Made by a program: the position numbers and the translations under genes
The notes under the pieces: generated by a model
What the model was told of the DNA's origin: nothing
The model's database searches: none
The model's input: the letters and a program-made list of their open reading frames with translations, nothing else
Part shown: piece after piece, positions 1 through 64,000 of the stretch
Layout of the letters: every line of letters begins with the position of its first letter
Position numbering within the stretch: the stretch's first letter is position 1
NCBI RefSeq assembly: GCF_004138215.1
Contig: NZ_RYYS01000042.1
Coordinates: forward strand, 62,001 to 126,000
Length of the DNA: 64,000 nt
Origin: Anaerophilus nitritigenes
GTDB lineage: Bacteria; Bacillota; Clostridia; Peptostreptococcales; Thermotaleaceae
Direction: 5' to 3'

Positions 1-2
1 AT

Positions 3-365
3 CAAAGATATGTAGAAATGTGGGAAGAAAAATTTTCAAATGTACATGTAATAAAAACGATAGGAGCCAATGTAGCCATCTGGAATATAGATAATTATCG
101 AGTATCCTCTAAAGAAGATAAGATATATGTAGAGGATGAAAAAATGATTTTTTATCATTTCTCAGGACTTAGTATATATAATGATCAAGAGTTCAATCTT
201 TGTTGGTTTGAAGGGTTATCAGATCAAGTCGTAAAATATATTTATATACCTTATTTAAAAGAATTAAGTGATATGATTCAATATATAAAAAAAAGATATC
301 CTAAATTTGAAAGTGGATGGATCAAAAGAGGAAGCGTCAGAGATGTTCATTACTTTCATTTATAA
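3..365 (+). CDS. C-terminal part of a glycosyltransferase-like protein (5' end outside window)
   Basis: The reading frame is open from the first full codon of the window, so the gene begins upstream; the ATG at 18 is probably internal. About 120 residues remain. The segments HVIKTIGANVAIWNI and MIFYHFSGLSI resemble the C-terminal part of putative nucleotide-sugar glycosyltransferases, which carry a GAN.APWN-like stretch and an IFYHFHG-like stretch. No catalytic DxD is visible because the N-terminal domain is missing. The assignment rests on recalled family resemblance and is tentative. The gene ends at a strong hairpin shared with the convergent ATPase gene. Confidence 0.5.
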   Translation, partial: QRYVEMWEEKFSNVHVIKTIGANVAIWNIDNYRVSSKEDKIYVEDEKMIFYHFSGLSIYNDQEFNLCWFEGLSDQVVKYIYIPYLKELSDMIQYIKKRYPKFESGWIKRGSVRDVHYFHL

Positions 366-405
366 AATGATAAGCAAAGACTTTAGTCTTTGCTTATCAT
401 TTTTA
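366..405. terminator. bidirectional intrinsic terminator
   Basis: A 16-bp perfect stem (366-381 with 386-401), loop TTTA, has T-rich flank on the + side and A-rich flank on the other. It lies between two convergent genes and can stop transcription from both. Confidence 0.9.
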
Positions 406-408
406 TAT

Positions 409-3126
409 TTAAATATTTGTTTTGACTTCTTCTCGTGCATAAGAAGTTTCTTTTTTTGTAAATAGTTTTTTTCTTATCATATTTAAAGGAATGATAAAGA
501 AAGATAAACCTATTATAATCATCCATTCATGCATATTTAAAGGTGCAGTACGAAGTATCTTTCCACCTACAAAAGTAAGCATGATTTGAACAAATATAAT
601 AAATAATACAACTTTTGAAAAACCAGGGTTTTTTCTGATATTGTCAAATATATTTGCTTTTTCTGTTCTGGCATTAAACATATTAAATACATTTAAAAAT
701 ATAAAGAATGAGAAAAAGCCTGTTAAAAATACTATGTCTCCTTGAGAAGATCTAAAAGCTTTATGAATCATATCAGAAGAAAGAAATAGTATACTTGCTA
801 TTGCTACAAAAATTCCATTAAATAAAATCGAATTCCACATAGATTTAGAGACAATGCCCTCTGTTCTAGTTTTTGGTTTTTCCAGCATATATCTTAAAAG
901 TGCAGGTTCTCCACCAAAAGCTAGAGCAGCTAAAGTATCCATTACAAGGTTTACCCAAAGCATCTGAGTCATAGTGAGAGGAAGTCCTCCTGCAAGTCCT
1001 AAAAAAGGACCCATAAAAGCTACGAGTACAGCAGCTACGTTGATGGTTAATTGAAATATAATAAATTTTCGTATACTATTAAAAATTGTTCTTCCATAAA
1101 GAATAGACTTTGTGATAGATAAGAAGTTGTCATCTAATACGACAATATCTCCAGCTTCTTTGGCTACTTCTGTACCTGAGCCCATAGCAAAGCCTACATC
1201 AGCTCTTTTAAGAGCAGGAGAGTCATTGACACCATCTCCTGTCATACCTACTACCAATCCTAATTCTTGAGAAATCTTTACAAGTCTAGATTTATCACTA
1301 GGAAGTGCACGGCTTATGACACGAATATGAGTAAGAACTTTTTTTAGTTCATCATCTGTCATGTTATTAATTTCTTCTGAAGTAAAAGCTAAGTCTTGAT
1401 CATTTTTTAAAAGTCCTGTTTCTTTTGCAATAGCTACTGCTGTTTCTTTACGATCTCCTGTAATCATTACCACTTGAATCCCTGCATTTTGAGCTTCTTT
1501 GATGGCTTTTATAGATTCTAATCTAATTTCATCTCTGATTCCTACAATTCCTACAAGAGTATGATCTCCTGTAACTTGGTCATTTGAAATTTCCCCATTA
1601 GAAGTAACAAAAGCGAGTAATCTCATAGAACGATTAGCTAAAATCTCCATTTGCTTATCTAAATTAGTATAAAGCTCTTTTGAGAAATTTTGTTTATTTC
1701 CCTCTACATCATAATAGTGTGTACATTTGTCTAATAATTTTTCAGGAGCTCCTTTCATTAAGACTCCATTAAAATCACCACTTAATTGACTAGCTGAGAA
1801 TTTTCTATTGCTACTAAATTCAATTTCGCCTATTTTATTAAATGTATTTGTAGAATCAAATGAAAAATCTACAAAATTCATTAAAGCTCGATCGGTAGCA
1901 TTTCCTCCTACTACTTGAGGATGATTTGTATGAGTATCACTAATGACTGCTGCTGTGTTGTATTGTATAGAAGTTTTCATAAGTTTCTTAAAAGGAATAG
2001 AGAGCTGTCCAAAAGACTTGAAGCTTTCTCCATTTCCAGTGATAAATTCTACGCATTCAAGATGTCCTTTTGTAATAGTACCTGTTTTATCACTAAATAA
2101 AATATTGATACTTCCTGCTGTTTCGATTCCTATTAATTTTCTTACTAATAAGTTATCTGAAAGAAGTTTTCTCATATTAAGAGATAAAACGATGGCAATC
2201 ATCATAGGTAAACCTTCAGGAACTGCTACTACAATAATGATAATTGCTAGTATAAAAGCTGTAACCAAATCATTTAAAGGATTGCCAAGGGCAGGATATT
2301 GATTTGTCCAATTACTTAAGTATTGTAATATAGTTTGAGTATTAAACTGATTATCAATCACTGCAGTTTTAAAGAAATAAGAGATAGCAATTAATGTTCC
2401 ACCAATGTATCCAAATAGAGCAATTTTATCAGCTAAATCTTTTAATTTTATTTTTAGAGGAGAATCAATGTCATCCCCCATAGATAATTCTTGAGCAATT
2501 TTTCCAAAGGTAGTTGTATCACCAATTCTTGAAGCAATTAATATAGCTTCTCCTGAAGTGACTACAGAACCTCTATAAACTTTTTTAGGATCTGAAAAAT
2601 CATCCTTTGAAAAATCCACTTCACTAGAAGAAGCTATTTTAGATACTTCCTCTGATTCACCATTTAAAGTAGATTGATCCACTTTAATATTTCCATCAAG
2701 TAAAAATCCATCTACTGGAACTTTATCTCCAGGCTGTAGAAGAATATAATCTCCCTTTACAAGTTCATCAATCAATAATTCTTGAGCTATTCCATCTCGA
2801 AATACTTTAATACGAATTTTAGAAGCTTCTTCTTGTAGTTTTTGAAATGAGTTTTCATTACTATATTCACTAACAGTAGAAATAAGTGTTGCCAAAACTA
2901 CTGCTAGGGCAATTCCTAAGGATTCATACCATTCAGATTTGCCAAAGAAAAAAAAGATTACATTAATAAATAATGCTACAATCAGTATTTTAATGATAGG
3001 GTCATTTAAATTTCCTTTTAACTTGTCCCAAAATGTTTCTCCTTGTGAGGGAGTAAGTTGATTGGTTCCATATTTTTGACGAGAAATCTCTACTTCTTCT
3101 GATGTTAATCCATTGTAAAATTTCAT
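409..3126 (-). CDS. Calcium-translocating P-type ATPase (PMCA-like)
   Basis: A 905-residue P2-type cation pump, likely exporting Ca2+ across the cytoplasmic membrane. Visible in order: the N-terminal cation ATPase domain; the actuator motif NGES (155-158); the M4 ion-binding motif PEGLP (303-307); the phosphorylation motif DKTGT with Asp346; the hinge GDGVNDSPALKRAD; and the C-terminal transmembrane block with QMLWVNLVMDTLAALAFGGEP, typical of PMCA-type pumps. Length is normal for the family. The start ATG has AAGGAGGA eight bases upstream on the minus strand. It is monocistronic, with its own promoter candidate overlapped by a palindrome. Substrate Ca2+ is inferred from family; Mn2+ is possible. 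Confidence 0.9.
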   Translation of the reverse strand: MKFYNGLTSEEVEISRQKYGTNQLTPSQGETFWDKLKGNLNDPIIKILIVALFINVIFFFFGKSEWYESLGIALAVVLATLISTVSEYSNENSFQKLQEEASKIRIKVFRDGIAQELLIDELVKGDYILLQPGDKVPVDGFLLDGNIKVDQSTLNGESEEVSKIASSSEVDFSKDDFSDPKKVYRGSVVTSGEAILIASRIGDTTTFGKIAQELSMGDDIDSPLKIKLKDLADKIALFGYIGGTLIAISYFFKTAVIDNQFNTQTILQYLSNWTNQYPALGNPLNDLVTAFILAIIIIVVAVPEGLPMMIAIVLSLNMRKLLSDNLLVRKLIGIETAGSINILFSDKTGTITKGHLECVEFITGNGESFKSFGQLSIPFKKLMKTSIQYNTAAVISDTHTNHPQVVGGNATDRALMNFVDFSFDSTNTFNKIGEIEFSSNRKFSASQLSGDFNGVLMKGAPEKLLDKCTHYYDVEGNKQNFSKELYTNLDKQMEILANRSMRLLAFVTSNGEISNDQVTGDHTLVGIVGIRDEIRLESIKAIKEAQNAGIQVVMITGDRKETAVAIAKETGLLKNDQDLAFTSEEINNMTDDELKKVLTHIRVISRALPSDKSRLVKISQELGLVVGMTGDGVNDSPALKRADVGFAMGSGTEVAKEAGDIVVLDDNFLSITKSILYGRTIFNSIRKFIIFQLTINVAAVLVAFMGPFLGLAGGLPLTMTQMLWVNLVMDTLAALAFGGEPALLRYMLEKPKTRTEGIVSKSMWNSILFNGIFVAIASILFLSSDMIHKAFRSSQGDIVFLTGFFSFFIFLNVFNMFNARTEKANIFDNIRKNPGFSKVVLFIIFVQIMLTFVGGKILRTAPLNMHEWMIIIGLSFFIIPLNMIRKKLFTKKETSYAREEVKTNI

Positions 3127-3194
3127 GTTTTTTTATCCTCCTTATCTAGATGTGAAACTATATAGTTTTAAAAACTATATCAAGTTATATAGAT

Positions 3195-3240
3195 ATAATA
3201 TTATTGGGTTAAATATATTGCAATATGCAAATATATTTAA
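3195..3240 (-). promoter_or_regulatory. Promoter of the Ca2+ ATPase with overlapping palindrome
   Basis: Read on the minus strand, TTGCAA (3218-3223), a 17-bp spacer and TATTAT (3195-3200) form a sigma-A-type promoter. A near-perfect palindrome (arms 3209-3222 and 3226-3240, differing by one base) covers the -35 box. Its position suggests an operator, but no regulator is identified. Another short palindrome, AAACTATATAGTTT, lies nearer the gene at 3156-3169. Confidence 0.5.
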
Positions 3241-3383
3241 TTTTAGACACATATAATAAAAAATTATAAGATATCTCATTTATTCTTGATTTTTCTAAGA
3301 ATATCTTTTAGTATGATTAAACATGCTTATTTATATGTTTATAGATAGTATTAAATACCGTATAATAGATTTGAGGTGAGGAT

Positions 3384-4001
3384 ATGATTCATAAAGACGA
3401 ACTATTAAAAATAGTAGAAGAATTATCTTTTTCAGATGAAATAAAGCTTACAGATATTCCAGATCTACATTTATATATTGGACAAGTTCAAAATTTTTTA
3501 ACCGATAAGCTTGATCATTTAAAAAGGTCTAAAAAGGATAAAATTTTAACTACTACTATGATTAACAATTATACAAAAGATAATTTATTGATGAAACCAA
3601 CGAAGAGCAAGCAATATACAAAGGATCATATTATCTTAATGATTTTGTTATATTATTTAAAACAGATTTTATCTTTAGATGATATAAAAAAAATATTTAA
3701 GGTAGTATTAAAAGATATGTCTACTACAGAAGATGATGTGATTGCTTTAGAAGATATTTATTCTATTTTTGTAGATCTTAAAAATGACGAATTAATGGGA
3801 ATCAACGATACTTTATCTAAAAATTTAGATGCTATTTTAGAAAAAACAAAAAATATTAATAGTCAAAATCCTAAAGAAAAAGAAAAGGATCAAGAAATGG
3901 CTGAGTTATTTTTAGTAGTAATTATGTTAGTAGCACAAGCACATGCACAAAAAAGATTGGCAGAAAAAATTATTGATACTTATTTTAAGGAAAATGAGTA
4001 A
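3384..4001 (+). CDS. DUF1836 family protein
   Basis: A 205-residue cytoplasmic protein. The segment TTTMINNYTKDNLLMKPTK followed by YTKDHIILMILLYYLKQIL matches the DUF1836 family of Firmicutes, whose N-terminal part looks like a MerR/HTH-type fold. No biochemical role is established. ATG is preceded by GAGGTGAGG. It sits alone between the divergent calcium pump and the isc promoter; nothing links it functionally to either. Confidence 0.75.
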   Translation: MIHKDELLKIVEELSFSDEIKLTDIPDLHLYIGQVQNFLTDKLDHLKRSKKDKILTTTMINNYTKDNLLMKPTKSKQYTKDHIILMILLYYLKQILSLDDIKKIFKVVLKDMSTTEDDVIALEDIYSIFVDLKNDELMGINDTLSKNLDAILEKTKNINSQNPKEKEKDQEMAELFLVVIMLVAQAHAQKRLAEKIIDTYFKENE

Positions 4002-4028
4002 AAAAATTAAAAAAATTCCAGTTGAATG

Positions 4029-4057
4029 TTGACAAAATTACTTGGGTATAATATACT
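4029..4057 (+). promoter_or_regulatory. isc operon promoter with probable IscR operator
   Basis: TTGACA (4029-4034), 17 bp, TATACT (4052-4057), upstream of iscR. The stretch GTTGAC...CTTGGGTAT between the two boxes is an imperfect inverted repeat resembling type-1 IscR/Rrf2 sites, which would give autorepression by the holo-regulator. The promoter is read directly; the operator role is inference. Confidence 0.65.
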
Positions 4058-4106
4058 TAAAACAGAATTCATAGTAAATTGCTTGGGATTCCGAAGGAGT
4101 GATAGA

Positions 4107-4553
4107 ATGAAGCTATCTACCAAGGGAAGGTATGGAGTAAAAGCTATGTTTGAATTAGCATTAGCCTTTGGAGAAGGACCAATAGCTTTAAATAGTATTG
4201 CAGAAAAACAAAATCTTTCTGTTCATTATCTAGAACAACTCTTTGCCAGTCTTAGAAAAGCAGGACTTGTTAAGAGTATAAGGGGAGCACAAGGAGGCTA
4301 TATGCTTTCTAAAAAACCAGAAGAGATTACGGTTGGAGATATTATAAGAACCTTAGAAGGTCCTGTAGCTCCTTCTGAATGTGTTATAGAAGATGAGAAA
4401 ACAGAATGTTATAAAGCTGATTATTGCGTAACAAGAACCATATGGGAAAGAATAAGAGATAGTATTAATGCGGTAGTAGATAATATTACACTTCAAGATA
4501 TGATCAATGATTATAAAAAGATCAATAAAGATGGTTATATGTATTATATATAA
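4107..4553 (+). CDS. iscR: Rrf2 family iron-sulfur cluster regulator IscR
   Basis: A 148-residue Rrf2-type winged-helix repressor. The N-terminus MKLSTKGRYGVKAMFELAL and the HTH around SVHYLEQLFASLRKAGLV are typical. Three cysteines (in SECVIEDEKTECYKADYC) are positioned to bind a [2Fe-2S] cluster, so it should sense Fe-S status. The ATG at 4107 was chosen over an upstream in-frame start because GAAGGAGTG lies just before it and the family N-terminus begins there. It is followed closely by iscS and iscU, the expected regulon. Confidence 0.93.
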   Translation: MKLSTKGRYGVKAMFELALAFGEGPIALNSIAEKQNLSVHYLEQLFASLRKAGLVKSIRGAQGGYMLSKKPEEITVGDIIRTLEGPVAPSECVIEDEKTECYKADYCVTRTIWERIRDSINAVVDNITLQDMINDYKKINKDGYMYYI

Positions 4554-4573
4554 ACTTGCAGGGAGATGATGGA

Positions 4574-5755
4574 ATGAATAAAAGAGTGTATCTTGATTAT
4601 TCTGCGACAACACCAGTAAAAAAAGAAGTCTTAGATGCAATGTATCCATATTTTGATGAAAAATTTGGAAATGCCTCTAGTATATATTCTTATGGAAGAG
4701 AAGCAAAACAAGCAATAGACTTAGGAAGACAAAATGTGGCTCGTTTAATTGGTGCTCAAGCAGATGAAATATATTTTACAGCTGGAGGCTCTGAAGCAGA
4801 TAACTGGGCAATCAAAGGAATTGCTTATGCAAATAAAGAAAAAGGAAATCACATTATTACTACAAAAATAGAACATCATGCAGTATTACATGTTTGTGAA
4901 TATTTAGAAAAAAATGGATTTGAAGTTACTTATCTAGATGTAGACGAGGATGGTTTAATTGATTTAGAAGATTTAAAAAAAGCTATTACAGATCAAACAA
5001 TACTTATTTCTATTATGTTTGCAAACAATGAAATAGGAACGATACAACCTATTGAAGAAATTGGTAAAATTGCAAAAGAAAACAAAATATATTTTCATAC
5101 AGATGCTGTTCAAGCTTTGGGAAATGTAGAGATAGATGTGAAAAAATTAAATATTGATTTAATGTCTGTGTCTGCTCATAAAATTTATGGACCAAAGGGT
5201 ATAGGAGCTTTATATATTAAAAAAGGAGTAAAGATCCATTCTTTTATTCATGGTGGAGCACAAGAAAAAAGAAGAAGAGCAGGAACTGAAAATACTTCAG
5301 GAATTATAGGATTTGGAAAAGCTTGTGAATTAGCTTTAGAGAATATGGACAATCATATTGAAAAGTTAATAAAATTAAGAGAAAAATTAATCAATGGAAT
5401 TATAGAAAAAATCGACTATGTAAGAATTAATGGGCATAGGGAAAAGAGACTACCAGGAAATGCAAATATTGTATTTGAATTTATTGAAGGAGAATCTCTT
5501 TTATTAAGTTTAGATCTAGTTGGAATTGCAGGTTCAAGTGGTTCAGCTTGTACATCAGGTTCACTAGATCCATCTCATGTTTTAATGGCTATTGGACTTC
5601 CTCATGAGATTGCACATGGATCATTAAGACTTACTATTGGAGATTTTACTACAGAAGAAGATATAGACTATGTACTTGAACAACTTCCTAAAATTGTAGA
5701 AAGACTAAGACAAATGTCACCATTATATGAAAATGTAAAAGGGGGTCAAAAATAA
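4574..5755 (+). CDS. iscS: Cysteine desulfurase IscS/NifS
   Basis: A 393-residue PLP enzyme that takes sulfur from cysteine and passes it as persulfide to IscU and to MnmA. The N-terminus VYLDYSATTPV, the PLP lysine in SVSAHKIYGPKG and the catalytic cysteine loop GSACTSGSLDPSH are all present. The ATG at 4574 has AGGGAGA eight bases upstream; an in-frame TTG at 4556 lacks one. Its stop overlaps the start of iscU by one base (TAATG), indicating translational coupling. Confidence 0.96.
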   Translation: MNKRVYLDYSATTPVKKEVLDAMYPYFDEKFGNASSIYSYGREAKQAIDLGRQNVARLIGAQADEIYFTAGGSEADNWAIKGIAYANKEKGNHIITTKIEHHAVLHVCEYLEKNGFEVTYLDVDEDGLIDLEDLKKAITDQTILISIMFANNEIGTIQPIEEIGKIAKENKIYFHTDAVQALGNVEIDVKKLNIDLMSVSAHKIYGPKGIGALYIKKGVKIHSFIHGGAQEKRRRAGTENTSGIIGFGKACELALENMDNHIEKLIKLREKLINGIIEKIDYVRINGHREKRLPGNANIVFEFIEGESLLLSLDLVGIAGSSGSACTSGSLDPSHVLMAIGLPHEIAHGSLRLTIGDFTTEEDIDYVLEQLPKIVERLRQMSPLYENVKGGQK

Positions 5756-6189
5756 TGTATACAGAAAAAGTAATGGATCATTTTACAAATCCAAGAAATG
5801 TTGGAGAAATTGAAAATGCTGATGGAGTAGGACAAGTAGGCAATGCAAAATGTGGAGACATTATGAAAATATATTTAAAAGTAGAAAATGATATTATTGA
5901 AGATGTAAAATTTAAGACCTTTGGATGTGGATCTGCTATTGCATCTTCTAGTATAGCAACAGAAATGATTAAAGGAAAATCTATCAAAGATGCAATTAAG
6001 GTTACTAATAAAGCGGTAGTAGAAGCTTTAGAAGGTCTCCCACCACAAAAAATTCATTGTTCTGTATTGGCAGAACAAGCTATCAAATCTGCATTATATG
6101 ATTATGCACAAAAGCATAATATTCAATTAGAGGGATTAGAAGATTTTGATCCTAACGAAGATCATCATCATGATGAGGAAGCAGAATAA
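5755..6189 (+). CDS. iscU: Iron-sulfur cluster scaffold IscU/NifU-like
   Basis: A 144-residue scaffold on which Fe-S clusters are assembled with sulfur from IscS. The three ligand cysteines appear in AKCGD, FGCGSA and KIHCSV, the usual arrangement. The C-terminus carries an added acidic/histidine tail (EDHHHDEEAE), seen in several clostridial homologues. Translation is coupled to iscS. A strong terminator follows immediately, closing the iscR-iscS-iscU operon. Confidence 0.95.
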   Translation: MYTEKVMDHFTNPRNVGEIENADGVGQVGNAKCGDIMKIYLKVENDIIEDVKFKTFGCGSAIASSSIATEMIKGKSIKDAIKVTNKAVVEALEGLPPQKIHCSVLAEQAIKSALYDYAQKHNIQLEGLEDFDPNEDHHHDEEAE

Positions 6190-6216
6190 GCCCAGGAATT
6201 CCTGGGCTTATTCTTT
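6185..6216 (+). terminator. Terminator of the isc operon
   Basis: A 12-bp perfect stem (6185-6196 with 6201-6212), loop AATT, followed by TCTTT. It overlaps the iscU stop codon. Confidence 0.85.
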
Positions 6217-6226
6217 GAAAACGAGT

Positions 6227-6294
6227 TTAAAACAAAGTTATAAAAACGTCACTAATTTTTAATAATTGTTCCTTATGTTTATACTTTGTTTTAA
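6227..6294. repeat. Long imperfect inverted repeat upstream of mnmA
   Basis: TTAAAACAAAGTTATAAA (6227-6244) is complementary, with one mismatch, to TTTATACTTTGTTTTAA (6278-6294), with about 33 bases between. A TATAAT (6295-6300) abuts the right arm, so the arm fills the -10/-35 spacer of a possible mnmA promoter. It could be an operator or simply a hairpin in single-stranded DNA. Confidence 0.45.
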
Positions 6295-6369
6295 TATAAT
6301 TTATTAATGATTTGAATACATAATTATATATATATCATAGAAAAATAAATAATAAAAGTAGGTGATCAA

Positions 6370-7467
6370 GTGACTTTATTAGATAAGAAAAAAGTAGTAG
6401 TAGGAATGAGTGGTGGTGTAGATAGTTCAGTAGCAGCTTATGTTCTACAAAAACAGGGATATGAAGTAATTGGAGTAACTATGCAGGTTTGGCCAGATAT
6501 GGAGGAGGAAGAAGTACAAAGAGTAGGAGGATGTTGTGGACTATCTGCTGTAGATGATGCAAGAAGAGTAGCAGATAAATTGGGAATTCCTTTTTATGTC
6601 ATGAATTTCAAAGAAATTTTTGAAAAAAAAGTAATTGACTATTTTGTAGAGGAATATGTAAAGGGAAGAACTCCTAATCCTTGTATTGCCTGTAATAAAT
6701 TTATGAAATTTGAAGAACTTTTAAGACGAGCTCATAATTTAGGAGCTTATTATGTAGCTACAGGACATTATGCAAAAGTTTTATATGAAAACAATCAATA
6801 TAAAATAAAAAGATCTAATGCAGTAGCCAAAGATCAAACTTATGCTCTTTATAATTTTACGCAAGAACAATTAAAGCATACATTAATGCCTCTAGGTGAC
6901 TTTTCATCAAAAGATGAAGTTAGAAAAATTGCAGCAGATCTTGGATTTGATACAGCTTCAAAACCAGATAGTCAAGAGATTTGCTTTGTAAAAGATAATG
7001 ATTATGGAAATTTTATTGCACAAAGAAAACCAAATAAAATTATTCCAGGAAATTTTGTTGATAAAGATGGTAATATATTAGGAAAACATCATGGAATTAT
7101 TTATTACACCATAGGTCAAAGAAAAGGATTAGGAATTGCTTTAGGCAAGCCTATGTATGTAGTAGATATTATTCCTGAGAAAAATCAAGTTGTACTAGGA
7201 GAAAATGAAGAAGTTTTTGGAAAAGAACTTTTAGTAAAAGATGTAAATTTTATTACACCTAGTGAAATAAGTTCTAAAATGCAAATAAAGGTACAAATAA
7301 GATATAATGCAAAGCCTACAGAAGCTACTTTATATATAGAAGAAAATAATCAAGTACGTATTATATTTGAAAAACCTCAAAGAGCGATTACACCTGGACA
7401 AGCAGCTGTATTTTACGATGATGATGAACTCTTAGGAGGAGGAACAATTGTTAAAAAAGTAATATAA
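6370..7467 (+). CDS. mnmA: tRNA-specific 2-thiouridylase MnmA
   Basis: A 365-residue enzyme that adds sulfur to C2 of U34 in tRNA Lys/Glu/Gln, using persulfide delivered by a cysteine desulfurase such as the neighbouring IscS. The PP-loop ATP motif is SGGVDSS near the N-terminus. The two catalytic cysteines lie in [12 protein letters not shown] and SQEICFVKD. Length is normal. The start is GTG at 6370, with AGGTGAT before it. It is separated from iscU by a terminator, so it has its own transcript. Confidence 0.95.
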
Positions 7468-7470
7468 TTG

Positions 7471-7498
7471 AAATGCACTTTTGAGTGCATTTTTTTTA
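7471..7498 (+). terminator. Terminator after mnmA
   Basis: Stem AAATGCACT (7471-7479) with AGTGCATTT (7484-7492), loop TTTG, followed by a T run. Confidence 0.88.
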
Positions 7499-7549
7499 TT
7501 TATAAGTGGAATTATAAAAGTATAGCAATTAAATGTGTGGTGAGATAAG

Positions 7550-8080
7550 ATGCTCAAAAGAGGAAGTGAATGTATAGGATTACCAGTACTATGTTTAGAT
7601 GAAAGATGTAGGATTACTACTGTGAAGGATATTCTTTATTGTACTGAAAATTTTAAAGTTTTTTCTTTTTTAATCAAAGAAGGTGGCTACTTTTATGAAC
7701 CTAAAATGATATTTTTTAAAGACATTTTAGAAATTCATGAAAATAGTATCAAAATTCAAAACCAAAAAAGTGTTCATACTATAAAAAGAAAGATAGAAAA
7801 AGTAAATTCTATTCAAAGTATTATAGGATTAGAGATTATTACTATTGATGGGAACACAATAGGAATGGTACAAGATGTACTGATAGAAGTAGGTACTGGA
7901 AAAATAGTGAATTTTATTTTATCAGAAAGTTTGTTTGATGATTTGATGGAAGGACGTCCTCAATTACCAGTTACAAATGTTTTTGAAGTCCATGACAGAT
8001 CTATTATATTACCAGAAAATATGACTCACACTATTCTTCATGATACAGGAGGTATTAAAAAAAAGTTTTCTCTAGAATGA
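7550..8080 (+). CDS. PRC-barrel domain protein
   Basis: A 176-residue soluble protein with two PRC-barrel-like halves: residues about 5-75 (GSECIGLPVLCLDE...) and about 93-165 (IIGLEIITIDGNTIGMVQDVLIE...GKIVNFIL). PRC-barrels mediate protein or RNA contacts, and in Firmicutes proteins of this type occur near tRNA-modification and sporulation genes. No specific function is known. ATG at 7550 follows GTGGTGAG. It is probably cotranscribed with the small membrane protein 21 bases downstream. Confidence 0.75.
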   Translation: MLKRGSECIGLPVLCLDERCRITTVKDILYCTENFKVFSFLIKEGGYFYEPKMIFFKDILEIHENSIKIQNQKSVHTIKRKIEKVNSIQSIIGLEIITIDGNTIGMVQDVLIEVGTGKIVNFILSESLFDDLMEGRPQLPVTNVFEVHDRSIILPENMTHTILHDTGGIKKKFSLE

Positions 8081-8101
8081 TCAAAGGAAGGAGTATAGCA
8101 A

Positions 8102-8284
8102 ATGAAAAATAGATTTTTTTCAGGGATGATTGCAGGAAGTATGCTTGGAATGACTACAGGAGTATATGCATATAAAAAAATGAGTCCTAGACAAAGAAGA
8201 ATGGTCATGAAGAGAGGGAAAAGATTTATAAAGAATGCAACAGATGTAATAGATATGGTGCAATCTATGAGTATTTTAAGATGA
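8102..8284 (+). CDS. Small YtxH-like membrane-anchored protein
   Basis: Sixty residues: one glycine-rich transmembrane helix (FFSGMIAGSMLGMTTGVYAY) followed by a basic segment (KKMSPRQRRMVMKRGKRF). This is the pattern of short YtxH-type proteins in Firmicutes. A good ribosome site (GGAAGGAG) and a terminator just after the stop support a real gene. No function can be assigned. Confidence 0.65.
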   Translation: MKNRFFSGMIAGSMLGMTTGVYAYKKMSPRQRRMVMKRGKRFIKNATDVIDMVQSMSILR

Positions 8285-8290
8285 TTTTAT

Positions 8291-8320
8291 AAAAAGCAGC
8301 TCCTTGTAGCTGCTTTTTAT
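8291..8320 (+). terminator. Terminator after the small YtxH-like gene
   Basis: An 11-bp perfect stem (8291-8301 with 8308-8318), loop CCTTGT, ending in TTTTTAT. Confidence 0.88.
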
Positions 8321-8373
8321 AAAATTAAATTTTAAACTAATAAGTAACAAAATAAAAAATGAAGGAGGAAAAA

Positions 8374-9561
8374 ATGAGTAAGCCTTTTTATTATCTTTTT
8401 AATATTTTAAATTTAGGAATACGTTTATTTCTTATTTTATTATTAGGGTTTTGTAGTTATTATCTTATTCAGATTGGGAATCAATATATTGATAAAAATA
8501 AAAGACTAAAAATGAAAAAAAAATATTTTTTTTATTTATGGACTATAATTATTAGTTTTTTGTTGTTTTTTTTCATTTTTCATTTTAGAAAAATTTTATG
8601 GAAATTATTGATTCCTATTATGTGGTCAATCGTATTTGCTTATTTATTAAATCCCATAGTTAAAAAACTTGACAAAAGGGGAATAAAAAGAGTTTGGAGT
8701 GTATCTATTGTATATTTGTCTATTATTATGATTATTTTTATTATATCTTTTACAGTGACTCCTGCTATCATAGAAGAGACAAAAAAGCTAGTAGACCTAT
8801 TTCCTGAATATACAAAAGAAACAAATAAATTTTTAAATAATTTATACATAAAAATTGAACAATTAGATCACTTTTCTCCAGAGCTAGGATTTATGAAAGA
8901 TAGTATTGAAGAAAATTTGTATAAAATACAAAATATTTTTACAAAAGGAATGAAAAATATTACAACAAGCATATTAAATATATTTTCAAAAATGGTTACA
9001 ATTATATTGATTCCTATATTTTCTTTTTATTTTTTAAAGGATATAGAATATTTTAAAAAGAAAATCATATTTTGTATCCCTAAATCATGTAGATGTGAAT
9101 GTATTAGAATTTTTAGGGATATCCACTTACTATTGAATAAATTTATTAGAGGACAATTTATTGTAGCTATTTTGGTGGGTGTATTAAGTACAATAGCTTT
9201 ATTATTTATTCGAGTAGACTTTGCTGTTTTAATAGGGATGATTGCAGGCATTTCTAATATTATTCCTTATTTTGGACCTATCATAGGATCTGTTCCAGGT
9301 GTTTTTATAGCTCTATTAGATAGCCCTATAAAAGCTTTATGGGTGATTTTGGCTTTTGCGATTATACAACAAATAGAAAGTGCTATTATTACTCCTAAAA
9401 TAGTAGGAGAAAGTGTAGGACTTCACCCTATCATAGTCATTTTATCTTTATTATTAGGAGGTGAATGGTTTGGTTTAATAGGTCTTTTATTTTCTGTTCC
9501 TATAGCTGCAATTATAAAGATTTTTTTAGAACATATGATGGATTGGATGATGAAAGGATAA
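8374..9561 (+). CDS. AI-2E family (UPF0118) membrane permease
   Basis: A 395-residue polytopic membrane protein of the AI-2E transporter family, with about eight predicted transmembrane helices. Recognisable features are the early RKILWKLLIPIMWSIVFAYLLNPI segment and the conserved C-terminal half with SNIIPYFGPIIGSVPG and IIQQIESAIITPKIVGESVGLHPI. The family includes autoinducer-2 exporters and Na+/H+ antiporters; substrate is unknown here. The ATG at 8374 is preceded by AAGGAGG; the in-frame ATG at 8359 lies on top of that site and is rejected. It commonly precedes alaS in Clostridia. Confidence 0.88.
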   Translation: MSKPFYYLFNILNLGIRLFLILLLGFCSYYLIQIGNQYIDKNKRLKMKKKYFFYLWTIIISFLLFFFIFHFRKILWKLLIPIMWSIVFAYLLNPIVKKLDKRGIKRVWSVSIVYLSIIMIIFIISFTVTPAIIEETKKLVDLFPEYTKETNKFLNNLYIKIEQLDHFSPELGFMKDSIEENLYKIQNIFTKGMKNITTSILNIFSKMVTIILIPIFSFYFLKDIEYFKKKIIFCIPKSCRCECIRIFRDIHLLLNKFIRGQFIVAILVGVLSTIALLFIRVDFAVLIGMIAGISNIIPYFGPIIGSVPGVFIALLDSPIKALWVILAFAIIQQIESAIITPKIVGESVGLHPIIVILSLLLGGEWFGLIGLLFSVPIAAIIKIFLEHMMDWMMKG

Positions 9562-9574
9562 GATTTATAGGCAA

Positions 9575-9603
9575 TTGACAAGAAGTATGAATTTTTATAT
9601 AAT
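9575..9603 (+). promoter_or_regulatory. Consensus promoter of the T-box/alaS transcript
   Basis: Perfect TTGACA (9575-9580) and TATAAT (9598-9603) with a 17-bp spacer, directly upstream of the T-box leader. Confidence 0.9.
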
Positions 9604-9624
9604 CAATTCAAGTTCATATAATAA

Positions 9625-9868
9625 GTACGATGATGAAGAGGAGTACATAGATCTTTAATCTATAGAGAAGAAATCCATAGGCTGAGAGATTTCTGATTAA
9701 AGTCTTTAGAAGCAGCTTCAGAGTATTAATCTTGAAATGAAGTAGAGATTAACAGATGGCAACTGTTATCATGCTAGGTATTATAAAGAGACCAATTTTT
9801 TTTGGTAAGTAGGGTGGTACCGCGAGAAACCTCTCGTCCCTATACAGGGATGGGAGGTTATTTTTTTG
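9625..9868 (+). promoter_or_regulatory. T-box riboswitch (alanine)
   Basis: The conserved T-box core AGGGTGGTACCGCG is at 9811-9824, followed by the terminator hairpin AACCTCTC-GTCCCT / AGGGAT-GGGAGGTT (9828-9860) and a T run. Stem I contains GCTGAGAG in its distal loop. In the specifier region, GAAGCAGCTTCAGAG offers the Ala codons GCA (9712-9714) and GCT (9715-9717). Uncharged tRNA-Ala should stabilise the antiterminator and turn on alaS. Confidence 0.95.
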
Positions 9869-9895
9869 TATAAATAAATACTGGAGGTAGGTACA

Positions 9896-12538
9896 GTGAA
9901 AAAAATGGGATTAAATGAAATAAGAAAAAGTTTTTTAGATTTTTTTGAAAGCAAAGATCATTATGTGAGAAAAAGTTATTCATTGGTTCCTGAGAATGAT
10001 AAAAGTTTATTGTTAATCAATGCAGGAATGGCACCTTTGAAAAATTATTTTATGGGTATAGATACACCCCCTAAAAAAAGAATGTCTACGTGTCAAAAAT
10101 GTATTCGTACAGGAGATATCGAAAATGTAGGGATTACTGCAAGACATGCTACTTTTTTTGAAATGCTTGGAAATTTTTCTTTTGGAGATTATTTTAAAAA
10201 TGAATCTGTTCATTGGGGTTGGGAATTTGTAACAAAACATCTAAATCTTCCAATAGAGAAATTATGGGTAACTGTATATGAAGAAGATGAAGAAGCATAT
10301 AAAATTTGGAATGAAAAAATAGGACTTCCTAAAGAAAAAATTGTGAAGCTTGGAAAAGAAGATAATTTTTGGGAAATTGGTACAGGTCCATGTGGTCCTT
10401 GTTCTGAGATTTATTATGATAGAGGAGAAAAATATGGATGTGGACATGTAGATTGCAAACCAGGATGTGAATGTGATCGATATGTTGAATTTTGGAATCA
10501 TGTATTCACACAATTCGATAAAGATGAAAAAGGTAATTATAATCCTCTACCAAATCCTAATATTGATACAGGAATGGGACTAGAGAGAGTTGCATGTATT
10601 ATGCAAGAAGTAGATAATATATTTGAAATCGATACAATGAAACATATATTAGATGAAGTGGTAAAAATTTCAAAACAAGATTATAAAGGTGAAGATAGAA
10701 AAGAAGATGTATCTATAAGAATTATTACAGATCATATTCGTTCTGTGACATTTATGGTAAGCGATGGGATTTTACCAAGTAATGAAGGCAGAGGTTATGT
10801 TTTAAGAAGACTTTTAAGAAGAGCAGCAAGACATGGAAAATTATTAGGAATTACACAAAGCTTTTTAACGAATCTTGTTGATTCTGTCATAGAAGTATCA
10901 GGAGGGGCTTATGAAGAGCTTATAGAAAAGAAAGAATATATCAAAAAAATTATTTCTATTGAAGAAGAAAGATTTCAAGAAACAATTGATCAAGGAAGTG
11001 AAATATTAAAAGGATATATTGAAGGGATGAAAAAAGAAAATAAAAAAGTATTATCAGGAGAAAATGCTTTTAGGTTATATGATACTTATGGATTTCCATT
11101 AGAGCTTACAAAAGAAATTCTACAAGAAGAAAATATAGATGTAGATGAAGATGCTTTTAAAGAGGAGATGGAGAAACAAAGACAAAGGGCAAGAAGTGCT
11201 AGACAAAATAAAGATGAGGTAGGATGGAAGGAAGATTTATATAGCAAACTAAATGATAGAATAAAATCTACCTTTATAGGGTATGAATGTGATAAGAATA
11301 CTTCAAAGGTAATGGCTATCATAAAAGAAGGAGAAATCGTTTCAGAAATCTTAAAAGATGATGAAGCTATTATTATATTAGAGGAGACACCTTTTTATCC
11401 AGAAGGTGGAGGTCAAAAGGGAGATCAAGGAATTTTATATGGAGAAGAATTTGTATTTAAAGTATCAGATTGCAAAAAAGTAAATAACGATAGAATTATT
11501 CATATAGGAAAAGTATTAAAGGGTAGATTATCTATAGAATCTACTATTGTTGCTGCAATAAATATAGAAAATAGAATCAATACAGGAAGAAATCATACTG
11601 CAACTCATATACTACAATCAGCTTTAAGGGAAGCATTAGGAGAGCATGTTGAACAATCTGGATCTTTAGTAACATCAGAAAGATTAAGATTTGACTTTTC
11701 TCATTTTCAACCTCTTACAGAAGAAGAAGTTGAAAAAGTAGAAGATTTAGTAAACAAAAAAATATTAGAAGGTTTAGAAGTTACTGCACAACAGATGAAT
11801 ATGGAAGAAGCTAAAAAAAGAGGAGCAACAGCTTTATTTGGTGAAAAATACGGAAACGTAGTTCGTGTAGTGACTATGGGAGATTATAGTATAGAACTAT
11901 GTGGAGGAACTCATCTAAATAATACGAGTAAAGTGGGTTTATTTAAAATCATAAGTGAAGGTGGAGTTGCTGCAGGAGTAAGAAGAATTGAAGCAGTAAC
12001 AGGTCCTAAAGCTTATGAATATATGAAGTCTGAGGAACTGAAAATCAAAGAAATTGTGAAAATTGTAAAAAGTAATTCAAAAGATGTAGTAAGTAAGGTA
12101 GAAAGTTTAGTAGACGAGTTAAAGAATACTTATAAAGAAATGGAAGCTATAAAAAATAAAATGGCAAGTGGAGCAGTTGATGAAATTTTACAAAATATGA
12201 TTGAAATAGATGGAATAAAAGTGATAAGATATAAATTATTAGGATTAGATGTAGAAGAGCTAAGAAATTTAGGAGACCAATTAAAAGATAAAATAAAATC
12301 AGGTTTGATTGTACTAGCAAGTATAAAGGATGATAAACTAAACTTTATTTCAATGGCAACAGAGGATATGGTAAAAAAAGGTATTCATGCAGGAAATATC
12401 ATCAAACAAGTTGCAAAGGTTGCAGGTGGTGGTGGAGGTGGAAGACCAACCATGGCACAAGCAGGAGGAAAAGATTTATCTAAGATTGATAAAGCATTAG
12501 AAATAGTAGAAGCTTTAGTAAAAGAACAGCAAAAATAA
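9896..12538 (+). CDS. alaS: Alanine-tRNA ligase
   Basis: An 880-residue class II synthetase. The N-terminal catalytic domain includes GMAPLKNYFMG and RHATFFEMLGNFSFGDYFK. The editing domain has the zinc motif HTATHIL and the distal CGGTH. The C-terminal C-Ala domain ends with the glycine-rich stretch GGGGGGRPTMAQAGG. Full length for the family. The start is GTG at 9896, with GGAGGT seven bases upstream; the ATG at 9905 would be too far away. Expression is controlled by the alanine T-box directly upstream. Confidence 0.97.
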   Translation: MKKMGLNEIRKSFLDFFESKDHYVRKSYSLVPENDKSLLLINAGMAPLKNYFMGIDTPPKKRMSTCQKCIRTGDIENVGITARHATFFEMLGNFSFGDYFKNESVHWGWEFVTKHLNLPIEKLWVTVYEEDEEAYKIWNEKIGLPKEKIVKLGKEDNFWEIGTGPCGPCSEIYYDRGEKYGCGHVDCKPGCECDRYVEFWNHVFTQFDKDEKGNYNPLPNPNIDTGMGLERVACIMQEVDNIFEIDTMKHILDEVVKISKQDYKGEDRKEDVSIRIITDHIRSVTFMVSDGILPSNEGRGYVLRRLLRRAARHGKLLGITQSFLTNLVDSVIEVSGGAYEELIEKKEYIKKIISIEEERFQETIDQGSEILKGYIEGMKKENKKVLSGENAFRLYDTYGFPLELTKEILQEENIDVDEDAFKEEMEKQRQRARSARQNKDEVGWKEDLYSKLNDRIKSTFIGYECDKNTSKVMAIIKEGEIVSEILKDDEAIIILEETPFYPEGGGQKGDQGILYGEEFVFKVSDCKKVNNDRIIHIGKVLKGRLSIESTIVAAINIENRINTGRNHTATHILQSALREALGEHVEQSGSLVTSERLRFDFSHFQPLTEEEVEKVEDLVNKKILEGLEVTAQQMNMEEAKKRGATALFGEKYGNVVRVVTMGDYSIELCGGTHLNNTSKVGLFKIISEGGVAAGVRRIEAVTGPKAYEYMKSEELKIKEIVKIVKSNSKDVVSKVESLVDELKNTYKEMEAIKNKMASGAVDEILQNMIEIDGIKVIRYKLLGLDVEELRNLGDQLKDKIKSGLIVLASIKDDKLNFISMATEDMVKKGIHAGNIIKQVAKVAGGGGGGRPTMAQAGGKDLSKIDKALEIVEALVKEQQK

Positions 12539-12547
12539 TCAAAAATG

Positions 12548-12576
12548 TGGACGGAGGTGATCAATACTTTCGTCCA
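12548..12576 (+). terminator. Possible weak terminator/hairpin after alaS
   Basis: A stem of about 10 bp with two G-T pairs (12548-12557 with 12567-12576), but with no clean T run, only TTCTATTTT several bases later. Termination may be partial. Confidence 0.4.
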
Positions 12577-12660
12577 TTGCGTTCTATTTTGTAATTTTTA
12601 AAAGGATTATGTATAATTAGACAGAATATATACAATATAAGAGAGAAGGGAGTGTATAAA

Positions 12661-12918
12661 ATGTACGATCCATCGAACTATACTATGAAATTTAATGTAG
12701 AGAAGGAAAATATAAATGAAGCACAAGAGATTTTGAAAAGTGTGTATCAATCCTTGAAAGAAAAAGGATACAATCCTATAAATCAATTAGTTGGTTATAT
12801 TCTTTCGGGAGATCCTACTTATATTACAAGCTATAATAATGCAAGAAGTTTAATTAGAAAGCTAGAAAGAGACGAATTATTAGAAGAACTATTAAAAAAT
12901 TATTTAGAAAAACAATAG
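12661..12918 (+). CDS. ireB: IreB family regulatory phosphoprotein
   Basis: An 85-residue protein with [20 protein letters not shown] and [18 protein letters not shown], hallmarks of IreB (formerly UPF0297). In Enterococcus IreB is a substrate of the Ser/Thr kinase IreK and affects cephalosporin tolerance. The ATG at 12661 lies nine bases from GAAGGGA; the in-frame GTG at 12652 directly touches that site and is rejected. The alaS-ireB-ruvX-DUF1292 order is widely kept in Firmicutes, here with two extra genes between. Confidence 0.93.
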
Positions 12919-12930
12919 GAGAGAAAAAAA

Positions 12931-15075
12931 TTGAAAAAGAAAATCTACATAGCTATTCTTTTAATATTTATTTTACTTACTTCATTTTCCTATGGAGATG
13001 AAAAGAAAAAAGTAGTGTTACTTCTTATTAATGAAATCAATTATGAAGACTTATATAATTTAAGTGCTGTAAAAAATTTAATAGATGAGGGTAGTATAGG
13101 ATTTCTTAATACTAGAAGCTCTGGAGGAGCGAGTGCATATAAATCTTATGCTACTTTGGGAGCAGGAACAAGAGCAGAAGCTTCCCCTACAACAATAAGC
13201 TGTTTTGAAGTAAATGATCAAACAAAGAACATCTATAAAAGAAGAACTGGGGCAGATATAAAAGATAATGGAATTATCAATATAGATATTCCTGCATTGA
13301 GAAGATTAAATGAAGCAGGTGACTATGGTGCAATTGCTGGAAGTTTAGGACAGTCTCTTCATAATCAAAATAAAAAGACTGCTGCTATAGGAAATGGAGA
13401 CATTCAAGATGATTTTGTTAGATTAGCTCCAATTGTAGCTATGGATGAAAAAGGATATGTAGACTATGGAAGTATTGGAAAAGAAATCTTGATCAAAGAT
13501 GATACATACCCTTTTGGATTAAAAAGTGATTTTTCTAAGATGATGGATGTATTTGAACAATCTTATAATCAGTCCGATTTGGTTGTAATAGATGTAGGTG
13601 ATATGAATAGATTAGAAAGATATAAGCCTAATTTATCTGATGAAATGTATATTGTGCAAAAACAGAAAATATTAAAAGATGCCAATGACTATATAAATAA
13701 ATTAGTAGAAAAAATAAATTTTGATCATACAAGATTAATTTTGCTGACTCCTTATCCAGCTTCAGATGATATAAAAACGGGGAATAGACTCACACCTGTA
13801 ATTTTTTATGGAGATGGTATTACAAAAGGAATAGTAACTTCGTCTACAACTAGAAGAGTAGGTATTATAGGAAATGTAGATATTGCTCCATCTATTGCAA
13901 GATATTTACATGTAGATACAAATCAAATGAGTGGACAAGAAGTAAGATTTATAGAAAAAAATGACTCCTTTGCTTTTTTGATGAATTTAAAGGATAAGAT
14001 TGTAAGTACATCTATTAATCGAGGTCCTGTATTATCTACTTTTGCTATATTTGAAATAATTGTATCTATTGTGGCTTTGTTATTTATTTTATTTGAGAAA
14101 AAAATAAACAAAAATATTATATTGCATTTTAAAAATATATTATTAAGCACGATGGCCATTCCTTTTGTTTTATTGATTTTACCTATATTTAATATTCAAA
14201 ATATTTTTGTGACATATATTCTTGGTATAGGATTAGTAAGTTTAATCATATATATGATTAAACAATGTAGTAAAAATATATTAGATGGACTGTTTATGTT
14301 GTCTTTTATTACTACTGTAGGCCTACTTTTAGATATCTTGATGAATGCAACCTTAATTAAGAATTCACTTTTAGGATATGATCCTATTATCGGAGCAAGA
14401 TATTATGGAGTAGGAAATGAATATATGGGTATTTTAATAGGATCTACTTTAGTACTAGCAACTATTATTCTGGATAGATTTAAAATAAGTAAAATATGGT
14501 CTATAGTTATATTTTTGGTGACTATTTTAATTATTGGATATCCAAAGTTAGGAGCAAATGTAGGAGGAACTATTGCAGCTGTAGCAGCTTTTATTTTTAC
14601 TTCATTAAGATTATTCAAAATAAAAATAAAACTAAAACAATTTGTTGTTATTGGAATAGCAGTTGTCTTTGTAGTTTCATTTATGGCATTTATTGATATT
14701 AGGTTTTCTAAGAATCAATCTCATTTAGCTGGAGCGATTGAGCAAATTATCTCAAGTGGCCCTGGAGCTATTTTATTGATTATAAGAAGAAAATTGGAGA
14801 TGAATGCAAAACTTATTGGGGTAACCATTTGGAGTAAAGTTTTATTATCAGCTATTATTATATTAGCAACTTTATTCTATAGACCAGTAGGGACTATTTA
14901 TAAGTTAAGCAACAAATACCCAAATCTTTCTATAGGATGGTCAGGAATTGTAATGGCATCTATTGTAGCTTTTTTTGTAAATGATTCAGGAGTAGTTGCA
15001 GCTGCCACAGGAATTATTTTTTTAGTAATGAGTATGTTGTATCTTACTTTGTTTGGTTTAAACAAAGATAGTTAG
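12931..15075 (+). CDS. Membrane protein with alkaline-phosphatase-fold-like outer domain
   Basis: 714 residues. A signal peptide (about 1-22) is followed by an extracytoplasmic domain of about 340 residues. Its strand-plus-loop starts such as KKVVLLLINEINYEDLY and GNVDIAPSIARYL resemble alkaline phosphatase/phosphopentomutase-superfamily proteins. The rest is about nine transmembrane helices from residue 370 on. Metal ligands could not be matched with certainty, so enzyme activity is open. The start is TTG at 12931 with TAGGAGAG before it. It lies between ireB and an aldo/keto reductase with short gaps and is likely part of the same transcript. A role in envelope metabolism is a guess from topology. 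Confidence 0.55.
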   Translation: MKKKIYIAILLIFILLTSFSYGDEKKKVVLLLINEINYEDLYNLSAVKNLIDEGSIGFLNTRSSGGASAYKSYATLGAGTRAEASPTTISCFEVNDQTKNIYKRRTGADIKDNGIINIDIPALRRLNEAGDYGAIAGSLGQSLHNQNKKTAAIGNGDIQDDFVRLAPIVAMDEKGYVDYGSIGKEILIKDDTYPFGLKSDFSKMMDVFEQSYNQSDLVVIDVGDMNRLERYKPNLSDEMYIVQKQKILKDANDYINKLVEKINFDHTRLILLTPYPASDDIKTGNRLTPVIFYGDGITKGIVTSSTTRRVGIIGNVDIAPSIARYLHVDTNQMSGQEVRFIEKNDSFAFLMNLKDKIVSTSINRGPVLSTFAIFEIIVSIVALLFILFEKKINKNIILHFKNILLSTMAIPFVLLILPIFNIQNIFVTYILGIGLVSLIIYMIKQCSKNILDGLFMLSFITTVGLLLDILMNATLIKNSLLGYDPIIGARYYGVGNEYMGILIGSTLVLATIILDRFKISKIWSIVIFLVTILIIGYPKLGANVGGTIAAVAAFIFTSLRLFKIKIKLKQFVVIGIAVVFVVSFMAFIDIRFSKNQSHLAGAIEQIISSGPGAILLIIRRKLEMNAKLIGVTIWSKVLLSAIIILATLFYRPVGTIYKLSNKYPNLSIGWSGIVMASIVAFFVNDSGVVAAATGIIFLVMSMLYLTLFGLNKDS

Positions 15076-15087
15076 GAGTCTTTTTTT

Positions 15088-16038
15088 ATGGAATACAGAG
15101 CATTAGGAAATACAGGGATAGAAGTATCTAGATTGTGTTTTGGAGGATTGACAGTAGGCCCATTGCAAGCTAATTTATCTCCAGATGAGGGAGGAGAAAT
15201 TATTGCACAAGCTTTTTTAAGAGGAGTAAATTTTATAGACACTGCTGAACTTTATGAAACCTATCCTCATATCAAAAAAGCATTAGAAATTTATAGAAAA
15301 GATGATATAATTATTGCTAGCAAATCTTATGCTTATGATGAAGAAACTGCTAAAAGAAGTCTTGACAATGCTTTAAATGGATTAGGAGTCAATAAATTAG
15401 GTATATTCTTACTTCATGAGCAAGAAAGTGAACATACTTTAAGAGGGCATTATGAAGCTTTAAAGTATTATTTAAAAATGAAAGAGTTGGGTATAATAAA
15501 AGCTGTAGGCATTTCTACGCATACCATAAGAGCAGTAAAGGCAGCAGCAAGTATGAAAGAAATTGATGTGATTCATCCTATTATCAATAAGACAGGTATT
15601 GGAATTCAAGATGGAACAAGAGATGAAATGCTAGAAGCTATTCACTTGGCTCATAAAAATGGAAAAGGTATATACGGAATGAAACCTATTGGGGGAGGAA
15701 ATTTAATTTCTTCTGTAGATGAATGTTTAGAATATGCTTTGTCTATTTCAGATTTACATTCCATAGCAGTAGGAATGCAAACAAAAGAAGAAGTGATTGC
15801 AAATGTTATGAAGTTTAGTGGAGAGGAAGTACCTTCTGATATTAAAAATAAAATATCTAAAAAGCCAAGAAAATTACACATAGATTTTTGGTGTGAAAAA
15901 TGTGGAAGCTGTGTAGAACATTGTAAGCATAATGCACTAAAAATTGAAAACAATCAAGTAGTAGTAGATAAAACAAAATGCGTATTGTGCGGATATTGTA
16001 GCAGTTATTGCCCACAGTTTTGTATTAAAATTGTATAG
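15088..16038 (+). CDS. Aldo/keto reductase fused to a 2[4Fe-4S] ferredoxin domain
   Basis: A 316-residue protein. Residues 1-265 form an aldo/keto reductase barrel (N-terminus MEYRALGNTGIEVSRLCFGG; NFIDTAELYETY holds the catalytic-type Asp/Tyr). Residues about 268-316 form a ferredoxin module with two clusters, CEKCGSCVEHC and CVLCGYCSSYCP. Such fusions are frequent in anaerobic Clostridia and are thought to shuttle electrons between ferredoxin and an NAD(P)-linked substrate. Substrate unknown. Confidence 0.88.
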   Translation: MEYRALGNTGIEVSRLCFGGLTVGPLQANLSPDEGGEIIAQAFLRGVNFIDTAELYETYPHIKKALEIYRKDDIIIASKSYAYDEETAKRSLDNALNGLGVNKLGIFLLHEQESEHTLRGHYEALKYYLKMKELGIIKAVGISTHTIRAVKAAASMKEIDVIHPIINKTGIGIQDGTRDEMLEAIHLAHKNGKGIYGMKPIGGGNLISSVDECLEYALSISDLHSIAVGMQTKEEVIANVMKFSGEEVPSDIKNKISKKPRKLHIDFWCEKCGSCVEHCKHNALKIENNQVVVDKTKCVLCGYCSSYCPQFCIKIV

Positions 16039-16050
16039 AGATGAGGATCA

Positions 16051-16467
16051 ATGATGAGAACAATGGGATTAGATGTAGGAGATAAAACTATAGGTGTTGC
16101 TGTTAGTGATGCAATGGGAATGATTGCTCAAGGGGTAGAGACCATTCGAAGAGTTGGTAAGAAAGCAGATTACAAAAGATTACAAGAATTGATTGAAGAA
16201 AAGTGCGTTACAAAAATTGTAGTGGGACTTCCTAAAAATATGAATGGTACTCTAGGGCCTCAAGGAGAAAAGGTATTATCCTTTGTAGAGGGACTTAATA
16301 ATAGATTTAAAGTAGAAATCATTTTATGGGATGAAAGGCTTACTACAGTAGCAGCAGAAAGAACTTTAATTGAAGGAGATGTAAGACGAGAAAACAGAAA
16401 GAAAGTAATAGATATGGTAGCAGCTACATACATTTTACAAGGATATCTAGATGCACAAAAATTTTAA
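16051..16467 (+). CDS. ruvX: RuvX/YqgF pre-16S rRNA maturation nuclease
   Basis: A 138-residue RNase H-fold protein. The motifs [15 protein letters not shown] (first acidic residue), [11 protein letters not shown] and [14 protein letters not shown] are characteristic. YqgF acts in 5' processing of 16S rRNA; it was also annotated as a Holliday junction resolvase. ATG at 16051 or 16054 fits the upstream GAGGAT. Short gaps to both neighbours indicate one operon. Confidence 0.93.
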
Positions 16468-16479
16468 AGAGGTGATGAA

Positions 16480-16725
16480 ATGGAAGAAAATAAAATTACT
16501 TTAATAGATGAAAATGAAAAGGAAACAGAGTTTGAAATTATTGCAACTCTAAATATTGAGGAGACAGAATATGCAATACTTCAACCCTTAGATGATGAAG
16601 AGGGAGTAGTGATTTTTAAAATTATAGAGGTAGATGGAGAAGAGATATTAGAAAACATTCAAGATGATGAAGAACTAAATCAAGTATTAAGTGCATATGA
16701 AGAATTAATGATGGAAGAAGAATAA
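16480..16725 (+). CDS. DUF1292 family protein
   Basis: An 81-residue strongly acidic protein (ITLIDENEKETEFEIIATL...YAILQPLDDEEGVVIFKI) of the DUF1292/YrzB family, nearly always next to ruvX in Firmicutes. Function unknown. AGAGGTGATGA provides the ribosome site, and a strong terminator overlaps its stop. Confidence 0.88.
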   Translation: MEENKITLIDENEKETEFEIIATLNIEETEYAILQPLDDEEGVVIFKIIEVDGEEILENIQDDEELNQVLSAYEELMMEEE

Positions 16726-16757
16726 AAGCTGCAACCTAAGGTTGCAGCTTTATTCTT
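16725..16757 (+). terminator. Terminator of the ireB-ruvX-DUF1292 operon
   Basis: A 12-bp perfect stem (16725-16736 with 16740-16751), loop TAA, followed by ATTCTT. Confidence 0.88.
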
Positions 16758-16784
16758 GACTAGAGTGTAAATATATAGTAAAAT
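16756..16784 (+). promoter_or_regulatory. Promoter of the small cysteine-rich gene
   Basis: TTGACT (16756-16761), 17 bp, TAAAAT (16779-16784), just after the preceding terminator and about 50 bases before the start codon. Confidence 0.65.
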
Positions 16785-16832
16785 TTAATTGATAAGGTAT
16801 TTCAGTTAATAAAAACTAAGGAAGTGAAGAGT

Positions 16833-16985
16833 ATGGAGCTTATATGTAAAGTATGTGGAAATCACATAAAAGATGTAAGTGCAAGTAGATGCCCAAGATG
16901 CTATACTCTATTAAAAGAATTGCCTAAATGTGAAAATTGCAAGGGCTGTTCTTTAACAAAAATGAATTGTAGTAAAAAGGCATAA
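16833..16985 (+). CDS. 50-residue cysteine-rich (zinc-ribbon-like) protein
   Basis: The ATG at 16833 follows AAGGAAGTGA, and the frame runs 50 codons to TAA. The peptide has eight cysteines: a CxxC pair (residues 5, 8), a second CxxC (20, 23), a CxxCxxC triple (33, 36, 39) and Cys46. This looks like a zinc ribbon plus a further metal-binding knuckle. It has its own promoter and lies between the ruvX operon and fur. Short proteins of this type occur next to fur/DUF1292 genes in Clostridia; no function is known. Confidence 0.7.
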   Translation: MELICKVCGNHIKDVSASRCPRCYTLLKELPKCENCKGCSLTKMNCSKKA

Positions 16986-17011
16986 AATAAAAGTAGAAAT
17001 AGAAAATACCC

Positions 17012-17040
17012 TTGACTTTTACAGATTTTACAAGTAAACT
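17012..17040 (+). promoter_or_regulatory. Promoter of fur
   Basis: TTGACT (17012-17017), 17-bp spacer, TAAACT (17035-17040), 45 bases before the fur start codon. Confidence 0.6.
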
Positions 17041-17084
17041 ATTGCATATAAAATATATTATTAATTGAAAAAGAAGGTGCTAAA

Positions 17085-17519
17085 GTGAATGATATTATGG
17101 AAAAATTAAAAGATAAATTAAAAGAGAAAGGATACAAATTAACTCCTCAAAGAAGAGCAACTTTAGATACAATTATTAATAATCAAGGGAAGCACCTAAG
17201 TACTGAAGAAATTTATGATATGGTAAAAACAGAATGCCCTGAAATTGGATTAGCTACTGTATACAGGACACTACAACTTTTAGATGAATTAGATATTATT
17301 ACAAAAATTAATTTTGATGATGGATGTAGTAGATATGAACTAAATAATCATGAGGATAATCATCAGCATCATCATCTCATTTGTGTAAAATGTGGTGAAG
17401 TTATTGAAGTAGAAGTGGATTTACTAGAAACACTAGAAGAAGAAATAGAAAAAAATTATGATTTTAAGATTCATGATCATAAAGTAAAATTCTTTGGATA
17501 TTGTTCTAATTGCAAATAA
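17085..17519 (+). CDS. fur: Fur family metal-dependent repressor
   Basis: A 144-residue regulator. A winged helix at the N-terminus (KLTPQRRATLDTIIN; GLATVYRTLQLLDELDII) is followed by a dimerisation/metal domain with HEDNHQHHHLICVKCGEVIE and a final CSNC, giving the two-CxxC structural zinc site. Fur or its PerR/Zur relatives are possible; the HxHHHLICxxCG pattern favours Fur or Zur. The start is GTG at 17085 with GAAGGTG before it. It is monocistronic, with promoter and terminator visible. Confidence 0.9.
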   Translation: MNDIMEKLKDKLKEKGYKLTPQRRATLDTIINNQGKHLSTEEIYDMVKTECPEIGLATVYRTLQLLDELDIITKINFDDGCSRYELNNHEDNHQHHHLICVKCGEVIEVEVDLLETLEEEIEKNYDFKIHDHKVKFFGYCSNCK

Positions 17520-17558
17520 ATCCTGTATCCCATGTAGGTTACAGGATTTATTTCTTTT
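17518..17558 (+). terminator. Terminator of fur
   Basis: Stem AAATCCTGTA (17518-17527) with TACAGGATTT, extended by CC/GG across an internal T-T mismatch, then TATTTCTTTTT. Confidence 0.85.
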
Positions 17559-17687
17559 TGATACAAAGTGAAAAAATTATGTATTGGATAAAGAGTAGAT
17601 ATGTATATATGAAATACATTGTTTAGTTATAAAAAAATGAGTAATAATAATAAAAGGACTAAGTATTTTCATTAAAATTGTTACATA

Positions 17688-17796
17688 TTGCTAATACATA
17701 GTAAATAAAGTATAATAAATTAGGTGGAATTGTCCGGGTTTTCAGTAGGAAATAACAAAGTTTAGGGCGGCTTAAATATTAAAGGAGTGTGACATT
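17688..17796 (+). promoter_or_regulatory. Promoter and GC-richer leader of the RNase J gene
   Basis: TTGCTA (17688-17693), 17 bp, TATAAT (17711-17716). The leader of about 75 bases contains TGTCCGGGTTTTCAGTAGG and TTTAGGGCGGCTT (about 17730-17774), clearly more GC-rich than the surrounding DNA. I cannot assign it to a known riboswitch. Confidence 0.5.
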
Positions 17797-19464
17797 GTGG
17801 TAAGAAGAACATCAAAAATTAGAGTGATTCCGTTAGGAGGACTTAATGAAATCGGTAAAAATATGATGGCGATTGAATACAAAGATGATATCATCATCAT
17901 AGATTGTGGACTTAGTTTTCCAGAGGACGAGATGCTAGGAATTGATATGGTGATACCAGATATTACTTATTTGATGAAAAATAAAGACAAAGTAAGAGGA
18001 ATTGTTTTAACTCATGGTCATGAAGATCATATCGGCGCGTTACCTTATGTACTTAAAAAATTAAATGTTCCAGTATATGGAACTAAATTAACTTTAGGAT
18101 TGGTAGAGAATAAATTAAAAGAACATAAATTGTTTTCAAGTGTACATATGGAGACTGTAAAACCTGGAGATATAGTAAAATTAGGAGAGTTTAAAGTTGA
18201 ATTTATCCGTACAAGCCATTCAATTGCAGATGCAGTATGTTTAGCAATCCATACTCACTTAGGAACAATTGTGCACACGGGAGATTTTAAAATTGATTTT
18301 ACACCTATTGATGGAGATCCTATTGATTTTCATAGATTAGCTGAACTAGGAAAAAAAGGAGTACTTTTATTATTTGCAGATAGTACAAATGTAGAACGAC
18401 CAGGATATACTATGTCTGAAAAAACTGTGGGTACGACTTTTGAAAATATATTTAGGAATGCAAATCAAAGAATTATTGTTGCTACTTTTGCATCGAATGT
18501 ACATAGAGTACAACAAATCATTGATGCAGCATACAAATTCAACAGAAAAATTTCTGTTTCAGGAAGAAGTATGGTCAATGTAGTAAATGTAGCGATGGAA
18601 TTAGGTTATTTAAAAGTACCAGAAGATATACTGATAGATATTAATGATATTAATAAGTATCCAAATGATGAAGTAGTTGTAATTACTACAGGAAGTCAAG
18701 GAGAACCTATGTCTGCGTTATCTAGAATGGCATCTTCTGAACATAGAAAATTAGAAATTCAGCCAGGAGATATGGTGATTCTTTCTGCAACTCCAATTCC
18801 AGGAAATGAAAAAACAGTAGCAAGAGTAATCAATCAATTATTTCAAAAGGGAGCAAATGTTATTTATGAAGCATTAGCAGATGTACATGTTTCAGGCCAT
18901 GCGTGTCAAGAAGAATTAAAACTTATGCATTCTTTGATTAAGCCTAAATACTTTATTCCTGTTCATGGAGAATATAGACATTTAAAGCAACATGCAAAAT
19001 TAGCTGAAAGTTTAGGAATGCCAACAAGCAATATATTTACAATTGAAACGGGTCAAGTTGTTGAATTGTCTAAAGACTATGCAAGAGTTTGTGGAAATGT
19101 TCCAGCAGGAAATATACTAGTAGATGGATTAGGAGTTGGGGATGTAGGAAATATTGTATTAAGAGATCGAAAACATTTATCAGAAGATGGATTAATGGTA
19201 GTAGTAGTTACTATTAGTAAAGAGGATGGACATGTAGTTTCAGGACCTGATATTATTTCAAGAGGTTTTGTGTATGTAAGAGAATCAGAAGCATTAATGG
19301 ATGAAGCAAGAGCAGTAGTAAGAAATTCTCTTCAAGTCTGTCAAACAAACGGAGTAAGAGAATGGGCAGCTTTAAAATCATCTATAAAGGATAGCTTAAA
19401 AGGTTTCTTATATGAAAAAACAAAGAGAAGTCCAATGATTTTACCAATTATTATGGAAGTATAG
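17797..19464 (+). CDS. rnj: Ribonuclease J
   Basis: A 555-residue metallo-beta-lactamase/beta-CASP nuclease with both 5'-exonuclease and endonuclease activity in mRNA turnover. The N-terminal lactamase domain has the zinc motif THGHEDHIG and HTGDFKID. The beta-CASP segment includes FASNVHRVQQIIDAA. HVSGHACQEEL and FIPVHGEYRHL supply the late histidines. Normal length. The start is GTG at 17797, nine bases after AAGGAG. This is the only RNase J gene in the window; J1 versus J2 cannot be decided. Confidence 0.96.
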   Translation: MVRRTSKIRVIPLGGLNEIGKNMMAIEYKDDIIIIDCGLSFPEDEMLGIDMVIPDITYLMKNKDKVRGIVLTHGHEDHIGALPYVLKKLNVPVYGTKLTLGLVENKLKEHKLFSSVHMETVKPGDIVKLGEFKVEFIRTSHSIADAVCLAIHTHLGTIVHTGDFKIDFTPIDGDPIDFHRLAELGKKGVLLLFADSTNVERPGYTMSEKTVGTTFENIFRNANQRIIVATFASNVHRVQQIIDAAYKFNRKISVSGRSMVNVVNVAMELGYLKVPEDILIDINDINKYPNDEVVVITTGSQGEPMSALSRMASSEHRKLEIQPGDMVILSATPIPGNEKTVARVINQLFQKGANVIYEALADVHVSGHACQEELKLMHSLIKPKYFIPVHGEYRHLKQHAKLAESLGMPTSNIFTIETGQVVELSKDYARVCGNVPAGNILVDGLGVGDVGNIVLRDRKHLSEDGLMVVVVTISKEDGHVVSGPDIISRGFVYVRESEALMDEARAVVRNSLQVCQTNGVREWAALKSSIKDSLKGFLYEKTKRSPMILPIIMEV

Positions 19465-19500
19465 ATAATGATGCAAGATCTTCAAATGAATAAATCACTC

Positions 19501-19540
19501 AAAAGCTATGGATAGACTTGATTTATCTATAGCTTTTTTC
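19501..19540 (+). terminator. Terminator after the RNase J gene
   Basis: Stem AAAAGCTAT-GGATA with TATC-TATAGCTTTT around 19501-19538, followed by TTC. Confidence 0.8.
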
Positions 19541-19615
19541 TATGAGAATATGTTGTAAAACATTGTAGACAATTGTATAATGAAATAATGAATATGTATT
19601 TTTGGAGGTATGTGA

Positions 19616-20629
19616 ATGATATCAAAAATTAAAAGAGTAATAATGATGATGTTAATTGTCGGAGTTGCAGGAATTATTGGAGGAAGATTTTATTTTTATC
19701 AATCGATTCAACCTATAAATGTAAATAGCAATCGTGAAGCTATGGTAATTATTCCAAAAGGTGCATCGACAGGGAATATTGCTAATATATTAAAAGAGCA
19801 AAATTTAATTCAAAATTCATATACTTTTCGTATCCTTAGTAAATGGTCTAGTGCGGATGGAAAAATGAAGGCAGGAACATATTTATTAAAGGAAAATATG
19901 TCAGCTGAGGAAATGATAAAGATTTTATCTAATGGAGAAACAGCAAAAACTACTACAAATATTACAATTCCAGAAGGATTTGAATTTAAACAAATTGTGG
20001 ATCGATTAGAAGCAAGAGGATTAATCAATAAAAATAAGTTTATAGAGATAGCAAATTATGAGGATTTTAATTATGCTTTTTTAAAAGATATACCTAAAGG
20101 AGAAAATAGATTAGAAGGTTTTTTGTTTCCAGATACTTATGAAATAGGAAAAGAAGAAACAGAAAGAGAAATTATTATAAAAATGCTAGATCGTTTTAAT
20201 AATGTATTTAAAGATGAGTATTATAAAAGATCAAAAGAGATAAATATGAATATTAATGAAGTGGTTACTCTAGCATCTATTATAGAAAGAGAAGCTAAGT
20301 TAGATGAGGAAAGACCTATTGTATCTAGTGTGTTTCATAATCGAATCAAAAAGAAAATAAAGCTTCAATCTTGTGCTACGGTTCAATATGTATTAGGTGA
20401 GAGAAAGGTTCATTTAAGTAACAAAGATATTGCCATTGATTCTTTATATAATACGTATAAATATGAGGGGCTTCCGCCTAAGCCTATTGCATCATCTGGA
20501 GAAGCTTCTATAAAAGCTGCTTTATATCCTAAAGATACAAATTATTTATATTTTGTAGTTTCTAAAAATGGTGCGCATCATTTTAGTGAAACATATAAGG
20601 AACATTTAAATGCCAAGAATGCCAATTAA
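19616..20629 (+). CDS. mltG: Endolytic transglycosylase MltG (YceG-like)
   Basis: A 337-residue membrane-anchored murein transglycosylase that cuts nascent glycan strands. One N-terminal transmembrane helix (about 8-28) and a LysM-like segment (VIIPKGASTGNIANILKEQNLI) precede the YceG domain. The catalytic glutamate is in ASIIEREA, with LEGFLFPDTYEI and YNTYKYEGLPPKPI as further hallmarks. The order mltG-trmR-trhP is the same as yrrL-yrrM-yrrN/O in Bacillus. ATG follows GGAGGT. Confidence 0.94.
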   Translation: MISKIKRVIMMMLIVGVAGIIGGRFYFYQSIQPINVNSNREAMVIIPKGASTGNIANILKEQNLIQNSYTFRILSKWSSADGKMKAGTYLLKENMSAEEMIKILSNGETAKTTTNITIPEGFEFKQIVDRLEARGLINKNKFIEIANYEDFNYAFLKDIPKGENRLEGFLFPDTYEIGKEETEREIIIKMLDRFNNVFKDEYYKRSKEINMNINEVVTLASIIEREAKLDEERPIVSSVFHNRIKKKIKLQSCATVQYVLGERKVHLSNKDIAIDSLYNTYKYEGLPPKPIASSGEASIKAALYPKDTNYLYFVVSKNGAHHFSETYKEHLNAKNAN

Positions 20630-20644
20630 CAGATAGGGAAAACT

Positions 20645-20676
20645 AATACGTGAAGGGTATTCACGTATTCCTTTTT
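20645..20676 (+). terminator. Terminator after mltG
   Basis: A 10-bp perfect stem (20645-20654 with 20660-20669), loop GGGTA, followed by CCTTTTTG. Confidence 0.85.
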
Positions 20677-20703
20677 GTTTATTTAAAATTAAAGGAGTTG
20701 TAA

Positions 20704-21363
20704 GTGTTGAGTAATATAGTCAATGAAGCAGTAGAAGAATATATTAGAGATTTGTTACCTGAAAAAAATGATCTATTAAAAGAAATGGAAGAGTTTGCAG
20801 AAATTCATCATGTACCTATTGTGCATCCAGAAGTAGCACAATTATTAAAAGTGATGACAAAAATAAATAAAACAAAGTCTATTTTAGAGGTAGGAACAGC
20901 CATAGGATATTCAGCTATGATTTTTACAAATGCTATGGAAGATGGTAAATTGATTAGTATAGAAAAAAGAGAAGATATGGTGGACTTAGCTAGAAAAAAT
21001 ATTCAAAGAGCAGGACTAAGCTCAAAGATAGAAGTGATACAAGGAAATGCCGAAGATGTATTGCCTACTTTAGAGGGAAAATTTGATCTTGTATTTTTAG
21101 ATGCAGCCAAAGGACAATATATGAAGTTTCTATCCTCTACTATTGATCAATTAAAGCCAGGTGGAGTGCTTATTTCAGATAATGTATTGTATAAAGGAAT
21201 GACGGCTTCTGATGAATATGTAATAAGAAGAAAGATAACAATTGTAAAGAGAATGAGAAAATATTTAGATTATCTTATGAAGCATTCTCAATTAACCACT
21301 TCTATTTTACCCATTGGAGATGGTGTAGCAATTAGTTATAAGAACGAGGAGGAAATAAAATGA
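20704..21363 (+). CDS. trmR: tRNA 5-hydroxyuridine methyltransferase TrmR-like
   Basis: A 219-residue SAM-dependent O-methyltransferase. Motif I is ILEVGTAIGYSAM, the acidic loop is VFLDAAKGQY, and ISDNVLYKG follows. Annotated generally as O-methyltransferase family 3. Its position directly before a U32 peptidase homologue matches Bacillus trmR-trhP, which make 5-methoxyuridine at tRNA position 34. GTG at 20704 (or TTG at 20707) follows AAGGAG. Four-base overlap (ATGA) with the next gene shows coupling. Confidence 0.88.
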   Translation: MLSNIVNEAVEEYIRDLLPEKNDLLKEMEEFAEIHHVPIVHPEVAQLLKVMTKINKTKSILEVGTAIGYSAMIFTNAMEDGKLISIEKREDMVDLARKNIQRAGLSSKIEVIQGNAEDVLPTLEGKFDLVFLDAAKGQYMKFLSSTIDQLKPGGVLISDNVLYKGMTASDEYVIRRKITIVKRMRKYLDYLMKHSQLTTSILPIGDGVAISYKNEEEIK

Positions 21364-22601
21364 AAAAAATTGAATTGTTAGCTCCAGCAGGAGATTTAGA
21401 AAGACTCAAAATGGCCATTATTTATGGAGCAGATGCAGTGTATATAGGAGGTCAAGTTTTTGGCCTTAGAGCTAGTGCAAAAAACTTTTCTTTTGAAGAT
21501 ATGAAGGAGGGAGTTGAATTTGCACATGATAGAGGAAAAAAAGTTTATGTTACTTTAAATATTATTCCGCATAATGAAGATTTAAAAGAGCTTGATGAAT
21601 ATTTAAAAGAGCTTTCTAAAATAGATATTGATGCTGTAATTTTATCAGATCCAGGAACACTTATGTATGTAAAAGAGCATATGCCTCATATGGAAATTCA
21701 TTTAAGTACACAAGCTAATAATACAAATTATATGAGTGCTAAGTTTTGGTATGCTCAAGGAGTAAAAAGAATTGTAATAGCTAGAGAGTTAGCTTTTGAT
21801 GAAATAAGAGAAATAAGAGAAAATACACCAAAAAATTTAGAATTTGAGGCATTTATTCATGGAGCTATGTGTATTTCTTATTCTGGAAGATGTCTTCTAA
21901 GTAATTATATGGCCAATCGGGATGCCAATCGAGGAGAATGTGCTCATCCTTGTAGATGGGAGTATTATTTGATGGAGGAAAAAAGACCAGGAGAGTATAT
22001 TCCAGTGTTTGAAGATGAAAAGGGAACATATTTTTTTAATTCAAAAGACCTATGTATGATTGAATATATTCCTGATTTGATTGAATGCGGATTATCTAGT
22101 TTAAAAATAGAAGGAAGAATGAAAAGCTCCTATTATGTTGCAAATATAGTAAATGTGTATAGAAAAGCAATCGATACTTATTATGAAAATAAAGATCAAT
22201 ATACATATAATCCTAAATGGATGAATGAAATTAAAAAGGCGAGTCATAGAGAATTTACAACAGGATTTTATATGAATAAACCAACACAAAAAGAACAATT
22301 ATATCAAACGAGTTCTTATGTAAGAGAATATGACTTTTTAGGCTTAGTAAAGGATTATGATGATGAAAGTGGTATCGCTACTATAGAACAAAGGAATAGA
22401 TTGTTTAAGGGCGATGAAATTGAGATTATGGGACCGAATATGAAAATATTTACTCAAAAGGTTGAATATATATGGAATGAAGAAGGAGAAGAAATCTCTG
22501 TAGCTCCTCATGCCCAACAAATTATAAAAATAAAGATGAAAGAGCCAGTTGAGAAATATTATATTGTAAGAAAACCTAGAGAAAATCATTCAGATAAATA
22601 A
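21360..22601 (+). CDS. trhP: U32 family tRNA hydroxylation protein TrhP
   Basis: A 413-residue U32 'peptidase' family protein. It begins ELLAPAGDLERLKMAIIYGADAVYIGG and has the family signature around FIHGAMCISYSGRCLLSNYM. Four conserved cysteines (MC, RC, GEC, PC) could hold an Fe-S cluster. Homologues (TrhP/YegQ) are needed for prephenate-dependent 5-hydroxylation of U34 in tRNA, the step before TrmR. Only one U32 gene is present here, where Bacillus has two. Translation is coupled to trmR. Confidence 0.88.
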   Translation: MKKIELLAPAGDLERLKMAIIYGADAVYIGGQVFGLRASAKNFSFEDMKEGVEFAHDRGKKVYVTLNIIPHNEDLKELDEYLKELSKIDIDAVILSDPGTLMYVKEHMPHMEIHLSTQANNTNYMSAKFWYAQGVKRIVIARELAFDEIREIRENTPKNLEFEAFIHGAMCISYSGRCLLSNYMANRDANRGECAHPCRWEYYLMEEKRPGEYIPVFEDEKGTYFFNSKDLCMIEYIPDLIECGLSSLKIEGRMKSSYYVANIVNVYRKAIDTYYENKDQYTYNPKWMNEIKKASHREFTTGFYMNKPTQKEQLYQTSSYVREYDFLGLVKDYDDESGIATIEQRNRLFKGDEIEIMGPNMKIFTQKVEYIWNEEGEEISVAPHAQQIIKIKMKEPVEKYYIVRKPRENHSDK

Positions 22602-22615
22602 ATTCATATAAGTAT

Positions 22616-22678
22616 ACACCACTTTGAACTTGGAGATAATGAAAGTATCTTCATAGATCAAAGGAGGTGTTTCTTTTT
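22616..22678 (+). promoter_or_regulatory. Terminator-like hairpin that covers the ribosome site of the PBP gene
   Basis: ACACC-A-CTTTGA (22616-22627) pairs with TCAAAG-GA-GGTGT (22658-22670), followed by TTCTTTTTG. The 3' arm contains AAAGGAGGTG, the only good Shine-Dalgarno for the next gene. The structure may act as terminator of the trmR-trhP transcript, as a translational lock, or both. Confidence 0.6.
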
Positions 22679-24361
22679 GTGGAGTCTAGGGTAGAACGTA
22701 AAAAGAAAAATCAATATATTCAACAAAAAAAACAAAGAATTATTTTTATAGGAAGTATTTTTACTGTATTACTACTTACTTTAATAGGAAGACTTTACTA
22801 TATTCAAATGGTAAAGGGAGATGAATATTATGAATCTGCTAGAAAACAATGGACAAAGGAAATTCCTATAGGAATTAGCAGAGGAAAAATATATGATAGA
22901 AATCAAAATTTATTGACGAATCGACACAAAAAAGAATATCTGATGGTTTTTCCTAAATATTTTACACCATCTAATCAAAATATAGAAATTTTACAAAAAA
23001 TAAGTGGAAATAAAGCAGATATACTCAAAAATAAAAAAGTACTTAGGGATGAACCTATCAAATTAGAAATTATAAACCATAATAAAGAATTCATAGACCA
23101 AGCTATACATATGAAAGGGATTTTTCCTATTGAATATACAGATCGATATGAAAAAACAGGATTAGCAGCTCATGTGATTGGATATATCAATACTATTGAT
23201 AATAGAGGAGAAAAAGGAATCGAAAAAGTATATGATGAAGTTTTAAAAGAAAATCAAATGTCTAAAGTTGCTGCTATTGTAGATGCACAAAACAGACGTA
23301 TTCCAGGACTGAAGTATGAGATGATCTATGGTTCATCTATTCAAAAAAATATTATTACTACACTAGACTATAATATTCAAAAACTAGTTGAACAAGAGCT
23401 AGACCAATTGAATAAAAAAGGAAGTGTTATTATATTAGATTCAAAGAGTGGAGAAGTTATAGCAATGGCAAGTAGACCAAATTTTGAACAAGATCAAGTT
23501 GTAAAATATTTAAAAAGCACAAAACAAGAGCTTTACAATAGAGCAATTCAGATTTCTTATCCACCAGGATCTATTTTTAAGATTATTGTAGCGGCAGCTT
23601 TTTTAGAAGAAAATATACAAGAAGATACTTTTTTTTGCAAAGGATATGAGGAAATTGATGGAGTGCAAATAAAATGTTCTAGTTTTAAACAAGGAGGACA
23701 TGGAGAAATTCATTTAGAGGAGGCTTTTGCTAAATCATGTAATAGTGCTTTTATACAAATGGGTAAAAGGATAGGAGGAGAAAGAATTGTAGATATGGCT
23801 CAAAAATTTGGATTAGGAGCCAAAACAGAAATAGGATTAGCAGAAGAAGTAGAAGGGAGAATTTCTACAAAAGATCATATAAAAGGAGCAGGAATAGGAA
23901 ATTTATCTATTGGACAAGGTACTTTAGAAGTTACAGCTATTCAAATGGCTAAAATGACTAATATTATTGCAAATGGTGGAGTAGATCAAGGAATTACATT
24001 GATTCAAGGAATTAGTGATGAAAATGGACAAATTATAAAAAAAGTAGATAAAAAACCTATACAAAGAGTAATTTGCCATGAAACAGCACAAAAAATTCAA
24101 AGGATGATGCAACAAGTCATTGAAGTAGGAACTGCTAGGAATGTTAAGTTATATGAAATAGGAAATGTGGCTGGAAAAACTGGATCATCAGAATCAAGTA
24201 GTGAAGGAAAAAAAGTAGTTCATGCATGGTTTACAGGCTATTATCCAAGTAATGATCCTAAATATACTATTACTGTCATGATTGAGGATGGGAAATCAGG
24301 TGGGAAAGTAGCAGCACCTTTATTTAAAAAAATTTTGAAAGGAATATTACAAATAAAGTAA
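22679..24361 (+). CDS. Class B penicillin-binding protein (SpoVD/PBP2-like), next to sigK
   Basis: A 560-residue transpeptidase with an N-terminal transmembrane helix (about 23-42), a dimerisation domain, and a transpeptidase domain. The active-site motifs are SIFK (in PPGSIFKI), SCN (in AKSCNSAF) and KTGSS. C. difficile also has a class B PBP next to sigK, which suggests a role in cortex or sporulation wall synthesis. The start is GTG at 22679, ten bases after AAGGAGGTG; the in-frame GTG at 22667 sits within that site. No PASTA domain is present, unlike vegetative PBP2x. Confidence 0.88.
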   Translation: MESRVERKKKNQYIQQKKQRIIFIGSIFTVLLLTLIGRLYYIQMVKGDEYYESARKQWTKEIPIGISRGKIYDRNQNLLTNRHKKEYLMVFPKYFTPSNQNIEILQKISGNKADILKNKKVLRDEPIKLEIINHNKEFIDQAIHMKGIFPIEYTDRYEKTGLAAHVIGYINTIDNRGEKGIEKVYDEVLKENQMSKVAAIVDAQNRRIPGLKYEMIYGSSIQKNIITTLDYNIQKLVEQELDQLNKKGSVIILDSKSGEVIAMASRPNFEQDQVVKYLKSTKQELYNRAIQISYPPGSIFKIIVAAAFLEENIQEDTFFCKGYEEIDGVQIKCSSFKQGGHGEIHLEEAFAKSCNSAFIQMGKRIGGERIVDMAQKFGLGAKTEIGLAEEVEGRISTKDHIKGAGIGNLSIGQGTLEVTAIQMAKMTNIIANGGVDQGITLIQGISDENGQIIKKVDKKPIQRVICHETAQKIQRMMQQVIEVGTARNVKLYEIGNVAGKTGSSESSSEGKKVVHAWFTGYYPSNDPKYTITVMIEDGKSGGKVAAPLFKKILKGILQIK

Positions 24362-24442
24362 TTTTATTGCAAAGACATGCACACCTTTATCTTTTTACAC
24401 ATATAATTAAAAATGACATAAAATTAGGAGGTGTGCATCTTC

Positions 24443-24859
24443 ATGTGGACGACAATGGCAACTTTATCCTTGATTTTAGCAAAACCTATTTTTACATTTG
24501 TTTCTTATGTATCTAGTAATACTTCTTTTCCAAAACCATTAACACCAGAAGAAGAGGAGCATTATTTAAAATTATATGAACAGGGAGATGAGGAGTCAAA
24601 AAATATTTTAGTAGAGCGAAATTTAAGATTAGTTGCCCATATTGTCAAAAAATATCATAATACAGGTAGAGAAGTAGATGATCTTATATCTATTGGAACC
24701 ATAGGACTTATTAAAGCCATCACTTCTTTTGATAGAAGTAAAGGAACGAGACTTGCTACTTATGCAGCAAGATGTATTGAAAATGCTATCCTATCATTGT
24801 GGAAACATTTTGGGAAATATATGAACGACATTTCCATCCCAGTGTATTTTTTTAATTAG
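24443..24859 (+). CDS. sigK: N-terminal part of split sigma-K gene
   Basis: The late mother-cell sigma factor, interrupted. Residues 1-114 are sigma-K-like: a pro-sequence-type hydrophobic start, then FPKPLTPEEEEHYL, NILVERNLRLVAHIVKKY and TRLATYAARCIEN (region 2). After codon 114 the frame enters inserted DNA and stops after about 24 unrelated residues. The ATG at 24443 has AGGAGG eleven bases upstream; the in-frame GTG at 24431 touches that site. Excision of the 5.1-kb element would join it in frame to the part at 29875. CATATAAT at 24400-24407 may be a sporulation -10 element, but the -35 is unclear. Confidence 0.92.
   Translation: MWTTMATLSLILAKPIFTFVSYVSSNTSFPKPLTPEEEEHYLKLYEQGDEESKNILVERNLRLVAHIVKKYHNTGREVDDLISIGTIGLIKAITSFDRSKGTRLATYAARCIENAILSLWKHFGKYMNDISIPVYFFN
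24779..24785. other. Left attachment core (attL) of the sigK element
   Basis: GAAAATG within codons 113-115 of sigK. The wider match to the right end is ATTGAAAATG versus ATAGAAAATG. The stop codon of the first recombinase lies nine bases inside. Confidence 0.85.
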
Positions 24860-26419
24860 ATTCTGAATTAAATTTCTTTTTTTAGAAATAGTGAGTGTAT
24901 TTATTAACTCAGAAAAACTCATCAATATATTATTGATTGTTTTTATTTCATTTTCATTTATCTGTATAGTATTCTTTTTTTCTTGTAAAGATGTTATTTT
25001 TTTCTCTATTTCTTCAATTTCTTTATGCAATTCGTTTATTTGATCCATAATATAGTTGATTATATGACGATCTTGTCCTTGAGATAAAGTATAAACTAAG
25101 TTTTGTATGGCTTTTTCTTTAATTTTTATATTTTTTTGAAGTCTTTTGATTTCTGAAGTTGTTTTATTTGAAATAAGTGGAATGGTTATTTTATTTTTTT
25201 TCATAATATCATATAATACAGAGGTTTCAGAAGTTAGATCTTGAATAGATTCAATGACTAGTTGATCAATTTCATTTCCATTTACATTGTTCATATTACA
25301 ATTTTGTCTTTTGCTTTTTTCTTTTTGTTCACATATATAATAATATGCTTTCTCACCATTTTTTTTGATTCTACCCATCTTAGGTCTCATAAAGCTACCA
25401 CAATTCTTACATATTAATATTCCTGAGAGTAATGCTTGAGTATTTTTAACTTTTCTAAATGACTTTGATTTATTTTGAGAGATCAATTCTTGAACACGAA
25501 TCCATATATTACTTGGAATGACTCCTAGATGAGTTCCTATGGATATAATCCACTCAGATGTACTTTTTAACGTATTTGATTTATGTTTTTGCTGAAAGGT
25601 TTTATTATAAGCCATAATACCGTTTTTTCCATCAAAATCACTTTTATTCGAATAAACTTCAAAATCATTAGAAATAAAATAATCATAAAGATCTTTATCA
25701 GCAGTAGCATATACTGGATTGGTTAAAATATTTTTTAATGAAAAACGTGTAAAATCTATATTATTTTTTGTTTTTATATGATTTTGAATACAATAAGTTT
25801 CAAGCTTTGTAAGAGACTTAAGTAATAAAAATTGCTCATAAAGTATTTTAATGATTTTAATTTCTTCAGGTACGGGTGATAATTGAAACATTTTACGTGT
25901 TTTACCTTCTTTGTCAATAACTTGAGAAGATTTTGAAATAAATCCTGTAGGGGTAATGCCACCAAGCCATCTACCCGTTTTTGCAAGCTCTAACATATTA
26001 TCACGAATTCTTTCAGCTATGGTTTCTCTTTCAAGCTGAGCAAAAACAGAAGCCGTATACATCATAGCACGTCCCATAGGAGTAGAAGTATCAAATTGTT
26101 CACGTAAAGATATAAAGTCTATATTTTGATTTTGAAGTATTTGAATAGTATTTGAGAAATCAGAAATATTTCTAGATATTCTATCTAATCTATAACATAT
26201 TAAAACTTGAAATTTATAATGAAGAGCATCTTGAATCATTTCTTGATACTTAGGTCTATCAATATTTCCTCCAGAGAATCCTTCATCTTCATAGATGATA
26301 AAATTGTCAATACAATCAAATTTTTTTTGAGCATATTCTTTACAAAGATTGATTTGGGTATGTATGGATTCCCCTTTTCCAGTAAATCTGGATTTTCTTG
26401 AATAAATAGCAATATTCAT
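24794..26419 (-). CDS. Large serine recombinase 1 (SpoIVCA-like), at the left end
   Basis: 541 residues. The resolvase domain begins MNIAIYSRKSRFTGKGESI with the nucleophile Ser8 (YSRKS), and CYRLDRISRNISDFS carries the active-site arginines. A recombinase domain, a zinc ribbon (CKNCGSFMRPKMG...YYYICEQ...QNC) and a C-terminal coiled coil (about 450-520) follow. The minus-strand ATG at 26419 has AGGAGG five bases upstream; the longer open frame upstream has neither a ribosome site nor family sequence. It ends nine bases from attL. It is the best candidate for the enzyme that excises the element. Confidence 0.93.
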   Translation of the reverse strand: MNIAIYSRKSRFTGKGESIHTQINLCKEYAQKKFDCIDNFIIYEDEGFSGGNIDRPKYQEMIQDALHYKFQVLICYRLDRISRNISDFSNTIQILQNQNIDFISLREQFDTSTPMGRAMMYTASVFAQLERETIAERIRDNMLELAKTGRWLGGITPTGFISKSSQVIDKEGKTRKMFQLSPVPEEIKIIKILYEQFLLLKSLTKLETYCIQNHIKTKNNIDFTRFSLKNILTNPVYATADKDLYDYFISNDFEVYSNKSDFDGKNGIMAYNKTFQQKHKSNTLKSTSEWIISIGTHLGVIPSNIWIRVQELISQNKSKSFRKVKNTQALLSGILICKNCGSFMRPKMGRIKKNGEKAYYYICEQKEKSKRQNCNMNNVNGNEIDQLVIESIQDLTSETSVLYDIMKKNKITIPLISNKTTSEIKRLQKNIKIKEKAIQNLVYTLSQGQDRHIINYIMDQINELHKEIEEIEKKITSLQEKKNTIQINENEIKTINNILMSFSELINTLTISKKRNLIQNLIKKIHWDGNVVHIFPKMFPQ

Positions 26420-26614
26420 AAAATCCTCCTCTAATTTTTCTTCTATTTTTTCTTGTATTTTTATATAGTTCTCATAAAAGTATATGAATCTTTGGGCAAT
26501 ATATAGATCAAATTGAAATAAATTTATTATTTCCGAGGTAATAGTGAAAATTAGACAGTTATTTTCAGTATAGTACAAACTCTAAAGTTCATATAAATAA
26601 CAAGGGGGGATAAT

Positions 26615-26821
26615 ATGAAAATTAGAGCATATTTTCCAGAGAGCAAAGATGAAAACAAAGTATTTAAAGAAAAAATAGCAAAAGAACATATGAATATGAT
26701 AAAAGATTATATTGGTCAATTAGCATATTCACAAGAAGAAAAATATATGATTTGGATGAACATTCAATGGGAAATTAAAAAAAGAGCAAAGGATGAAATG
26801 AAGAAGGTATTTCCTAGGTAA
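26615..26821 (+). CDS. 68-residue basic protein, candidate recombination directionality factor
   Basis: It starts at ATG 26615 after AAGGGGGGAT, an excellent ribosome site. The product is small, charged and mainly helical (YIGQLAYSQEEKYMIWMNIQWEIKKRAKDEMKK). It is divergent from recombinase 1, sharing a 195-bp intergenic region, and convergent with recombinase 2. Large serine recombinases need a small partner to run excision, and in C. difficile skin such a factor is encoded inside the element. No sequence family was recognised; the role is inferred from size and position. Confidence 0.6.
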   Translation: MKIRAYFPESKDENKVFKEKIAKEHMNMIKDYIGQLAYSQEEKYMIWMNIQWEIKKRAKDEMKKVFPR

Positions 26822-26874
26822 TAGTAAAAATATGACGGCAAATATCAATATTATTAAAAAATGTGCACAAGAGG

Positions 26875-28431
26875 CTATGGAGTAGACAAATATATTTTCA
26901 CTTCTTCACCATCCCACGAAATTCGATCAATAATATTTGTTAAAAAAATTTTTTTTTCTTTATTTAATAAATGGTCAATTTGGGTTGAAAAATCAATAGA
27001 AACATTATTTAGATTATGAAAAAAATTTTTATCATTTTGTATAGGGGAATTTAGTAAATTTTTTATTTGTCTATTTTCTTTATGTAAATTTTTAATTTCT
27101 TGTAAGATATATTTTAATAGAGACGAATTTTTATATATAGATATTTGATTGGATAAATTTTGAATTTTTTTATTATTATTTTCTAACTTACATAATAAAT
27201 TTCCGTATGAAGAATTAATTTTAGAAAAATCTATATTAAGAATAGTTTGAGAAGATAAAATTTGTTTGAATTTATTTATTACCAATTGATCTATTAGGAT
27301 TCCTGATAAATTTGGACATTGACACTTGCTTTTTTGACTGCAAATATAGTAATAATGTCTTTGATTAGTATTTTTTATGAGCTGACCATACTTAATTTTC
27401 ATAAATTTATTACAATGTGCACATAGTAAAAGTCCAGAAAGAATTCCAGTTTCTGAAGTACCTTCACGAGGGGTTTTTGCTTTTTTTGAAGTTAAAATAT
27501 TTTGTACAAATATCCAATCTTTTCCCTCTATAAGTCCTTTATGTTTTCCTATTGTACAAATCCAATCAGACATATTTTTTGTTTTTATACTTTTTCCTTT
27601 TTCAACTTTTTTTTTGTTATATACCATTATCCCATACTCACCATTAAAATCTTCTTTGGAGTTACTGATTTGAACTTTTTTATTGAGAAAATATTTATAT
27701 ATATTTATATCAGCCATAGCATAAACAGGATTCGTAAGAATAAGTTTAAGAGAATGCTCATAATAATCTTTTCCTGTCTTTGTATGAATTAGATTTTTAT
27801 TACAATAAGATTTTAAAAGGGAAAGAGATTGAAATTCTAGAAATTTGTTAAATAATAATTTTACAGTGTTCAATTCTTTTTCAATAGGAGCAAGTTGATA
27901 CATTTGTTTTGTATGGTTATTTTGATTTATATAAAAAACTGGAATAGACTCAAATCCTGTGGGAGTCATACCACCAAGCCATCTTCCAGTACGTGAGAGT
28001 TCTATTAAATTATCTTTAATTCTTTCTTGAATCGTTTCTTTTTCAAATTGTGAAAAAACAGATGAAATATATAGCATAGCTTTTCCCATAGATGTAGATG
28101 TATCAAAATTTTCTTTTAATGATATAAATTCTATTTTATTTTTTTTGAATAACTGCATAAGATAAGAAAAATCAGAAACATTTCTAGATATTCTATCTAA
28201 GCGATAACACACTAACATATCGAACTCTTTTCTTTGTGCATCAAGTATCATTTTTTCATATGCTGGTCTATGTGTATTGCTGCCACTAAAACCTTCATCT
28301 TCATAAATTAAAAATTTATGAATGGCTTTAAATTTTTCATATGCATGTTCTTTACACAATTTAATTTGATTTTGAATAGATTCTCCAGTAGGAGTAAATC
28401 TTGACTTTCTAGAATAAATGGCTATATTCAT
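26875..28431 (-). CDS. Large serine recombinase 2 (paralogue of recombinase 1)
   Basis: 518 residues. It is clearly related to recombinase 1 along its length: MNIAIYSRKSRFTPTGESI, CYRLDRISRNVSDFS, GRWLGGMTPTGFES, zinc ribbon CAHCNKFMKIKYG...YYYICSQKSKCQCPN, and a C-terminal coiled coil. All catalytic positions, including Ser8, appear intact, so it is not an obvious pseudogene. AAAGGTGAT precedes the ATG. Whether it acts at the same att sites, as a heterodimer, or at another locus cannot be told from the sequence. Confidence 0.92.
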   Translation of the reverse strand: MNIAIYSRKSRFTPTGESIQNQIKLCKEHAYEKFKAIHKFLIYEDEGFSGSNTHRPAYEKMILDAQRKEFDMLVCYRLDRISRNVSDFSYLMQLFKKNKIEFISLKENFDTSTSMGKAMLYISSVFSQFEKETIQERIKDNLIELSRTGRWLGGMTPTGFESIPVFYINQNNHTKQMYQLAPIEKELNTVKLLFNKFLEFQSLSLLKSYCNKNLIHTKTGKDYYEHSLKLILTNPVYAMADINIYKYFLNKKVQISNSKEDFNGEYGIMVYNKKKVEKGKSIKTKNMSDWICTIGKHKGLIEGKDWIFVQNILTSKKAKTPREGTSETGILSGLLLCAHCNKFMKIKYGQLIKNTNQRHYYYICSQKSKCQCPNLSGILIDQLVINKFKQILSSQTILNIDFSKINSSYGNLLCKLENNNKKIQNLSNQISIYKNSSLLKYILQEIKNLHKENRQIKNLLNSPIQNDKNFFHNLNNVSIDFSTQIDHLLNKEKKIFLTNIIDRISWDGEEVKIYLSTP

Positions 28432-28530
28432 AAAATCACCTTTTTAAAATTAAGATGTAGTTAAAAGATTGGTACAGGATAAAAGAAAAGCCTTTATAAG
28501 AGTATATAGAAATATATATATAAACAGAAC

Positions 28531-28568
28531 AAAAAAGACTAGAATCTATTTTAACTAGATTCTAGTCT
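28531..28568 (-). terminator. Terminator of the element's hydrolase gene
   Basis: A 12-bp perfect stem AGACTAGAATCT (28536-28547) with AGATTCTAGTCT (28557-28568). On the minus strand it is followed by six T, directly after the hydrolase stop. Confidence 0.88.
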
Positions 28569-28574
28569 AATATA

Positions 28575-29534
28575 TTATCGATAGAAATCATGTAAATGTA
28601 TGCTTTTATAGAAAGGCCTATTAGCAACAATCCAAAAACTAGTTGAAATACGTGGATTTAAGAAATATAATGCATTTTCAATATTATTATTTCCTAAAAG
28701 TGCTTCTTGTGCAGCTATAATACTTTCTTGTGATGGAGTATTATAGATAGTATTGTTCATTACAGGGGTAAATTGAAAACCATATTCTTTATCAAAAATT
28801 ACTTCTTTTATGGTACTTGGAAAATCAGGACTATTTTTTCTGTTGAGAACTACATTGGCTACTGCTAATTTTCCATCAAAGGGTTCACCAGAAGTTTCAG
28901 CTTCTACGATTCTAGATAACCAATAAAGATCTTCTTCAAGATAATCATTATTTTTTTTAGTCTGAATAGAGACTATGTATTTTTCAGAATTCCACGTTAC
29001 TGTACAGTTAAAGGTTTCAGCTATGAAACGAATAGGAACAAAAGTTCTGCCATTATAGATATTAATGGGAGCATCTAAAGATATACTTTTATCATCGATT
29101 ATCGCAGTTCGTGAATGAAGAGGAAGAGAAATAGTTGAGTTATTGTTTTGGATAATTGCAGTATTAGTTTTTTCTATCCATTGAATGTTTTCAACACCTA
29201 GTGCGTTGCTAATGAAACGAATAGGTACGAAAGTTCTGCCATTTTCTAAATAAGGTTGCGTATCTGTATGAATTACTTTTCCATCTACTTGAATGGAAAT
29301 ATTTTTGTGATTTGGTAAAGCTTCTATTTTCATTAAGTTTCCAGCATACAATGATTCTCCTAAATCGTTGTTTAATTTTTTTAATTCATTAGCAGATTGA
29401 TTGTATTTTTTAGCTATATTTTGATAAGTATCATTAGGTTGAATCGTATGCATCATATAAGAATCTGCATAAGTAGAGGTGCTGGATAAGAGTATTCCTA
29501 AAGAAAGGAATAAGGAAAGTGCTAGTTTTTTCAT
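28575..29534 (-). CDS. Secreted LysM / copper-amine-oxidase-stalk / SleB-type cell-wall hydrolase
   Basis: 319 residues. A signal peptide (about 1-23) is followed by LysM (MHTIQPNDTYQNIAKKYNQSA, about 28-72), a copper amine oxidase N-terminal-like domain with two GRTFVPIRFI motifs (about 80-195), and a Hydrolase_2/SleB domain (about 205-319: WLSRIVEAETSGEPFDGKLAVANVVLNR). The glutamate in RIVEAE is the likely catalytic residue. SleB-type enzymes cut spore cortex or mother-cell peptidoglycan. The ATG at 29534 follows AGGAGG at usual spacing. Being inside the sigK element, it would be lost from the mother-cell chromosome when sigK is rebuilt but kept in the spore. Confidence 0.85.
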   Translation of the reverse strand: MKKLALSLFLSLGILLSSTSTYADSYMMHTIQPNDTYQNIAKKYNQSANELKKLNNDLGESLYAGNLMKIEALPNHKNISIQVDGKVIHTDTQPYLENGRTFVPIRFISNALGVENIQWIEKTNTAIIQNNNSTISLPLHSRTAIIDDKSISLDAPINIYNGRTFVPIRFIAETFNCTVTWNSEKYIVSIQTKKNNDYLEEDLYWLSRIVEAETSGEPFDGKLAVANVVLNRKNSPDFPSTIKEVIFDKEYGFQFTPVMNNTIYNTPSQESIIAAQEALLGNNNIENALYFLNPRISTSFWIVANRPFYKSIHLHDFYR

Positions 29535-29670
29535 AGGTATTCCTCCTATCATAATTAATAAATATTATAGCTTTTTTATATAAAGAAAACAATTCAAAAA
29601 TAATAGAAGAAATGACTAAATTTAACATACTCTATTTTTTTTGATAAATTAGAAAGGGTGATAAAATAAA

Positions 29671-29859
29671 ATGAAAGATATAGAAGTGAAAATCTTTATT
29701 CAAAATAAAAGATTAGAAGAAGTATCTTATACGCAGCAAGAAAAATTAAAGACAAATATAATGGAAACTTATAAAAAACAAATTACAAGAAAAGTTATAA
29801 ATATGATCAAAGAAGACAAATCTAAAGAAGAAATAATCAAATATTTAGGAATGAAGTAG
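29671..29859 (+). CDS. 62-residue small protein next to the right junction
   Basis: It starts at ATG 29671 after GAAAGGGTG. The protein is charged and helical (KLKTNIMETYKKQITRKVINMIKEDKSKEEIIKYL). It ends 15 bases before attR and has the same direction as sigK. No family recognised. Like the 68-residue ORF it could be a directionality factor, or a regulator of the element. Intrinsic coding evidence is limited to its ribosome site and position. Confidence 0.5.
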   Translation: MKDIEVKIFIQNKRLEEVSYTQQEKLKTNIMETYKKQITRKVINMIKEDKSKEEIIKYLGMK

Positions 29860-29874
29860 CATTTAAAAAACATA

Positions 29875-29881
29875 GAAAATG
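29875..29881. other. Right attachment core (attR) of the sigK element
   Basis: GAAAATG, in the same reading frame as the left copy. Upstream is element DNA; downstream is AAATATTGATGACAATACG, the continuation of sigK. Confidence 0.85.
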
Positions 29882-30270
29882 AAATATTGATGACAATACG
29901 TGCTAACAAAAAAACAAAAAATGAAGTCTCCTTACAAGATCCTATTGGTGTTGATAAAGAAGGCAATGAAATATCTTTAATGGATATATTAGGAACAGAA
30001 ACAGATGAAGTATTAGATGAAGTAGAACTAAAAATACAAGTAAAAAAATTATATGAAAAAATGGCAGATGTATTAAAGAATAGAGAGAAGACTGTCTTAC
30101 AGCTTAGATATGGTTTGGCAAATGGAGGAAGTAAAACACAAAGAGAAATTGCACAATTTTTAGGAATTTCTAGATCCTATGTTTCAAGGATAGAAAAGAG
30201 AGCCATTAAAAAATTAGGTAAAGCATTCTATATAACCAATTTAGATAAAAAGGAAAAAAATGAAGACTGA
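29875..30270 (+). CDS. sigK: C-terminal part of split sigma-K gene
   Basis: 131 codons from the junction: ENEILMTIRANKKTKNEVSLQDP, LMDILGTE, then region 3/4 with NREKTVLQLRYGL and the region 4 helix-turn-helix TQREIAQFLGISRSYVSRIEKRA. It lacks its own sensible start (TTG 29887/ATG 29890 have no ribosome site), so it should be expressed only after excision. The joined product would be 243 residues, the normal size for pro-sigma-K. Confidence 0.93.
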   Translation, partial: ENEILMTIRANKKTKNEVSLQDPIGVDKEGNEISLMDILGTETDEVLDEVELKIQVKKLYEKMADVLKNREKTVLQLRYGLANGGSKTQREIAQFLGISRSYVSRIEKRAIKKLGKAFYITNLDKKEKNED

Positions 30271-30304
30271 TAAAAATGTTAGCTTATGCTGACATTTTCT
30301 TTTT
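30231..30304. repeat. sigK 3' end, copy 1 of a 74-bp duplication
   Basis: From TATAACCAATTTAGATAAAA through the sigK stop codon and terminator. A second copy, differing at two positions, is at 31133-31206 in the same orientation. Confidence 0.92.
30273..30304 (+). terminator. Terminator of sigK
   Basis: Stem AAAATGTTAGC (30273-30283) with GCTGACATTTT (30288-30298), one mismatch, loop TTAT, followed by CTTTTTG. Confidence 0.85.
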
Positions 30305-30372
30305 GTATCCATGAGATCACCTTTCTGATACATTATTATCTAATCTTATTGTATTCTTTTTTGATACAGAAA

Positions 30373-30402
30373 TAAAAGCCACTTTCATTCAGTGACTTTT
30401 TT
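30373..30402. terminator. Bidirectional terminator between sigK and a coiled-coil gene
   Basis: Stem AAAAGCCACT with AGTGACTTTT, one mismatch, flanked by T-rich sequence in both directions. It probably serves the minus-strand gene. Confidence 0.65.
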
Positions 30403-30426
30403 GAAAATCAAATTAAAATGTTTAGT

Positions 30427-30750
30427 TTATTTAATAGATTTTAAATGTGCAATGTCAGTCATGTTTTTTCCAGTAACGGCTTCTACAACTGTAAAGTCTT
30501 TTGATAAGTTATCGATCTTATGATTAATTTCTCTATGACTATCAGCATTTTTAGTATCCAATTGAGTGAGATGATCTTTGATTTCTTGTTGACCTTGTTC
30601 TAATTTAGCTTGGCCTTGTTCTAATTTGACTTGACTTTGTTTTAAATCCTTGATATCAGATTGCATGTTATCAAGACGTTCATTAGTTTGAATTTGATTT
30701 TGTTTAAGTTCTTTAATTTCATTTAGTATTTGTTGTAGTATATTTTCCAT
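30427..30750 (-). CDS. Coiled-coil protein of unknown function
   Basis: A 107-residue, almost entirely heptad-like protein (ILQQILNEIKELKQNQIQTNERL...), with an internal tandem repeat KLEQGQAKLEQGQ and a short C-terminal segment (VVEAVTGKNMTDIAHLKSIK). Similar short coiled-coil proteins are common in Clostridia without assigned function. The second ATG (30750) is preferred because AAAGGA lies at proper distance; the ATG at 30759 touches it. It lies between the two copies of the sigK 3' end. Confidence 0.6.
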   Translation of the reverse strand: MENILQQILNEIKELKQNQIQTNERLDNMQSDIKDLKQSQVKLEQGQAKLEQGQQEIKDHLTQLDTKNADSHREINHKIDNLSKDFTVVEAVTGKNMTDIAHLKSIK

Positions 30751-31132
30751 ATTATTCATCCTTTCAATATATCCTGCTTATGTTATATATATTTTATCAT
30801 TAGAAAGGTTTTTAGTCACTTGAAAAATAAAAAAGGAAATCAGTCAATTACTAAAAGATGATTCTCTTTTCCAATCCATAAAAAATCAGTAATTGACTAT
30901 AAAAACTTTAAAAGAGCAATTAGTACTGTAGGACTATTTCATACTATGTATGTTGAAAAATCAATTATAAATATATATAATTGTATAAAATTGTAATAAT
31001 ATGTATTATTTTATCTTTCTATAATACTAGACAATTTTTAAAACTATTATGAATAAGTGGGGGATTTGTATGAAAAAAATAAAGAAGATATAGATAAATT
31101 CTTTAAATCATTTAAATTGATCAATAAATAAA

Positions 31133-31206
31133 TATAACCAATTTAGATAAAAAAGAAAAACATGAAGACTGATAAAAATGTTAGCTTATGCTGACATTTT
31201 CTTTTT
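31133..31206. repeat. Second copy of the sigK 3' end and terminator (74 bp)
   Basis: Matches 30231-30304 at 72 of 74 positions, including the stop codon and terminator hairpin. Sequence on the 5' side is unrelated to sigK, so this is a detached gene tail, 902 bp downstream of the original. Confidence 0.92.
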
Positions 31207-31301
31207 TATTTTTTAAGAATTGTTTTAAAGTAAGATTAAATACAGCCAGGATCCCTGTATTTGGTTTAATTGAGGAGCAGTTTGATTTTTTGAGTCGAAT
31301 A

Positions 31302-31331
31302 TTGACAGTCTGTAAGATGGTATGGTAAAAT
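31302..31331 (+). promoter_or_regulatory. Promoter of the sugar operon
   Basis: TTGACA (31302-31307), 18 bp, TAAAAT (31326-31331). It would start transcription near 31338, about 245 bases before lacI. Confidence 0.6.
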
Positions 31332-31336
31332 CAGCA

Positions 31337-31350
31337 TGTAACATGTTTCA
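31337..31350. promoter_or_regulatory. Candidate LacI-family operator
   Basis: TGTAACATGTTTCA is a 14-bp palindrome with one mismatched pair and the TGnAA..TTnCA outline of LacI-family operators, with central AT instead of CG. It covers the expected transcription start, a classic repression position. Catabolite control by CcpA is an alternative. Confidence 0.5.
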
Positions 31351-31584
31351 TACTGGTTTTATGAAATAGATCAATTTATAATGAAAAAATTATTTTGAAA
31401 TGCATTTTAACTGTTATTAAATAGCTAGCTATTGGATAAAGGATGATTTGTAGACCTTTTGCCGAATATGTTTTACAGGATTTAATACATACATGAGAAT
31501 AGGATTAATAATATTATCAAAAGAATGAGGTTAAGTAAAAATTGAGGGAGACTATATTAAAGTTTTGTAGGGGTAAGATAATTT

Positions 31585-32568
31585 ATGTCAAATATTAGAG
31601 AAATTGCAAAAAAAGCAGGGATAAGCATTGCTACAGTATCTAGATATTTAAATGATAACGGTTATGTAAGTGAAGAAGCAAGAAAAAAAATACAAGTGGT
31701 TATCGAAGAATTAAATTATACACCAAATGCATTAGCAAGAGCAATGTTTACAAAAAATTCAAAGACTATAGGATTGATGATACCAAATATATCCAATCCG
31801 TTTTTTAATCAAATGGCGGCAATCATTGAAGACTATGCAAAAAATATGGGATATACTATATTTTTATGCAATACAGATGATGATAAAGAAAAAGAAAAAA
31901 ATTATTTAGAGGTTTTGCAAAGTCATAGAGTAGCTGGGATTATTGCTTCTAGAAGTCAATGTAAGGAAGAGTATGTTAATATTGATATTCCTGTAATAGC
32001 TTTTGAAAATCATATATTAGATAATATTATTACCATTTCTTCAGATAATTACAATGGAGGAAAGATTGCTTTTGAACATTTATACCAAAGAGGGTGTAGA
32101 AAAATACTGCATATAAAAGGACCACAGTGTTTTGAAGCAACGGAACTTAGATATACAGGTTTTTTAGATGCGGCAAAGGCTAAAAACATAAAAATTGACA
32201 TAGTTGAATTTCAAAGTGATTTTCAAGTAAAAATGTTAGAAGTAGATAAAAAAAGTATAAAAAATATTAGAGATTATGATGGAATATTTGTTTTTAATGA
32301 TATTGCTGCTGCTACAGTAATGAGATTTATTAAAAAAAGTGGTATTCAAATTCCACAAGAAGTCAAAATTATTGGATTTGATAATAGTTTTATTGGTGAA
32401 TTATTATATCCTTCTTTGACTACTATAAGTCAACCAATAGAAAAATTAGGAACTATGATTGTACAATTATTAATAAAGTTAATCAATGGAGAAGAAGTTT
32501 TAATCAAAGATTATATAATAGAAACACAACTAATCGAAAGAGAGACTACAAAGGTGTTTAAATTATAA
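31585..32568 (+). CDS. LacI family transcriptional regulator
   Basis: 327 residues. The N-terminal helix-turn-helix is NIREIAKKAGISIATVSRYLNDNGYVS in a typical LacI layout. Residues about 60-327 form a periplasmic-binding-protein-like sensor (KTIGLMIPNISNPFFNQM; IIGFDNSFIGELLYPSLTTISQP). First gene of the operon, so probably the local repressor, inactivated by the transported sugar or its product. AGGGGTA lies before the ATG. Confidence 0.92.
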   Translation: MSNIREIAKKAGISIATVSRYLNDNGYVSEEARKKIQVVIEELNYTPNALARAMFTKNSKTIGLMIPNISNPFFNQMAAIIEDYAKNMGYTIFLCNTDDDKEKEKNYLEVLQSHRVAGIIASRSQCKEEYVNIDIPVIAFENHILDNIITISSDNYNGGKIAFEHLYQRGCRKILHIKGPQCFEATELRYTGFLDAAKAKNIKIDIVEFQSDFQVKMLEVDKKSIKNIRDYDGIFVFNDIAAATVMRFIKKSGIQIPQEVKIIGFDNSFIGELLYPSLTTISQPIEKLGTMIVQLLIKLINGEEVLIKDYIIETQLIERETTKVFKL

Positions 32569-32629
32569 ACTGTATGATTATTACTACTAAGAATATATGA
32601 GAATATAAAACGTATGGAAGGAGAAAACC

Positions 32630-34126
32630 ATGAATGAAGGAATTAAATTAAGGGTGTCTAATATTGAAAAATCTTTTCCAGGTGTAAAAGCGTTAGATAA
32701 AATTAATTTTGCTGTAAAAAAAGGTTCAGTCCATGTGTTATGTGGAGAAAATGGTGCTGGAAAATCTACATTAATGAAAATTATAAATGGAATACACCAA
32801 GCAGATGAAGGCGATATATTAATTGATGAAAAAATTGTAAAAATACAAAATCCTATTCAAGCAAGAAGTCTTGGAATATCTATGATTTTTCAAGAATTAA
32901 ACTATATACCAGAGATGACGGTTGAGGAGAGTCTCTTTGTAGGTAATTGGCCTAAGAATAAGTATGGAAAAGTGGATTGGCCTGAAATTAGAAAACGTAC
33001 GATTTCTTTGTTAAAGAAGGAAAATTTAAATTATTTTCCTGAAACAAAACTTAAAGATTTGACAGTTTCAGATATACAAATGTTAGAAATTTTAAAGGCT
33101 ATTTCTTATAATTCTGATATCATTATTATGGATGAACCTACATCAGCCATTACACAAAAAGAAGTTGAATTACTGCTTAAAAAAATTAAAGAATTAAGAG
33201 ATAGAGGTAAAAGTATCGTATACATATCTCATAAGATGGATGAAATTTTTAGAATAGCTGATGAAATAACTGTATTTAGAGATGGTTGTGTTGTAGATTC
33301 TAGAGTAAAAGAAGATTATGATATGGAAACGGTTATTGCTCAAATGGTAGGAAGAAAACTAGAAAGTAACTTCCCAAAAGAAGATATACAAATTGGAGAG
33401 AAGGTACTTGAGGTTAAAGAATTAACTAATCACGGTGTTTTTCAAGATGTAAATTTTTTTGTTCGTGAAGGAGAGATTGTTGGATTTGCAGGGCTTATGG
33501 GAGCAGGTCGGACAGAGATTATGAGAGCTTTATTTGGACTTGATGAATATCAATCAGGTGAGATTTTTATCAAAGGTAAACAAACAAAAATCAAGAGTGC
33601 AAAAGATAGCATACAAAAGAAGATGGTTATGTTATCAGAAGACAGAAGAAGATACGGGATTATACCTGTTAGAAGTGTTAAAGAAAATATTTCTCTGAGC
33701 AATTTAAAAAAATTTATTTATAAGGGGATGCTTCATTCAAAAGAGGAAACAGATACAATTATAGATTATTGTAAAAAAATGAAGGTAAAAACACCTACAA
33801 TTGAAACGAGCATTGAATCATTAAGTGGAGGAAATCAACAAAAGGTTATTTTAGCAAAATGGATGCTTACTGATCCAGATATTTTGATTGTAGATGAGCC
33901 TACACGAGGAATTGATGTCGGTGCAAAGTATGAAATATATAAATTGATATCAGAATTAGCAAAACAAAAAAAAGGGATTGTAATGGTTTCTTCAGAGCTA
34001 CCTGAACTTATTGGTATGTGTGACAGAATATATGTTGTAACATCAGGTAAGATTTCAGGAGAACTAGAAAGAAAAGAATTTTCACAAGAAAATATTATGA
34101 GATATGCAACCCAAGTAATAAGTTAA
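32630..34126 (+). CDS. Sugar ABC transporter ATPase (RbsA/XylG-like, two nucleotide-binding domains)
   Basis: 498 residues. The first ATPase half has Walker A GENGAGKST and Walker B IIIMDEPTSAI. The second half has a degenerate Walker A (GLMGAGRTE), signature LSGGNQQKV and Walker B ILIVDEPTRGIDVG. This two-domain form with an altered second P-loop is typical of the ribose/xylose/galactose class (CUT2). It energises the permease encoded next. Confidence 0.94.
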   Translation: MNEGIKLRVSNIEKSFPGVKALDKINFAVKKGSVHVLCGENGAGKSTLMKIINGIHQADEGDILIDEKIVKIQNPIQARSLGISMIFQELNYIPEMTVEESLFVGNWPKNKYGKVDWPEIRKRTISLLKKENLNYFPETKLKDLTVSDIQMLEILKAISYNSDIIIMDEPTSAITQKEVELLLKKIKELRDRGKSIVYISHKMDEIFRIADEITVFRDGCVVDSRVKEDYDMETVIAQMVGRKLESNFPKEDIQIGEKVLEVKELTNHGVFQDVNFFVREGEIVGFAGLMGAGRTEIMRALFGLDEYQSGEIFIKGKQTKIKSAKDSIQKKMVMLSEDRRRYGIIPVRSVKENISLSNLKKFIYKGMLHSKEETDTIIDYCKKMKVKTPTIETSIESLSGGNQQKVILAKWMLTDPDILIVDEPTRGIDVGAKYEIYKLISELAKQKKGIVMVSSELPELIGMCDRIYVVTSGKISGELERKEFSQENIMRYATQVIS

Positions 34127-34141
34127 AAGGAGCCGAATGAT

Positions 34142-35131
34142 ATGAAAACAAATCGTATAAATAAATTATATGCAGATATGAAAAGTAAATATAGTATATT
34201 TTTAGTTCTTATTGTATTGTTTATAATATCTTCTATTGTAGATGAAAACTTTTTATCATTGAATAATTTATCAAATATTTCAAGACAAATTTCAGTAGTA
34301 ACAATACTTGCTTTTGGACAAACGATATTGATTATATGTGGTATGTTAGATTTATCCTCAGGCTCAGTTTTAGCATTGGCAGGTGTATTTTCAGTATCTG
34401 CATACATCAAAACAGAATCTATTGTAATTGCTTTAATGGTAGCTATTTTAGTGAGTGTAGCCTGTAATATAATTAATGGATTAATGATTACAAAATTTAA
34501 AGCACCTCCCTTTATTGCAACACTTGCCATGATGACTATGGCTCGTGGAGCTGCACTACTATATACAAATGGTCAAAATATTTATCAAATTGGAGATTAC
34601 ATAAAGTTAGGGCAAGGATTTACTTTTGGTATTCCTACACCTATTGTTTTTATGTTGGTTATTTTATTTACAATATGGTACATATTAAAACATACTGTAC
34701 TAGGTAGATCAGTATATGCAATTGGAGGTAATGAAGAAGCTGCTAATGCATCTGGTATCAACGTAGATACTGTAAAGATGAAAGCATTTATAATTAATGG
34801 AATATTTGTTGGTATAGCAGGAGCAATATTTATGTCTAGAGTTAACGGTGGTATGCCAAATGGTGCAGTTGGATATGAATTTAATGCACTTACAGCAGCT
34901 GTAATTGGAGGAACAAGCTTTACAGGAGGAATTGGGACATCATTAGGAACGTTAGCAGGTTCATTTATAGTTGGATTTTTAGATAATATCATGGTTTTAA
35001 CACGTGTTAATTCATATTTACAACAAATCATACGTGGAGCTATAATTGCATTAGCTGTTATCTATGATATATGGGCAAAGAGCAGAAGAACAAAAGGTAC
35101 ACTAGGAAAAGTTCAAGCAAAGTCAAAGTAG
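34142..35131 (+). CDS. Sugar ABC transporter permease (RbsC-like)
   Basis: A 329-residue integral membrane protein with about eight to ten helices. It carries the RbsC-family signature region GNEEAANASGINVDTVKMKAF followed by GGIGTSLGTLAGSFIVGFLDN. It begins 16 bases after the ATPase gene with AAGGAG, and probably acts as a homodimer in the same complex. Confidence 0.93.
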   Translation: MKTNRINKLYADMKSKYSIFLVLIVLFIISSIVDENFLSLNNLSNISRQISVVTILAFGQTILIICGMLDLSSGSVLALAGVFSVSAYIKTESIVIALMVAILVSVACNIINGLMITKFKAPPFIATLAMMTMARGAALLYTNGQNIYQIGDYIKLGQGFTFGIPTPIVFMLVILFTIWYILKHTVLGRSVYAIGGNEEAANASGINVDTVKMKAFIINGIFVGIAGAIFMSRVNGGMPNGAVGYEFNALTAAVIGGTSFTGGIGTSLGTLAGSFIVGFLDNIMVLTRVNSYLQQIIRGAIIALAVIYDIWAKSRRTKGTLGKVQAKSK

Positions 35132-35181
35132 ATTTTATTAGATTATATCTATTAAAATAATAAATTTTAGGAGGGAATTCA

Positions 35182-36168
35182 ATGAAAAAATACTTAGCAG
35201 TATTATTAGGATTTATGTTAGTTGTATCTATGTTGTCAGGTTGTACAGGCTCTAAAAATGAAGACAAGGCAGAAAAGGGAAAAGATAACCCTTATAGAGT
35301 TGCTTATATTGTAAGATCACAGTCAGATTCTTTTGCAGCATGGCTTGCAAATGCAGTTTTAGAAGAAGCAGATAAATATGAAGATATGGTTGTTGATATA
35401 TTTGATGGTCAATCTTCAGATGCTACTCAAAATGCATTAATTGAAAATGCTATTACAAGCAAGTATGATGCAATTATCATTCAACCAAATAATGGTGAGG
35501 CTCAAAGAGCATATGCAGAAAAAGCCGTTGAAGCAGGAATTATTACAATTACAACAAATGCTAGAATTGATGGAGTCAATGGAGCATCTTCTGTAGATGC
35601 TGATCCATATGAGCAAGCAAAAGTAAATGCTGTTGTTGCACTTGAACAAATTCCTCAGAATGCAAAAGTAGTTGTATTAGACGGACCTCCAGGAAATTTT
35701 CATGCTGATGCAAGACGTGAAAGCTGGAAAAAAGAATTTTTTGACAAACGTCCTGATGTGAAAATTGTTGGAGAAGAAATTGCTAACTGGAATAAAGATG
35801 AAGCTATGAATTATATGGAAACATGGGTACAAGCAAATGATAAAATAGATGCAATTATTTCTATGAACGATAACATGGCTGCTGGAGCTTTAGAAGTTAT
35901 TAAAAATAATCCAAAATTCAAAGAAACATTGGCTTATGGAGTGGATGGTACTGCTGAAGCTGTTTTATTAATTAAAGATGGTATTATGACTTCAACAAGT
36001 CTACAAAGTGCATATGATCTTGCAAAAGCACTTTTAGATACAAGTCACAAACTCGTAACAGGTGTTGAAAAACAGATTGATATTGATATTGAATGTCCTT
36101 TAATTAATAAGGATAATGTTTCTGAATACATAGAAATGCATAAAAAAGCAGGTGCTATAAGAAATTAG
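35182..36168 (+). CDS. Sugar-binding lipoprotein of the ABC transporter
   Basis: 328 residues with a lipoprotein signal (lipobox LSGC, Cys at about 22) and a type I periplasmic binding fold (YRVAYIVRSQSDSFAAWLANAVLEE; AIIIQPNNGEAQRAYAEKAVEAGI; ISMNDNMAAGALEVI). Captures substrate outside and hands it to the permease. Substrate is not evident from the fold; downstream genes suggest a pentitol or related sugar alcohol. Confidence 0.92.
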   Translation: MKKYLAVLLGFMLVVSMLSGCTGSKNEDKAEKGKDNPYRVAYIVRSQSDSFAAWLANAVLEEADKYEDMVVDIFDGQSSDATQNALIENAITSKYDAIIIQPNNGEAQRAYAEKAVEAGIITITTNARIDGVNGASSVDADPYEQAKVNAVVALEQIPQNAKVVVLDGPPGNFHADARRESWKKEFFDKRPDVKIVGEEIANWNKDEAMNYMETWVQANDKIDAIISMNDNMAAGALEVIKNNPKFKETLAYGVDGTAEAVLLIKDGIMTSTSLQSAYDLAKALLDTSHKLVTGVEKQIDIDIECPLINKDNVSEYIEMHKKAGAIRN

Positions 36169-36239
36169 ATTATAAAAATATACAGTAAATATCCATTCAA
36201 TTATGAATAGATATGAATAGGTCAATGGAGGATGAAAAG

Positions 36240-37280
36240 ATGGATAACAAAGCTATTTTTATGCAAGGTACAAATAATATGGTAATAAAAGATGTTCCTA
36301 TGCCTGAATTAACAGATAAAGATGTTTTAGTTAAAGTAGATATGGTTGGTATATGTGGTTCAGATGTGCACTATTATCAACATGGAAGAATAGGAGACTT
36401 TGTTGTAGAAGGAGATTTTATTTTAGGACATGAATGTGCTGGAGAAGTTATAAAAGTAGGAAGTGCTGTAAAAAATATTGCTGTCGGAGATAGAGTTGCA
36501 TTAGAACCAGGTAAAACTTGTGGAAAATGTGAATTCTGTAAAGAGGGTAAATATAATCTTTGTCCAGATGTAGAATTTTTTGCAACACCTCCATATCATG
36601 GTGTATTTACAAACTATGTTAAACATCCTGAAGATATGTGTTTTAAACTTCCAGAAAAAGTATCAAATTTAGAAGGGGCATTAGTAGAACCCCTTGCAGT
36701 TGGATTACATGCATCTAATCAAGGAGATGTGAAATTAGGAGATACAGTTGTAGTATTTGGAACAGGATGTATTGGCCTTATGACGATCCTTTCCTGTAAG
36801 GCCAAAGGTGCTTCTAAAATAATTGTTGTAGACATCTTAGAAAATAGACTTAAAACTGCAAAAAAACTTGGAGCAACAGATATCATAAATGCAAAAGATG
36901 TGGATGTATTAAAGAAAATAGATGAGTTAACAGATGGTAAGGGAGCAGATGTTGTAATTGAGACAGCAGGAGCGGAAATAACTGTTAAACAGACAGTAGA
37001 TGTAGTAAAACGTGGGGGTACAATTGTTTTAGTTGGAATGGCACCAAAAGATGAGATAGAATTTAATTTTATGAAACTTATGGGCAAAGAAGCTAGACTA
37101 GAGACTGTATTTCGTTATAGAAATTTATATCCAACTGCCATTAATGCTATTGCTAGTGGTGCTATAAAGGTAGCAGATGTTGTAAGTCATGAATTTGACT
37201 TTGAGCATACAAAAGAAGCTTTTGATTTTGTTGTAGAGAATGCAAAAGATGTTGTAAAAGCAGTAATTAAGATAAAATAG
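36240..37280 (+). CDS. Zinc-dependent polyol (xylitol/sorbitol-type) dehydrogenase
   Basis: A 346-residue medium-chain dehydrogenase. The catalytic zinc site is in GICGSDVHYYQHGRIG and ILGHECAGEV, the structural zinc cysteines in GKTCGKCEFCKEGKYNLC, and the nucleotide fold in VVFGTGCIGLMTI. The GSDVHYYQHGRIGDF stretch is characteristic of sorbitol/xylitol dehydrogenases, oxidising a polyol to a ketose with NAD+. The ATG at 36240 follows GGAGGAT; the upstream in-frame ATG at 36213 is rejected. With xylulokinase next, xylitol or D-arabitol is the likely substrate. Confidence 0.88.
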   Translation: MDNKAIFMQGTNNMVIKDVPMPELTDKDVLVKVDMVGICGSDVHYYQHGRIGDFVVEGDFILGHECAGEVIKVGSAVKNIAVGDRVALEPGKTCGKCEFCKEGKYNLCPDVEFFATPPYHGVFTNYVKHPEDMCFKLPEKVSNLEGALVEPLAVGLHASNQGDVKLGDTVVVFGTGCIGLMTILSCKAKGASKIIVVDILENRLKTAKKLGATDIINAKDVDVLKKIDELTDGKGADVVIETAGAEITVKQTVDVVKRGGTIVLVGMAPKDEIEFNFMKLMGKEARLETVFRYRNLYPTAINAIASGAIKVADVVSHEFDFEHTKEAFDFVVENAKDVVKAVIKIK

Positions 37281-37307
37281 ATTGCTAAAATAGAAAGAAG
37301 GGATATC

Positions 37308-38783
37308 GTGTATTTTATAGGAATAGACATAGGAACAACATCCGTAAAAATGATTGCTGTTGATGAAAAAGGAACAATTGCTAAATCTATCAGTAAAGAA
37401 TATCCACTTTCTTTTCCAAAACCTCTTTGGTCTGAACAAAATCCAGAGGATTGGTGGAAGCAGTCTATCAATGGATTTAAAGAACTTTTAGATAGTTTAG
37501 ATAAAAATGAAGTAAAAGCAATAAGTTTTAGTGGACAAATGCATGGGTTGGTAACACTTGATCAAGATGACAAGGTTGTAAGACCTGCAATTCTTTGGAA
37601 TGATCAAAGAACAGAGAAAGAATGTTTATATCTTAATGAAGAAATTGGACAAAATAAAATATCTAAGTGGACAGGAAATCTCGCTTTGACAGGATTTACT
37701 GCTCCTAAAATATTATGGCTTAAAGAAAATGAACCAGAAAATTTTGCTAAAACTAAAAAAATCATGCTTCCTAAAGATTATATAGCATATAAAATGTCAG
37801 GTGTATTTGCTACAGATATGTCAGATGCATCAGGGACTTTATATTTGGATGTTAAAAATAGAAAATGGTCTCAAGAAATGATGAATCTCTTAGGAATATC
37901 TGAAAGTCAGCTACCAAAGTTATATGAATCTTATGAAGTGATTGGAAATATAAAAGCTGAACTTGCAAATGAACTAGGATTAAGTCAAGATGTAAAAATT
38001 ATTATTGGTGGAGGAGATCAAGCGGTTGCTGCAGTTGGTTGTGGAATAGTAGGACCTGGATCATGTTCATTATCCCTTGGAACCTCAGGTGTGGTTTTTA
38101 CTTCAAATGAAAAATTTTTCGTGGATGAAAAAAATAGTTTGCATTCATTTTGTCATGCAAATGGAAAATATCATCTAATGGGGGTAACACTTGCTGCAGC
38201 AGCTTCACTAAAATGGTGGGTTGAGAAAATAAATGAAACTAATGATTTTGATAAGTTATTAGATGGAGCTAAAGAAGTAAAAATAGAGGAAAGTTTATTT
38301 TATCTGCCATATTTAATGGGGGAGAGAACACCACATAATGATGCGAATTGTAGAGGTACTTTTATTGGATTAGATCTTACTCATGAAAGAAAACATATGA
38401 CTCGAGCTGTGTTAGAAGGAGTTGCGTTTTCTCTTCGTGATACATTTGAAATTATGAAAAAAATGGGAATTGAGATTGCTAATGTTAATATTAATGGTGG
38501 TGGTGCAAAGAGTAGACTTTGGTGTGAGATTATTGCTGATATATTAAATGTGACGGTTAATAAACTCAATACAAATGAAGGTCCTGCTTATGGAGCTGCA
38601 ATCTTAGCTTCTGTTGGATTTGGAATGTTTGATACAGTTGAAGATGCTTGTTCTAAATTATTAAAAATAACAGAAAGTATTTATCCAAGTAAAGATAAAA
38701 GTAAACTTTATGATAAGAAGTATGAGAAGTTTAGAAAAATTTATCCTGCAACAAAGGAGTTATTTAAACAGTTGACTGATTAG
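37308..38783 (+). CDS. xylB: Xylulokinase
   Basis: A 491-residue FGGY kinase that phosphorylates D-xylulose, feeding the pentose phosphate pathway. IGIDIGTTSVKMIAVDE begins the ATPase fold. SFSGQMHGLVTLD is the xylulokinase-specific motif, and SLGTSGVVFTS and NINGGGAKSRLWCEIIADIL complete the FGGY signatures. The start is GTG at 37308 with AAGGGAT upstream. Last gene of the operon, followed by a terminator. Confidence 0.94.
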   Translation: MYFIGIDIGTTSVKMIAVDEKGTIAKSISKEYPLSFPKPLWSEQNPEDWWKQSINGFKELLDSLDKNEVKAISFSGQMHGLVTLDQDDKVVRPAILWNDQRTEKECLYLNEEIGQNKISKWTGNLALTGFTAPKILWLKENEPENFAKTKKIMLPKDYIAYKMSGVFATDMSDASGTLYLDVKNRKWSQEMMNLLGISESQLPKLYESYEVIGNIKAELANELGLSQDVKIIIGGGDQAVAAVGCGIVGPGSCSLSLGTSGVVFTSNEKFFVDEKNSLHSFCHANGKYHLMGVTLAAAASLKWWVEKINETNDFDKLLDGAKEVKIEESLFYLPYLMGERTPHNDANCRGTFIGLDLTHERKHMTRAVLEGVAFSLRDTFEIMKKMGIEIANVNINGGGAKSRLWCEIIADILNVTVNKLNTNEGPAYGAAILASVGFGMFDTVEDACSKLLKITESIYPSKDKSKLYDKKYEKFRKIYPATKELFKQLTD

Positions 38784-38790
38784 TAGAAAA

Positions 38791-38834
38791 AAACGCTAAC
38801 AATGAAAGTATATTTTATTGTTAGCGTTTCTTTT
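38791..38834 (+). terminator. Terminator of the sugar operon
   Basis: A 13-bp perfect stem AAACGCTAACAAT (38791-38803) with ATTGTTAGCGTTT (38817-38829), followed by CTTTT. Confidence 0.88.
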
Positions 38835-39152
38835 ATTATAGAAGTCTAATGTTTTTTAAATATAAAATTTAATAATTTTATATTATTAAATCATTAAACA
38901 TTTTAATTTCCGAGTAGTTATATGATTTAGAATAAAATATAAAAAATACTAGCTTTATTGTAATAATATCATCTAATAATACAAAAAAGGCTATATTATT
39001 AAATATATACAAAGTATAAATTTGGGAATTATTGCCTATAATTATTAGATATTTAAAGATATAAAAAGAAAAATTTTTTAAAAAACGATTATGAAAATTA
39101 TCTTATTGTCTTAGAATATTAATCAATAAAGTTTTTAAAAAGGAGAAAAAGA
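38835..39152. other. AT-rich intergenic region upstream of the pilus locus
   Basis: No gene, no tRNA and no recognised riboswitch. Very AT-rich, with short self-complementary A/T stretches such as ATTTAATAA...TTATTAAAT (about 38867-38892). A promoter for pilB should lie here, but no box pair stands out. AAGGAG immediately precedes pilB. Confidence 0.5.
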
Positions 39153-40832
39153 ATGAAACTATTTAAAAAAAGATTAGGTAATTTGTTGGTTCAAGAAAAT
39201 TTTATTACACAGGATCAATTAAATGAAGTTTTAAAACTACAACACTCATCTGAAAAAAAGTTTGGAGAAATTTTGATTGATAAAGGATTTGTAACAGAAG
39301 AACAAATTATAGAGGTTTTAGAATTTCAATTGGGAATTCCTCATGTGGATATTGAAAAATATGTTATAGAACCTAAAGTTCCTTTATTAATCAGCGAAGA
39401 TTTGGCTAGAAGACATCTACTTATTCCTATCAAACGAGAAAATAATACATTAATAGTAGCTATGGCAGATCCACTCAATATTTTTGCTATAGATGATGTA
39501 AAGATTGCTACAAATTTAGAAATAAATTCTGTTATTGCAACAAAAGATTCTATTTTAAATGCTATTGATTATTATTATGGAAAAGAAAGTGCTGAAAAAG
39601 CAGTGAAAGACTTTAAAAATCAATATCGGATAGAGAACGTTACTCAAATGGATGAATCTATTTCAAATGAAATCAACAATGCTCCTGTTGTTCGTTTGAT
39701 GAATTCGATTATTCGTCAAGGAGTAAAATCTAAAGCTAGTGATATACATATTGAGCCCTTTGAACATAAAGTAAGAGTTCGATTTAGAATTGATGGAAAT
39801 TTACAAGAGATTATGTCTACGGAAAAAGCTACTCATTCAGCTATTATTACGAGAATTAAAATTATGGGAAAAATGAATATTGCAGAAAGAAGAGTTCCAC
39901 AAGATGGTCGAGTTGAGACAAATATTGATGGAAAAGAAATTGATCTTCGTATTTCTACTCTACCTACAGTATACGGAGAAAAAATAGTGATTAGATTATT
40001 GGATAGAAGTAATTTTTTATTATCAAAGAGTCAATTAGGATTTTCAAAAAAGAATTTAGATAGTTTTGACTCTATTATTAAAAGCCCAAGTGGAATGATA
40101 TTGATGACAGGCCCTACTGGAAGTGGCAAAACTACAACTATGTATACTATTTTAAGGGAATTAAATGAGCTGCAAAAAAATATTATTACAGTAGAAGACC
40201 CTATAGAATATAGATTGCATGGTATTAATCAAGTACAAGTAAATACAAAAGCTGATTTAACTTTTGCAAGTGCACTAAGATCTATTTTGAGACAAGATCC
40301 TGATATTATCATGATTGGAGAAATAAGAGATGCTGAAACTGCTCATATAGCTGTAAGAGCTGCTATTACAGGGCATTTGGTTCTAAGCACTATGCATACA
40401 AACAATTCCTCAGCAACAATTGCTAGATTGGTAGATATGGGAGTGGAACCTTATCTTGTTTCTTCTGCTCTTACAGGAGTCATTTCTCAACGACTTGTAA
40501 AAAAAATTTGCGATCACTGTAAAGAAGGATATATGGTTACAGAAGATGAAAAAAAATTATTAACTATGGAGAACTCCTTTATGGCGTATAAAGGACGAGG
40601 ATGTAGCTATTGTAATTATACAGGATACAAAAGAAGAATAGCAGTTCATGAAATTATGCCTATTTATAAAGAAATAAGAACAATTATTGATACACAAGAA
40701 AGTATAGATTTGCTTAGACAAAAATCACTTCAAAAAGGAATGATTTCTTTAAAAGAAAGTTGTATGGAGTTAGTACTTTTAGGGATTACAACTGTAGAAG
40801 AAATGATTAAAGTTTCTTATAGTTTAGATTAG
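39153..40832 (+). CDS. pilB: Type IV pilus extension ATPase PilB (GspE family)
   Basis: 559 residues. An N-terminal MshEN/T2SSE domain (about 1-150) precedes a GspE ATPase core: Walker A GPTGSGKTTT, Asp box EDPIEY, Walker B DIIMIGEIRDAETA, His box LSTMHTNNSS. Near the C-terminus there is a tetracysteine zinc motif (CDHCKEG...CSYCNYTG), normal for PilB. It powers pilin polymerisation. First gene of the pilus locus. Confidence 0.96.
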   Translation: MKLFKKRLGNLLVQENFITQDQLNEVLKLQHSSEKKFGEILIDKGFVTEEQIIEVLEFQLGIPHVDIEKYVIEPKVPLLISEDLARRHLLIPIKRENNTLIVAMADPLNIFAIDDVKIATNLEINSVIATKDSILNAIDYYYGKESAEKAVKDFKNQYRIENVTQMDESISNEINNAPVVRLMNSIIRQGVKSKASDIHIEPFEHKVRVRFRIDGNLQEIMSTEKATHSAIITRIKIMGKMNIAERRVPQDGRVETNIDGKEIDLRISTLPTVYGEKIVIRLLDRSNFLLSKSQLGFSKKNLDSFDSIIKSPSGMILMTGPTGSGKTTTMYTILRELNELQKNIITVEDPIEYRLHGINQVQVNTKADLTFASALRSILRQDPDIIMIGEIRDAETAHIAVRAAITGHLVLSTMHTNNSSATIARLVDMGVEPYLVSSALTGVISQRLVKKICDHCKEGYMVTEDEKKLLTMENSFMAYKGRGCSYCNYTGYKRRIAVHEIMPIYKEIRTIIDTQESIDLLRQKSLQKGMISLKESCMELVLLGITTVEEMIKVSYSLD

Positions 40833-40842
40833 GTGGTGTCAT

Positions 40843-41895
40843 ATGAGTATTATAGAATTATTAAGAAAAACAATTGAATCTAATGCATCTGATTTACACA
40901 TTACCATAGGGATTCCTCCTATTATTCGTGTGAATGGAAGTCTTCAGAAAATAAATGAAAAAGCATTATCACATCAAGATACAGAGCTTTTGGTACAAGA
41001 ACTTCTCACTCATGAACATTTTATAGAGCTACAAGAAAAGGGAGAAATAGATTTATCTTTTTCACATTCAGGACTTGGAAGATTTAGAGTAAATATTTAT
41101 AAGCAAAGAGGTAGCTATGGCATAGCTTTAAGATGTTTATCTCTTAGGATTCCAACTATTGATGAACTTGGATTACCTTCTGTTTTAAAAGAATTAGCAT
41201 TAAAGCAAAGAGGACTCATCTTGGTCACAGGACCTACTGGAAGTGGAAAATCAACTACCTTAGCATCTATGATTGATTATATTAATGAAAATAGAAATTG
41301 TCATATTCTAACCTTAGAAGATCCCATAGAATATTTACATAAACACAATAAAAGTATTGTGAATCAAAGAGAAATTGGAGATGATTCGAAAAGTTTTGCA
41401 AATGCATTAAGAGCTGCTCTTCGTCAAGATCCAGACGTTATATTAGTAGGAGAGATGAGAGATTTAGAAACAATTAGTACTGCTATGACTGCAGCTGAAA
41501 CAGGACATTTGGTATTGTCTACTTTACATACAGTAGGAGCTGCAAAAACAATTGATAGAATTATTGATATTTTTCCATTTCATCAACAGCAACAAATTAG
41601 AGTACAATTATCTACTGTCTTAGAAGGAGTTATATCTCAACAGCTTCTTCCCAGAAAGGATCAGTATGGTAGAATTGCAACTATGGAAATTATGGTAGCT
41701 ACTTCTGCTATTAGAAATTTGATTAGAGAAGGAAAAACTCATCAATTGCAAACAAATATACAAACTGGTTCTAAATTTGGAATGAAAACAATGGATCACT
41801 CTATTTTAGAATTTTATAATCAGATGGTCATTGATAAAAAAACTGCTCTTACTTATGCAATAGAAAAAGAAAATTTAGAAAAATATATACTATAA
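40843..41895 (+). CDS. pilT: Type IV pilus retraction ATPase PilT
   Basis: 350 residues. ASDLHITIGIPPIIRVNG is the PilT-type start, with Walker A GPTGSGKSTT, EDPIEYLH, VILVGEMRDLETI and LSTLHTVGAAKTIDRIID. The C-terminal AIRNLIREGKTHQL matches the AIRNLIRE motif required for retraction. Its presence implies retractile pili capable of twitching. Confidence 0.96.
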   Translation: MSIIELLRKTIESNASDLHITIGIPPIIRVNGSLQKINEKALSHQDTELLVQELLTHEHFIELQEKGEIDLSFSHSGLGRFRVNIYKQRGSYGIALRCLSLRIPTIDELGLPSVLKELALKQRGLILVTGPTGSGKSTTLASMIDYINENRNCHILTLEDPIEYLHKHNKSIVNQREIGDDSKSFANALRAALRQDPDVILVGEMRDLETISTAMTAAETGHLVLSTLHTVGAAKTIDRIIDIFPFHQQQQIRVQLSTVLEGVISQQLLPRKDQYGRIATMEIMVATSAIRNLIREGKTHQLQTNIQTGSKFGMKTMDHSILEFYNQMVIDKKTALTYAIEKENLEKYIL

Positions 41896-41949
41896 AATTT
41901 AGCGATACAATTATCAAAATAAAAAAATTAAAATTGGAGGATTAATAAA

Positions 41950-42696
41950 ATGAAACTACTAATTTTTATATTAGGATTGCTCATAGGATCGTTTTTGAAT
42001 GTATGTATTTATAGAATCCCTAAAGGAGTATCTATTATTGATCGTCCTTCTTATTGTATAAAGTGTAATACTAATTTAAAACCTATAGACTTAATACCTA
42101 TTATTAGTTTTTTATTTCATAAAGGAAAATGTAGATATTGTGGAGAAAATATTTCTATAAAGTATCCATTTATAGAGTTGTTGAATGGACTTGTGTATTT
42201 ATCTTTGTATATAAAATATGATGTCTCTATATTTTTTATACAATATATAATTCTTTCTAGCTTATTAATTGTAATTTCTATGATAGATATTCAATTTAAA
42301 ATCATACCAGATGAATGTAACTTATTTGGATTTATAATAGCAGTTATTTTTCTTTTATATAAAAATTTTAATCTTTTATCTTTTAAAGATTCTTTACTTG
42401 GATTTGTTATAGGAGGAGGATTTTTTTTTATGATTGCCATACTCACAAATGCTATGGGCGGTGGTGATATTAAATTAATGGGTATTTTAGGATTGTTTTT
42501 TGGATGGAAGATGATTATCTTTATTACTTTTTTTTCTTTTTGTATTGGATCAATTTTTTCTATCATCCTAATCTTATTTAAAATTAGGAAAAGAAAAGAC
42601 TCTATTGCTTTTGGACCATTTATTGCTCTTTCAGTATGTTTAGCTATATTTTATGGTTCAGAAATTATAAATTTATACTTATCTGTTCATATGTAG
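41950..42696 (+). CDS. pilD: Prepilin peptidase PilD
   Basis: A 248-residue polytopic aspartyl protease that cleaves the leader of type IV prepilins and N-methylates the new end. The N-terminal GSFLNVCIYRIPKG is characteristic, with two CxxC pairs (CIKCN, CRYCGE) in the cytoplasmic loop. The catalytic aspartates are probably in MIDIQFKIIPDE and NAMGGGDIKLMG. Confidence 0.94.
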   Translation: MKLLIFILGLLIGSFLNVCIYRIPKGVSIIDRPSYCIKCNTNLKPIDLIPIISFLFHKGKCRYCGENISIKYPFIELLNGLVYLSLYIKYDVSIFFIQYIILSSLLIVISMIDIQFKIIPDECNLFGFIIAVIFLLYKNFNLLSFKDSLLGFVIGGGFFFMIAILTNAMGGGDIKLMGILGLFFGWKMIIFITFFSFCIGSIFSIILILFKIRKRKDSIAFGPFIALSVCLAIFYGSEIINLYLSVHM

Positions 42697-42794
42697 AAAT
42701 TCATGAAAATAAGAATTTTTTTAAGAAGTACCTATGAACAAGCTAAAAAATTTGTTAGAAAATCAAATAAATATTAATTTTATATATAAAAGCA

Positions 42795-42822
42795 TTGACA
42801 AATAAAATAAATTTGTTAAATT
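42795..42822 (+). promoter_or_regulatory. htpG promoter
   Basis: TTGACA (42795-42800), 16 bp, TAAATT (42817-42822). It lies immediately upstream of the CIRCE element. Confidence 0.55.
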
Positions 42823-42826
42823 ATAA

Positions 42827-42853
42827 TTAGCACTCTATTAAATAGAGTGCTAA
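42827..42853. promoter_or_regulatory. CIRCE operator (HrcA site)
   Basis: TTAGCACTC-N9-GAGTGCTAA, a perfect CIRCE inverted repeat. HrcA binds this element to repress heat-shock genes. It overlaps the expected transcription start of htpG and lies about 40 bases from the start codon. Confidence 0.95.
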
Positions 42854-42893
42854 TTATATAAAAAAGTTTCTACGAAAGGAGAATAATAATATA

Positions 42894-44771
42894 ATGAAAA
42901 AAGAATTTAAAGCAGAATCTAAACGATTGTTAGATTTAATGATTCACTCTATTTATACCCACAAAGAAATATTTTTAAGAGAACTTATTTCAAATTCAAG
43001 TGATGCCATTGATAAAATGTATTATAAAGCATTAACAGATGAAAATATTACATTCAATCAAAGTGATTACTACATAAAAATCACAACTGATAAAGATAAT
43101 AAAACATTAACCATATCTGATACTGGAATAGGAATGACAAAGGAAGAATTAGAGGAAAATTTAGGGATAATCGCAAAAAGTGGTTCATTTGCATTTAAGA
43201 GGGAAAATGAATTAAAAGACGGATTTGATATAATAGGTCAGTTTGGAGTAGGGTTTTATTCTGCATTTATGGTAGCAGAATCTGTTGTGGTGATTAGTAA
43301 GGCATTAGGAAGCGACCAAGGGTATAAATGGGAATCAACAGGAGCTGATGGATATACCATTGAAGAATATGAAAAAGAAAAAATTGGAACAGAAATTATT
43401 CTTAAGATTAAAGAAGATACAGAAGACGAAAAATATGAAGAATTTTTACAAGAATATAGATTACAGTCTATTATAAAAAAATACTCAGATTTTATTAGAT
43501 ATCCTATTAAAATGGATATTGCTACAAGTAAATTAAAAGAAGGCTCAGAGGACGAATATGAAGAAGTAGTAGAAGAAAAAATTATAAATAGCATGGTTCC
43601 AATGTGGCGTAAAAATAAAAATGAGCTTACAAAAGAAGATTATGAAAACTTTTATTCTGAAAAACGTTATGGGTTTGATAAACCTCTAAGCTATATGCAT
43701 ATAAATATTGATGGAGCAGTAAGATATAATGCAATATTATTTATACCAGAAAAAATGCCATATGATTTTTATACAAAGGAATATGAAAAAGGATTAGAAT
43801 TATACTCAAATGGTGTATTAATCATGAATAAATGTGCTGACCTAATACCAGATTATTTTAGCTTTGTAAAAGGTATAGTTGATTCTGAAGATTTATCTTT
43901 AAATATTTCAAGAGAAATACTTCAACATGATAGGCAATTAAAGATTATTGCTAAAAAAATTAAAGAAAAAATTAAAAGTGAATTACAATCTTTGCTAAAA
44001 AATGAAAGAGAAAAGTATGAGGAATTCTATAAAAGCTTTGGTAGACAAATCAAATACGGAGTTTACGAAGATTTTGGACAAAATAAAAATATACTACAAG
44101 ATTTACTCATGTTTTATTCTTCAAAAGAAAAGAAAATGGTAACTTTAGATGAATATGTAAATAGAATGAAAAATGATCAAAAATATATTTATTATGCCTC
44201 TGGAGATTCTGTTGAAAGAATTGATAAAATGCCTCAAACAGAACTTTTATCAGAGCAAGGCTATGAAATTTTATATTTCACTGATGATGTAGATGAATTT
44301 GCAATTCGTATGCTCATGAATTATAAAGAAAAAGAATTTAAGTCTGTATCTAGTGGAGATTTAGGTATAGAAGAAAATGAGAACGAAGAAAAACAAAATT
44401 CTGAAATTGAAGGTAGTAAAGAAGTTTTTCAATTTATGAAGGATATTCTATGTGATAAGGTAAAAGATGTTAGAGCATCTAAAAGACTGAAAAATCATCC
44501 TGTATGTATTTCTACGGATGGAGAATTGACAATTGAAATGGAAAAAATATTAAATGCAATGCCAAGCAATCAAGAAATTAAATCGGAGAGAGTTTTAGAA
44601 ATCAACATCAATCATGAAGTATTTAAAGCTCTAAGAGAAGCCTTTGATCATGATCAAGAAAAGCTAAAGGTATATACTAATGTGCTATATGATCAAGCAT
44701 TACTTATTGAAGGATTAACAATAAATGACCCTGTGGAATATACAAACAATATATGTAAACTCATATTATAA
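42894..44771 (+). CDS. htpG: Hsp90 chaperone HtpG
   Basis: 625 residues. The N-terminal GHKL ATPase motifs are [25 protein letters not shown] and [14 protein letters not shown]. The middle domain includes [13 protein letters not shown], and a C-terminal dimerisation domain follows. Full length. AAAGGAG precedes the ATG. It has its own promoter, CIRCE operator and terminator, so it is a transcription unit independent of the pilus genes that surround it. Confidence 0.96.
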
Positions 44772-44820
44772 AATTACAAAAATAGAGTTTGTACAAATTG
44801 AATTGAAAAACGAAAAAAAG

Positions 44821-44861
44821 AGAGATGCTTATTTACAGATGAATAAGCATCTCTTTTTTTG
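44821..44861 (+). terminator. Terminator of htpG
   Basis: A 13-bp perfect stem (44821-44833 with 44842-44854), followed by seven T. Confidence 0.9.
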
Positions 44862-44955
44862 TAAAATTTTTATTTCTAAAAAATGTATTAAATATATAAA
44901 AATGAAAAAAATTAAAGTGTAATACAAATTTTATCAATATAAAAGAGGTGTATAT

Positions 44956-46152
44956 ATGCCTACTTATATTTATATGGCTCTTACTGAAGAAGGAGAAAAT
45001 AAAAAAGGAACTTATTATGCTAAAGATAAAAATGAAGTATTAAATATGCTTATACAAAAAAAGTATTATCCTATGAAGATAATTCCCGTATTTTTTGAAA
45101 TAAATAATTTTAGGAGTAAAATTTGTTCAAATGATTTGGCTATATTTTCTAGACAAATCTTTACTATGATACATGCAGGAATTCCTATTTTACAAAGTAT
45201 TGAATCGATTGAAGAACAAACAGAAAACAAAAAATTCAAGAATACTCTAAGATACATTATAAAAAGTTTGAATCAAGGCATATCTTTTTCCCAAGCATTA
45301 GAGAGACAACAAAATTTTTTGCCTGAATTTTTTATTCATATGATAGAAGCAGGAGAAATATCTGGACAATTAGAAAAAATACTAAAAAATTTATCCTTGC
45401 ACTATGAAAAAGAAACAAAGACTAAAGAAGTAATAAAAAAAGCTATGTTTTATCCTGTAATATTATTTTTTTTATGTGTTTTAGTAAGCATCTTTATGGT
45501 TGAATTTGTAATGCCTACATTTATTGAAATTTTTAAACAAGAAAATATTCCTCTCCCTATTCCTACTCAAATTTTATTATGGATAAGTAATCTATATAGG
45601 CAACATAAATATAGTATTTTATTTTTATTCATTTTATTGATTTATATCATAAAAATTTTACTTCGCAAAGAAAAAGTGAGGTTTATATTTGATGATATAC
45701 TCTTGAGAATACCTTTTGTAAATATTATTATTAAGAAGATTGTATTTTGTAAATTTTCAAGAACGCTAGGAATTCTTCTTTCTAGTGGGATTTCACTTGT
45801 CCAAGCCTTAGAAATAACAAAAAAAGTGATTAGCAATCAATATGTAAAAAAATATATAAATGAAATGTCAAAGGCTATAATTATTGGAAAAAGCTTGGAA
45901 GAATCTATGAAGAGTGTTTCATTTTTTCCAAGTATACTGATATCTATGGTAAAAATCGGTGAAGCTTCTGGGCAGTTAGATATTCTTCTAGATAAAATTG
46001 CTGATTTTTATGATGAGGAAATAGAACTAGGGGTACAAAAAATGATTACTTTATTTGAGCCATGTATGACAATAATAATGGCTATAGTTGTAGGATTTAT
46101 TAGTATATCAATTACTTTACCTTTATTGGATATGGTATATACAATCTCTTAG
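44956..46152 (+). CDS. pilC: Type IV pilus inner-membrane platform protein PilC (GspF family)
   Basis: 398 residues. Two T2SSF domains with LAIFSRQIFTMIHAGIPILQSI and CKFSRTLGILLSSGISLVQALEI, each followed by EAGEISGQL/GEASGQLD-type motifs, and three transmembrane helices. It couples the cytoplasmic ATPases to pilin assembly. AGAGGTG precedes the ATG. Opens the second block of pilus genes after htpG. Confidence 0.95.
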   Translation: MPTYIYMALTEEGENKKGTYYAKDKNEVLNMLIQKKYYPMKIIPVFFEINNFRSKICSNDLAIFSRQIFTMIHAGIPILQSIESIEEQTENKKFKNTLRYIIKSLNQGISFSQALERQQNFLPEFFIHMIEAGEISGQLEKILKNLSLHYEKETKTKEVIKKAMFYPVILFFLCVLVSIFMVEFVMPTFIEIFKQENIPLPIPTQILLWISNLYRQHKYSILFLFILLIYIIKILLRKEKVRFIFDDILLRIPFVNIIIKKIVFCKFSRTLGILLSSGISLVQALEITKKVISNQYVKKYINEMSKAIIIGKSLEESMKSVSFFPSILISMVKIGEASGQLDILLDKIADFYDEEIELGVQKMITLFEPCMTIIMAIVVGFISISITLPLLDMVYTIS

Positions 46153-46167
46153 ATAGGAGGCAATAAA

Positions 46168-46572
46168 ATGAATAAAAAAATATCAAATGAAAGAGGGTAC
46201 ACTTTACTTGAATTAATTATAGTATTAGCAATAATAGGAATTTTAACTTCTATTAGTACCCCTTTCTTTGGGAAATTCAAAGAAAGTGCAGCTCAAAAAG
46301 CAGATGAAGCTACAGCAGTAACGATTGTTAATGCGATTCGATTATATTATATGGATACACAAGAAACCTTTAATGAATTTTTAATTAGTGAAAATGGTGA
46401 AAAAATATCAAATGAAGTGGTGTATAGAGAATACTTGGAAGAGGTTCCTAAACCACAAAAAACTAGTGAAAAAGCTTTTAGAGTTAAGATAGATAAAAAT
46501 GAAAATATTTTAATTTATTATGATAAAAATGGTGGTTTGGGAGAACAATTATATCCTAAAAATATTCCCTAG
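46168..46572 (+). CDS. pilA: Type IV prepilin (PilA-like)
   Basis: 134 residues with a type III leader (MNKKISNERG) and cleavage before YTLLELIIVLAIIGIL, including the conserved Glu at +5. The globular part is short (about 95 residues), of geopilin-like size. It is likely the major pilin of this locus, though a larger pilin elsewhere in the genome is possible. Confidence 0.9.
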   Translation: MNKKISNERGYTLLELIIVLAIIGILTSISTPFFGKFKESAAQKADEATAVTIVNAIRLYYMDTQETFNEFLISENGEKISNEVVYREYLEEVPKPQKTSEKAFRVKIDKNENILIYYDKNGGLGEQLYPKNIP

Positions 46573-46583
46573 GAGGTAATAAA

Positions 46584-47483
46584 ATGTTTTGGGAAAATGT
46601 TTTATCTATAGATATAGGGAACCATAGTACCAAAATGGTGATAGGAAGATGCAAAAAAAATAAAGTAATCGTTCAACAAGCTGAATGTATTCCTACTCCA
46701 AAGGATTGTATACTAAACGGAAAAATTATTGATCTAATAAAATTGAAAGAAACTTTGAGTAATGTCTTATCCTATAAAGAGATTAAAATAAAAAAAGTGA
46801 CTTTTACAGTAGAAAGTGAAGAAATGATTACTAGACAACTTATTTTGCCTTATGCTTCTTCTAAGCAATTATGCCAAATGATAGAATATGAAGTATTACA
46901 AAAATTTCCTCAATTATTAAAAGATCGTGTTCTACAATACAAAAAACTAGAGGATATATATATAAATGGTGTTCAAAAGACCCGTATTCTCTTAGCAAGT
47001 TTACCTAAGTCTGTAATAAAAGAGTTTTGGCAACTAGGCAAAAGTTTGGGTCTACAACCTCTTTTGTTAGAAAGTCATTTTCATTCTATTTATAAATTAT
47101 TTAATTTCTATAAAATATTTATGCATAAAAAAGAAAGTATAGCGGTTTTAGATTTAGGTTACAAATGGATTCATATACATATTTTTTACAAAGGAGTTCT
47201 TCAAGGCACCAAAATAGTATCCTACCATGAAAATCAATGGATAGATGAAATAGAAAGAATTTTGATTTATTATAGTAGTGAAAATTTAGGAAATGAAATT
47301 AATAATATCTATTTAATAGGAGGCAAAGCAAACGACATTTATATAAGAGAAACCATTGAAAAATATTTTGGAAGCTTAGTAGGAGATATTCATTCTATGA
47401 CTCAGATAAAAATAGAATCTTTTGATGCAGATCTAGATATAAAAAAATATCTAAATGCCATAGGTACAATCATTAGAACATAG
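46584..47483 (+). CDS. pilM: Pilus assembly protein PilM
   Basis: A 299-residue actin-like ATPase-fold protein: LSIDIGNHSTKMVIG (phosphate 1-like loop) and IAVLDLGYKWIHIHI (phosphate 2-like loop). It forms the cytoplasmic part of the alignment complex with PilN and PilO, which follow. AGGAGGT lies before the ATG. Confidence 0.88.
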   Translation: MFWENVLSIDIGNHSTKMVIGRCKKNKVIVQQAECIPTPKDCILNGKIIDLIKLKETLSNVLSYKEIKIKKVTFTVESEEMITRQLILPYASSKQLCQMIEYEVLQKFPQLLKDRVLQYKKLEDIYINGVQKTRILLASLPKSVIKEFWQLGKSLGLQPLLLESHFHSIYKLFNFYKIFMHKKESIAVLDLGYKWIHIHIFYKGVLQGTKIVSYHENQWIDEIERILIYYSSENLGNEINNIYLIGGKANDIYIRETIEKYFGSLVGDIHSMTQIKIESFDADLDIKKYLNAIGTIIRT

Positions 47484-47498
47484 AAAGAAGGAATGAAA

Positions 47499-48038
47499 GT
47501 GAATAATTTTAACTTTTTCAATGTTCACTTACATGATAAAAAAATAAAAAACATAAGTAAATTGATCCGCTATATTATAATTATGATTTTTATCTTTGCA
47601 TTTTTAGTGATTCCTTTTTTGAATTTTTTTCATATAAAAAAAATCAATTATCAAATAGATATTGTAAATAAAGAAAACTCCAATCTTTCTTATGACAAAA
47701 TAAAAGATATTCAAAACAAGAAAGAAAGTATAAGCAAGATGAAAAACTATATAAATGAATTGGATAATTTAAATTTATATATAAGAGACAAAGATATAAT
47801 CAATGATTATTTATTAAATACTCTTAAAAATATGACTCCGAATAATTTGTTTTTTCAAACTATTCAAATTAACTTTAAAGAAATTAAAATAAGAGGTTTT
47901 GCTACAACTCAAATAGCTATTGCACAGTTTCAACATAATTTAGAATGTACAAATTGTTTTGAAGAAATATTTATTTCTAATATTGAAAAGAAAGAAAACT
48001 ATGAGTTTACTCTTATTTTTTGTATAAAGGAGTTTTAA
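47499..48038 (+). CDS. pilN: Pilus assembly protein PilN
   Basis: 179 residues: a short cytoplasmic start containing NNFNFFNVHL (PilM-binding-like), one transmembrane helix (about 27-47), a coiled coil, and a small ferredoxin-like fold ending in FTLIFCIK. GTG at 47499 is preferred because AAGGA lies six bases before it; the ATG at 47493 is too close. Identity rests on topology and gene order. Confidence 0.8.
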   Translation: MNNFNFFNVHLHDKKIKNISKLIRYIIIMIFIFAFLVIPFLNFFHIKKINYQIDIVNKENSNLSYDKIKDIQNKKESISKMKNYINELDNLNLYIRDKDIINDYLLNTLKNMTPNNLFFQTIQINFKEIKIRGFATTQIAIAQFQHNLECTNCFEEIFISNIEKKENYEFTLIFCIKEF

Positions 48039-48042
48039 GATC

Positions 48043-49200
48043 ATGTATCTAAAAAGAAAGGTGCTATTCACAAAAGTTATCATCATACTTATTGTTTTTT
48101 GTTTTTATTATTTTTATATTTTATCTCCACAAATATGCAAATTGAAATCTTTAAAAGAAACACTACAAATTCATACAAAAAAATTAGAAGAAAGAAAAAA
48201 TATTTTAAATCAAAAACAAATTATTGATGAAGAATATGAACAATCGAATAAAGAAATAAAGAAAGCAAATGATAAAATTTTTTTATCTCTTAAGCAAGAA
48301 CATATTCTTTTGATTTGTAATGAAATTTTTTATAATAGCAATGTAGAATTTGATTCTATTCAATTTTCAAAAGAAAACAAAGAAAAAATTAAAGATCAAG
48401 AAATATTTTGTATAAAAGCTATAATTCCGATGAAATGTACCTATGATGATTTGATAATTTTTTTGAAAAAAATAAGAGGGTATAAAAAGAAAATAATCAT
48501 AGATGAATTACAAATAGAAAGTGTTGAAGATCACATTTTATCTAGCTCTATTTCATTAAATTTTTATAGTTTATCTAAACCTGTGAAAGATTCTTTTCTA
48601 CAAAATGAAGAAGTTTTTAAAAAAATAGATCTCATAAAAGAAGACCCTTTTTCATCTTCTATCAAGACAGATAAACTCCAAATTTCTGAAAATGAAGAAA
48701 GTACACCTATTATACAAGAAACAAATCCATCTAAAAAAATTCTTTTAGATGGATTTGAAACAGTAAATACTTTTTTTATAGGTTCAAATAAAAATATACA
48801 AGGAAAACTTATAAAAGATACTCAAAAAAATGAAGGAAAATATTCATTAAAAGTAACTTATAATTTTATAAATCCCTCTAGAAAAAATATGGCGAATTTA
48901 GTATATGAAAATAAAAAAATATATATTTCTAAAAAAGGAAAGTTGGGTATTTCTGTATACTCTTTTCAGCAAAATAATCATCAAATGGGGATAGTGCTAA
49001 AAGACACGAATGGAAAATTATACCATATTCCTTTAACAAATAAAATTAATTGGACTGGATGGAAATATTTAAAATATGATCTTCCAACAGAAATTTCCTA
49101 TCCAGCTATCGTAGAAAGACTTTATATACAAAGTATAAATTTTGATTCTGCAATAGAAGGCAGTTTTTTATTTGACAATCTAGAAATTGCTTATGAGTAG
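48043..49200 (+). CDS. pilO: PilO-like protein fused to a C-terminal carbohydrate-binding-like domain
   Basis: 385 residues. Residues 1-180 look like PilO: a transmembrane helix (about 11-29), a coiled coil, and a ferredoxin-like domain. A linker (181-230) rich in Ser/Lys/Glu follows. Residues 231-385 form a beta-rich module beginning KKILLDGFETVNTFF and containing EGKYSLKVTYNF, LGISVYSFQQNNHQMGIVLKD, INWTGWKYLKYDLP and SFLFDNLEIAYE. That layout is seen at the end of secreted clostridial phosphodiester glycosidase-like proteins and carbohydrate-binding modules. Standard PilO is about 200 residues, so this is an added domain outside the membrane. Confidence 0.75.
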   Translation: MYLKRKVLFTKVIIILIVFCFYYFYILSPQICKLKSLKETLQIHTKKLEERKNILNQKQIIDEEYEQSNKEIKKANDKIFLSLKQEHILLICNEIFYNSNVEFDSIQFSKENKEKIKDQEIFCIKAIIPMKCTYDDLIIFLKKIRGYKKKIIIDELQIESVEDHILSSSISLNFYSLSKPVKDSFLQNEEVFKKIDLIKEDPFSSSIKTDKLQISENEESTPIIQETNPSKKILLDGFETVNTFFIGSNKNIQGKLIKDTQKNEGKYSLKVTYNFINPSRKNMANLVYENKKIYISKKGKLGISVYSFQQNNHQMGIVLKDTNGKLYHIPLTNKINWTGWKYLKYDLPTEISYPAIVERLYIQSINFDSAIEGSFLFDNLEIAYE

Positions 49201-49226
49201 TATTTTAAAAAAAGGAGTGCTCATAT

Positions 49227-50876
49227 ATGAAAAAAATGAAAATATTTTATTTAATATTAGGAATCATGATTCTTCTCCCCTCTTTTGGACTTGCTCATCA
49301 TGAAAAAAATACTGACAATCCATATGAAAAAGGTAAAATAATGGGGAATATTTTAGGACAACTTTATCAACAAAAAGATATAAAGAGTGATAAAAAAAGT
49401 GATTGGGAAGAAGTTTTTGAAAAAGAAAAAAATAATATTTTAAAAAATGAGTACTTAAATCAAACTACAAATACTCATAAAAGTGATTTTAAGAAAGGAT
49501 TTAAAGATGGATTTTATTTAGGATACCAAGAGATATCTAAAAATAAGTATTCACAAAAAATACTTAGAAATTTGGGAGCAGAGCATGGCAACTGGTTTGG
49601 AGGATTAATGGGTAGCATTTATGGAAAAGAAGATTTTTACCATCATCAAAGCAATAATTATAAAACAAAAATACCTTCTTATATAGAAATCATCAATAGA
49701 TATGATTTAAATAATATAGGAGAAGAATATAAGATGAGCTTCATTGATGCTTATCAAATAGCATATCAAGAAAATTACAATTATTCTTTTCAGATGGAAA
49801 ATATAGATGAGAAAAAACTTTTAAAAGAAAATGGTATTCTTCACGGAACGCAAATAGGAAATCAAATGGGTAAAATTTATGGGAAAATTGATTTTTTAAA
49901 AAGTAAGAACAATAATTGGAAAAATACTCTTCCTAAAGAAGAAGAAGTAATATCTAATTTTCATTTATTGAAAGAATCCTCTGTATATGTAGAAGCTTTT
50001 TTAGTAGGATATAAGGATGGCTTTAAAGATGGATATATACAATCTTTTCAAGATACAAGATTAGAACAGGGGAAAGAGAGTAGTTATTATAAAAATATAA
50101 ATATAGAGGGAGGAAGTATAAGTAGTTTAGATGAAAATGTAATTGTTTCTATTCCACAAGGAACTTTTTATCAAGAAATTTTCATATCTTTGCAAAAAAA
50201 AGATTTTTCTCAGTTTAAACAAGAAAATACATGCTATGAATATATGAGTAAACCTTATGAAATTAAAATTAAAAATGATGTAGACAATATTTTTTTAAAA
50301 AAACCAATGCTTCTTAGTTTTAAATACTATGGAGATATAACTGGAGGGATTTATCAATATATTCATGGAGAATGGAGATACCTATATAGTACAATAGATG
50401 AAAATACCATCTCAACATATATCCCGAACACTTCTTATTCTGGAGGAATATATGCTCTATTAGATAATCCTATATATCCAAATTTAAAAGATATACAAAT
50501 CCACTGGGCAAATGAAGAAATTTATTCTTTCGTGAGAAGGAATTATGTATATGGATATATAGATCAAACCTTTAGACCCAATCAGCTTATCACAAATGAA
50601 GAATTTAAAACTTTATTAAAAAGAGTAATAAAATCAGATGATATTTCTTACATACATAAAATAGAAGATTCTAATCATTTTATTACTTATGAGCAAATAG
50701 AAAAAATTATTCAAGCATTACCTGGAAATGAACTTTTTAAGTGGAATGATATTGCACAGAAAATGCTTTATGAAAAATATACTCGGTCAAAGAGCTTAAG
50801 TGGACAAAATCAATATATTTCAAGAGCAGAAGTCGTATATATGTTATATACATTGCAAGCATGTAATAAATTATAG
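49227..50876 (+). CDS. Secreted repeat protein with S-layer homology domain, in the pilus operon
   Basis: 549 residues. A signal peptide (about 1-23) is followed by three repeats of about 75-85 residues (about 33-102, 115-184, 199-275). Each starts with a glycine-zipper-like segment (LGAEHGNWFGGLMGSIYGK; NGILHGTQIGNQMGKIYGK) and ends with a GFKDGFYLGYQ/GYKDGFKDGY-type motif. A beta-domain (about 290-420, GGSISSLDENVIVSIPQG) and one clear SLH motif (HWANEEIYSFVRRNYVYGYIDQTFRP, about 431-475) plus a weaker one follow. Probably surface-anchored through wall polymers. No known pilus protein matches. Confidence 0.7.
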   Translation: MKKMKIFYLILGIMILLPSFGLAHHEKNTDNPYEKGKIMGNILGQLYQQKDIKSDKKSDWEEVFEKEKNNILKNEYLNQTTNTHKSDFKKGFKDGFYLGYQEISKNKYSQKILRNLGAEHGNWFGGLMGSIYGKEDFYHHQSNNYKTKIPSYIEIINRYDLNNIGEEYKMSFIDAYQIAYQENYNYSFQMENIDEKKLLKENGILHGTQIGNQMGKIYGKIDFLKSKNNNWKNTLPKEEEVISNFHLLKESSVYVEAFLVGYKDGFKDGYIQSFQDTRLEQGKESSYYKNINIEGGSISSLDENVIVSIPQGTFYQEIFISLQKKDFSQFKQENTCYEYMSKPYEIKIKNDVDNIFLKKPMLLSFKYYGDITGGIYQYIHGEWRYLYSTIDENTISTYIPNTSYSGGIYALLDNPIYPNLKDIQIHWANEEIYSFVRRNYVYGYIDQTFRPNQLITNEEFKTLLKRVIKSDDISYIHKIEDSNHFITYEQIEKIIQALPGNELFKWNDIAQKMLYEKYTRSKSLSGQNQYISRAEVVYMLYTLQACNKL

Positions 50877-50892
50877 AGATAGAGGGATTTTA

Positions 50893-51342
50893 TTGAGTAA
50901 AAGAAACAAAGGATTTACTTTAATTGAAGTTATATTGGTGATATTTATCATAGGAATATGTTCTTTTGTTGTATTTCCTACTACTTCAAAGCTATATGAA
51001 AGAAAAATATTAGAAAGTACTGCTCAAAAAATTCAAAGTACATTATTATTAGCGAAGCAGTTAAGTATGGATGAAGTCAATAGCTACTGTGTAGAATCTA
51101 TTGATAACGGAAAAGGATTTCGGATTAGAGAAACTGACTTGATGGGAAAAACTATTTTTATAGAAAAATTTCACCCTTCTATAAAATTTTATTTTCAAAA
51201 TAATAGTAATCATAAAATTGTTTACAATCATAAGGGAATGACTTCATACGGGAAATTTACTATTATGGACACTAAAAATCATAAAATTAAAATTGAAACT
51301 TTAATTGGAACAGGAAGAATTATAATTTCTAAAATATATTGA
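50893..51342 (+). CDS. Minor pilin, GspH/FimT-like
   Basis: 149 residues. The start is TTG at 50893, after GAGGGAT; the reading frame is open further upstream but overlaps the preceding gene and lacks a ribosome site. Prepilin leader MSKRNKG, cleavage before FTLIEVILVIFIIGIC, then a GspH-like globular part. One of the minor pilins that prime pilus assembly. Confidence 0.85.
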   Translation: MSKRNKGFTLIEVILVIFIIGICSFVVFPTTSKLYERKILESTAQKIQSTLLLAKQLSMDEVNSYCVESIDNGKGFRIRETDLMGKTIFIEKFHPSIKFYFQNNSNHKIVYNHKGMTSYGKFTIMDTKNHKIKIETLIGTGRIIISKIY

Positions 51343-51354
51343 GGAGATTTTAAA

Positions 51355-51768
51355 ATGAATAACAAAGGATTTACTTTTATAGAAGTTTTAATTTCCTTAA
51401 GTATACTAATTGTGATTGTTAGTACTACCTTACCTTTATTTTCACAAATAAACAAAATAGCTCTAAAAAGTAAAAGTCAATATAAATTGGGGAAATTAGC
51501 AGAAAGCTATATGGAAGAAATTAAAGCATCAGGAAATATATTGATAGACAATTACAAATATTCATTAGAAGATATCATAGAAAAAGAAACAGATATTCTA
51601 TCAAATTATTATGAAATAAAAATTGTAATCAATAAAACGAATTCACAATCTATTAAACAAATTAATTTTCATATCAAAGATAATCAAACAAAAGAAAGTT
51701 ATGAATTATCATCTTATATTTATTTGACACCTTATAAATCTGATTATGAAGTAGTCTTAAAGGAGTAG
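51355..51768 (+). CDS. Minor pilin, PilV/GspI-like
   Basis: 137 residues. Very short leader MNNKG, then FTFIEVLISLSILIVIVSTTLPLF. The short GspI/PilV-like body has LGKLAESYMEEIKASG. AGGAG precedes the ATG. It sits between other minor pilins in the usual H-I-J-K-like order. Confidence 0.85.
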   Translation: MNNKGFTFIEVLISLSILIVIVSTTLPLFSQINKIALKSKSQYKLGKLAESYMEEIKASGNILIDNYKYSLEDIIEKETDILSNYYEIKIVINKTNSQSIKQINFHIKDNQTKESYELSSYIYLTPYKSDYEVVLKE

Positions 51769-51774
51769 AGGATA

Positions 51775-52209
51775 ATGAAAGGTATAAAGAATAATAAAGG
51801 ATTTACTTTAATAGAAGCATTGTTATCTTTAACTTTATTTTCTATTATTATAGGATCTTTTACATATTTTTTTCTATTTCAATTCAAAAATTGTAATAGG
51901 CAGTTAAGGATTTTAAATGATAGACAAAATGTTCATGAGGTGTTATTACATATACAGAGAAATATAAGAGAATGTAATCAACAACAAATAGTTTATGATT
52001 CAAAAATAAAAGTATTTGAACTTAAAAATGATCAAAATGAAACTGTATATATTGATTTAAGTGGGTATAAAAACCATTCTTCTAATACACTACTATATTT
52101 TTATAAAAATAATAAAGAGCTTAGAACCAATAAGAATAAAGAAAATAATGTGGTAATCAAAAATATTGAAGACATTTATGTACATGAAATTATAAAAAAA
52201 AACTTGTAA
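51775..52209 (+). CDS. Minor pilin, PilW/GspJ-like, with a frameshift or slippage site near the end
   Basis: 144 residues as read. Leader MKGIKNNKG, then FTLIEALLSLTLFSIIIGSF and a GspJ/PilW-like body (LRILNDRQNVHEVLLHIQRNIREC). The frame stops at 52209, just after a run of nine A (52194-52202). With one extra A, translation would continue as KLVKVEVFGQYYNETIQLR to a TAA at 52269-52271, giving about 165 residues and a natural beta-strand ending. The alternative end lies just before the next gene, which supports it as the original terminus. Confidence 0.8.
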   Translation: MKGIKNNKGFTLIEALLSLTLFSIIIGSFTYFFLFQFKNCNRQLRILNDRQNVHEVLLHIQRNIRECNQQQIVYDSKIKVFELKNDQNETVYIDLSGYKNHSSNTLLYFYKNNKELRTNKNKENNVVIKNIEDIYVHEIIKKNL

Positions 52210-52277
52210 AAGTAGAAGTATTTGGACAATATTATAATGAAACTATTCAATTAAGAATAAATGAAAGGTAAAAAATT

Positions 52278-52886
52278 ATGAAAAATTACATTCATCAAGA
52301 TAAAGGAAGCATTAGTATAGGTGCTTGTATGATTGGAATGCTTTTATTTATGTTATTGATTTTAAGTACTACATTATTTTTAAATCACTATCATATGATA
52401 TCTTCTCACTTAGACAGTATAAAAGCTTATTATCTTGCAGAATCTGGAATAGATGAAGGCTTATATTATTGTTCAAACAAGATAGAAGAAATTGTTTCTA
52501 TTTATCTAAAAGATCGAAAAGAATATCAAATAAATTATACAAAAAGCATAGAGAAAAATATCACTATAGATTATAAACCACCTGTTTTATATGATTATTT
52601 TTCTAAAAATTTTATACCTCAAATTCAATCTTATAAAAAAACAAATAAAAATCCTTTTTATAATTATAATCTTAATCATTCTTATGAAACTCAGATACTA
52701 TGTAATAAATCTAATGAAGGTATGTGTATTTTAATAGAAAGCTTAGGAATTTATAATTATTCTAAAAAATATATAAAGGCAGTAATATCATTACCTAAAG
52801 AAGAGAGCTTTGAAGAAGATTTAAATAGTTTACCTATTATTAAAATAAGTCCGTTACAAATAAAAGACTATTTTCAATATTATTAA
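52278..52886 (+). CDS. PilX-like pilus assembly protein
   Basis: 202 residues. The N-terminus DKGSISIGACMIGMLLFMLLILSTTLFL followed by AYYLAESGIDEGLYY is typical of PilX/GspK-like proteins, which have a hydrophobic pilin-like helix without the strict G|FTLIE leader. The remainder is Lys/Tyr-rich and unassigned. Last gene of the pilus locus; no clear terminator follows. Confidence 0.75.
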   Translation: MKNYIHQDKGSISIGACMIGMLLFMLLILSTTLFLNHYHMISSHLDSIKAYYLAESGIDEGLYYCSNKIEEIVSIYLKDRKEYQINYTKSIEKNITIDYKPPVLYDYFSKNFIPQIQSYKKTNKNPFYNYNLNHSYETQILCNKSNEGMCILIESLGIYNYSKKYIKAVISLPKEESFEEDLNSLPIIKISPLQIKDYFQYY

Positions 52887-52969
52887 TAAATAGGCATGAA
52901 AATATTCAACACAAATAGGATATAATAATTTTAGATTTACTATTTAATACATCTATGAAAAATTCTACT

Positions 52970-53031
52970 CAAAATACTAAAATTATGTTATCATATTATA
53001 GGATTAAAAGGTGAGATTCTTTAGTATTTTG
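52970..53031. repeat. 12-bp perfect inverted repeat flanking the probable pepP promoter
   Basis: CAAAATACTAAA (52970-52981) and TTTAGTATTTTG (53020-53031), 38 bases apart. The segment between contains TATTATA (near 52994), a possible -10. It may be an operator pair or a leader hairpin. Confidence 0.45.
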
Positions 53032-53067
53032 GGAAATAGATGGATAGATTTTTTAGGGGGGATTTTG

Positions 53068-54129
53068 ATGTTACATAGAATTTCTAAATTAAGAAGTGTT
53101 CTACAACAGAGAAATTTGGAAAGTATCCTAATTGTAAAACCTGAAAACAGAAGATATATAAGTGGTTTTACTGGTACTCATGGGTATGTACTTATTACAA
53201 TGGATCAAGCTATATTTATTACGGATTCTAGATATATAGCACAAGCATCAAAACAATGTATAGATTATGATATTTTAGAACATAATTATGAGCATAATAT
53301 TTATTCTATTATTAATAAATTCAAACTTAAAAATATGGGATTTGAAGATGAGTTTATTACATATGATCAATACTTAGAATTTGAAAATTATTTTAATACA
53401 ATGACTTTAGTTCCTATTAAAGGAATGATGAATGATTTAAGAATTATAAAAGATGAAAAAGAAATTCAATCTATAAAAAAAGCAGCATCTATTGCAGATC
53501 AAGCTTTTACACATATTTGTTCATATGTAAAACCAGAAATGACAGAACATGAGGTCGCTTTAGAATTAGAATTTTTTATGAAGAAAAAAGGTGCTTCTTC
53601 ATTATCTTTTGATACTATTGTAGCATCAGGTACTCGATCATCTCTTCCACATGGAGTGGCATCTTCTAAAAAAATAGAGCAGGGGAATTTAATTACCATA
53701 GATTTTGGTTGTGTTTATGAAGGATATTGTTCTGATATGACAAGAACCATTGTATTAGGAAAAGCAAATGCTAAGCAAAAAGAAATTTATAATATTGTTT
53801 TAGAGGCACAAGAAAATGCTTTAGCAGCAATAAAACCGGGTATAAAAGGACTAGATGTAGATCAAATTGCAAGAGAGATCATTACAGCTAGAGGATATGG
53901 AGAAAATTTTGGACATGGTTTAGGACATGGAGTTGGGTTAGAAATTCATGAACAACCTACATTATCTCCTAAAGGAAATATTATTCTTCAATCAGGCATG
54001 GTTGTTACAGACGAACCAGGTATTTATATTCCTAATTTCGGAGGAGTAAGAATTGAGGATTTAATACTGGTTACAGAAACAGGAAATGAAATTCTTTCAA
54101 AATCTCCAAAAAAACTTATTGAATTATAA
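53068..54129 (+). CDS. pepP: M24 family Xaa-Pro aminopeptidase
   Basis: 353 residues. Creatinase-like N-terminal domain (RRYISGFTGTHGYVLIT), then the pita-bread metallopeptidase fold. Metal ligands are in DFGCVYEGYCSDMTRT, GHGLGHGVGLEIHE, VTDEPGIY and GVRIED. It removes N-terminal residues preceding proline. The ATG at 53068 follows AGGGGGGATT. Directly precedes efp, the usual arrangement in Firmicutes. Confidence 0.93.
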   Translation: MLHRISKLRSVLQQRNLESILIVKPENRRYISGFTGTHGYVLITMDQAIFITDSRYIAQASKQCIDYDILEHNYEHNIYSIINKFKLKNMGFEDEFITYDQYLEFENYFNTMTLVPIKGMMNDLRIIKDEKEIQSIKKAASIADQAFTHICSYVKPEMTEHEVALELEFFMKKKGASSLSFDTIVASGTRSSLPHGVASSKKIEQGNLITIDFGCVYEGYCSDMTRTIVLGKANAKQKEIYNIVLEAQENALAAIKPGIKGLDVDQIAREIITARGYGENFGHGLGHGVGLEIHEQPTLSPKGNIILQSGMVVTDEPGIYIPNFGGVRIEDLILVTETGNEILSKSPKKLIEL

Positions 54130-54185
54130 GACATACTAGTAGATAATATCTAAGAGCACAATAAATTAAATATGGAGGGATACAA

Positions 54186-54743
54186 ATGATTTATGCTAGT
54201 GATTTTAGAAAGGGTATTACATTTGAAATAAATGGAGAACCTTTTGTGGTTTTAGATTTTCAACATGTTAAACCTGGAAAAGGAGCTGCTTTTGTAAGAA
54301 CTAAATACAAAAGTATATTAACAGGAGGTACTCGTGAAGAGGCGTTTAATCCTAATGATAAATTTCCAAAAGCACATATAGAAACAAAAGAAATGCAATA
54401 CTTATATAGTGATGGAGATCTATATTATTTTATGGATAATGAAACTTATGATCAAATTCCTCTTACAAAAGAGGAGGTAGAAGATGCTATGCTTTATTTA
54501 AGAGAAAATGATACAGCTACTGTTAAATTTTTCAAAGGTAAAGCTTTCCAAGTTGATCCACCAAATTTTGTAGAATTAGAAGTTACATATACAGAACCTG
54601 CTGTAAAAGGAGCTACTGCAACCAATGTAACAAAACCTGCTACCTTAGAAACAGGTGCAGTTGTACAAGTTCCTGTTTTTATCAATGAAGGAGATAGAAT
54701 CAAAATTGATACAAGAACAGGAGATTATTTATCAAGAGCTTAG
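54186..54743 (+). CDS. efp: Translation elongation factor P
   Basis: 185 residues. Three beta-barrel domains. The N-terminus [37 protein letters not shown] contains the tip loop with PGKGA (the Lys at position 32 is the modification site in Bacillus). The signature [20 protein letters not shown] ends the protein. It rescues ribosomes stalled at polyproline. Confidence 0.97.
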
Positions 54744-54791
54744 GAAATACTATAAGCATATATATTAAAAAATAAAAAGGAGGGCTATGTA

Positions 54792-55205
54792 ATGAGTTAT
54801 CTTTATGAAAAAGTAGCATATCTAAGAGGTTTAGCAGAAGGAATGGAAATCAGTGAAGAATCAAAAGAAGGAAAACTTCTTTTGAATATTGTCGATGTAT
54901 TAGAGGATTTTGCTGATTCTATAGAAGAATTACATGAAGAAGTAGAGGATTTAGATGAATATGTTGAAAGTATAGATGAAGATTTAGCAGTAGTTGAAGA
55001 TGAAATGTTTGAAGAAGATGAAGAAGATATGGATTTTGTAGAAGTTGAATGTCCAAATTGTCATGAAGTGATTTATCTTGAAGATGAATTAATAGATGAT
55101 GAAGACGCTGAACTAGTTTGTCCAAGCTGTCATGAGAAAATATATATTGATGAATGTTGTGATGAAGATGGATGCTGTTGTTGTGGAGATCATGATCACG
55201 AATAA
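54792..55205 (+). CDS. Acidic zinc-ribbon protein (clostridial conserved hypothetical)
   Basis: A 137-residue, very acidic protein. An N-terminal helical part (YLYEKVAYLRGLAEGMEI) is followed by acidic coiled coil, a zinc ribbon (CPNCHEVIYL...CPSCHEKIYI) and a Cys/His-rich tail (CCDEDGCCCCGDHDHE) that may bind more metal. Homologues lie near efp and spoIIIA in many Clostridia. Function unknown. Confidence 0.75.
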   Translation: MSYLYEKVAYLRGLAEGMEISEESKEGKLLLNIVDVLEDFADSIEELHEEVEDLDEYVESIDEDLAVVEDEMFEEDEEDMDFVEVECPNCHEVIYLEDELIDDEDAELVCPSCHEKIYIDECCDEDGCCCCGDHDHE

Positions 55206-55222
55206 ACACTAATACTTTTTTA

Positions 55223-55259
55223 AAAAACTGATACATTTTATTATGTATCAGTTTTTTTT
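55223..55259 (+). terminator. Terminator upstream of the spoIIIA operon
   Basis: A 14-bp perfect stem (55223-55236 with 55243-55256), loop TTTATT, ending in a T run. Confidence 0.92.
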
Positions 55260-55384
55260 ATGGAAAAATTTAATCTATATGAATTTTTTGTATAAAAATG
55301 ACATAATCTTTTTATTTTTTTATAAAAAATTTAATCATAATATTTGCCTTATTTAAATATTAATGATAGAAAGGGGGACATGTT

Positions 55385-56428
55385 ATGGAAATACAAAAGG
55401 ATAAAAATTTTAAAAATAGGCAGTTTTTTAACAATGGATTAAAAAAAGAGATATTAGAATCGCTTCCTATTCAATTAAGAGAAATATTTATTAGACTTCC
55501 GTCTGAATCTATAAAAGATATGGAAGAAATCCGACTCAGAAATGGTAAACCTTTAATGTTTTTTGCAAAAAATCAAGATTTTTTCATTAGTAAGAATTCA
55601 AAAATTAGTAAAGACCCATCTCAAAGTTATTTGGTTACAAAAGAAGACGTTCATAAAGCATACGAACTTATTACAGATTATTCTGTATATGCATTAGAAG
55701 AAGAAATCAAAAATGGATTTGTCACCCTAAAAGGAGGCCATAGAGTTGGTATTTGTGGTACTTCTGTTATAAATAATAATAAAATTAAAACAATAAAGGA
55801 TATTTCTGGTCTTAATATTAGAATTTCAAAACAAAAAATAGGTGTATCTGATCATATTATGAATTATCTTCTAGATCAAGGAATTTTTTATAATACATTG
55901 ATTGTATCTCCTCCACAATGTGGAAAAACTACTTTGCTTAGAGATATTATAAGAAATTTAAGCAACGGAATGCCTTCTTTAGGTTTTAGAGGATTAAAGA
56001 TTGGTGTAGTAGATGAAAGATCTGAAATTTGTGGTGTATATCAAGGAATAGCTCAAAATGATATAGGAATAAGAACAGATATACTCAATGCTTGTCCTAA
56101 AGCCCAAGGTATGATGATGCTGATTCGTTCCATGTCTCCTCAAGTCATTGCTACAGATGAAATAGGAAAAATAGAAGATATTTATGCCCTAGAAGAAGCA
56201 CTTCATGCAGGAATCAAACTGATTACAACTGTTCATGGAACGAGTATGGAAGAAATAGAAAAAAGAAAAAATTTAGAGTATCTACTTTCTGAAGGAATTT
56301 TTGAAAGAATTATAATTCTTTCAAACCATCCTAAAGTTGGAACTATAAAAATGATTATCGATGGAACAACAAAAAAAATAATTATTACCTATCCTCTAAA
56401 AGATAGGAGGAATGTATTTGATCATTAA
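55385..56428 (+). CDS. spoIIIAA: Stage III sporulation protein AA (ATPase)
   Basis: 347 residues. Secretion-ATPase-like core with P-loop SPPQCGKTTLLRDIIR, Walker B-like IGVVDERSEICG and VIATDEIG. Cytoplasmic (mother cell) ATPase of the SpoIIIA-SpoIIQ channel that links mother cell and forespore. First gene of eight; normally under sigma-E. No clear sigma-E box could be assigned in the AT-rich upstream DNA. Confidence 0.95.
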   Translation: MEIQKDKNFKNRQFFNNGLKKEILESLPIQLREIFIRLPSESIKDMEEIRLRNGKPLMFFAKNQDFFISKNSKISKDPSQSYLVTKEDVHKAYELITDYSVYALEEEIKNGFVTLKGGHRVGICGTSVINNNKIKTIKDISGLNIRISKQKIGVSDHIMNYLLDQGIFYNTLIVSPPQCGKTTLLRDIIRNLSNGMPSLGFRGLKIGVVDERSEICGVYQGIAQNDIGIRTDILNACPKAQGMMMLIRSMSPQVIATDEIGKIEDIYALEEALHAGIKLITTVHGTSMEEIEKRKNLEYLLSEGIFERIIILSNHPKVGTIKMIIDGTTKKIIITYPLKDRRNVFDH

Positions 56429-56939
56429 AATTTTATGTTCTATATTGATTGTTTTATCTTCTTCAATCATAGGATATCTATATTCATTTAGATATTTACA
56501 AAGGCTACAACAATTAAAAGATCTATATATATCTTTTCAACTTCTTGAGACAGAAATTACTTATGTAGCCACTCCTCTTGTTATAGCTATGGAAAAGATA
56601 GGGAGTCAAAGCAATCAATCTATTCATCAAATATTTAAAGATGTTCATAAAATTCTTTCTAAGAGGATTGGATATAGTGTAGACGAAGCTTGGAATCAAG
56701 CTATAGAAAATAACTTTAATCGTACAGCTTTAACACAAGAAGATAAAGAAATATTAATAGATTTTGGAAAAAATTTAGGACGTACAGATCAAGAAAATCA
56801 AATGAAGAATTTTAAATGGATTTATTTACAATTACAAAAACATCAGCAAAATGCAGATGAATTAAAAAATAAAAATGGAAAGTTGTGTAAAAGCATGGGC
56901 ATTTTAGCTGGTTTAGCTATTGTAATTATATTGATATAA
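56418..56939 (+). CDS. spoIIIAB: Stage III sporulation protein AB
   Basis: 173 residues. N-terminal transmembrane helix, GspF-like helical body (SFQLLETEITYVATPLVIAM; LGRTDQENQMKNF), C-terminal helix. The start is TTG at 56418, seven bases after AGGAGG; the ATG at 56412 is too close. Overlaps spoIIIAA by 11 bases. Confidence 0.92.
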   Translation: MIIKILCSILIVLSSSIIGYLYSFRYLQRLQQLKDLYISFQLLETEITYVATPLVIAMEKIGSQSNQSIHQIFKDVHKILSKRIGYSVDEAWNQAIENNFNRTALTQEDKEILIDFGKNLGRTDQENQMKNFKWIYLQLQKHQQNADELKNKNGKLCKSMGILAGLAIVIILI

Positions 56940-56951
56940 GGAGGACTTTTG

Positions 56952-57155
56952 ATGAACATAAATGTAGATTTGATTTTTAAAATTGCAGCAATAGGGATAT
57001 TAGTATCTGTATTAAATTTAGTACTCAAACATTCTGGAAGAGAAGAACAAGCCATGATGACTACTCTCGTAGGCATTGTAGTAGTACTTTTTATGGTCAT
57101 TCAACTCATTAGCAATCTATTTTCTACTGTAAAAACAATGTTTCAATTATATTAA
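56952..57155 (+). CDS. spoIIIAC: Stage III sporulation protein AC
   Basis: A 67-residue membrane protein with two helices (VDLIFKIAAIGILVSVLNLVL; LVGIVVVLFMVIQLISNLF) in the characteristic SpoIIIAC layout. Part of the mother-cell membrane ring. The ATG at 56952 was chosen, next to a possible TTG at 56949. Confidence 0.92.
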   Translation: MNINVDLIFKIAAIGILVSVLNLVLKHSGREEQAMMTTLVGIVVVLFMVIQLISNLFSTVKTMFQLY

Positions 57156-57171
57156 TAAAGGTGTGGTTTAG

Positions 57172-57558
57172 ATGGAGATATTTAAAATAGTTGCTTTGGG
57201 AATTGTGGCAACAATATTAACCATTGTACTTAAAAATCAAAAACCAGAAATATCAATACAAATTAGCATAGCAACAGGAATCATTATCTTTATCTTCATA
57301 GCTACAAAATTAGCATCTGTATTAGAAGTATTAAATATGTTTGCTCAAAAAATTAATATGGATGTAGTATATATTACAACAATTTTTAAAATAGTAGGTA
57401 TTGCTTATATAGCTGAATTTGGAGCTCAAGTTTGTAAAGATGCAGGAGAAACTGCTATTGCTTCTAAGATTGAATTGGCTGGGAAAGTTCTTATTATGGT
57501 ACTATCTGTTCCTATTTTACTTGCACTTTTTCATTTGATTGTACAACTAATGCCATAG
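57172..57558 (+). CDS. spoIIIAD: Stage III sporulation protein AD
   Basis: A 128-residue membrane protein with four helices. LKNQKPEISIQISIATGIIIF and YIAEFGAQVCKDAGETAIASKIELAGK are diagnostic for SpoIIIAD. Short gaps on both sides. Confidence 0.93.
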   Translation: MEIFKIVALGIVATILTIVLKNQKPEISIQISIATGIIIFIFIATKLASVLEVLNMFAQKINMDVVYITTIFKIVGIAYIAEFGAQVCKDAGETAIASKIELAGKVLIMVLSVPILLALFHLIVQLMP

Positions 57559-57570
57559 GATGTGAATAAA

Positions 57571-58743
57571 ATGAAAAAATTATTAATTACCTTTTTTTTA
57601 CTTTCTTTTTTGTATCCTCATTGTATTTATGCTCAAAATGAAAGTCCTCTTACAGATCAATTGATACTAGAACAATTAGAAAATACAAATTTAGAAGAAC
57701 TAGAGGAAACTATAAAAAGCTTAAATCATGATATAGAAGATTATTTTCCTAAAATAGATATAAAAAAGCTATTACTTTCTTTTGTAAAAGGAGAAAATAC
57801 CTTTGAACTGAAAAAAATATTGCATGGTTTATTAAAGTATATTTTTAAAGAAATCATAGCAAACTCTTCATTATTAGCAAAACTTATTGTATTATCTATT
57901 CTTTGTGCTTTCTTAAACAATTTATCCACTGCTTTTGAGAGTGAAACAGTAGGAAAAATGGCTTATATGGCATGTTATTTAATGATTATTTCTATTGCTG
58001 TAAAAAGTTTTTCTATTGCTACAAGAATAGGAATACAAGCTATTGATGATATGGTTTCTTTTATGCAAGCACTACTTCCAGTATTATTAACATTTTTAAT
58101 ATCTATGGGTGCTATTACTTCAACAGCTATTTTTCAACCAGTTTTGATAGCTTCTGTAAGTATTATTAGTACACTTATAAAAGATTTAATCATGCCAATT
58201 ATATTTTTTTCAGTCATTTTATCTATAGTAAATCATCTTTCCTCTAAAGTACAAGTATCTAGACTTGCATCTTTTCTTAAGCAAGTTTGCATTGTACTCA
58301 TAGGGTTTATGCTTACAATATTTACAGGAATTATTACCATTCAGGGGATTACAGCTTCTACTACAGATGGTGTTACGATTCGAACAGCTAAATTTGCAGT
58401 AGATAGATTTATTCCTGTAGTAGGAGGATTTGTATCTGATGCTTTTGATACGATTCTTGGATATTCTTTACTTCTTAAAAATGCTACAGGGGCTTTAGGA
58501 TTAATTATTTTAGGTTTTATTTTGATCATGCCTCTTTTAAAAATATTATCTTTAATTTTTATCTATAAAGTAACTACAGCAGTAATACAACCTATAGTTG
58601 AAAATCCATTAATAGATTGTCTTAGTGATCTGAGCAATGCAATGGTTTTAATATTAGGTAGTGTAATTTGTGTAGCAATTATGTTTTTTTTAGCAGTAAC
58701 CATGATTGTAGGAGCTGGTAATATTACTATGATGATGAGGTAG
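57571..58743 (+). CDS. spoIIIAE: Stage III sporulation protein AE
   Basis: 390 residues. Signal peptide (about 1-22), then a polytopic membrane domain with about seven helices. QGITASTTDGVTIRTAKFA and FIPVVGGFVSDAFDTIL are typical. The ATG at 57571 is preferred to the GTG at 57562 because of distance from AGGA. Possible permease-like part of the channel. Confidence 0.92.
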   Translation: MKKLLITFFLLSFLYPHCIYAQNESPLTDQLILEQLENTNLEELEETIKSLNHDIEDYFPKIDIKKLLLSFVKGENTFELKKILHGLLKYIFKEIIANSSLLAKLIVLSILCAFLNNLSTAFESETVGKMAYMACYLMIISIAVKSFSIATRIGIQAIDDMVSFMQALLPVLLTFLISMGAITSTAIFQPVLIASVSIISTLIKDLIMPIIFFSVILSIVNHLSSKVQVSRLASFLKQVCIVLIGFMLTIFTGIITIQGITASTTDGVTIRTAKFAVDRFIPVVGGFVSDAFDTILGYSLLLKNATGALGLIILGFILIMPLLKILSLIFIYKVTTAVIQPIVENPLIDCLSDLSNAMVLILGSVICVAIMFFLAVTMIVGAGNITMMMR

Positions 58744-58752
58744 GTGATGAAC

Positions 58753-59370
58753 ATGATGAACTTTTTAAGATCTTGGATTATTAATATCGTATCTGTTGTA
58801 ATTTTCATTACTTTTCTAGAAATGTTATTACCAAATAGTAATATGAAGAAGTACATAAAAATGATTATAGGACTTTTAGTCATGATTGTAATTTTAAGTC
58901 CACTTCTACAAATAGTACATGGAAATTTTAACATAGAAGATGAAGTTTTAAAGACATCTTTAGCAATAGACCAAAAAAATCTATCTTTAACCTTTGATGA
59001 TCTTGGAAATATTCAGAATCAACAAGTTATAAAATTGTATACTCAAAAAATAGAAACAAATATTAAAGATAAAATTGAGCAAGATACACAGTGTATGGTT
59101 TTAAAAGTAAATGCTGAAATAGAAACATCTAAAGAGCATGAAAACTTTGGAGCAATAAAAAAAATGAATATTGTTTTAAAAAATCCTATAAATGATTCTA
59201 CAAATAAAAAAATTCAAACGGTGTCTATTTCACCCATAGGAAAACCTCCAGATTCAGATTATAAATCTCAAGACACTATTCCAGTTATAAAAAAAATAAA
59301 AGAGAGTATTTCAAATATCTATCAAATAGATAAAGATCAAATTTTCATTTCTATGCATGATGAAAAATGA
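58753..59370 (+). CDS. spoIIIAF: Stage III sporulation protein AF
   Basis: 205 residues. Two N-terminal helices (IINIVSVVIFITFLEMLLP; MIIGLLVMIVILSPLLQIV) and an extracytoplasmic ring-building-motif domain. Several closely spaced ATGs (58747, 58753, 58756) follow GGTAGGTG; the exact one is uncertain. Confidence 0.9.
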   Translation: MMNFLRSWIINIVSVVIFITFLEMLLPNSNMKKYIKMIIGLLVMIVILSPLLQIVHGNFNIEDEVLKTSLAIDQKNLSLTFDDLGNIQNQQVIKLYTQKIETNIKDKIEQDTQCMVLKVNAEIETSKEHENFGAIKKMNIVLKNPINDSTNKKIQTVSISPIGKPPDSDYKSQDTIPVIKKIKESISNIYQIDKDQIFISMHDEK

Positions 59371-59388
59371 TATGGGGAGTGATTTATT

Positions 59389-59970
59389 ATGAAAATGTTT
59401 AATCCAATAAAGGAGTATCTTCAGAATCATAATCATAAAAAAATTATATATAATTTGTTAATGATCATCATTGTATGCATAATAGGTTTGATTACATGGG
59501 ATACACTTTTTCCTATAAAAAACAGTAACAAAAATCAAGACATTTCTATTCAAAATACAAAGGAAGAGGATATTTCACAAAATAATTATCAAGATACTGC
59601 CCAAGTTCAACTCAAACAAATACTGGGTCAAATCAAAGGAGTAGGAGAAGTTGAAGTCATGGTTACCTATGAAGCAAGTACAGAAGTAGTTCCTGCTTCA
59701 AACATAACCAAATCTACGCAGATTACAGAGGAAAAAGATGCTCAAGGTGGGACAAGGACTACTACTCAAGATGATTCAAGTCAAAATATGGTGATGAGTG
59801 GACAAAATGACAAATTAATTGTAATCAAAGAAATAAAGCCACAAATACGAGGGGTAGTAGTAGTAGCAGAAGGAGCTGGAGATATAATGATTAAAACAGC
59901 ATTAATTGAAGCTGTACAAACTATTTTCCAAGTTCCTGCACATAAAGTAATGGTATATGAAAAAAAATAG
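59389..59970 (+). CDS. spoIIIAG: Stage III sporulation protein AG
   Basis: 193 residues. One transmembrane helix (about 20-40) and the ring-forming domain with LKQILGQIKGVGEVEVMVTYE and IRGVVVVAEGAGD, hallmarks of SpoIIIAG, which forms the large ring in the intermembrane space. Confidence 0.94.
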   Translation: MKMFNPIKEYLQNHNHKKIIYNLLMIIIVCIIGLITWDTLFPIKNSNKNQDISIQNTKEEDISQNNYQDTAQVQLKQILGQIKGVGEVEVMVTYEASTEVVPASNITKSTQITEEKDAQGGTRTTTQDDSSQNMVMSGQNDKLIVIKEIKPQIRGVVVVAEGAGDIMIKTALIEAVQTIFQVPAHKVMVYEKK

Positions 59971-59987
59971 TTTAGGAGGTATGAAAA

Positions 59988-60662
59988 ATGTTTAAAATAC
60001 GAGGAAGGAATGTTTTGGTTTTATCATTAGCACTTACTCTTTGTTTGATTGGTTATCTTAATTATGCAATTGGTAAATATACAGCTTTAGAGACTTCTAC
60101 AGAGTTTCAAAAATATGAAGAAAAAAAGCTTGCAGAGTTACACAATGAAGAAAATGTAAAAGATGCAAATCTAACAATCGAATCTACTGACTCTAATGAA
60201 TCTATAAAAGAAGAAATGGATGTTGTAGATAGTAGTAATTGTGAAGTAAATGATATTATTCAAAAGACTAGTAAAAATATCAAAGAAACAATCAATAGTC
60301 AAAAGGTAAATAGAACAAACTATTTTATAGAATCTAGATTAAATATGAATTTAGAAAGAGAAAAAATGGTATCCTTATTAAATGAAATTATCAATAATGA
60401 TAAAACAGACGAAGAAAACACAAAAGCAGCTACAAATGAAAAAATGAAGTTAATTGACATTATGAATAAAGAAAAAATAGTTGAAAACTTGATTGAATCA
60501 AAAGGTTTTGAAAATGCATTGGTATTTATTACAGACAACTCTGTAAATGTCATTGTAGAAATAGAACAATTGGCAGATTCAGATGTAGCAAAAATATTAG
60601 ATATTGTTATGAGAGAAACAAAGTATTCTCCAGAGCATATAAAAATATCAAATAAATTTTAG
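59988..60662 (+). CDS. spoIIIAH: Stage III sporulation protein AH
   Basis: 224 residues. N-terminal transmembrane helix, acidic linker, and C-terminal ring domain (LIESKGFENALVFITDNSVNVIVE). It pairs with forespore SpoIIQ across the intermembrane space. Last gene of the operon; no strong hairpin follows, but a separate promoter starts the next unit. Confidence 0.92.
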   Translation: MFKIRGRNVLVLSLALTLCLIGYLNYAIGKYTALETSTEFQKYEEKKLAELHNEENVKDANLTIESTDSNESIKEEMDVVDSSNCEVNDIIQKTSKNIKETINSQKVNRTNYFIESRLNMNLEREKMVSLLNEIINNDKTDEENTKAATNEKMKLIDIMNKEKIVENLIESKGFENALVFITDNSVNVIVEIEQLADSDVAKILDIVMRETKYSPEHIKISNKF

Positions 60663-60668
60663 TTAAGT

Positions 60669-60697
60669 TTGTAAATGGTAAAAGGTTTTGGTATAAT
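60669..60697 (+). promoter_or_regulatory. Promoter of the asp23 operon
   Basis: TTGTAA (60669-60674), 17 bp, extended -10 TGGTATAAT (TATAAT at 60692-60697). Confidence 0.7.
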
Positions 60698-60743
60698 GTT
60701 TGTAAGGTAGAAGCTATTTACATAAGAGCAGGGGGTATCATTA

Positions 60744-61136
60744 GTGAGCAATAATAATGTAGATGCAGTTGAAAATGGACAAATCAAGATTGCTGATGAA
60801 GTAGTTGGAGTAATTGCAGGATTAGCAGCTACTGAAATTGATGGTGTAGCTGGAATGAGTGGCGGCATTGGTGGTGGTATTGCAGAAATGTTAGGTCGTA
60901 AAAACCTAGCAAAAGGAGTAAAAGTTGAAGTTGGAGAAAAAGAAACTGCAATAGACCTATACATTATTGTAGAATATGGTGTAAAAATTCCTGATGTTGC
61001 TTGGAAAATACAAGAAAATGTAAAAAAAGCAATTGAAACTATGACAGGTCTTAAAGTTCTAGAGGTCAATATCCATGTACAAGGTGTAAATCTTGATAAA
61101 GATGAAAAAGAAGAAAATGCTTTAAGAGTAAAATAA
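60744..61136 (+). CDS. Asp23/Gls24 family envelope stress protein
   Basis: 130 residues. IKIADEVVGVIAGLAATEIDGVAGM and the C-terminal GLKVLEVNIHVQGV define the Asp23 family. It is soluble and recruited to the membrane by AmaP, encoded next. The start is GTG at 60744 with GGGGGT upstream. Confidence 0.92.
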   Translation: MSNNNVDAVENGQIKIADEVVGVIAGLAATEIDGVAGMSGGIGGGIAEMLGRKNLAKGVKVEVGEKETAIDLYIIVEYGVKIPDVAWKIQENVKKAIETMTGLKVLEVNIHVQGVNLDKDEKEENALRVK

Positions 61137-61140
61137 GAAA

Positions 61141-61188
61141 TTAAACTAACCCTCTGAAATTTCAGAGGGTTAGTTTAAATATTTTTGA
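61141..61188 (+). terminator. Strong hairpin between asp23 and amaP (attenuator)
   Basis: A perfect 38-bp palindrome (61141-61178), followed by ATATTTTTG. The ribosome site of amaP comes right after it. Probably a partial terminator that lets asp23 be made in excess over the membrane proteins. Confidence 0.75.
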
Positions 61189-61203
61189 GGAAGGAGACTT
61201 AAG

Positions 61204-61740
61204 ATGAAGTTTATAGACAGATTTTTCTTCGGTATATATACTTTATGTATTGCTATTGTATCTTTAGTACTTATAATGATTCCTTTTAATGAATTTACTT
61301 ATCATTGGGCAATCTATTTTTTTGAAAAATATAAAATGAGTTTAGAAAATAGTATCATCCCTATGATTTTTTTTATTCTTAGTATACGATTTCTTGTTTC
61401 AGGAATCAAAAACTCTAATTCAGAAATGAAATCCATTATAAGACATACAACTTATGGAGAAATACAAATCTCAATAGAGGCAATTGAAAGCATGGCAGAA
61501 AAGGCTTCTAAAAGTATTTATGGTTTAAAAGATCTAAAAGCAATAGCAAAATATATGGATCATAATATTTTAATAGAGATAAAAGCTTTTGCCCTTAGTG
61601 ATACAAATATTCCTGAAACTTCTATTGCTATTCAACAAAAAGTAAAAGAACATATTGAATCTACTACAGGTATTGAAGTCAAGGAAGTAAAAATAATGAT
61701 TCATGATATTGCACTACAAGGCAAAAAAAGAGTAGAATAA
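61204..61740 (+). CDS. amaP: AmaP, Asp23 membrane anchor
   Basis: 178 residues. Two N-terminal transmembrane helices (FGIYTLCIAIVSLVLIMIPF; SIIPMIFFILSIRFLVSGI) followed by an Asp23-like domain (GEIQISIEAIESMAEKASK; STTGIEVKEVKIMIHDI). This is the standard AmaP arrangement, anchoring Asp23 to the membrane. Confidence 0.9.
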   Translation: MKFIDRFFFGIYTLCIAIVSLVLIMIPFNEFTYHWAIYFFEKYKMSLENSIIPMIFFILSIRFLVSGIKNSNSEMKSIIRHTTYGEIQISIEAIESMAEKASKSIYGLKDLKAIAKYMDHNILIEIKAFALSDTNIPETSIAIQQKVKEHIESTTGIEVKEVKIMIHDIALQGKKRVE

Positions 61741-61759
61741 ATACAAGTGGGGTATGATC

Positions 61760-61987
61760 ATGGATAAAGAAAAAATAATTTGTATATTTCATAAACATTT
61801 TTGGAAAATTATAGGTATCTCAATAGGATTTCTATCAAGTATTTTAATTTTATCAATAGGACTCATTAAAACAATTTTTATAAGCATATTCATCTATATA
61901 GGGTACTTTATTGGTAGTAAACTAGATAATAAAGAAAATTTAATAGAAATATTAGATAAAATACTTCCTCTAGGAAAGTATAAATAA
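61760..61987 (+). CDS. DUF2273 small membrane protein
   Basis: 75 residues with one or two hydrophobic helices (IIGISIGFLSSILILSIGLIKTIFISIFIYIGYFIG) of the DUF2273 family, which accompanies asp23/amaP in Firmicutes. The second ATG (61760) is better spaced from GGGGT than the first (61754). Confidence 0.85.
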   Translation: MDKEKIICIFHKHFWKIIGISIGFLSSILILSIGLIKTIFISIFIYIGYFIGSKLDNKENLIEILDKILPLGKYK

Positions 61988-62023
61988 TAAATATGTAATC
62001 ATGATAATATTAGGAGGAAATTT

Positions 62024-62419
62024 ATGAATAGAAAACTAGCACGTGAAATGGTAATGAAATTATGCTTTCAAATGGACATTCAAAATGATTTTTCTGAAGA
62101 AATGATTGGAAAATTTTTAAAAGATTTGCCTGAAAATGACCAAGAAGATTATATAAAAAAAGTAGCTATGAGTTTTATTTTAAATAAAGAAAAAACTGAT
62201 AAGTTTATTGAAAAACATTCAAAAGGTTGGAAAATAAACAGACTTGCTAAAGTGGATCTTACTATTCTTAGGATAGCCATCACAGAAATTCACTACATAG
62301 ATGATGTTCCTGAGATTGTTTCTATTAATGAAGCTGTTGAACTTTCTAAGAAATTTAGCACAGATGAATCTAGTAAATTTATAAATGGTGTCTTAGGAAG
62401 TATATTAGAGGATAAATAA
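62024..62419 (+). CDS. nusB: Transcription antitermination factor NusB
   Basis: A 131-residue helical protein. The start RKLAREMVMKLCFQMDI and the end VSINEAVELSKKFSTDESSKFINGVLGSI are diagnostic. Acts with NusE on boxA during rRNA transcription. AGGAGG precedes the ATG. The stop overlaps the next start. Confidence 0.95.
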   Translation: MNRKLAREMVMKLCFQMDIQNDFSEEMIGKFLKDLPENDQEDYIKKVAMSFILNKEKTDKFIEKHSKGWKINRLAKVDLTILRIAITEIHYIDDVPEIVSINEAVELSKKFSTDESSKFINGVLGSILEDK

Positions 62420-63402
62420 TGATGAAAAATCTTGTATTAGGAATAGATACAAGCAATTATACAACTTCTATAGCTGTTGTAGATGAAAATAATCATTTGC
62501 TCTTTGAAGATAGAAAGCTACTAGATGTTAAAATAGGAAAGAGGGGATTAAGACAATCAGATGCCCTCTTTCAACATGTTGTCAATCTTCCTCTTTTATT
62601 TGAAAAAATAGATAGATTATCTATAGGACATCTTATTAAAACTATTTGTGTAAGTAACAAACCTAGACCTATGAAAGATTCTTATATGCCTGTGTTTAAG
62701 ACATCCCAATCTTTTGGAAAGGTGCTTTCTCATACTCTTTGTTGTGAATATAAAGAATTTAGTCATCAAGAGGGACATATTGAAGCTGCAAAATGGTCTA
62801 TTTCAAAAAAACTTAAAAGTGAATTTTTAGCAATACATTTATCTGGAGGAACTTCAGAAATTCTTCATGTAATAAATAATAAAGAAGGTGGATATATCAT
62901 AGATATTATAGGTGGAAGCTCTGATATTAGTGCAGGTCAATTCATTGATCGTATTGGTGTGGCACTAGGCATTTCTTTTCCTTGTGGAAAAGAAATGGAT
63001 ACATTCGCTTGTACTGGAATAGATCAAGAAGTTTCTATTCCGGTATCTATAAAAGATACATATATGAGCTTTTCAGGACCAGAAACATTTACCTATAAGC
63101 TTATAGAAAAAGAATATGAAAAATCTATCATTTGTGCATCAGTTTTTAAATGTATTTCTATAGCTTTAGCAAAAACTATAGAAAAAGTTATCAAAAAAAC
63201 TGCACTAACACAAGTTTTGATTTCTGGAGGAGTAGCCTCAAGTATATATATAAAACAATATATTCATACATACTTTGAAAATAAAGAATATGATATTCTC
63301 TTTGGACATGCAAAATATTGTACAGATAATGCGGTAGGCATTGCTCTTTTGGGTAATAAAAATAAAAAGGGAGGAATTATAAATGAAAGCTCAAATTATT
63401 GA
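62419..63402 (+). CDS. TsaD/Kae1-like paralogue (O-sialoglycoprotein endopeptidase family)
   Basis: A 327-residue ASKHA-fold protein. LGIDTSNYTTSIAVVDE starts the ATPase fold. SHQEGHIEAA keeps the metal-binding H..EGH, and GGTSEILHV and LISGGVASSIYIKQYI follow. It differs from canonical TsaD in being short of several substrate-loop residues. Clostridia carry this paralogue between nusB and folD besides the true tsaD. Role in t6A synthesis is doubtful. Translation is coupled to nusB; it overlaps folD by 20 bases. Confidence 0.8.
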   Translation: MMKNLVLGIDTSNYTTSIAVVDENNHLLFEDRKLLDVKIGKRGLRQSDALFQHVVNLPLLFEKIDRLSIGHLIKTICVSNKPRPMKDSYMPVFKTSQSFGKVLSHTLCCEYKEFSHQEGHIEAAKWSISKKLKSEFLAIHLSGGTSEILHVINNKEGGYIIDIIGGSSDISAGQFIDRIGVALGISFPCGKEMDTFACTGIDQEVSIPVSIKDTYMSFSGPETFTYKLIEKEYEKSIICASVFKCISIALAKTIEKVIKKTALTQVLISGGVASSIYIKQYIHTYFENKEYDILFGHAKYCTDNAVGIALLGNKNKKGGIINESSNY

Positions 63403-64000
63403 TGGTAAAAAAATTTCTGGAGAAATTCGTGAAAATATTATAAAAGAAGTAAATGATTTAAAAAATTCTCACGGGATTGTTCCAGGACTTGCGGTAATCA
63501 TAGCAGGAGATGATGAAGCTTCTTCTGTATATGTTTCAATGAAAGAAAAATCTTGTAAAAATGTAGGTTTTTATTCACAAGCATATAAACTTCCTCAAAA
63601 CACTACTCAAAGTGAAATCATAGACTTAGTAGAAAAATTAAATCAAGATCCTAAAATTCATGGTATTTTAGTACAACTTCCCCTTCCAAAAGGAATTAAT
63701 GAAGATATTATTAATTCGCATATTCTTCCAAGTAAAGATGTAGATGGATTCCATGCGGTAAATTCTGGAAATATGCTTTTAGGAAAGCCTTCTTTTGTTC
63801 CTTGTACTCCTAAAGGAATTATAGAACTTATTAAAAGAACAGGAGAAGAGATTAATGGAAAACATGCAGTAGTAATTGGAAGAAGTAATATTGTAGGAAA
63901 ACCGGCTGCAGTACTTTTATTAAGAGAAAATGCAACTGTTACAATTTGTCATTCTAAAACAAAAGATCTTAAACAGCATGTAGCTATGGCAGATATTGTA
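63383..64000 (+). CDS. folD: Bifunctional methylene-THF dehydrogenase/cyclohydrolase (3' end outside window)
   Basis: 206 codons to the window edge, still open. ATG at 63383 after AAGGGAGG. Motifs: GDDEASSVYVSMKEKSCKNVG (catalytic Lys in the YxxxK pattern), HGILVQLPLPKGI, PSKDVDGFH, PCTPKGIIELI and VVIGRSNIVGKPAAVLLL. Converts 5,10-methylene-THF to 10-formyl-THF in C1 metabolism. The remaining quarter of the protein lies beyond the window. Confidence 0.95.
   Translation, partial: MKAQIIDGKKISGEIRENIIKEVNDLKNSHGIVPGLAVIIAGDDEASSVYVSMKEKSCKNVGFYSQAYKLPQNTTQSEIIDLVEKLNQDPKIHGILVQLPLPKGINEDIINSHILPSKDVDGFHAVNSGNMLLGKPSFVPCTPKGIIELIKRTGEEINGKHAVVIGRSNIVGKPAAVLLLRENATVTICHSKTKDLKQHVAMADIV

Follow-up and report, generated by a model that had tools for sequence, protein, structure and literature searches.

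An element of 5.1 kb within sigK, probably two recombination modules stacked in one attachment site

The skin elements of Bacillus subtilis and Clostridium tetani have prophage gene content. In the parts of the literature drawn on here, an interrupted sporulation gene is described with a single intervening element, in which one recombinase works. In B. subtilis, skin interrupts sigK, and a large serine recombinase (LSR) gene lies downstream of the 5' gene part (PMC10747680), as in the locus described here. However, that skin is a prophage-like region of 48 kb (PMC13141910), compared with 5.1 kb here, and has one described SSR unit, SpoIVCA with Skr (PMC6957869), compared with two LSR/small-ORF pairs. 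Its core has five nucleotides (PMC13141910) and its recombination directionality factor (RDF) has 64 amino acids (PMC6957869); the small RDF-like ORFs of this locus encode 68 and 62. The skin of C. difficile (CD1231 and CD1234) has 19 genes, a single LSR, another position in sigK, and an orientation opposite to that of B. subtilis (PMC5025042).

The window analysed is a 64-kb stretch of DNA from Anaerophilus nitritigenes, in which sigK is interrupted between 24779 and 29875 by 5096 bp. The 5' part (24443..24785, plus strand, residues 1-114 to the crossover core) matches the SigK model TIGR02846 at positions 4-128 (E 1.2e-53, joined reading frame), and the 3' part (29878..30270, plus strand) at positions 114-226 (E 4.7e-51). 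The two cores read GAAAATG, with attL at 24779..24785 and attR at 29875..29881, both on the plus strand. They were delimited by intersecting the left and right matches across the site-A junctions of relatives, which puts a predicted crossover dinucleotide, AA, at 24782-24783. When core is joined to core, an open 243-residue SigK is read from the ATG at 24443 with its frame restored, and the predicted attB is GCAAGATGTATT joined to GAAAATGAAATATTG. Since GAAAATG occurs 36 times on the plus strand of the window and 8 times on the minus strand, the 7-bp repeat alone carries little weight. The split is real because the repeat lies in frame at codons IEN|E, because the site is split identically in the 18 genomes with tabulated junctions (the source included), and because sigK is uninterrupted in the relative G015. 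The core of the B. subtilis skin, which we take to be AATGA at codons 112/113, presumably marks this same site. In the source and in its sister species G002, the parts join in frame, and among the coding sequences compared between the two they show the strongest constraint (dN/dS 0.076 and 0.027). The initial annotation had described the split, the repeat and the in-frame 243-residue join, all of which hold up in the coordinates, the model matches and the relatives' junctions, and the relatives supply both the intact gene and the shared split. The second intact sigK that it named as contrary evidence was not found in the genome (99.5% complete), where one other match was near full length: contig C34 carries it, and it is SigE (404.8 bits against a cut-off of 339).

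Two of the genes inside the element encode LSRs on the minus strand: rec1 (24794..26419, 541 aa), which adjoins an end of the element, its 3' end lying 15 bp from where the attL core begins, and rec2 (26875..28431, 518 aa). Both have Resolvase, Recombinase and Zn-ribbon domains; they are 45% identical, with dN/dS against the sister of 0.235 and 0.262. In a tree of 55 LSRs, rec1 is placed in lineage A1 (11 rows, 100/97), while rec2, of lineage A2, forms a group with the second G003 LSR (100/88), and the LSRs of G130 and G102 adjoin it (95/91). Lineage A2 also includes two LSRs at yunB, outside sigK (L050 and L060), and is thus not strictly sigK-specific. The motif serine of YSRKS (S10) and YRLDRISRN are present in both LSRs of both species, and S10, which in CD1231 is the putative catalytic residue (PMC5025042), is invariant across 13 aligned LSRs. 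When the LSR alignment was searched against PDB sequences, the 8 matches were all serine recombinases, among them TP901-1 integrase, SPbeta YokA and TnpX. Scanning a contig database with rec1 gave one MAG relative, 43% identical, in a scan that may omit near relatives. Among viral contigs, 151 stretches encode recombinase relatives; the best 80 of the 151 are 35-48% identical, and three of these 80 come with sigK-like pieces that are more than 45% identical.

Between rec2 and the right end lies a 325-aa cell wall hydrolase (28575..29552, minus strand) with LysM, Cu-amine-oxidase-N and SleB/CwlJ-type domains (PF01476, PF07833, PF07486). It is the sole match in the source genome at E <= 1e-25, six relatives carry it elsewhere, and its dN/dS is 0.182. 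The sister has the same five-gene architecture, with dN/dS of 0.18-0.31 across all five genes. No phage structural genes were recognised among these five in PHROGs, whose named matches are integrase/invertase families, one weak SbcC-like match, and endolysin-type hydrolases. Prophage gene content like that of the B. subtilis and C. tetani skins was thus not found, in keeping with an earlier description of the element as stripped of phage genes. That it is a minimal version with few parts did not stand: it holds two LSRs, two RDF-like small ORFs and a hydrolase, and there are smaller elements, of about 2.2 kb in G005, where one LSR is accompanied by one small ORF, and of about 2.9 kb in G008. 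Rfam models matched one T-box in the window, far from the element, and a tRNA search found none.

The two small ORFs are candidate RDFs, each the partner of one recombinase lineage. Homologues of s1 (26615..26821, plus strand, 68 aa) occur in nine genomes, every one with an A1 recombinase; they were not found in the A1 genomes G003 and G124 and are weak in G036. For s2 (29671..29859, plus strand, 62 aa, dN/dS 0.232), homologues occur in six genomes, every one with an A2 recombinase, and were not found in the A2 genomes G020 and G102, the latter read only at its element ends. The two families co-occur only in G000 and G002. The predicted structure of s1 has two helices (pLDDT 86.8), and in the sister s1 ends seven codons earlier through a frameshift. 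Profile comparison gave no kinship between s1 and s2 (probability 1%), and the small-ORF models matched no PDB fold at E <= 0.001.

Upstream of s1 there is a sigma-E-like promoter (GTATAGT, 15 bp, CATATAAA; 26568..26597, plus strand), kept in G000, G002, G005, G006 and G008. The SpoIIID consensus is WWRRACARNY, and a perfect match to it (26551..26560, plus strand) is centred 48.5 bp before the putative s1 start point. A near-palindromic block, TTTCCGAGGTAATAGTGAAAAT (26530..26551, plus strand), precedes both rec1 and s1, with 0-1 mismatch in the same five genomes and a second copy at 26810 with 2 mismatches. As a simple sigma-E score alone was not significant (139 of 1000 shuffles reach 10 or more), it was replaced by a conserved motif, ATAG[TG]ACAA-N7..14-[CA]ATA, tested against other ORFs. 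The motif is found upstream of 7/9 s1 and 4/6 s2 genes versus 1/423 other ORFs, although these 11/15 were counted in the regions from which it was derived, so that the test is not independent. Another 15 small ORFs, none used in its derivation, were found through it. It is absent upstream of s2 in the source and in the sister. The motif also precedes small ORFs in viral contigs, many of which are copies of one phage type. Both sigE and spoIIID (E 8.6e-44) are present in the genome. In C. difficile, a small RDF is under sigma-E and SpoIIID, and the centre of the SpoIIID motif of CD1234 lies 46 bp upstream of its start point (PMC5025042); for s1 the distance from the box to the putative start point is about 48 bp. 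From these sequence features, the s1 promoter would function in the mother cell and s1 would act as an RDF. The expectation of a skin-like element that a serine recombinase would excise in the mother cell is well supported by the complete LSRs, the s1 promoter signature, SpoIIID and the insertion site shared with relatives.

Within the bacterial order, sigK is split in 35 of the 138 genomes with matches, mainly at two positions. Whole site-A elements have a single A1 LSR in G005, G006 and G008, and a single A2 LSR in G130, G042 and G031. Sites A and B are both occupied in four genomes, leaving sigK in three pieces with a 93-bp middle piece, and in two genomes restoration of sigK would need inversion. 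The assembly of G111, of the site-B lineage, contains both joined and interrupted forms: one contig crosses an intact site B, and its last 127 bp are shared with the 3' sigK piece beside the element. In G012 there is a site C, where sigK breaks off after residue 217 and a ParA-like gene follows; the 6.6 kb downstream, up to the contig end, did not contain the rest of sigK. By the placement of its LSR, before the 3' part, the C. difficile skin appears to resemble site-B elements (e.g., G065) and not the element of the window. In the titles and abstract openings of open-licence PMC articles, no report was recognised of a three-piece sigK, of an inversion or of elements stacked in sigK.

The ends of the element and the boundary between its units bear on how it may have formed. 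The P' half of attL (24786..24808, plus strand), which overlaps the rec1 3' end, is of the rec1 (A1) type: leave-one-out matrices score it 18.9 for A1 and 5.0 for A2, and type 11/11 single-lineage controls correctly. For the P half of attR (29850..29874, plus strand), a weakly A2 assignment was set aside, as the matrices type only 6/11 controls correctly. In the junction of the two units (26810..26875), no intact internal att site was found, and a P(A1)-core-P'(A2) site had no convincing match. The DNA itself shows the split and the join, two recombinase lineages and their partner small-ORF families, the type of the left end, and the conservation in the sister. We regard the locus as a skin-type gene-intervening element in which two site-specific recombination modules are stacked in one sigK attachment site, with a probability of about 0.72. 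Its left unit would be rec1 with s1, and its right unit rec2 with the hydrolase and s2. Its excision in the mother cell is very probable, and we infer this event, its timing, the stacking history and the identity of the acting recombinase as follows. Sigma-E and SpoIIID would turn on s1, the proposed directionality factor, and the recombinase or recombinases, together with s1, would recombine attL with attR, crossing over at the AA dinucleotide. Between the units, an internal attachment site would have been lost or never present, so the two units would leave together, the entire 5.1 kb being released as one circle and sigK rejoined in frame. Because there is no clear relic at the unit junction, fusion may also have come about by a route other than tandem integration.

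The number of recombinases at work is where the main alternative lies. It is possible, although we think it doubtful, that only rec1 and s1 function and that rec2, s2 and the hydrolase are cargo in a single A1-type skin element, like girA and girB in gin. Of the element's two small ORFs only s1 is preceded by the mother-cell motif, the attL inner half is of A1 type, and since the matrices do not separate A1 from A2 right halves (6/11), rec1 might read attR as well; girAB are dispensable in gin (PMC5595907). Yet purifying selection on rec2 and s2 is about as strong as on rec1 and s1, several members of the rec2 lineage are the single LSR at this same sigK site, and CATAG stands before the right core in G000, G002 and 3/5 A2 elements but in 0/8 A1 elements, a pattern seen by eye and post hoc. 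At the other extreme, rec1 would read attL and rec2 attR in a heterotypic LSR synapse, a lock with two keys giving sigma-K only if both fire; more widely, sigK in the order would be DNA-spliced from up to three pieces by two independent recombinase classes, with inversion in one family. This is an unlikely proposal.

We give little credence to an excision in two steps, in which rec2 and s2 would first use an internal att site to remove the right unit and rec1 and s1 would afterwards remove the left one. Two complete module pairs would suit it, as would an AAAATG 12 nt from the rec2 stop, parallel to the AAAATG 9 nt from the rec1 stop. However, no internal site fits both half-site types, including the one at about 26858 that was initially favoured and then rejected; the candidate core is altered to AAAAGG in the sister, with AA retained, and the sequence to its left looks more like a copy of the block upstream of rec1 than like an att half. 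That the insertion is decayed, in a strain that no longer sporulates and whose sigK is broken, is scarcely credible given the constraint on the sigK parts, their in-frame join in both species, five open and conserved element genes, and the presence of spoIIID and sigE.

As a probably stacked element with two complete and conserved LSR/small-ORF pairs, the locus suggests a way in which such elements may accumulate and fuse, and raises the question of whether two recombinases share one reaction. Its relatives form a natural series of sigK genes with no, one or two elements, stacked or inverted, and this series allows comparison of RDF specificity, of developmental DNA rearrangement and of how far hosts depend on excision. 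The small-ORF and promoter signature offers a way of searching for such RDFs.

Stacked mobile units that share one att site and have paired LSRs are found in SCCmec with CcrAB (PMC5595907), although here the target is a developmental gene. Membership in the Ccr family was rejected, as the CcrA, CcrB and CcrC models score far under cut-off (126.7 at best, and 107.2 bits, when the NCBIfam equivalog cut-off for CcrB is 900). Closer in kind is gin, in gerE of Bacillus cereus ATCC10987, which is not prophage-derived and has more than one LSR, an extra excision factor (GirX) and a predicted AA cleavage site, and is likely a composite of mobile elements (PMC5595907). Phage content is therefore not required of intervening elements in general. 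Nevertheless, gin lies in another gene and has 31 genes, of which GirC and GirX are what is needed, and its three LSRs are about 22-26% identical (PMC5595907), whereas the two studied here share 45% identity and belong to two lineages that are each represented at this sigK site.

The sigK reading frame of the window starts with an ATG at 24443, is broken at the core GAAAATG at 24779, and continues from a second GAAAATG at 29875. The initial annotation had read this as a minimal, skin-like 5.1-kb element that splits sigK and should be excised in the mother cell. The split itself is confirmed, as joining the parts gives a clean 243-residue SigK. The window spans C51:62001-126000 of the source genome (G000; 3.06 Mb, 112 contigs, 99.5% complete). 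In this genome a SpoIIID gene is present, and the search for a second sigK returned SigE as the sole other near full-length match. SigK or SigE matches were found in 14 of the 16 genomes of the family searched, and the sigK of G015, a relative without the insert, is uninterrupted. The predicted excision in the window's organism is very likely. The description as minimal does not hold, since the element contains two lineages of large serine recombinases (LSRs) and two families of small ORFs.

The LSRs rec1 (24794-26419) and rec2 (26875-28431) both lie on the minus strand; each carries the Resolvase, Recombinase and Zn-ribbon domains and retains the motifs YSRKS (with S10) and YRLDRISRN. The small ORFs s1 (26615-26821) and s2 (29671-29859), on the plus strand, are candidate RDFs. 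The fifth gene (28575-29552, minus strand) encodes a hydrolase with LysM, Cu-amine-oxidase-N and SleB-type domains. The same five-gene element is found at the identical site in the sister species G002, with 86.6% identity over aligned bases. At E <= 1e-25 the hydrolase has a single match in each of these two genomes, the in-element copy. An essentially full-length homologue, 56-60% identical, is found elsewhere in the genome of six relatives (G001, G005, G006, G007, G008, G012); the match is confined to the C-terminal domain in six others, and the search found none in G013 and G014. The likeliest reading is that a resident gene was captured, in which case permanent loss of the element would be costly. 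A near-palindromic block, TATTTCC(GA)GGTAATAGTGAAAAT, occurs upstream of an LSR at 26530-26551 and 26810-26831, and elsewhere near the sigK of relatives (L082, L083, L084, L085).

In a midpoint-rooted tree of 55 LSRs, rec1, which is 45% identical to rec2, falls within lineage A1 (11 rows, 100/97; with G005, G006, G008 and others). rec2 pairs with the second LSR of G003 (100/88), adjoined by those of G130 and G102 (95/91), in a wider A2 group (10 rows, 88/91) that includes G042, G031 and G020, plus two LSRs at yunB rather than sigK (L050, L060). Among elements at this insertion position (site A) with a single LSR and read end to end, A1 is found in G005, G006 and G008, and A2 in G130, G042 and G031. 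Each lineage thus occupies site A alone elsewhere, and the window unites two separately used lineages. When ORFs of 40-140 aa in the loci examined were searched iteratively with HMMs, nine genomes, all A1, gave s1 homologues and six, all A2, gave s2 homologues. For s1 the match in G036 was weak and none was found in the A1 genomes G003 and G124; for s2 none was found in the A2 genomes G102 (ends only read) and G020. The two families are together only in G000 and G002.

The inner half of the left end, attL, is of A1 type (A1 vs A2 score 18.9 vs 5.0 in G000, 21.0 vs 4.3 in G002, and 19.1 vs 9.1 in G003), in a test that was right for 11/11 single-lineage controls. For attR, the A2 vs A1 scores (2.9 vs -2.8, 7.9 vs 0.0, and 16.9 vs 14.9, respectively) do not type the right end, because the test was right for only 6/11 controls. 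A search between the units for an internal att site that combines an A1 left half with an A2 right half found none; one candidate core, at 26858, was rejected, the sister reading AAAAGG there. The two LSRs of G003 are on separate contigs (C4, C16), so there we infer the stack.

Taken together, these sequence comparisons suggest that the window's element is probably a stack of two elements. Alternatively, a single recombinase/small-ORF pair would work and the remainder would be cargo, a reading that we regard as possible but the weaker one. Between G000 and G002, dN/dS (NG86) is 0.235 for rec1, 0.262 for rec2, 0.182 for the hydrolase, 0.232 for s2 and 0.307 for s1, with dS of 0.40-0.67, and 0.076 and 0.027 for the two sigK parts. 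The sister's s1 is 7 codons shorter at its end, by a frameshift. Judging from these substitution patterns, rec1, rec2, s1 and s2 are all maintained. In a stack of two elements, both recombinase systems may be needed for excision.

Upstream of s1, the sequence at 26551-26560 fits the SpoIIID consensus perfectly and is followed by a putative sigma-E-like promoter at 26568-26597; both are present in the sister as well. A motif derived from the s1 and s2 promoters, ATAG[TG]ACAA-N7..14-[CA]ATA, precedes 7/9 s1 and 4/6 s2 genes vs 1/423 other ORFs (Fisher 6e-18), a count that is partly circular because the motif was drawn from those very genes. The comparison ORFs (>=100 aa) were mechanically listed from the window and loci, and some were counted twice where loci overlap. 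In the window the motif is upstream of s1 and absent before s2. It occurs 26 times in the window and loci sequences vs 0-6 times in five first-order Markov resamplings. Of 29 distinct occurrences, 26 have a small ORF (54-82 aa) downstream, 11 being s1 or s2 and 15 new. By eye, ten of the new ORFs seem to form one family, nine of them in loci of a second sigK position (site B) and the tenth close to an additional 3' piece of sigK in G010; four others are in elements at another locus, and one is in G124's site-A element. Both s1 and s2 are modelled as small helical proteins (mean pLDDT 86.8 for s1 and 89.2 for s2); PDB searches with the models gave no match, nor did the two families match each other. 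Same-class LSRs also lie close to an operon that by eye encodes an ABC transporter (L055, L063, L064, L072); each is accompanied by a small ORF of 56 aa that this motif precedes. On prophage contigs with related LSRs (L137, L138, L148, L153, L162, L163, L188, L206 and others), the same sigma-E/SpoIIID-like motif often precedes a small ORF of ~47-90 aa, a hint that excision may be coupled to sporulation more broadly among clostridial prophages.

Matches at E <= 1e-35 were obtained in 138/297 genomes of the order, and sigK status was assigned by hand from these and fetched loci (G146, G196, G134 and G194, and partly G202, on coordinates alone). The gene is uninterrupted, with one long match scoring above SigE, in 97 (96 outside the family, plus G015), and split in 35 (13 within the family, 22 outside). 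The six undecided are cut by contig ends (G045, G059), have SigE-like matches only (G058, G284), or look like frameshifts (G229, G233). Fourteen are split at site A only (G000, G002, G005, G008, G010, G011, G014, G031, G118, G130, G077, G102, G124, G036), beside which we count G049, where the search did not recover the middle part. Another 14 are split at site B only (G004, G009, G067, G065, G115, G146, G196, G111, G134, G127, G194, G202, G235, G241), five at both (G001, G003, G006, G042, G020), and one, G012, at a third position, its other end not found. Pieces are on different contigs in G003, G014, G036, G049, G067, G111 and G202. In G012 (L090, L114), sigK ends after residue 217 and a ParA-like gene (named by eye) follows; this break is a possible third insertion site.

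Comparing left with right junctions in relatives narrows the common bases to AA, positions 4-5 of GAAAATG (G005 shares GAAAA only, G011 AAT, G001 AATG). Joined in silico at this AA, the SigK frame is open in 9/9 single-locus and 2/2 two-locus cases, with 239-268 codons when the count begins at the upstream stop; at site B it is open in 7/7 (218-250 codons). Site-B recombinases form one group in the LSR tree (12 rows, 100/100), and site-A recombinases spread over several lineages. A three-piece sigK, with two different LSR classes at the two sites of one gene, is found on one contig in G001 (L077; inserts of 2659 and 4421 bp), G006 (L083; 2917 and 3968 bp) and G042 (L096 and L097; 6142 and 16943 bp). 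The middle piece is 93 bp in all three and, by coordinates, in G003 (L079 and L080), and joining both sites restores a frame of 244-250 codons in all four.

The 3' part is inverted relative to the 5' part in G031 (L095), where the frame becomes open once that part is flipped at the same core; in G020 (L094 and L128), the first piece is opposed by inverted middle and last pieces, and joining all of them yields a 244-codon frame. In both, the site-A core is inverted and the downstream pilus genes are still oriented like the 5' piece; their sigK would need inversion. The G111 assembly (L117 on C220, L118 on C332) contains both forms of site B, uninterrupted on one contig and beside the element on another, the last 127 bp of the former being identical to the 3' piece of the latter. 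This is probably a trace of excision in part of the sequenced culture's cells, though a culture made up of two strains would give the same picture.

Related LSRs are found at other genes. Those of the A2 group in L050 (G004) and L060 (G003) abut the end of a truncated yunB, a sporulation gene (TIGR02832 positions 8-91 and 8-83 of 204), which may be split too. Another LSR is near ytvI (L071), and a distinct clade abuts a shortened yifB/comM-type ATPase gene (L069, L070, L075; family assignment run for L069, the others named by eye), a common mobile-element target. Elsewhere in the window, a T-box leader is seen at 9621-9844 (Rfam RF00230, 135 bits).

Our searches of the open-licence PMC literature turned up no description of a sigK site in which two LSR lineages are stacked, of a sigK gene interrupted at both sites, or of one that requires inversion. 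The skin elements of B. subtilis and C. difficile are described at different sigK positions (PMC5025042, PMC6957869), and the genes reported split are sigK, spoIVFB, spoVR, spsM, gerE and kamA (PMC6957869), and likewise yabG (PMC10747680). The gin element is described as non-phage and likely composite, with three LSRs, one of them needed (PMC5595907). Precedents thus exist, each by itself, for skin-like elements, for two sigK sites, for elements of non-phage type and for several LSRs per element. The SpoIIID box upstream of s1, centred 48.5 bp upstream of the putative start point, is also close in placement to the SpoIIID motif given for C. difficile CD1234, at 46 bp (PMC5025042).
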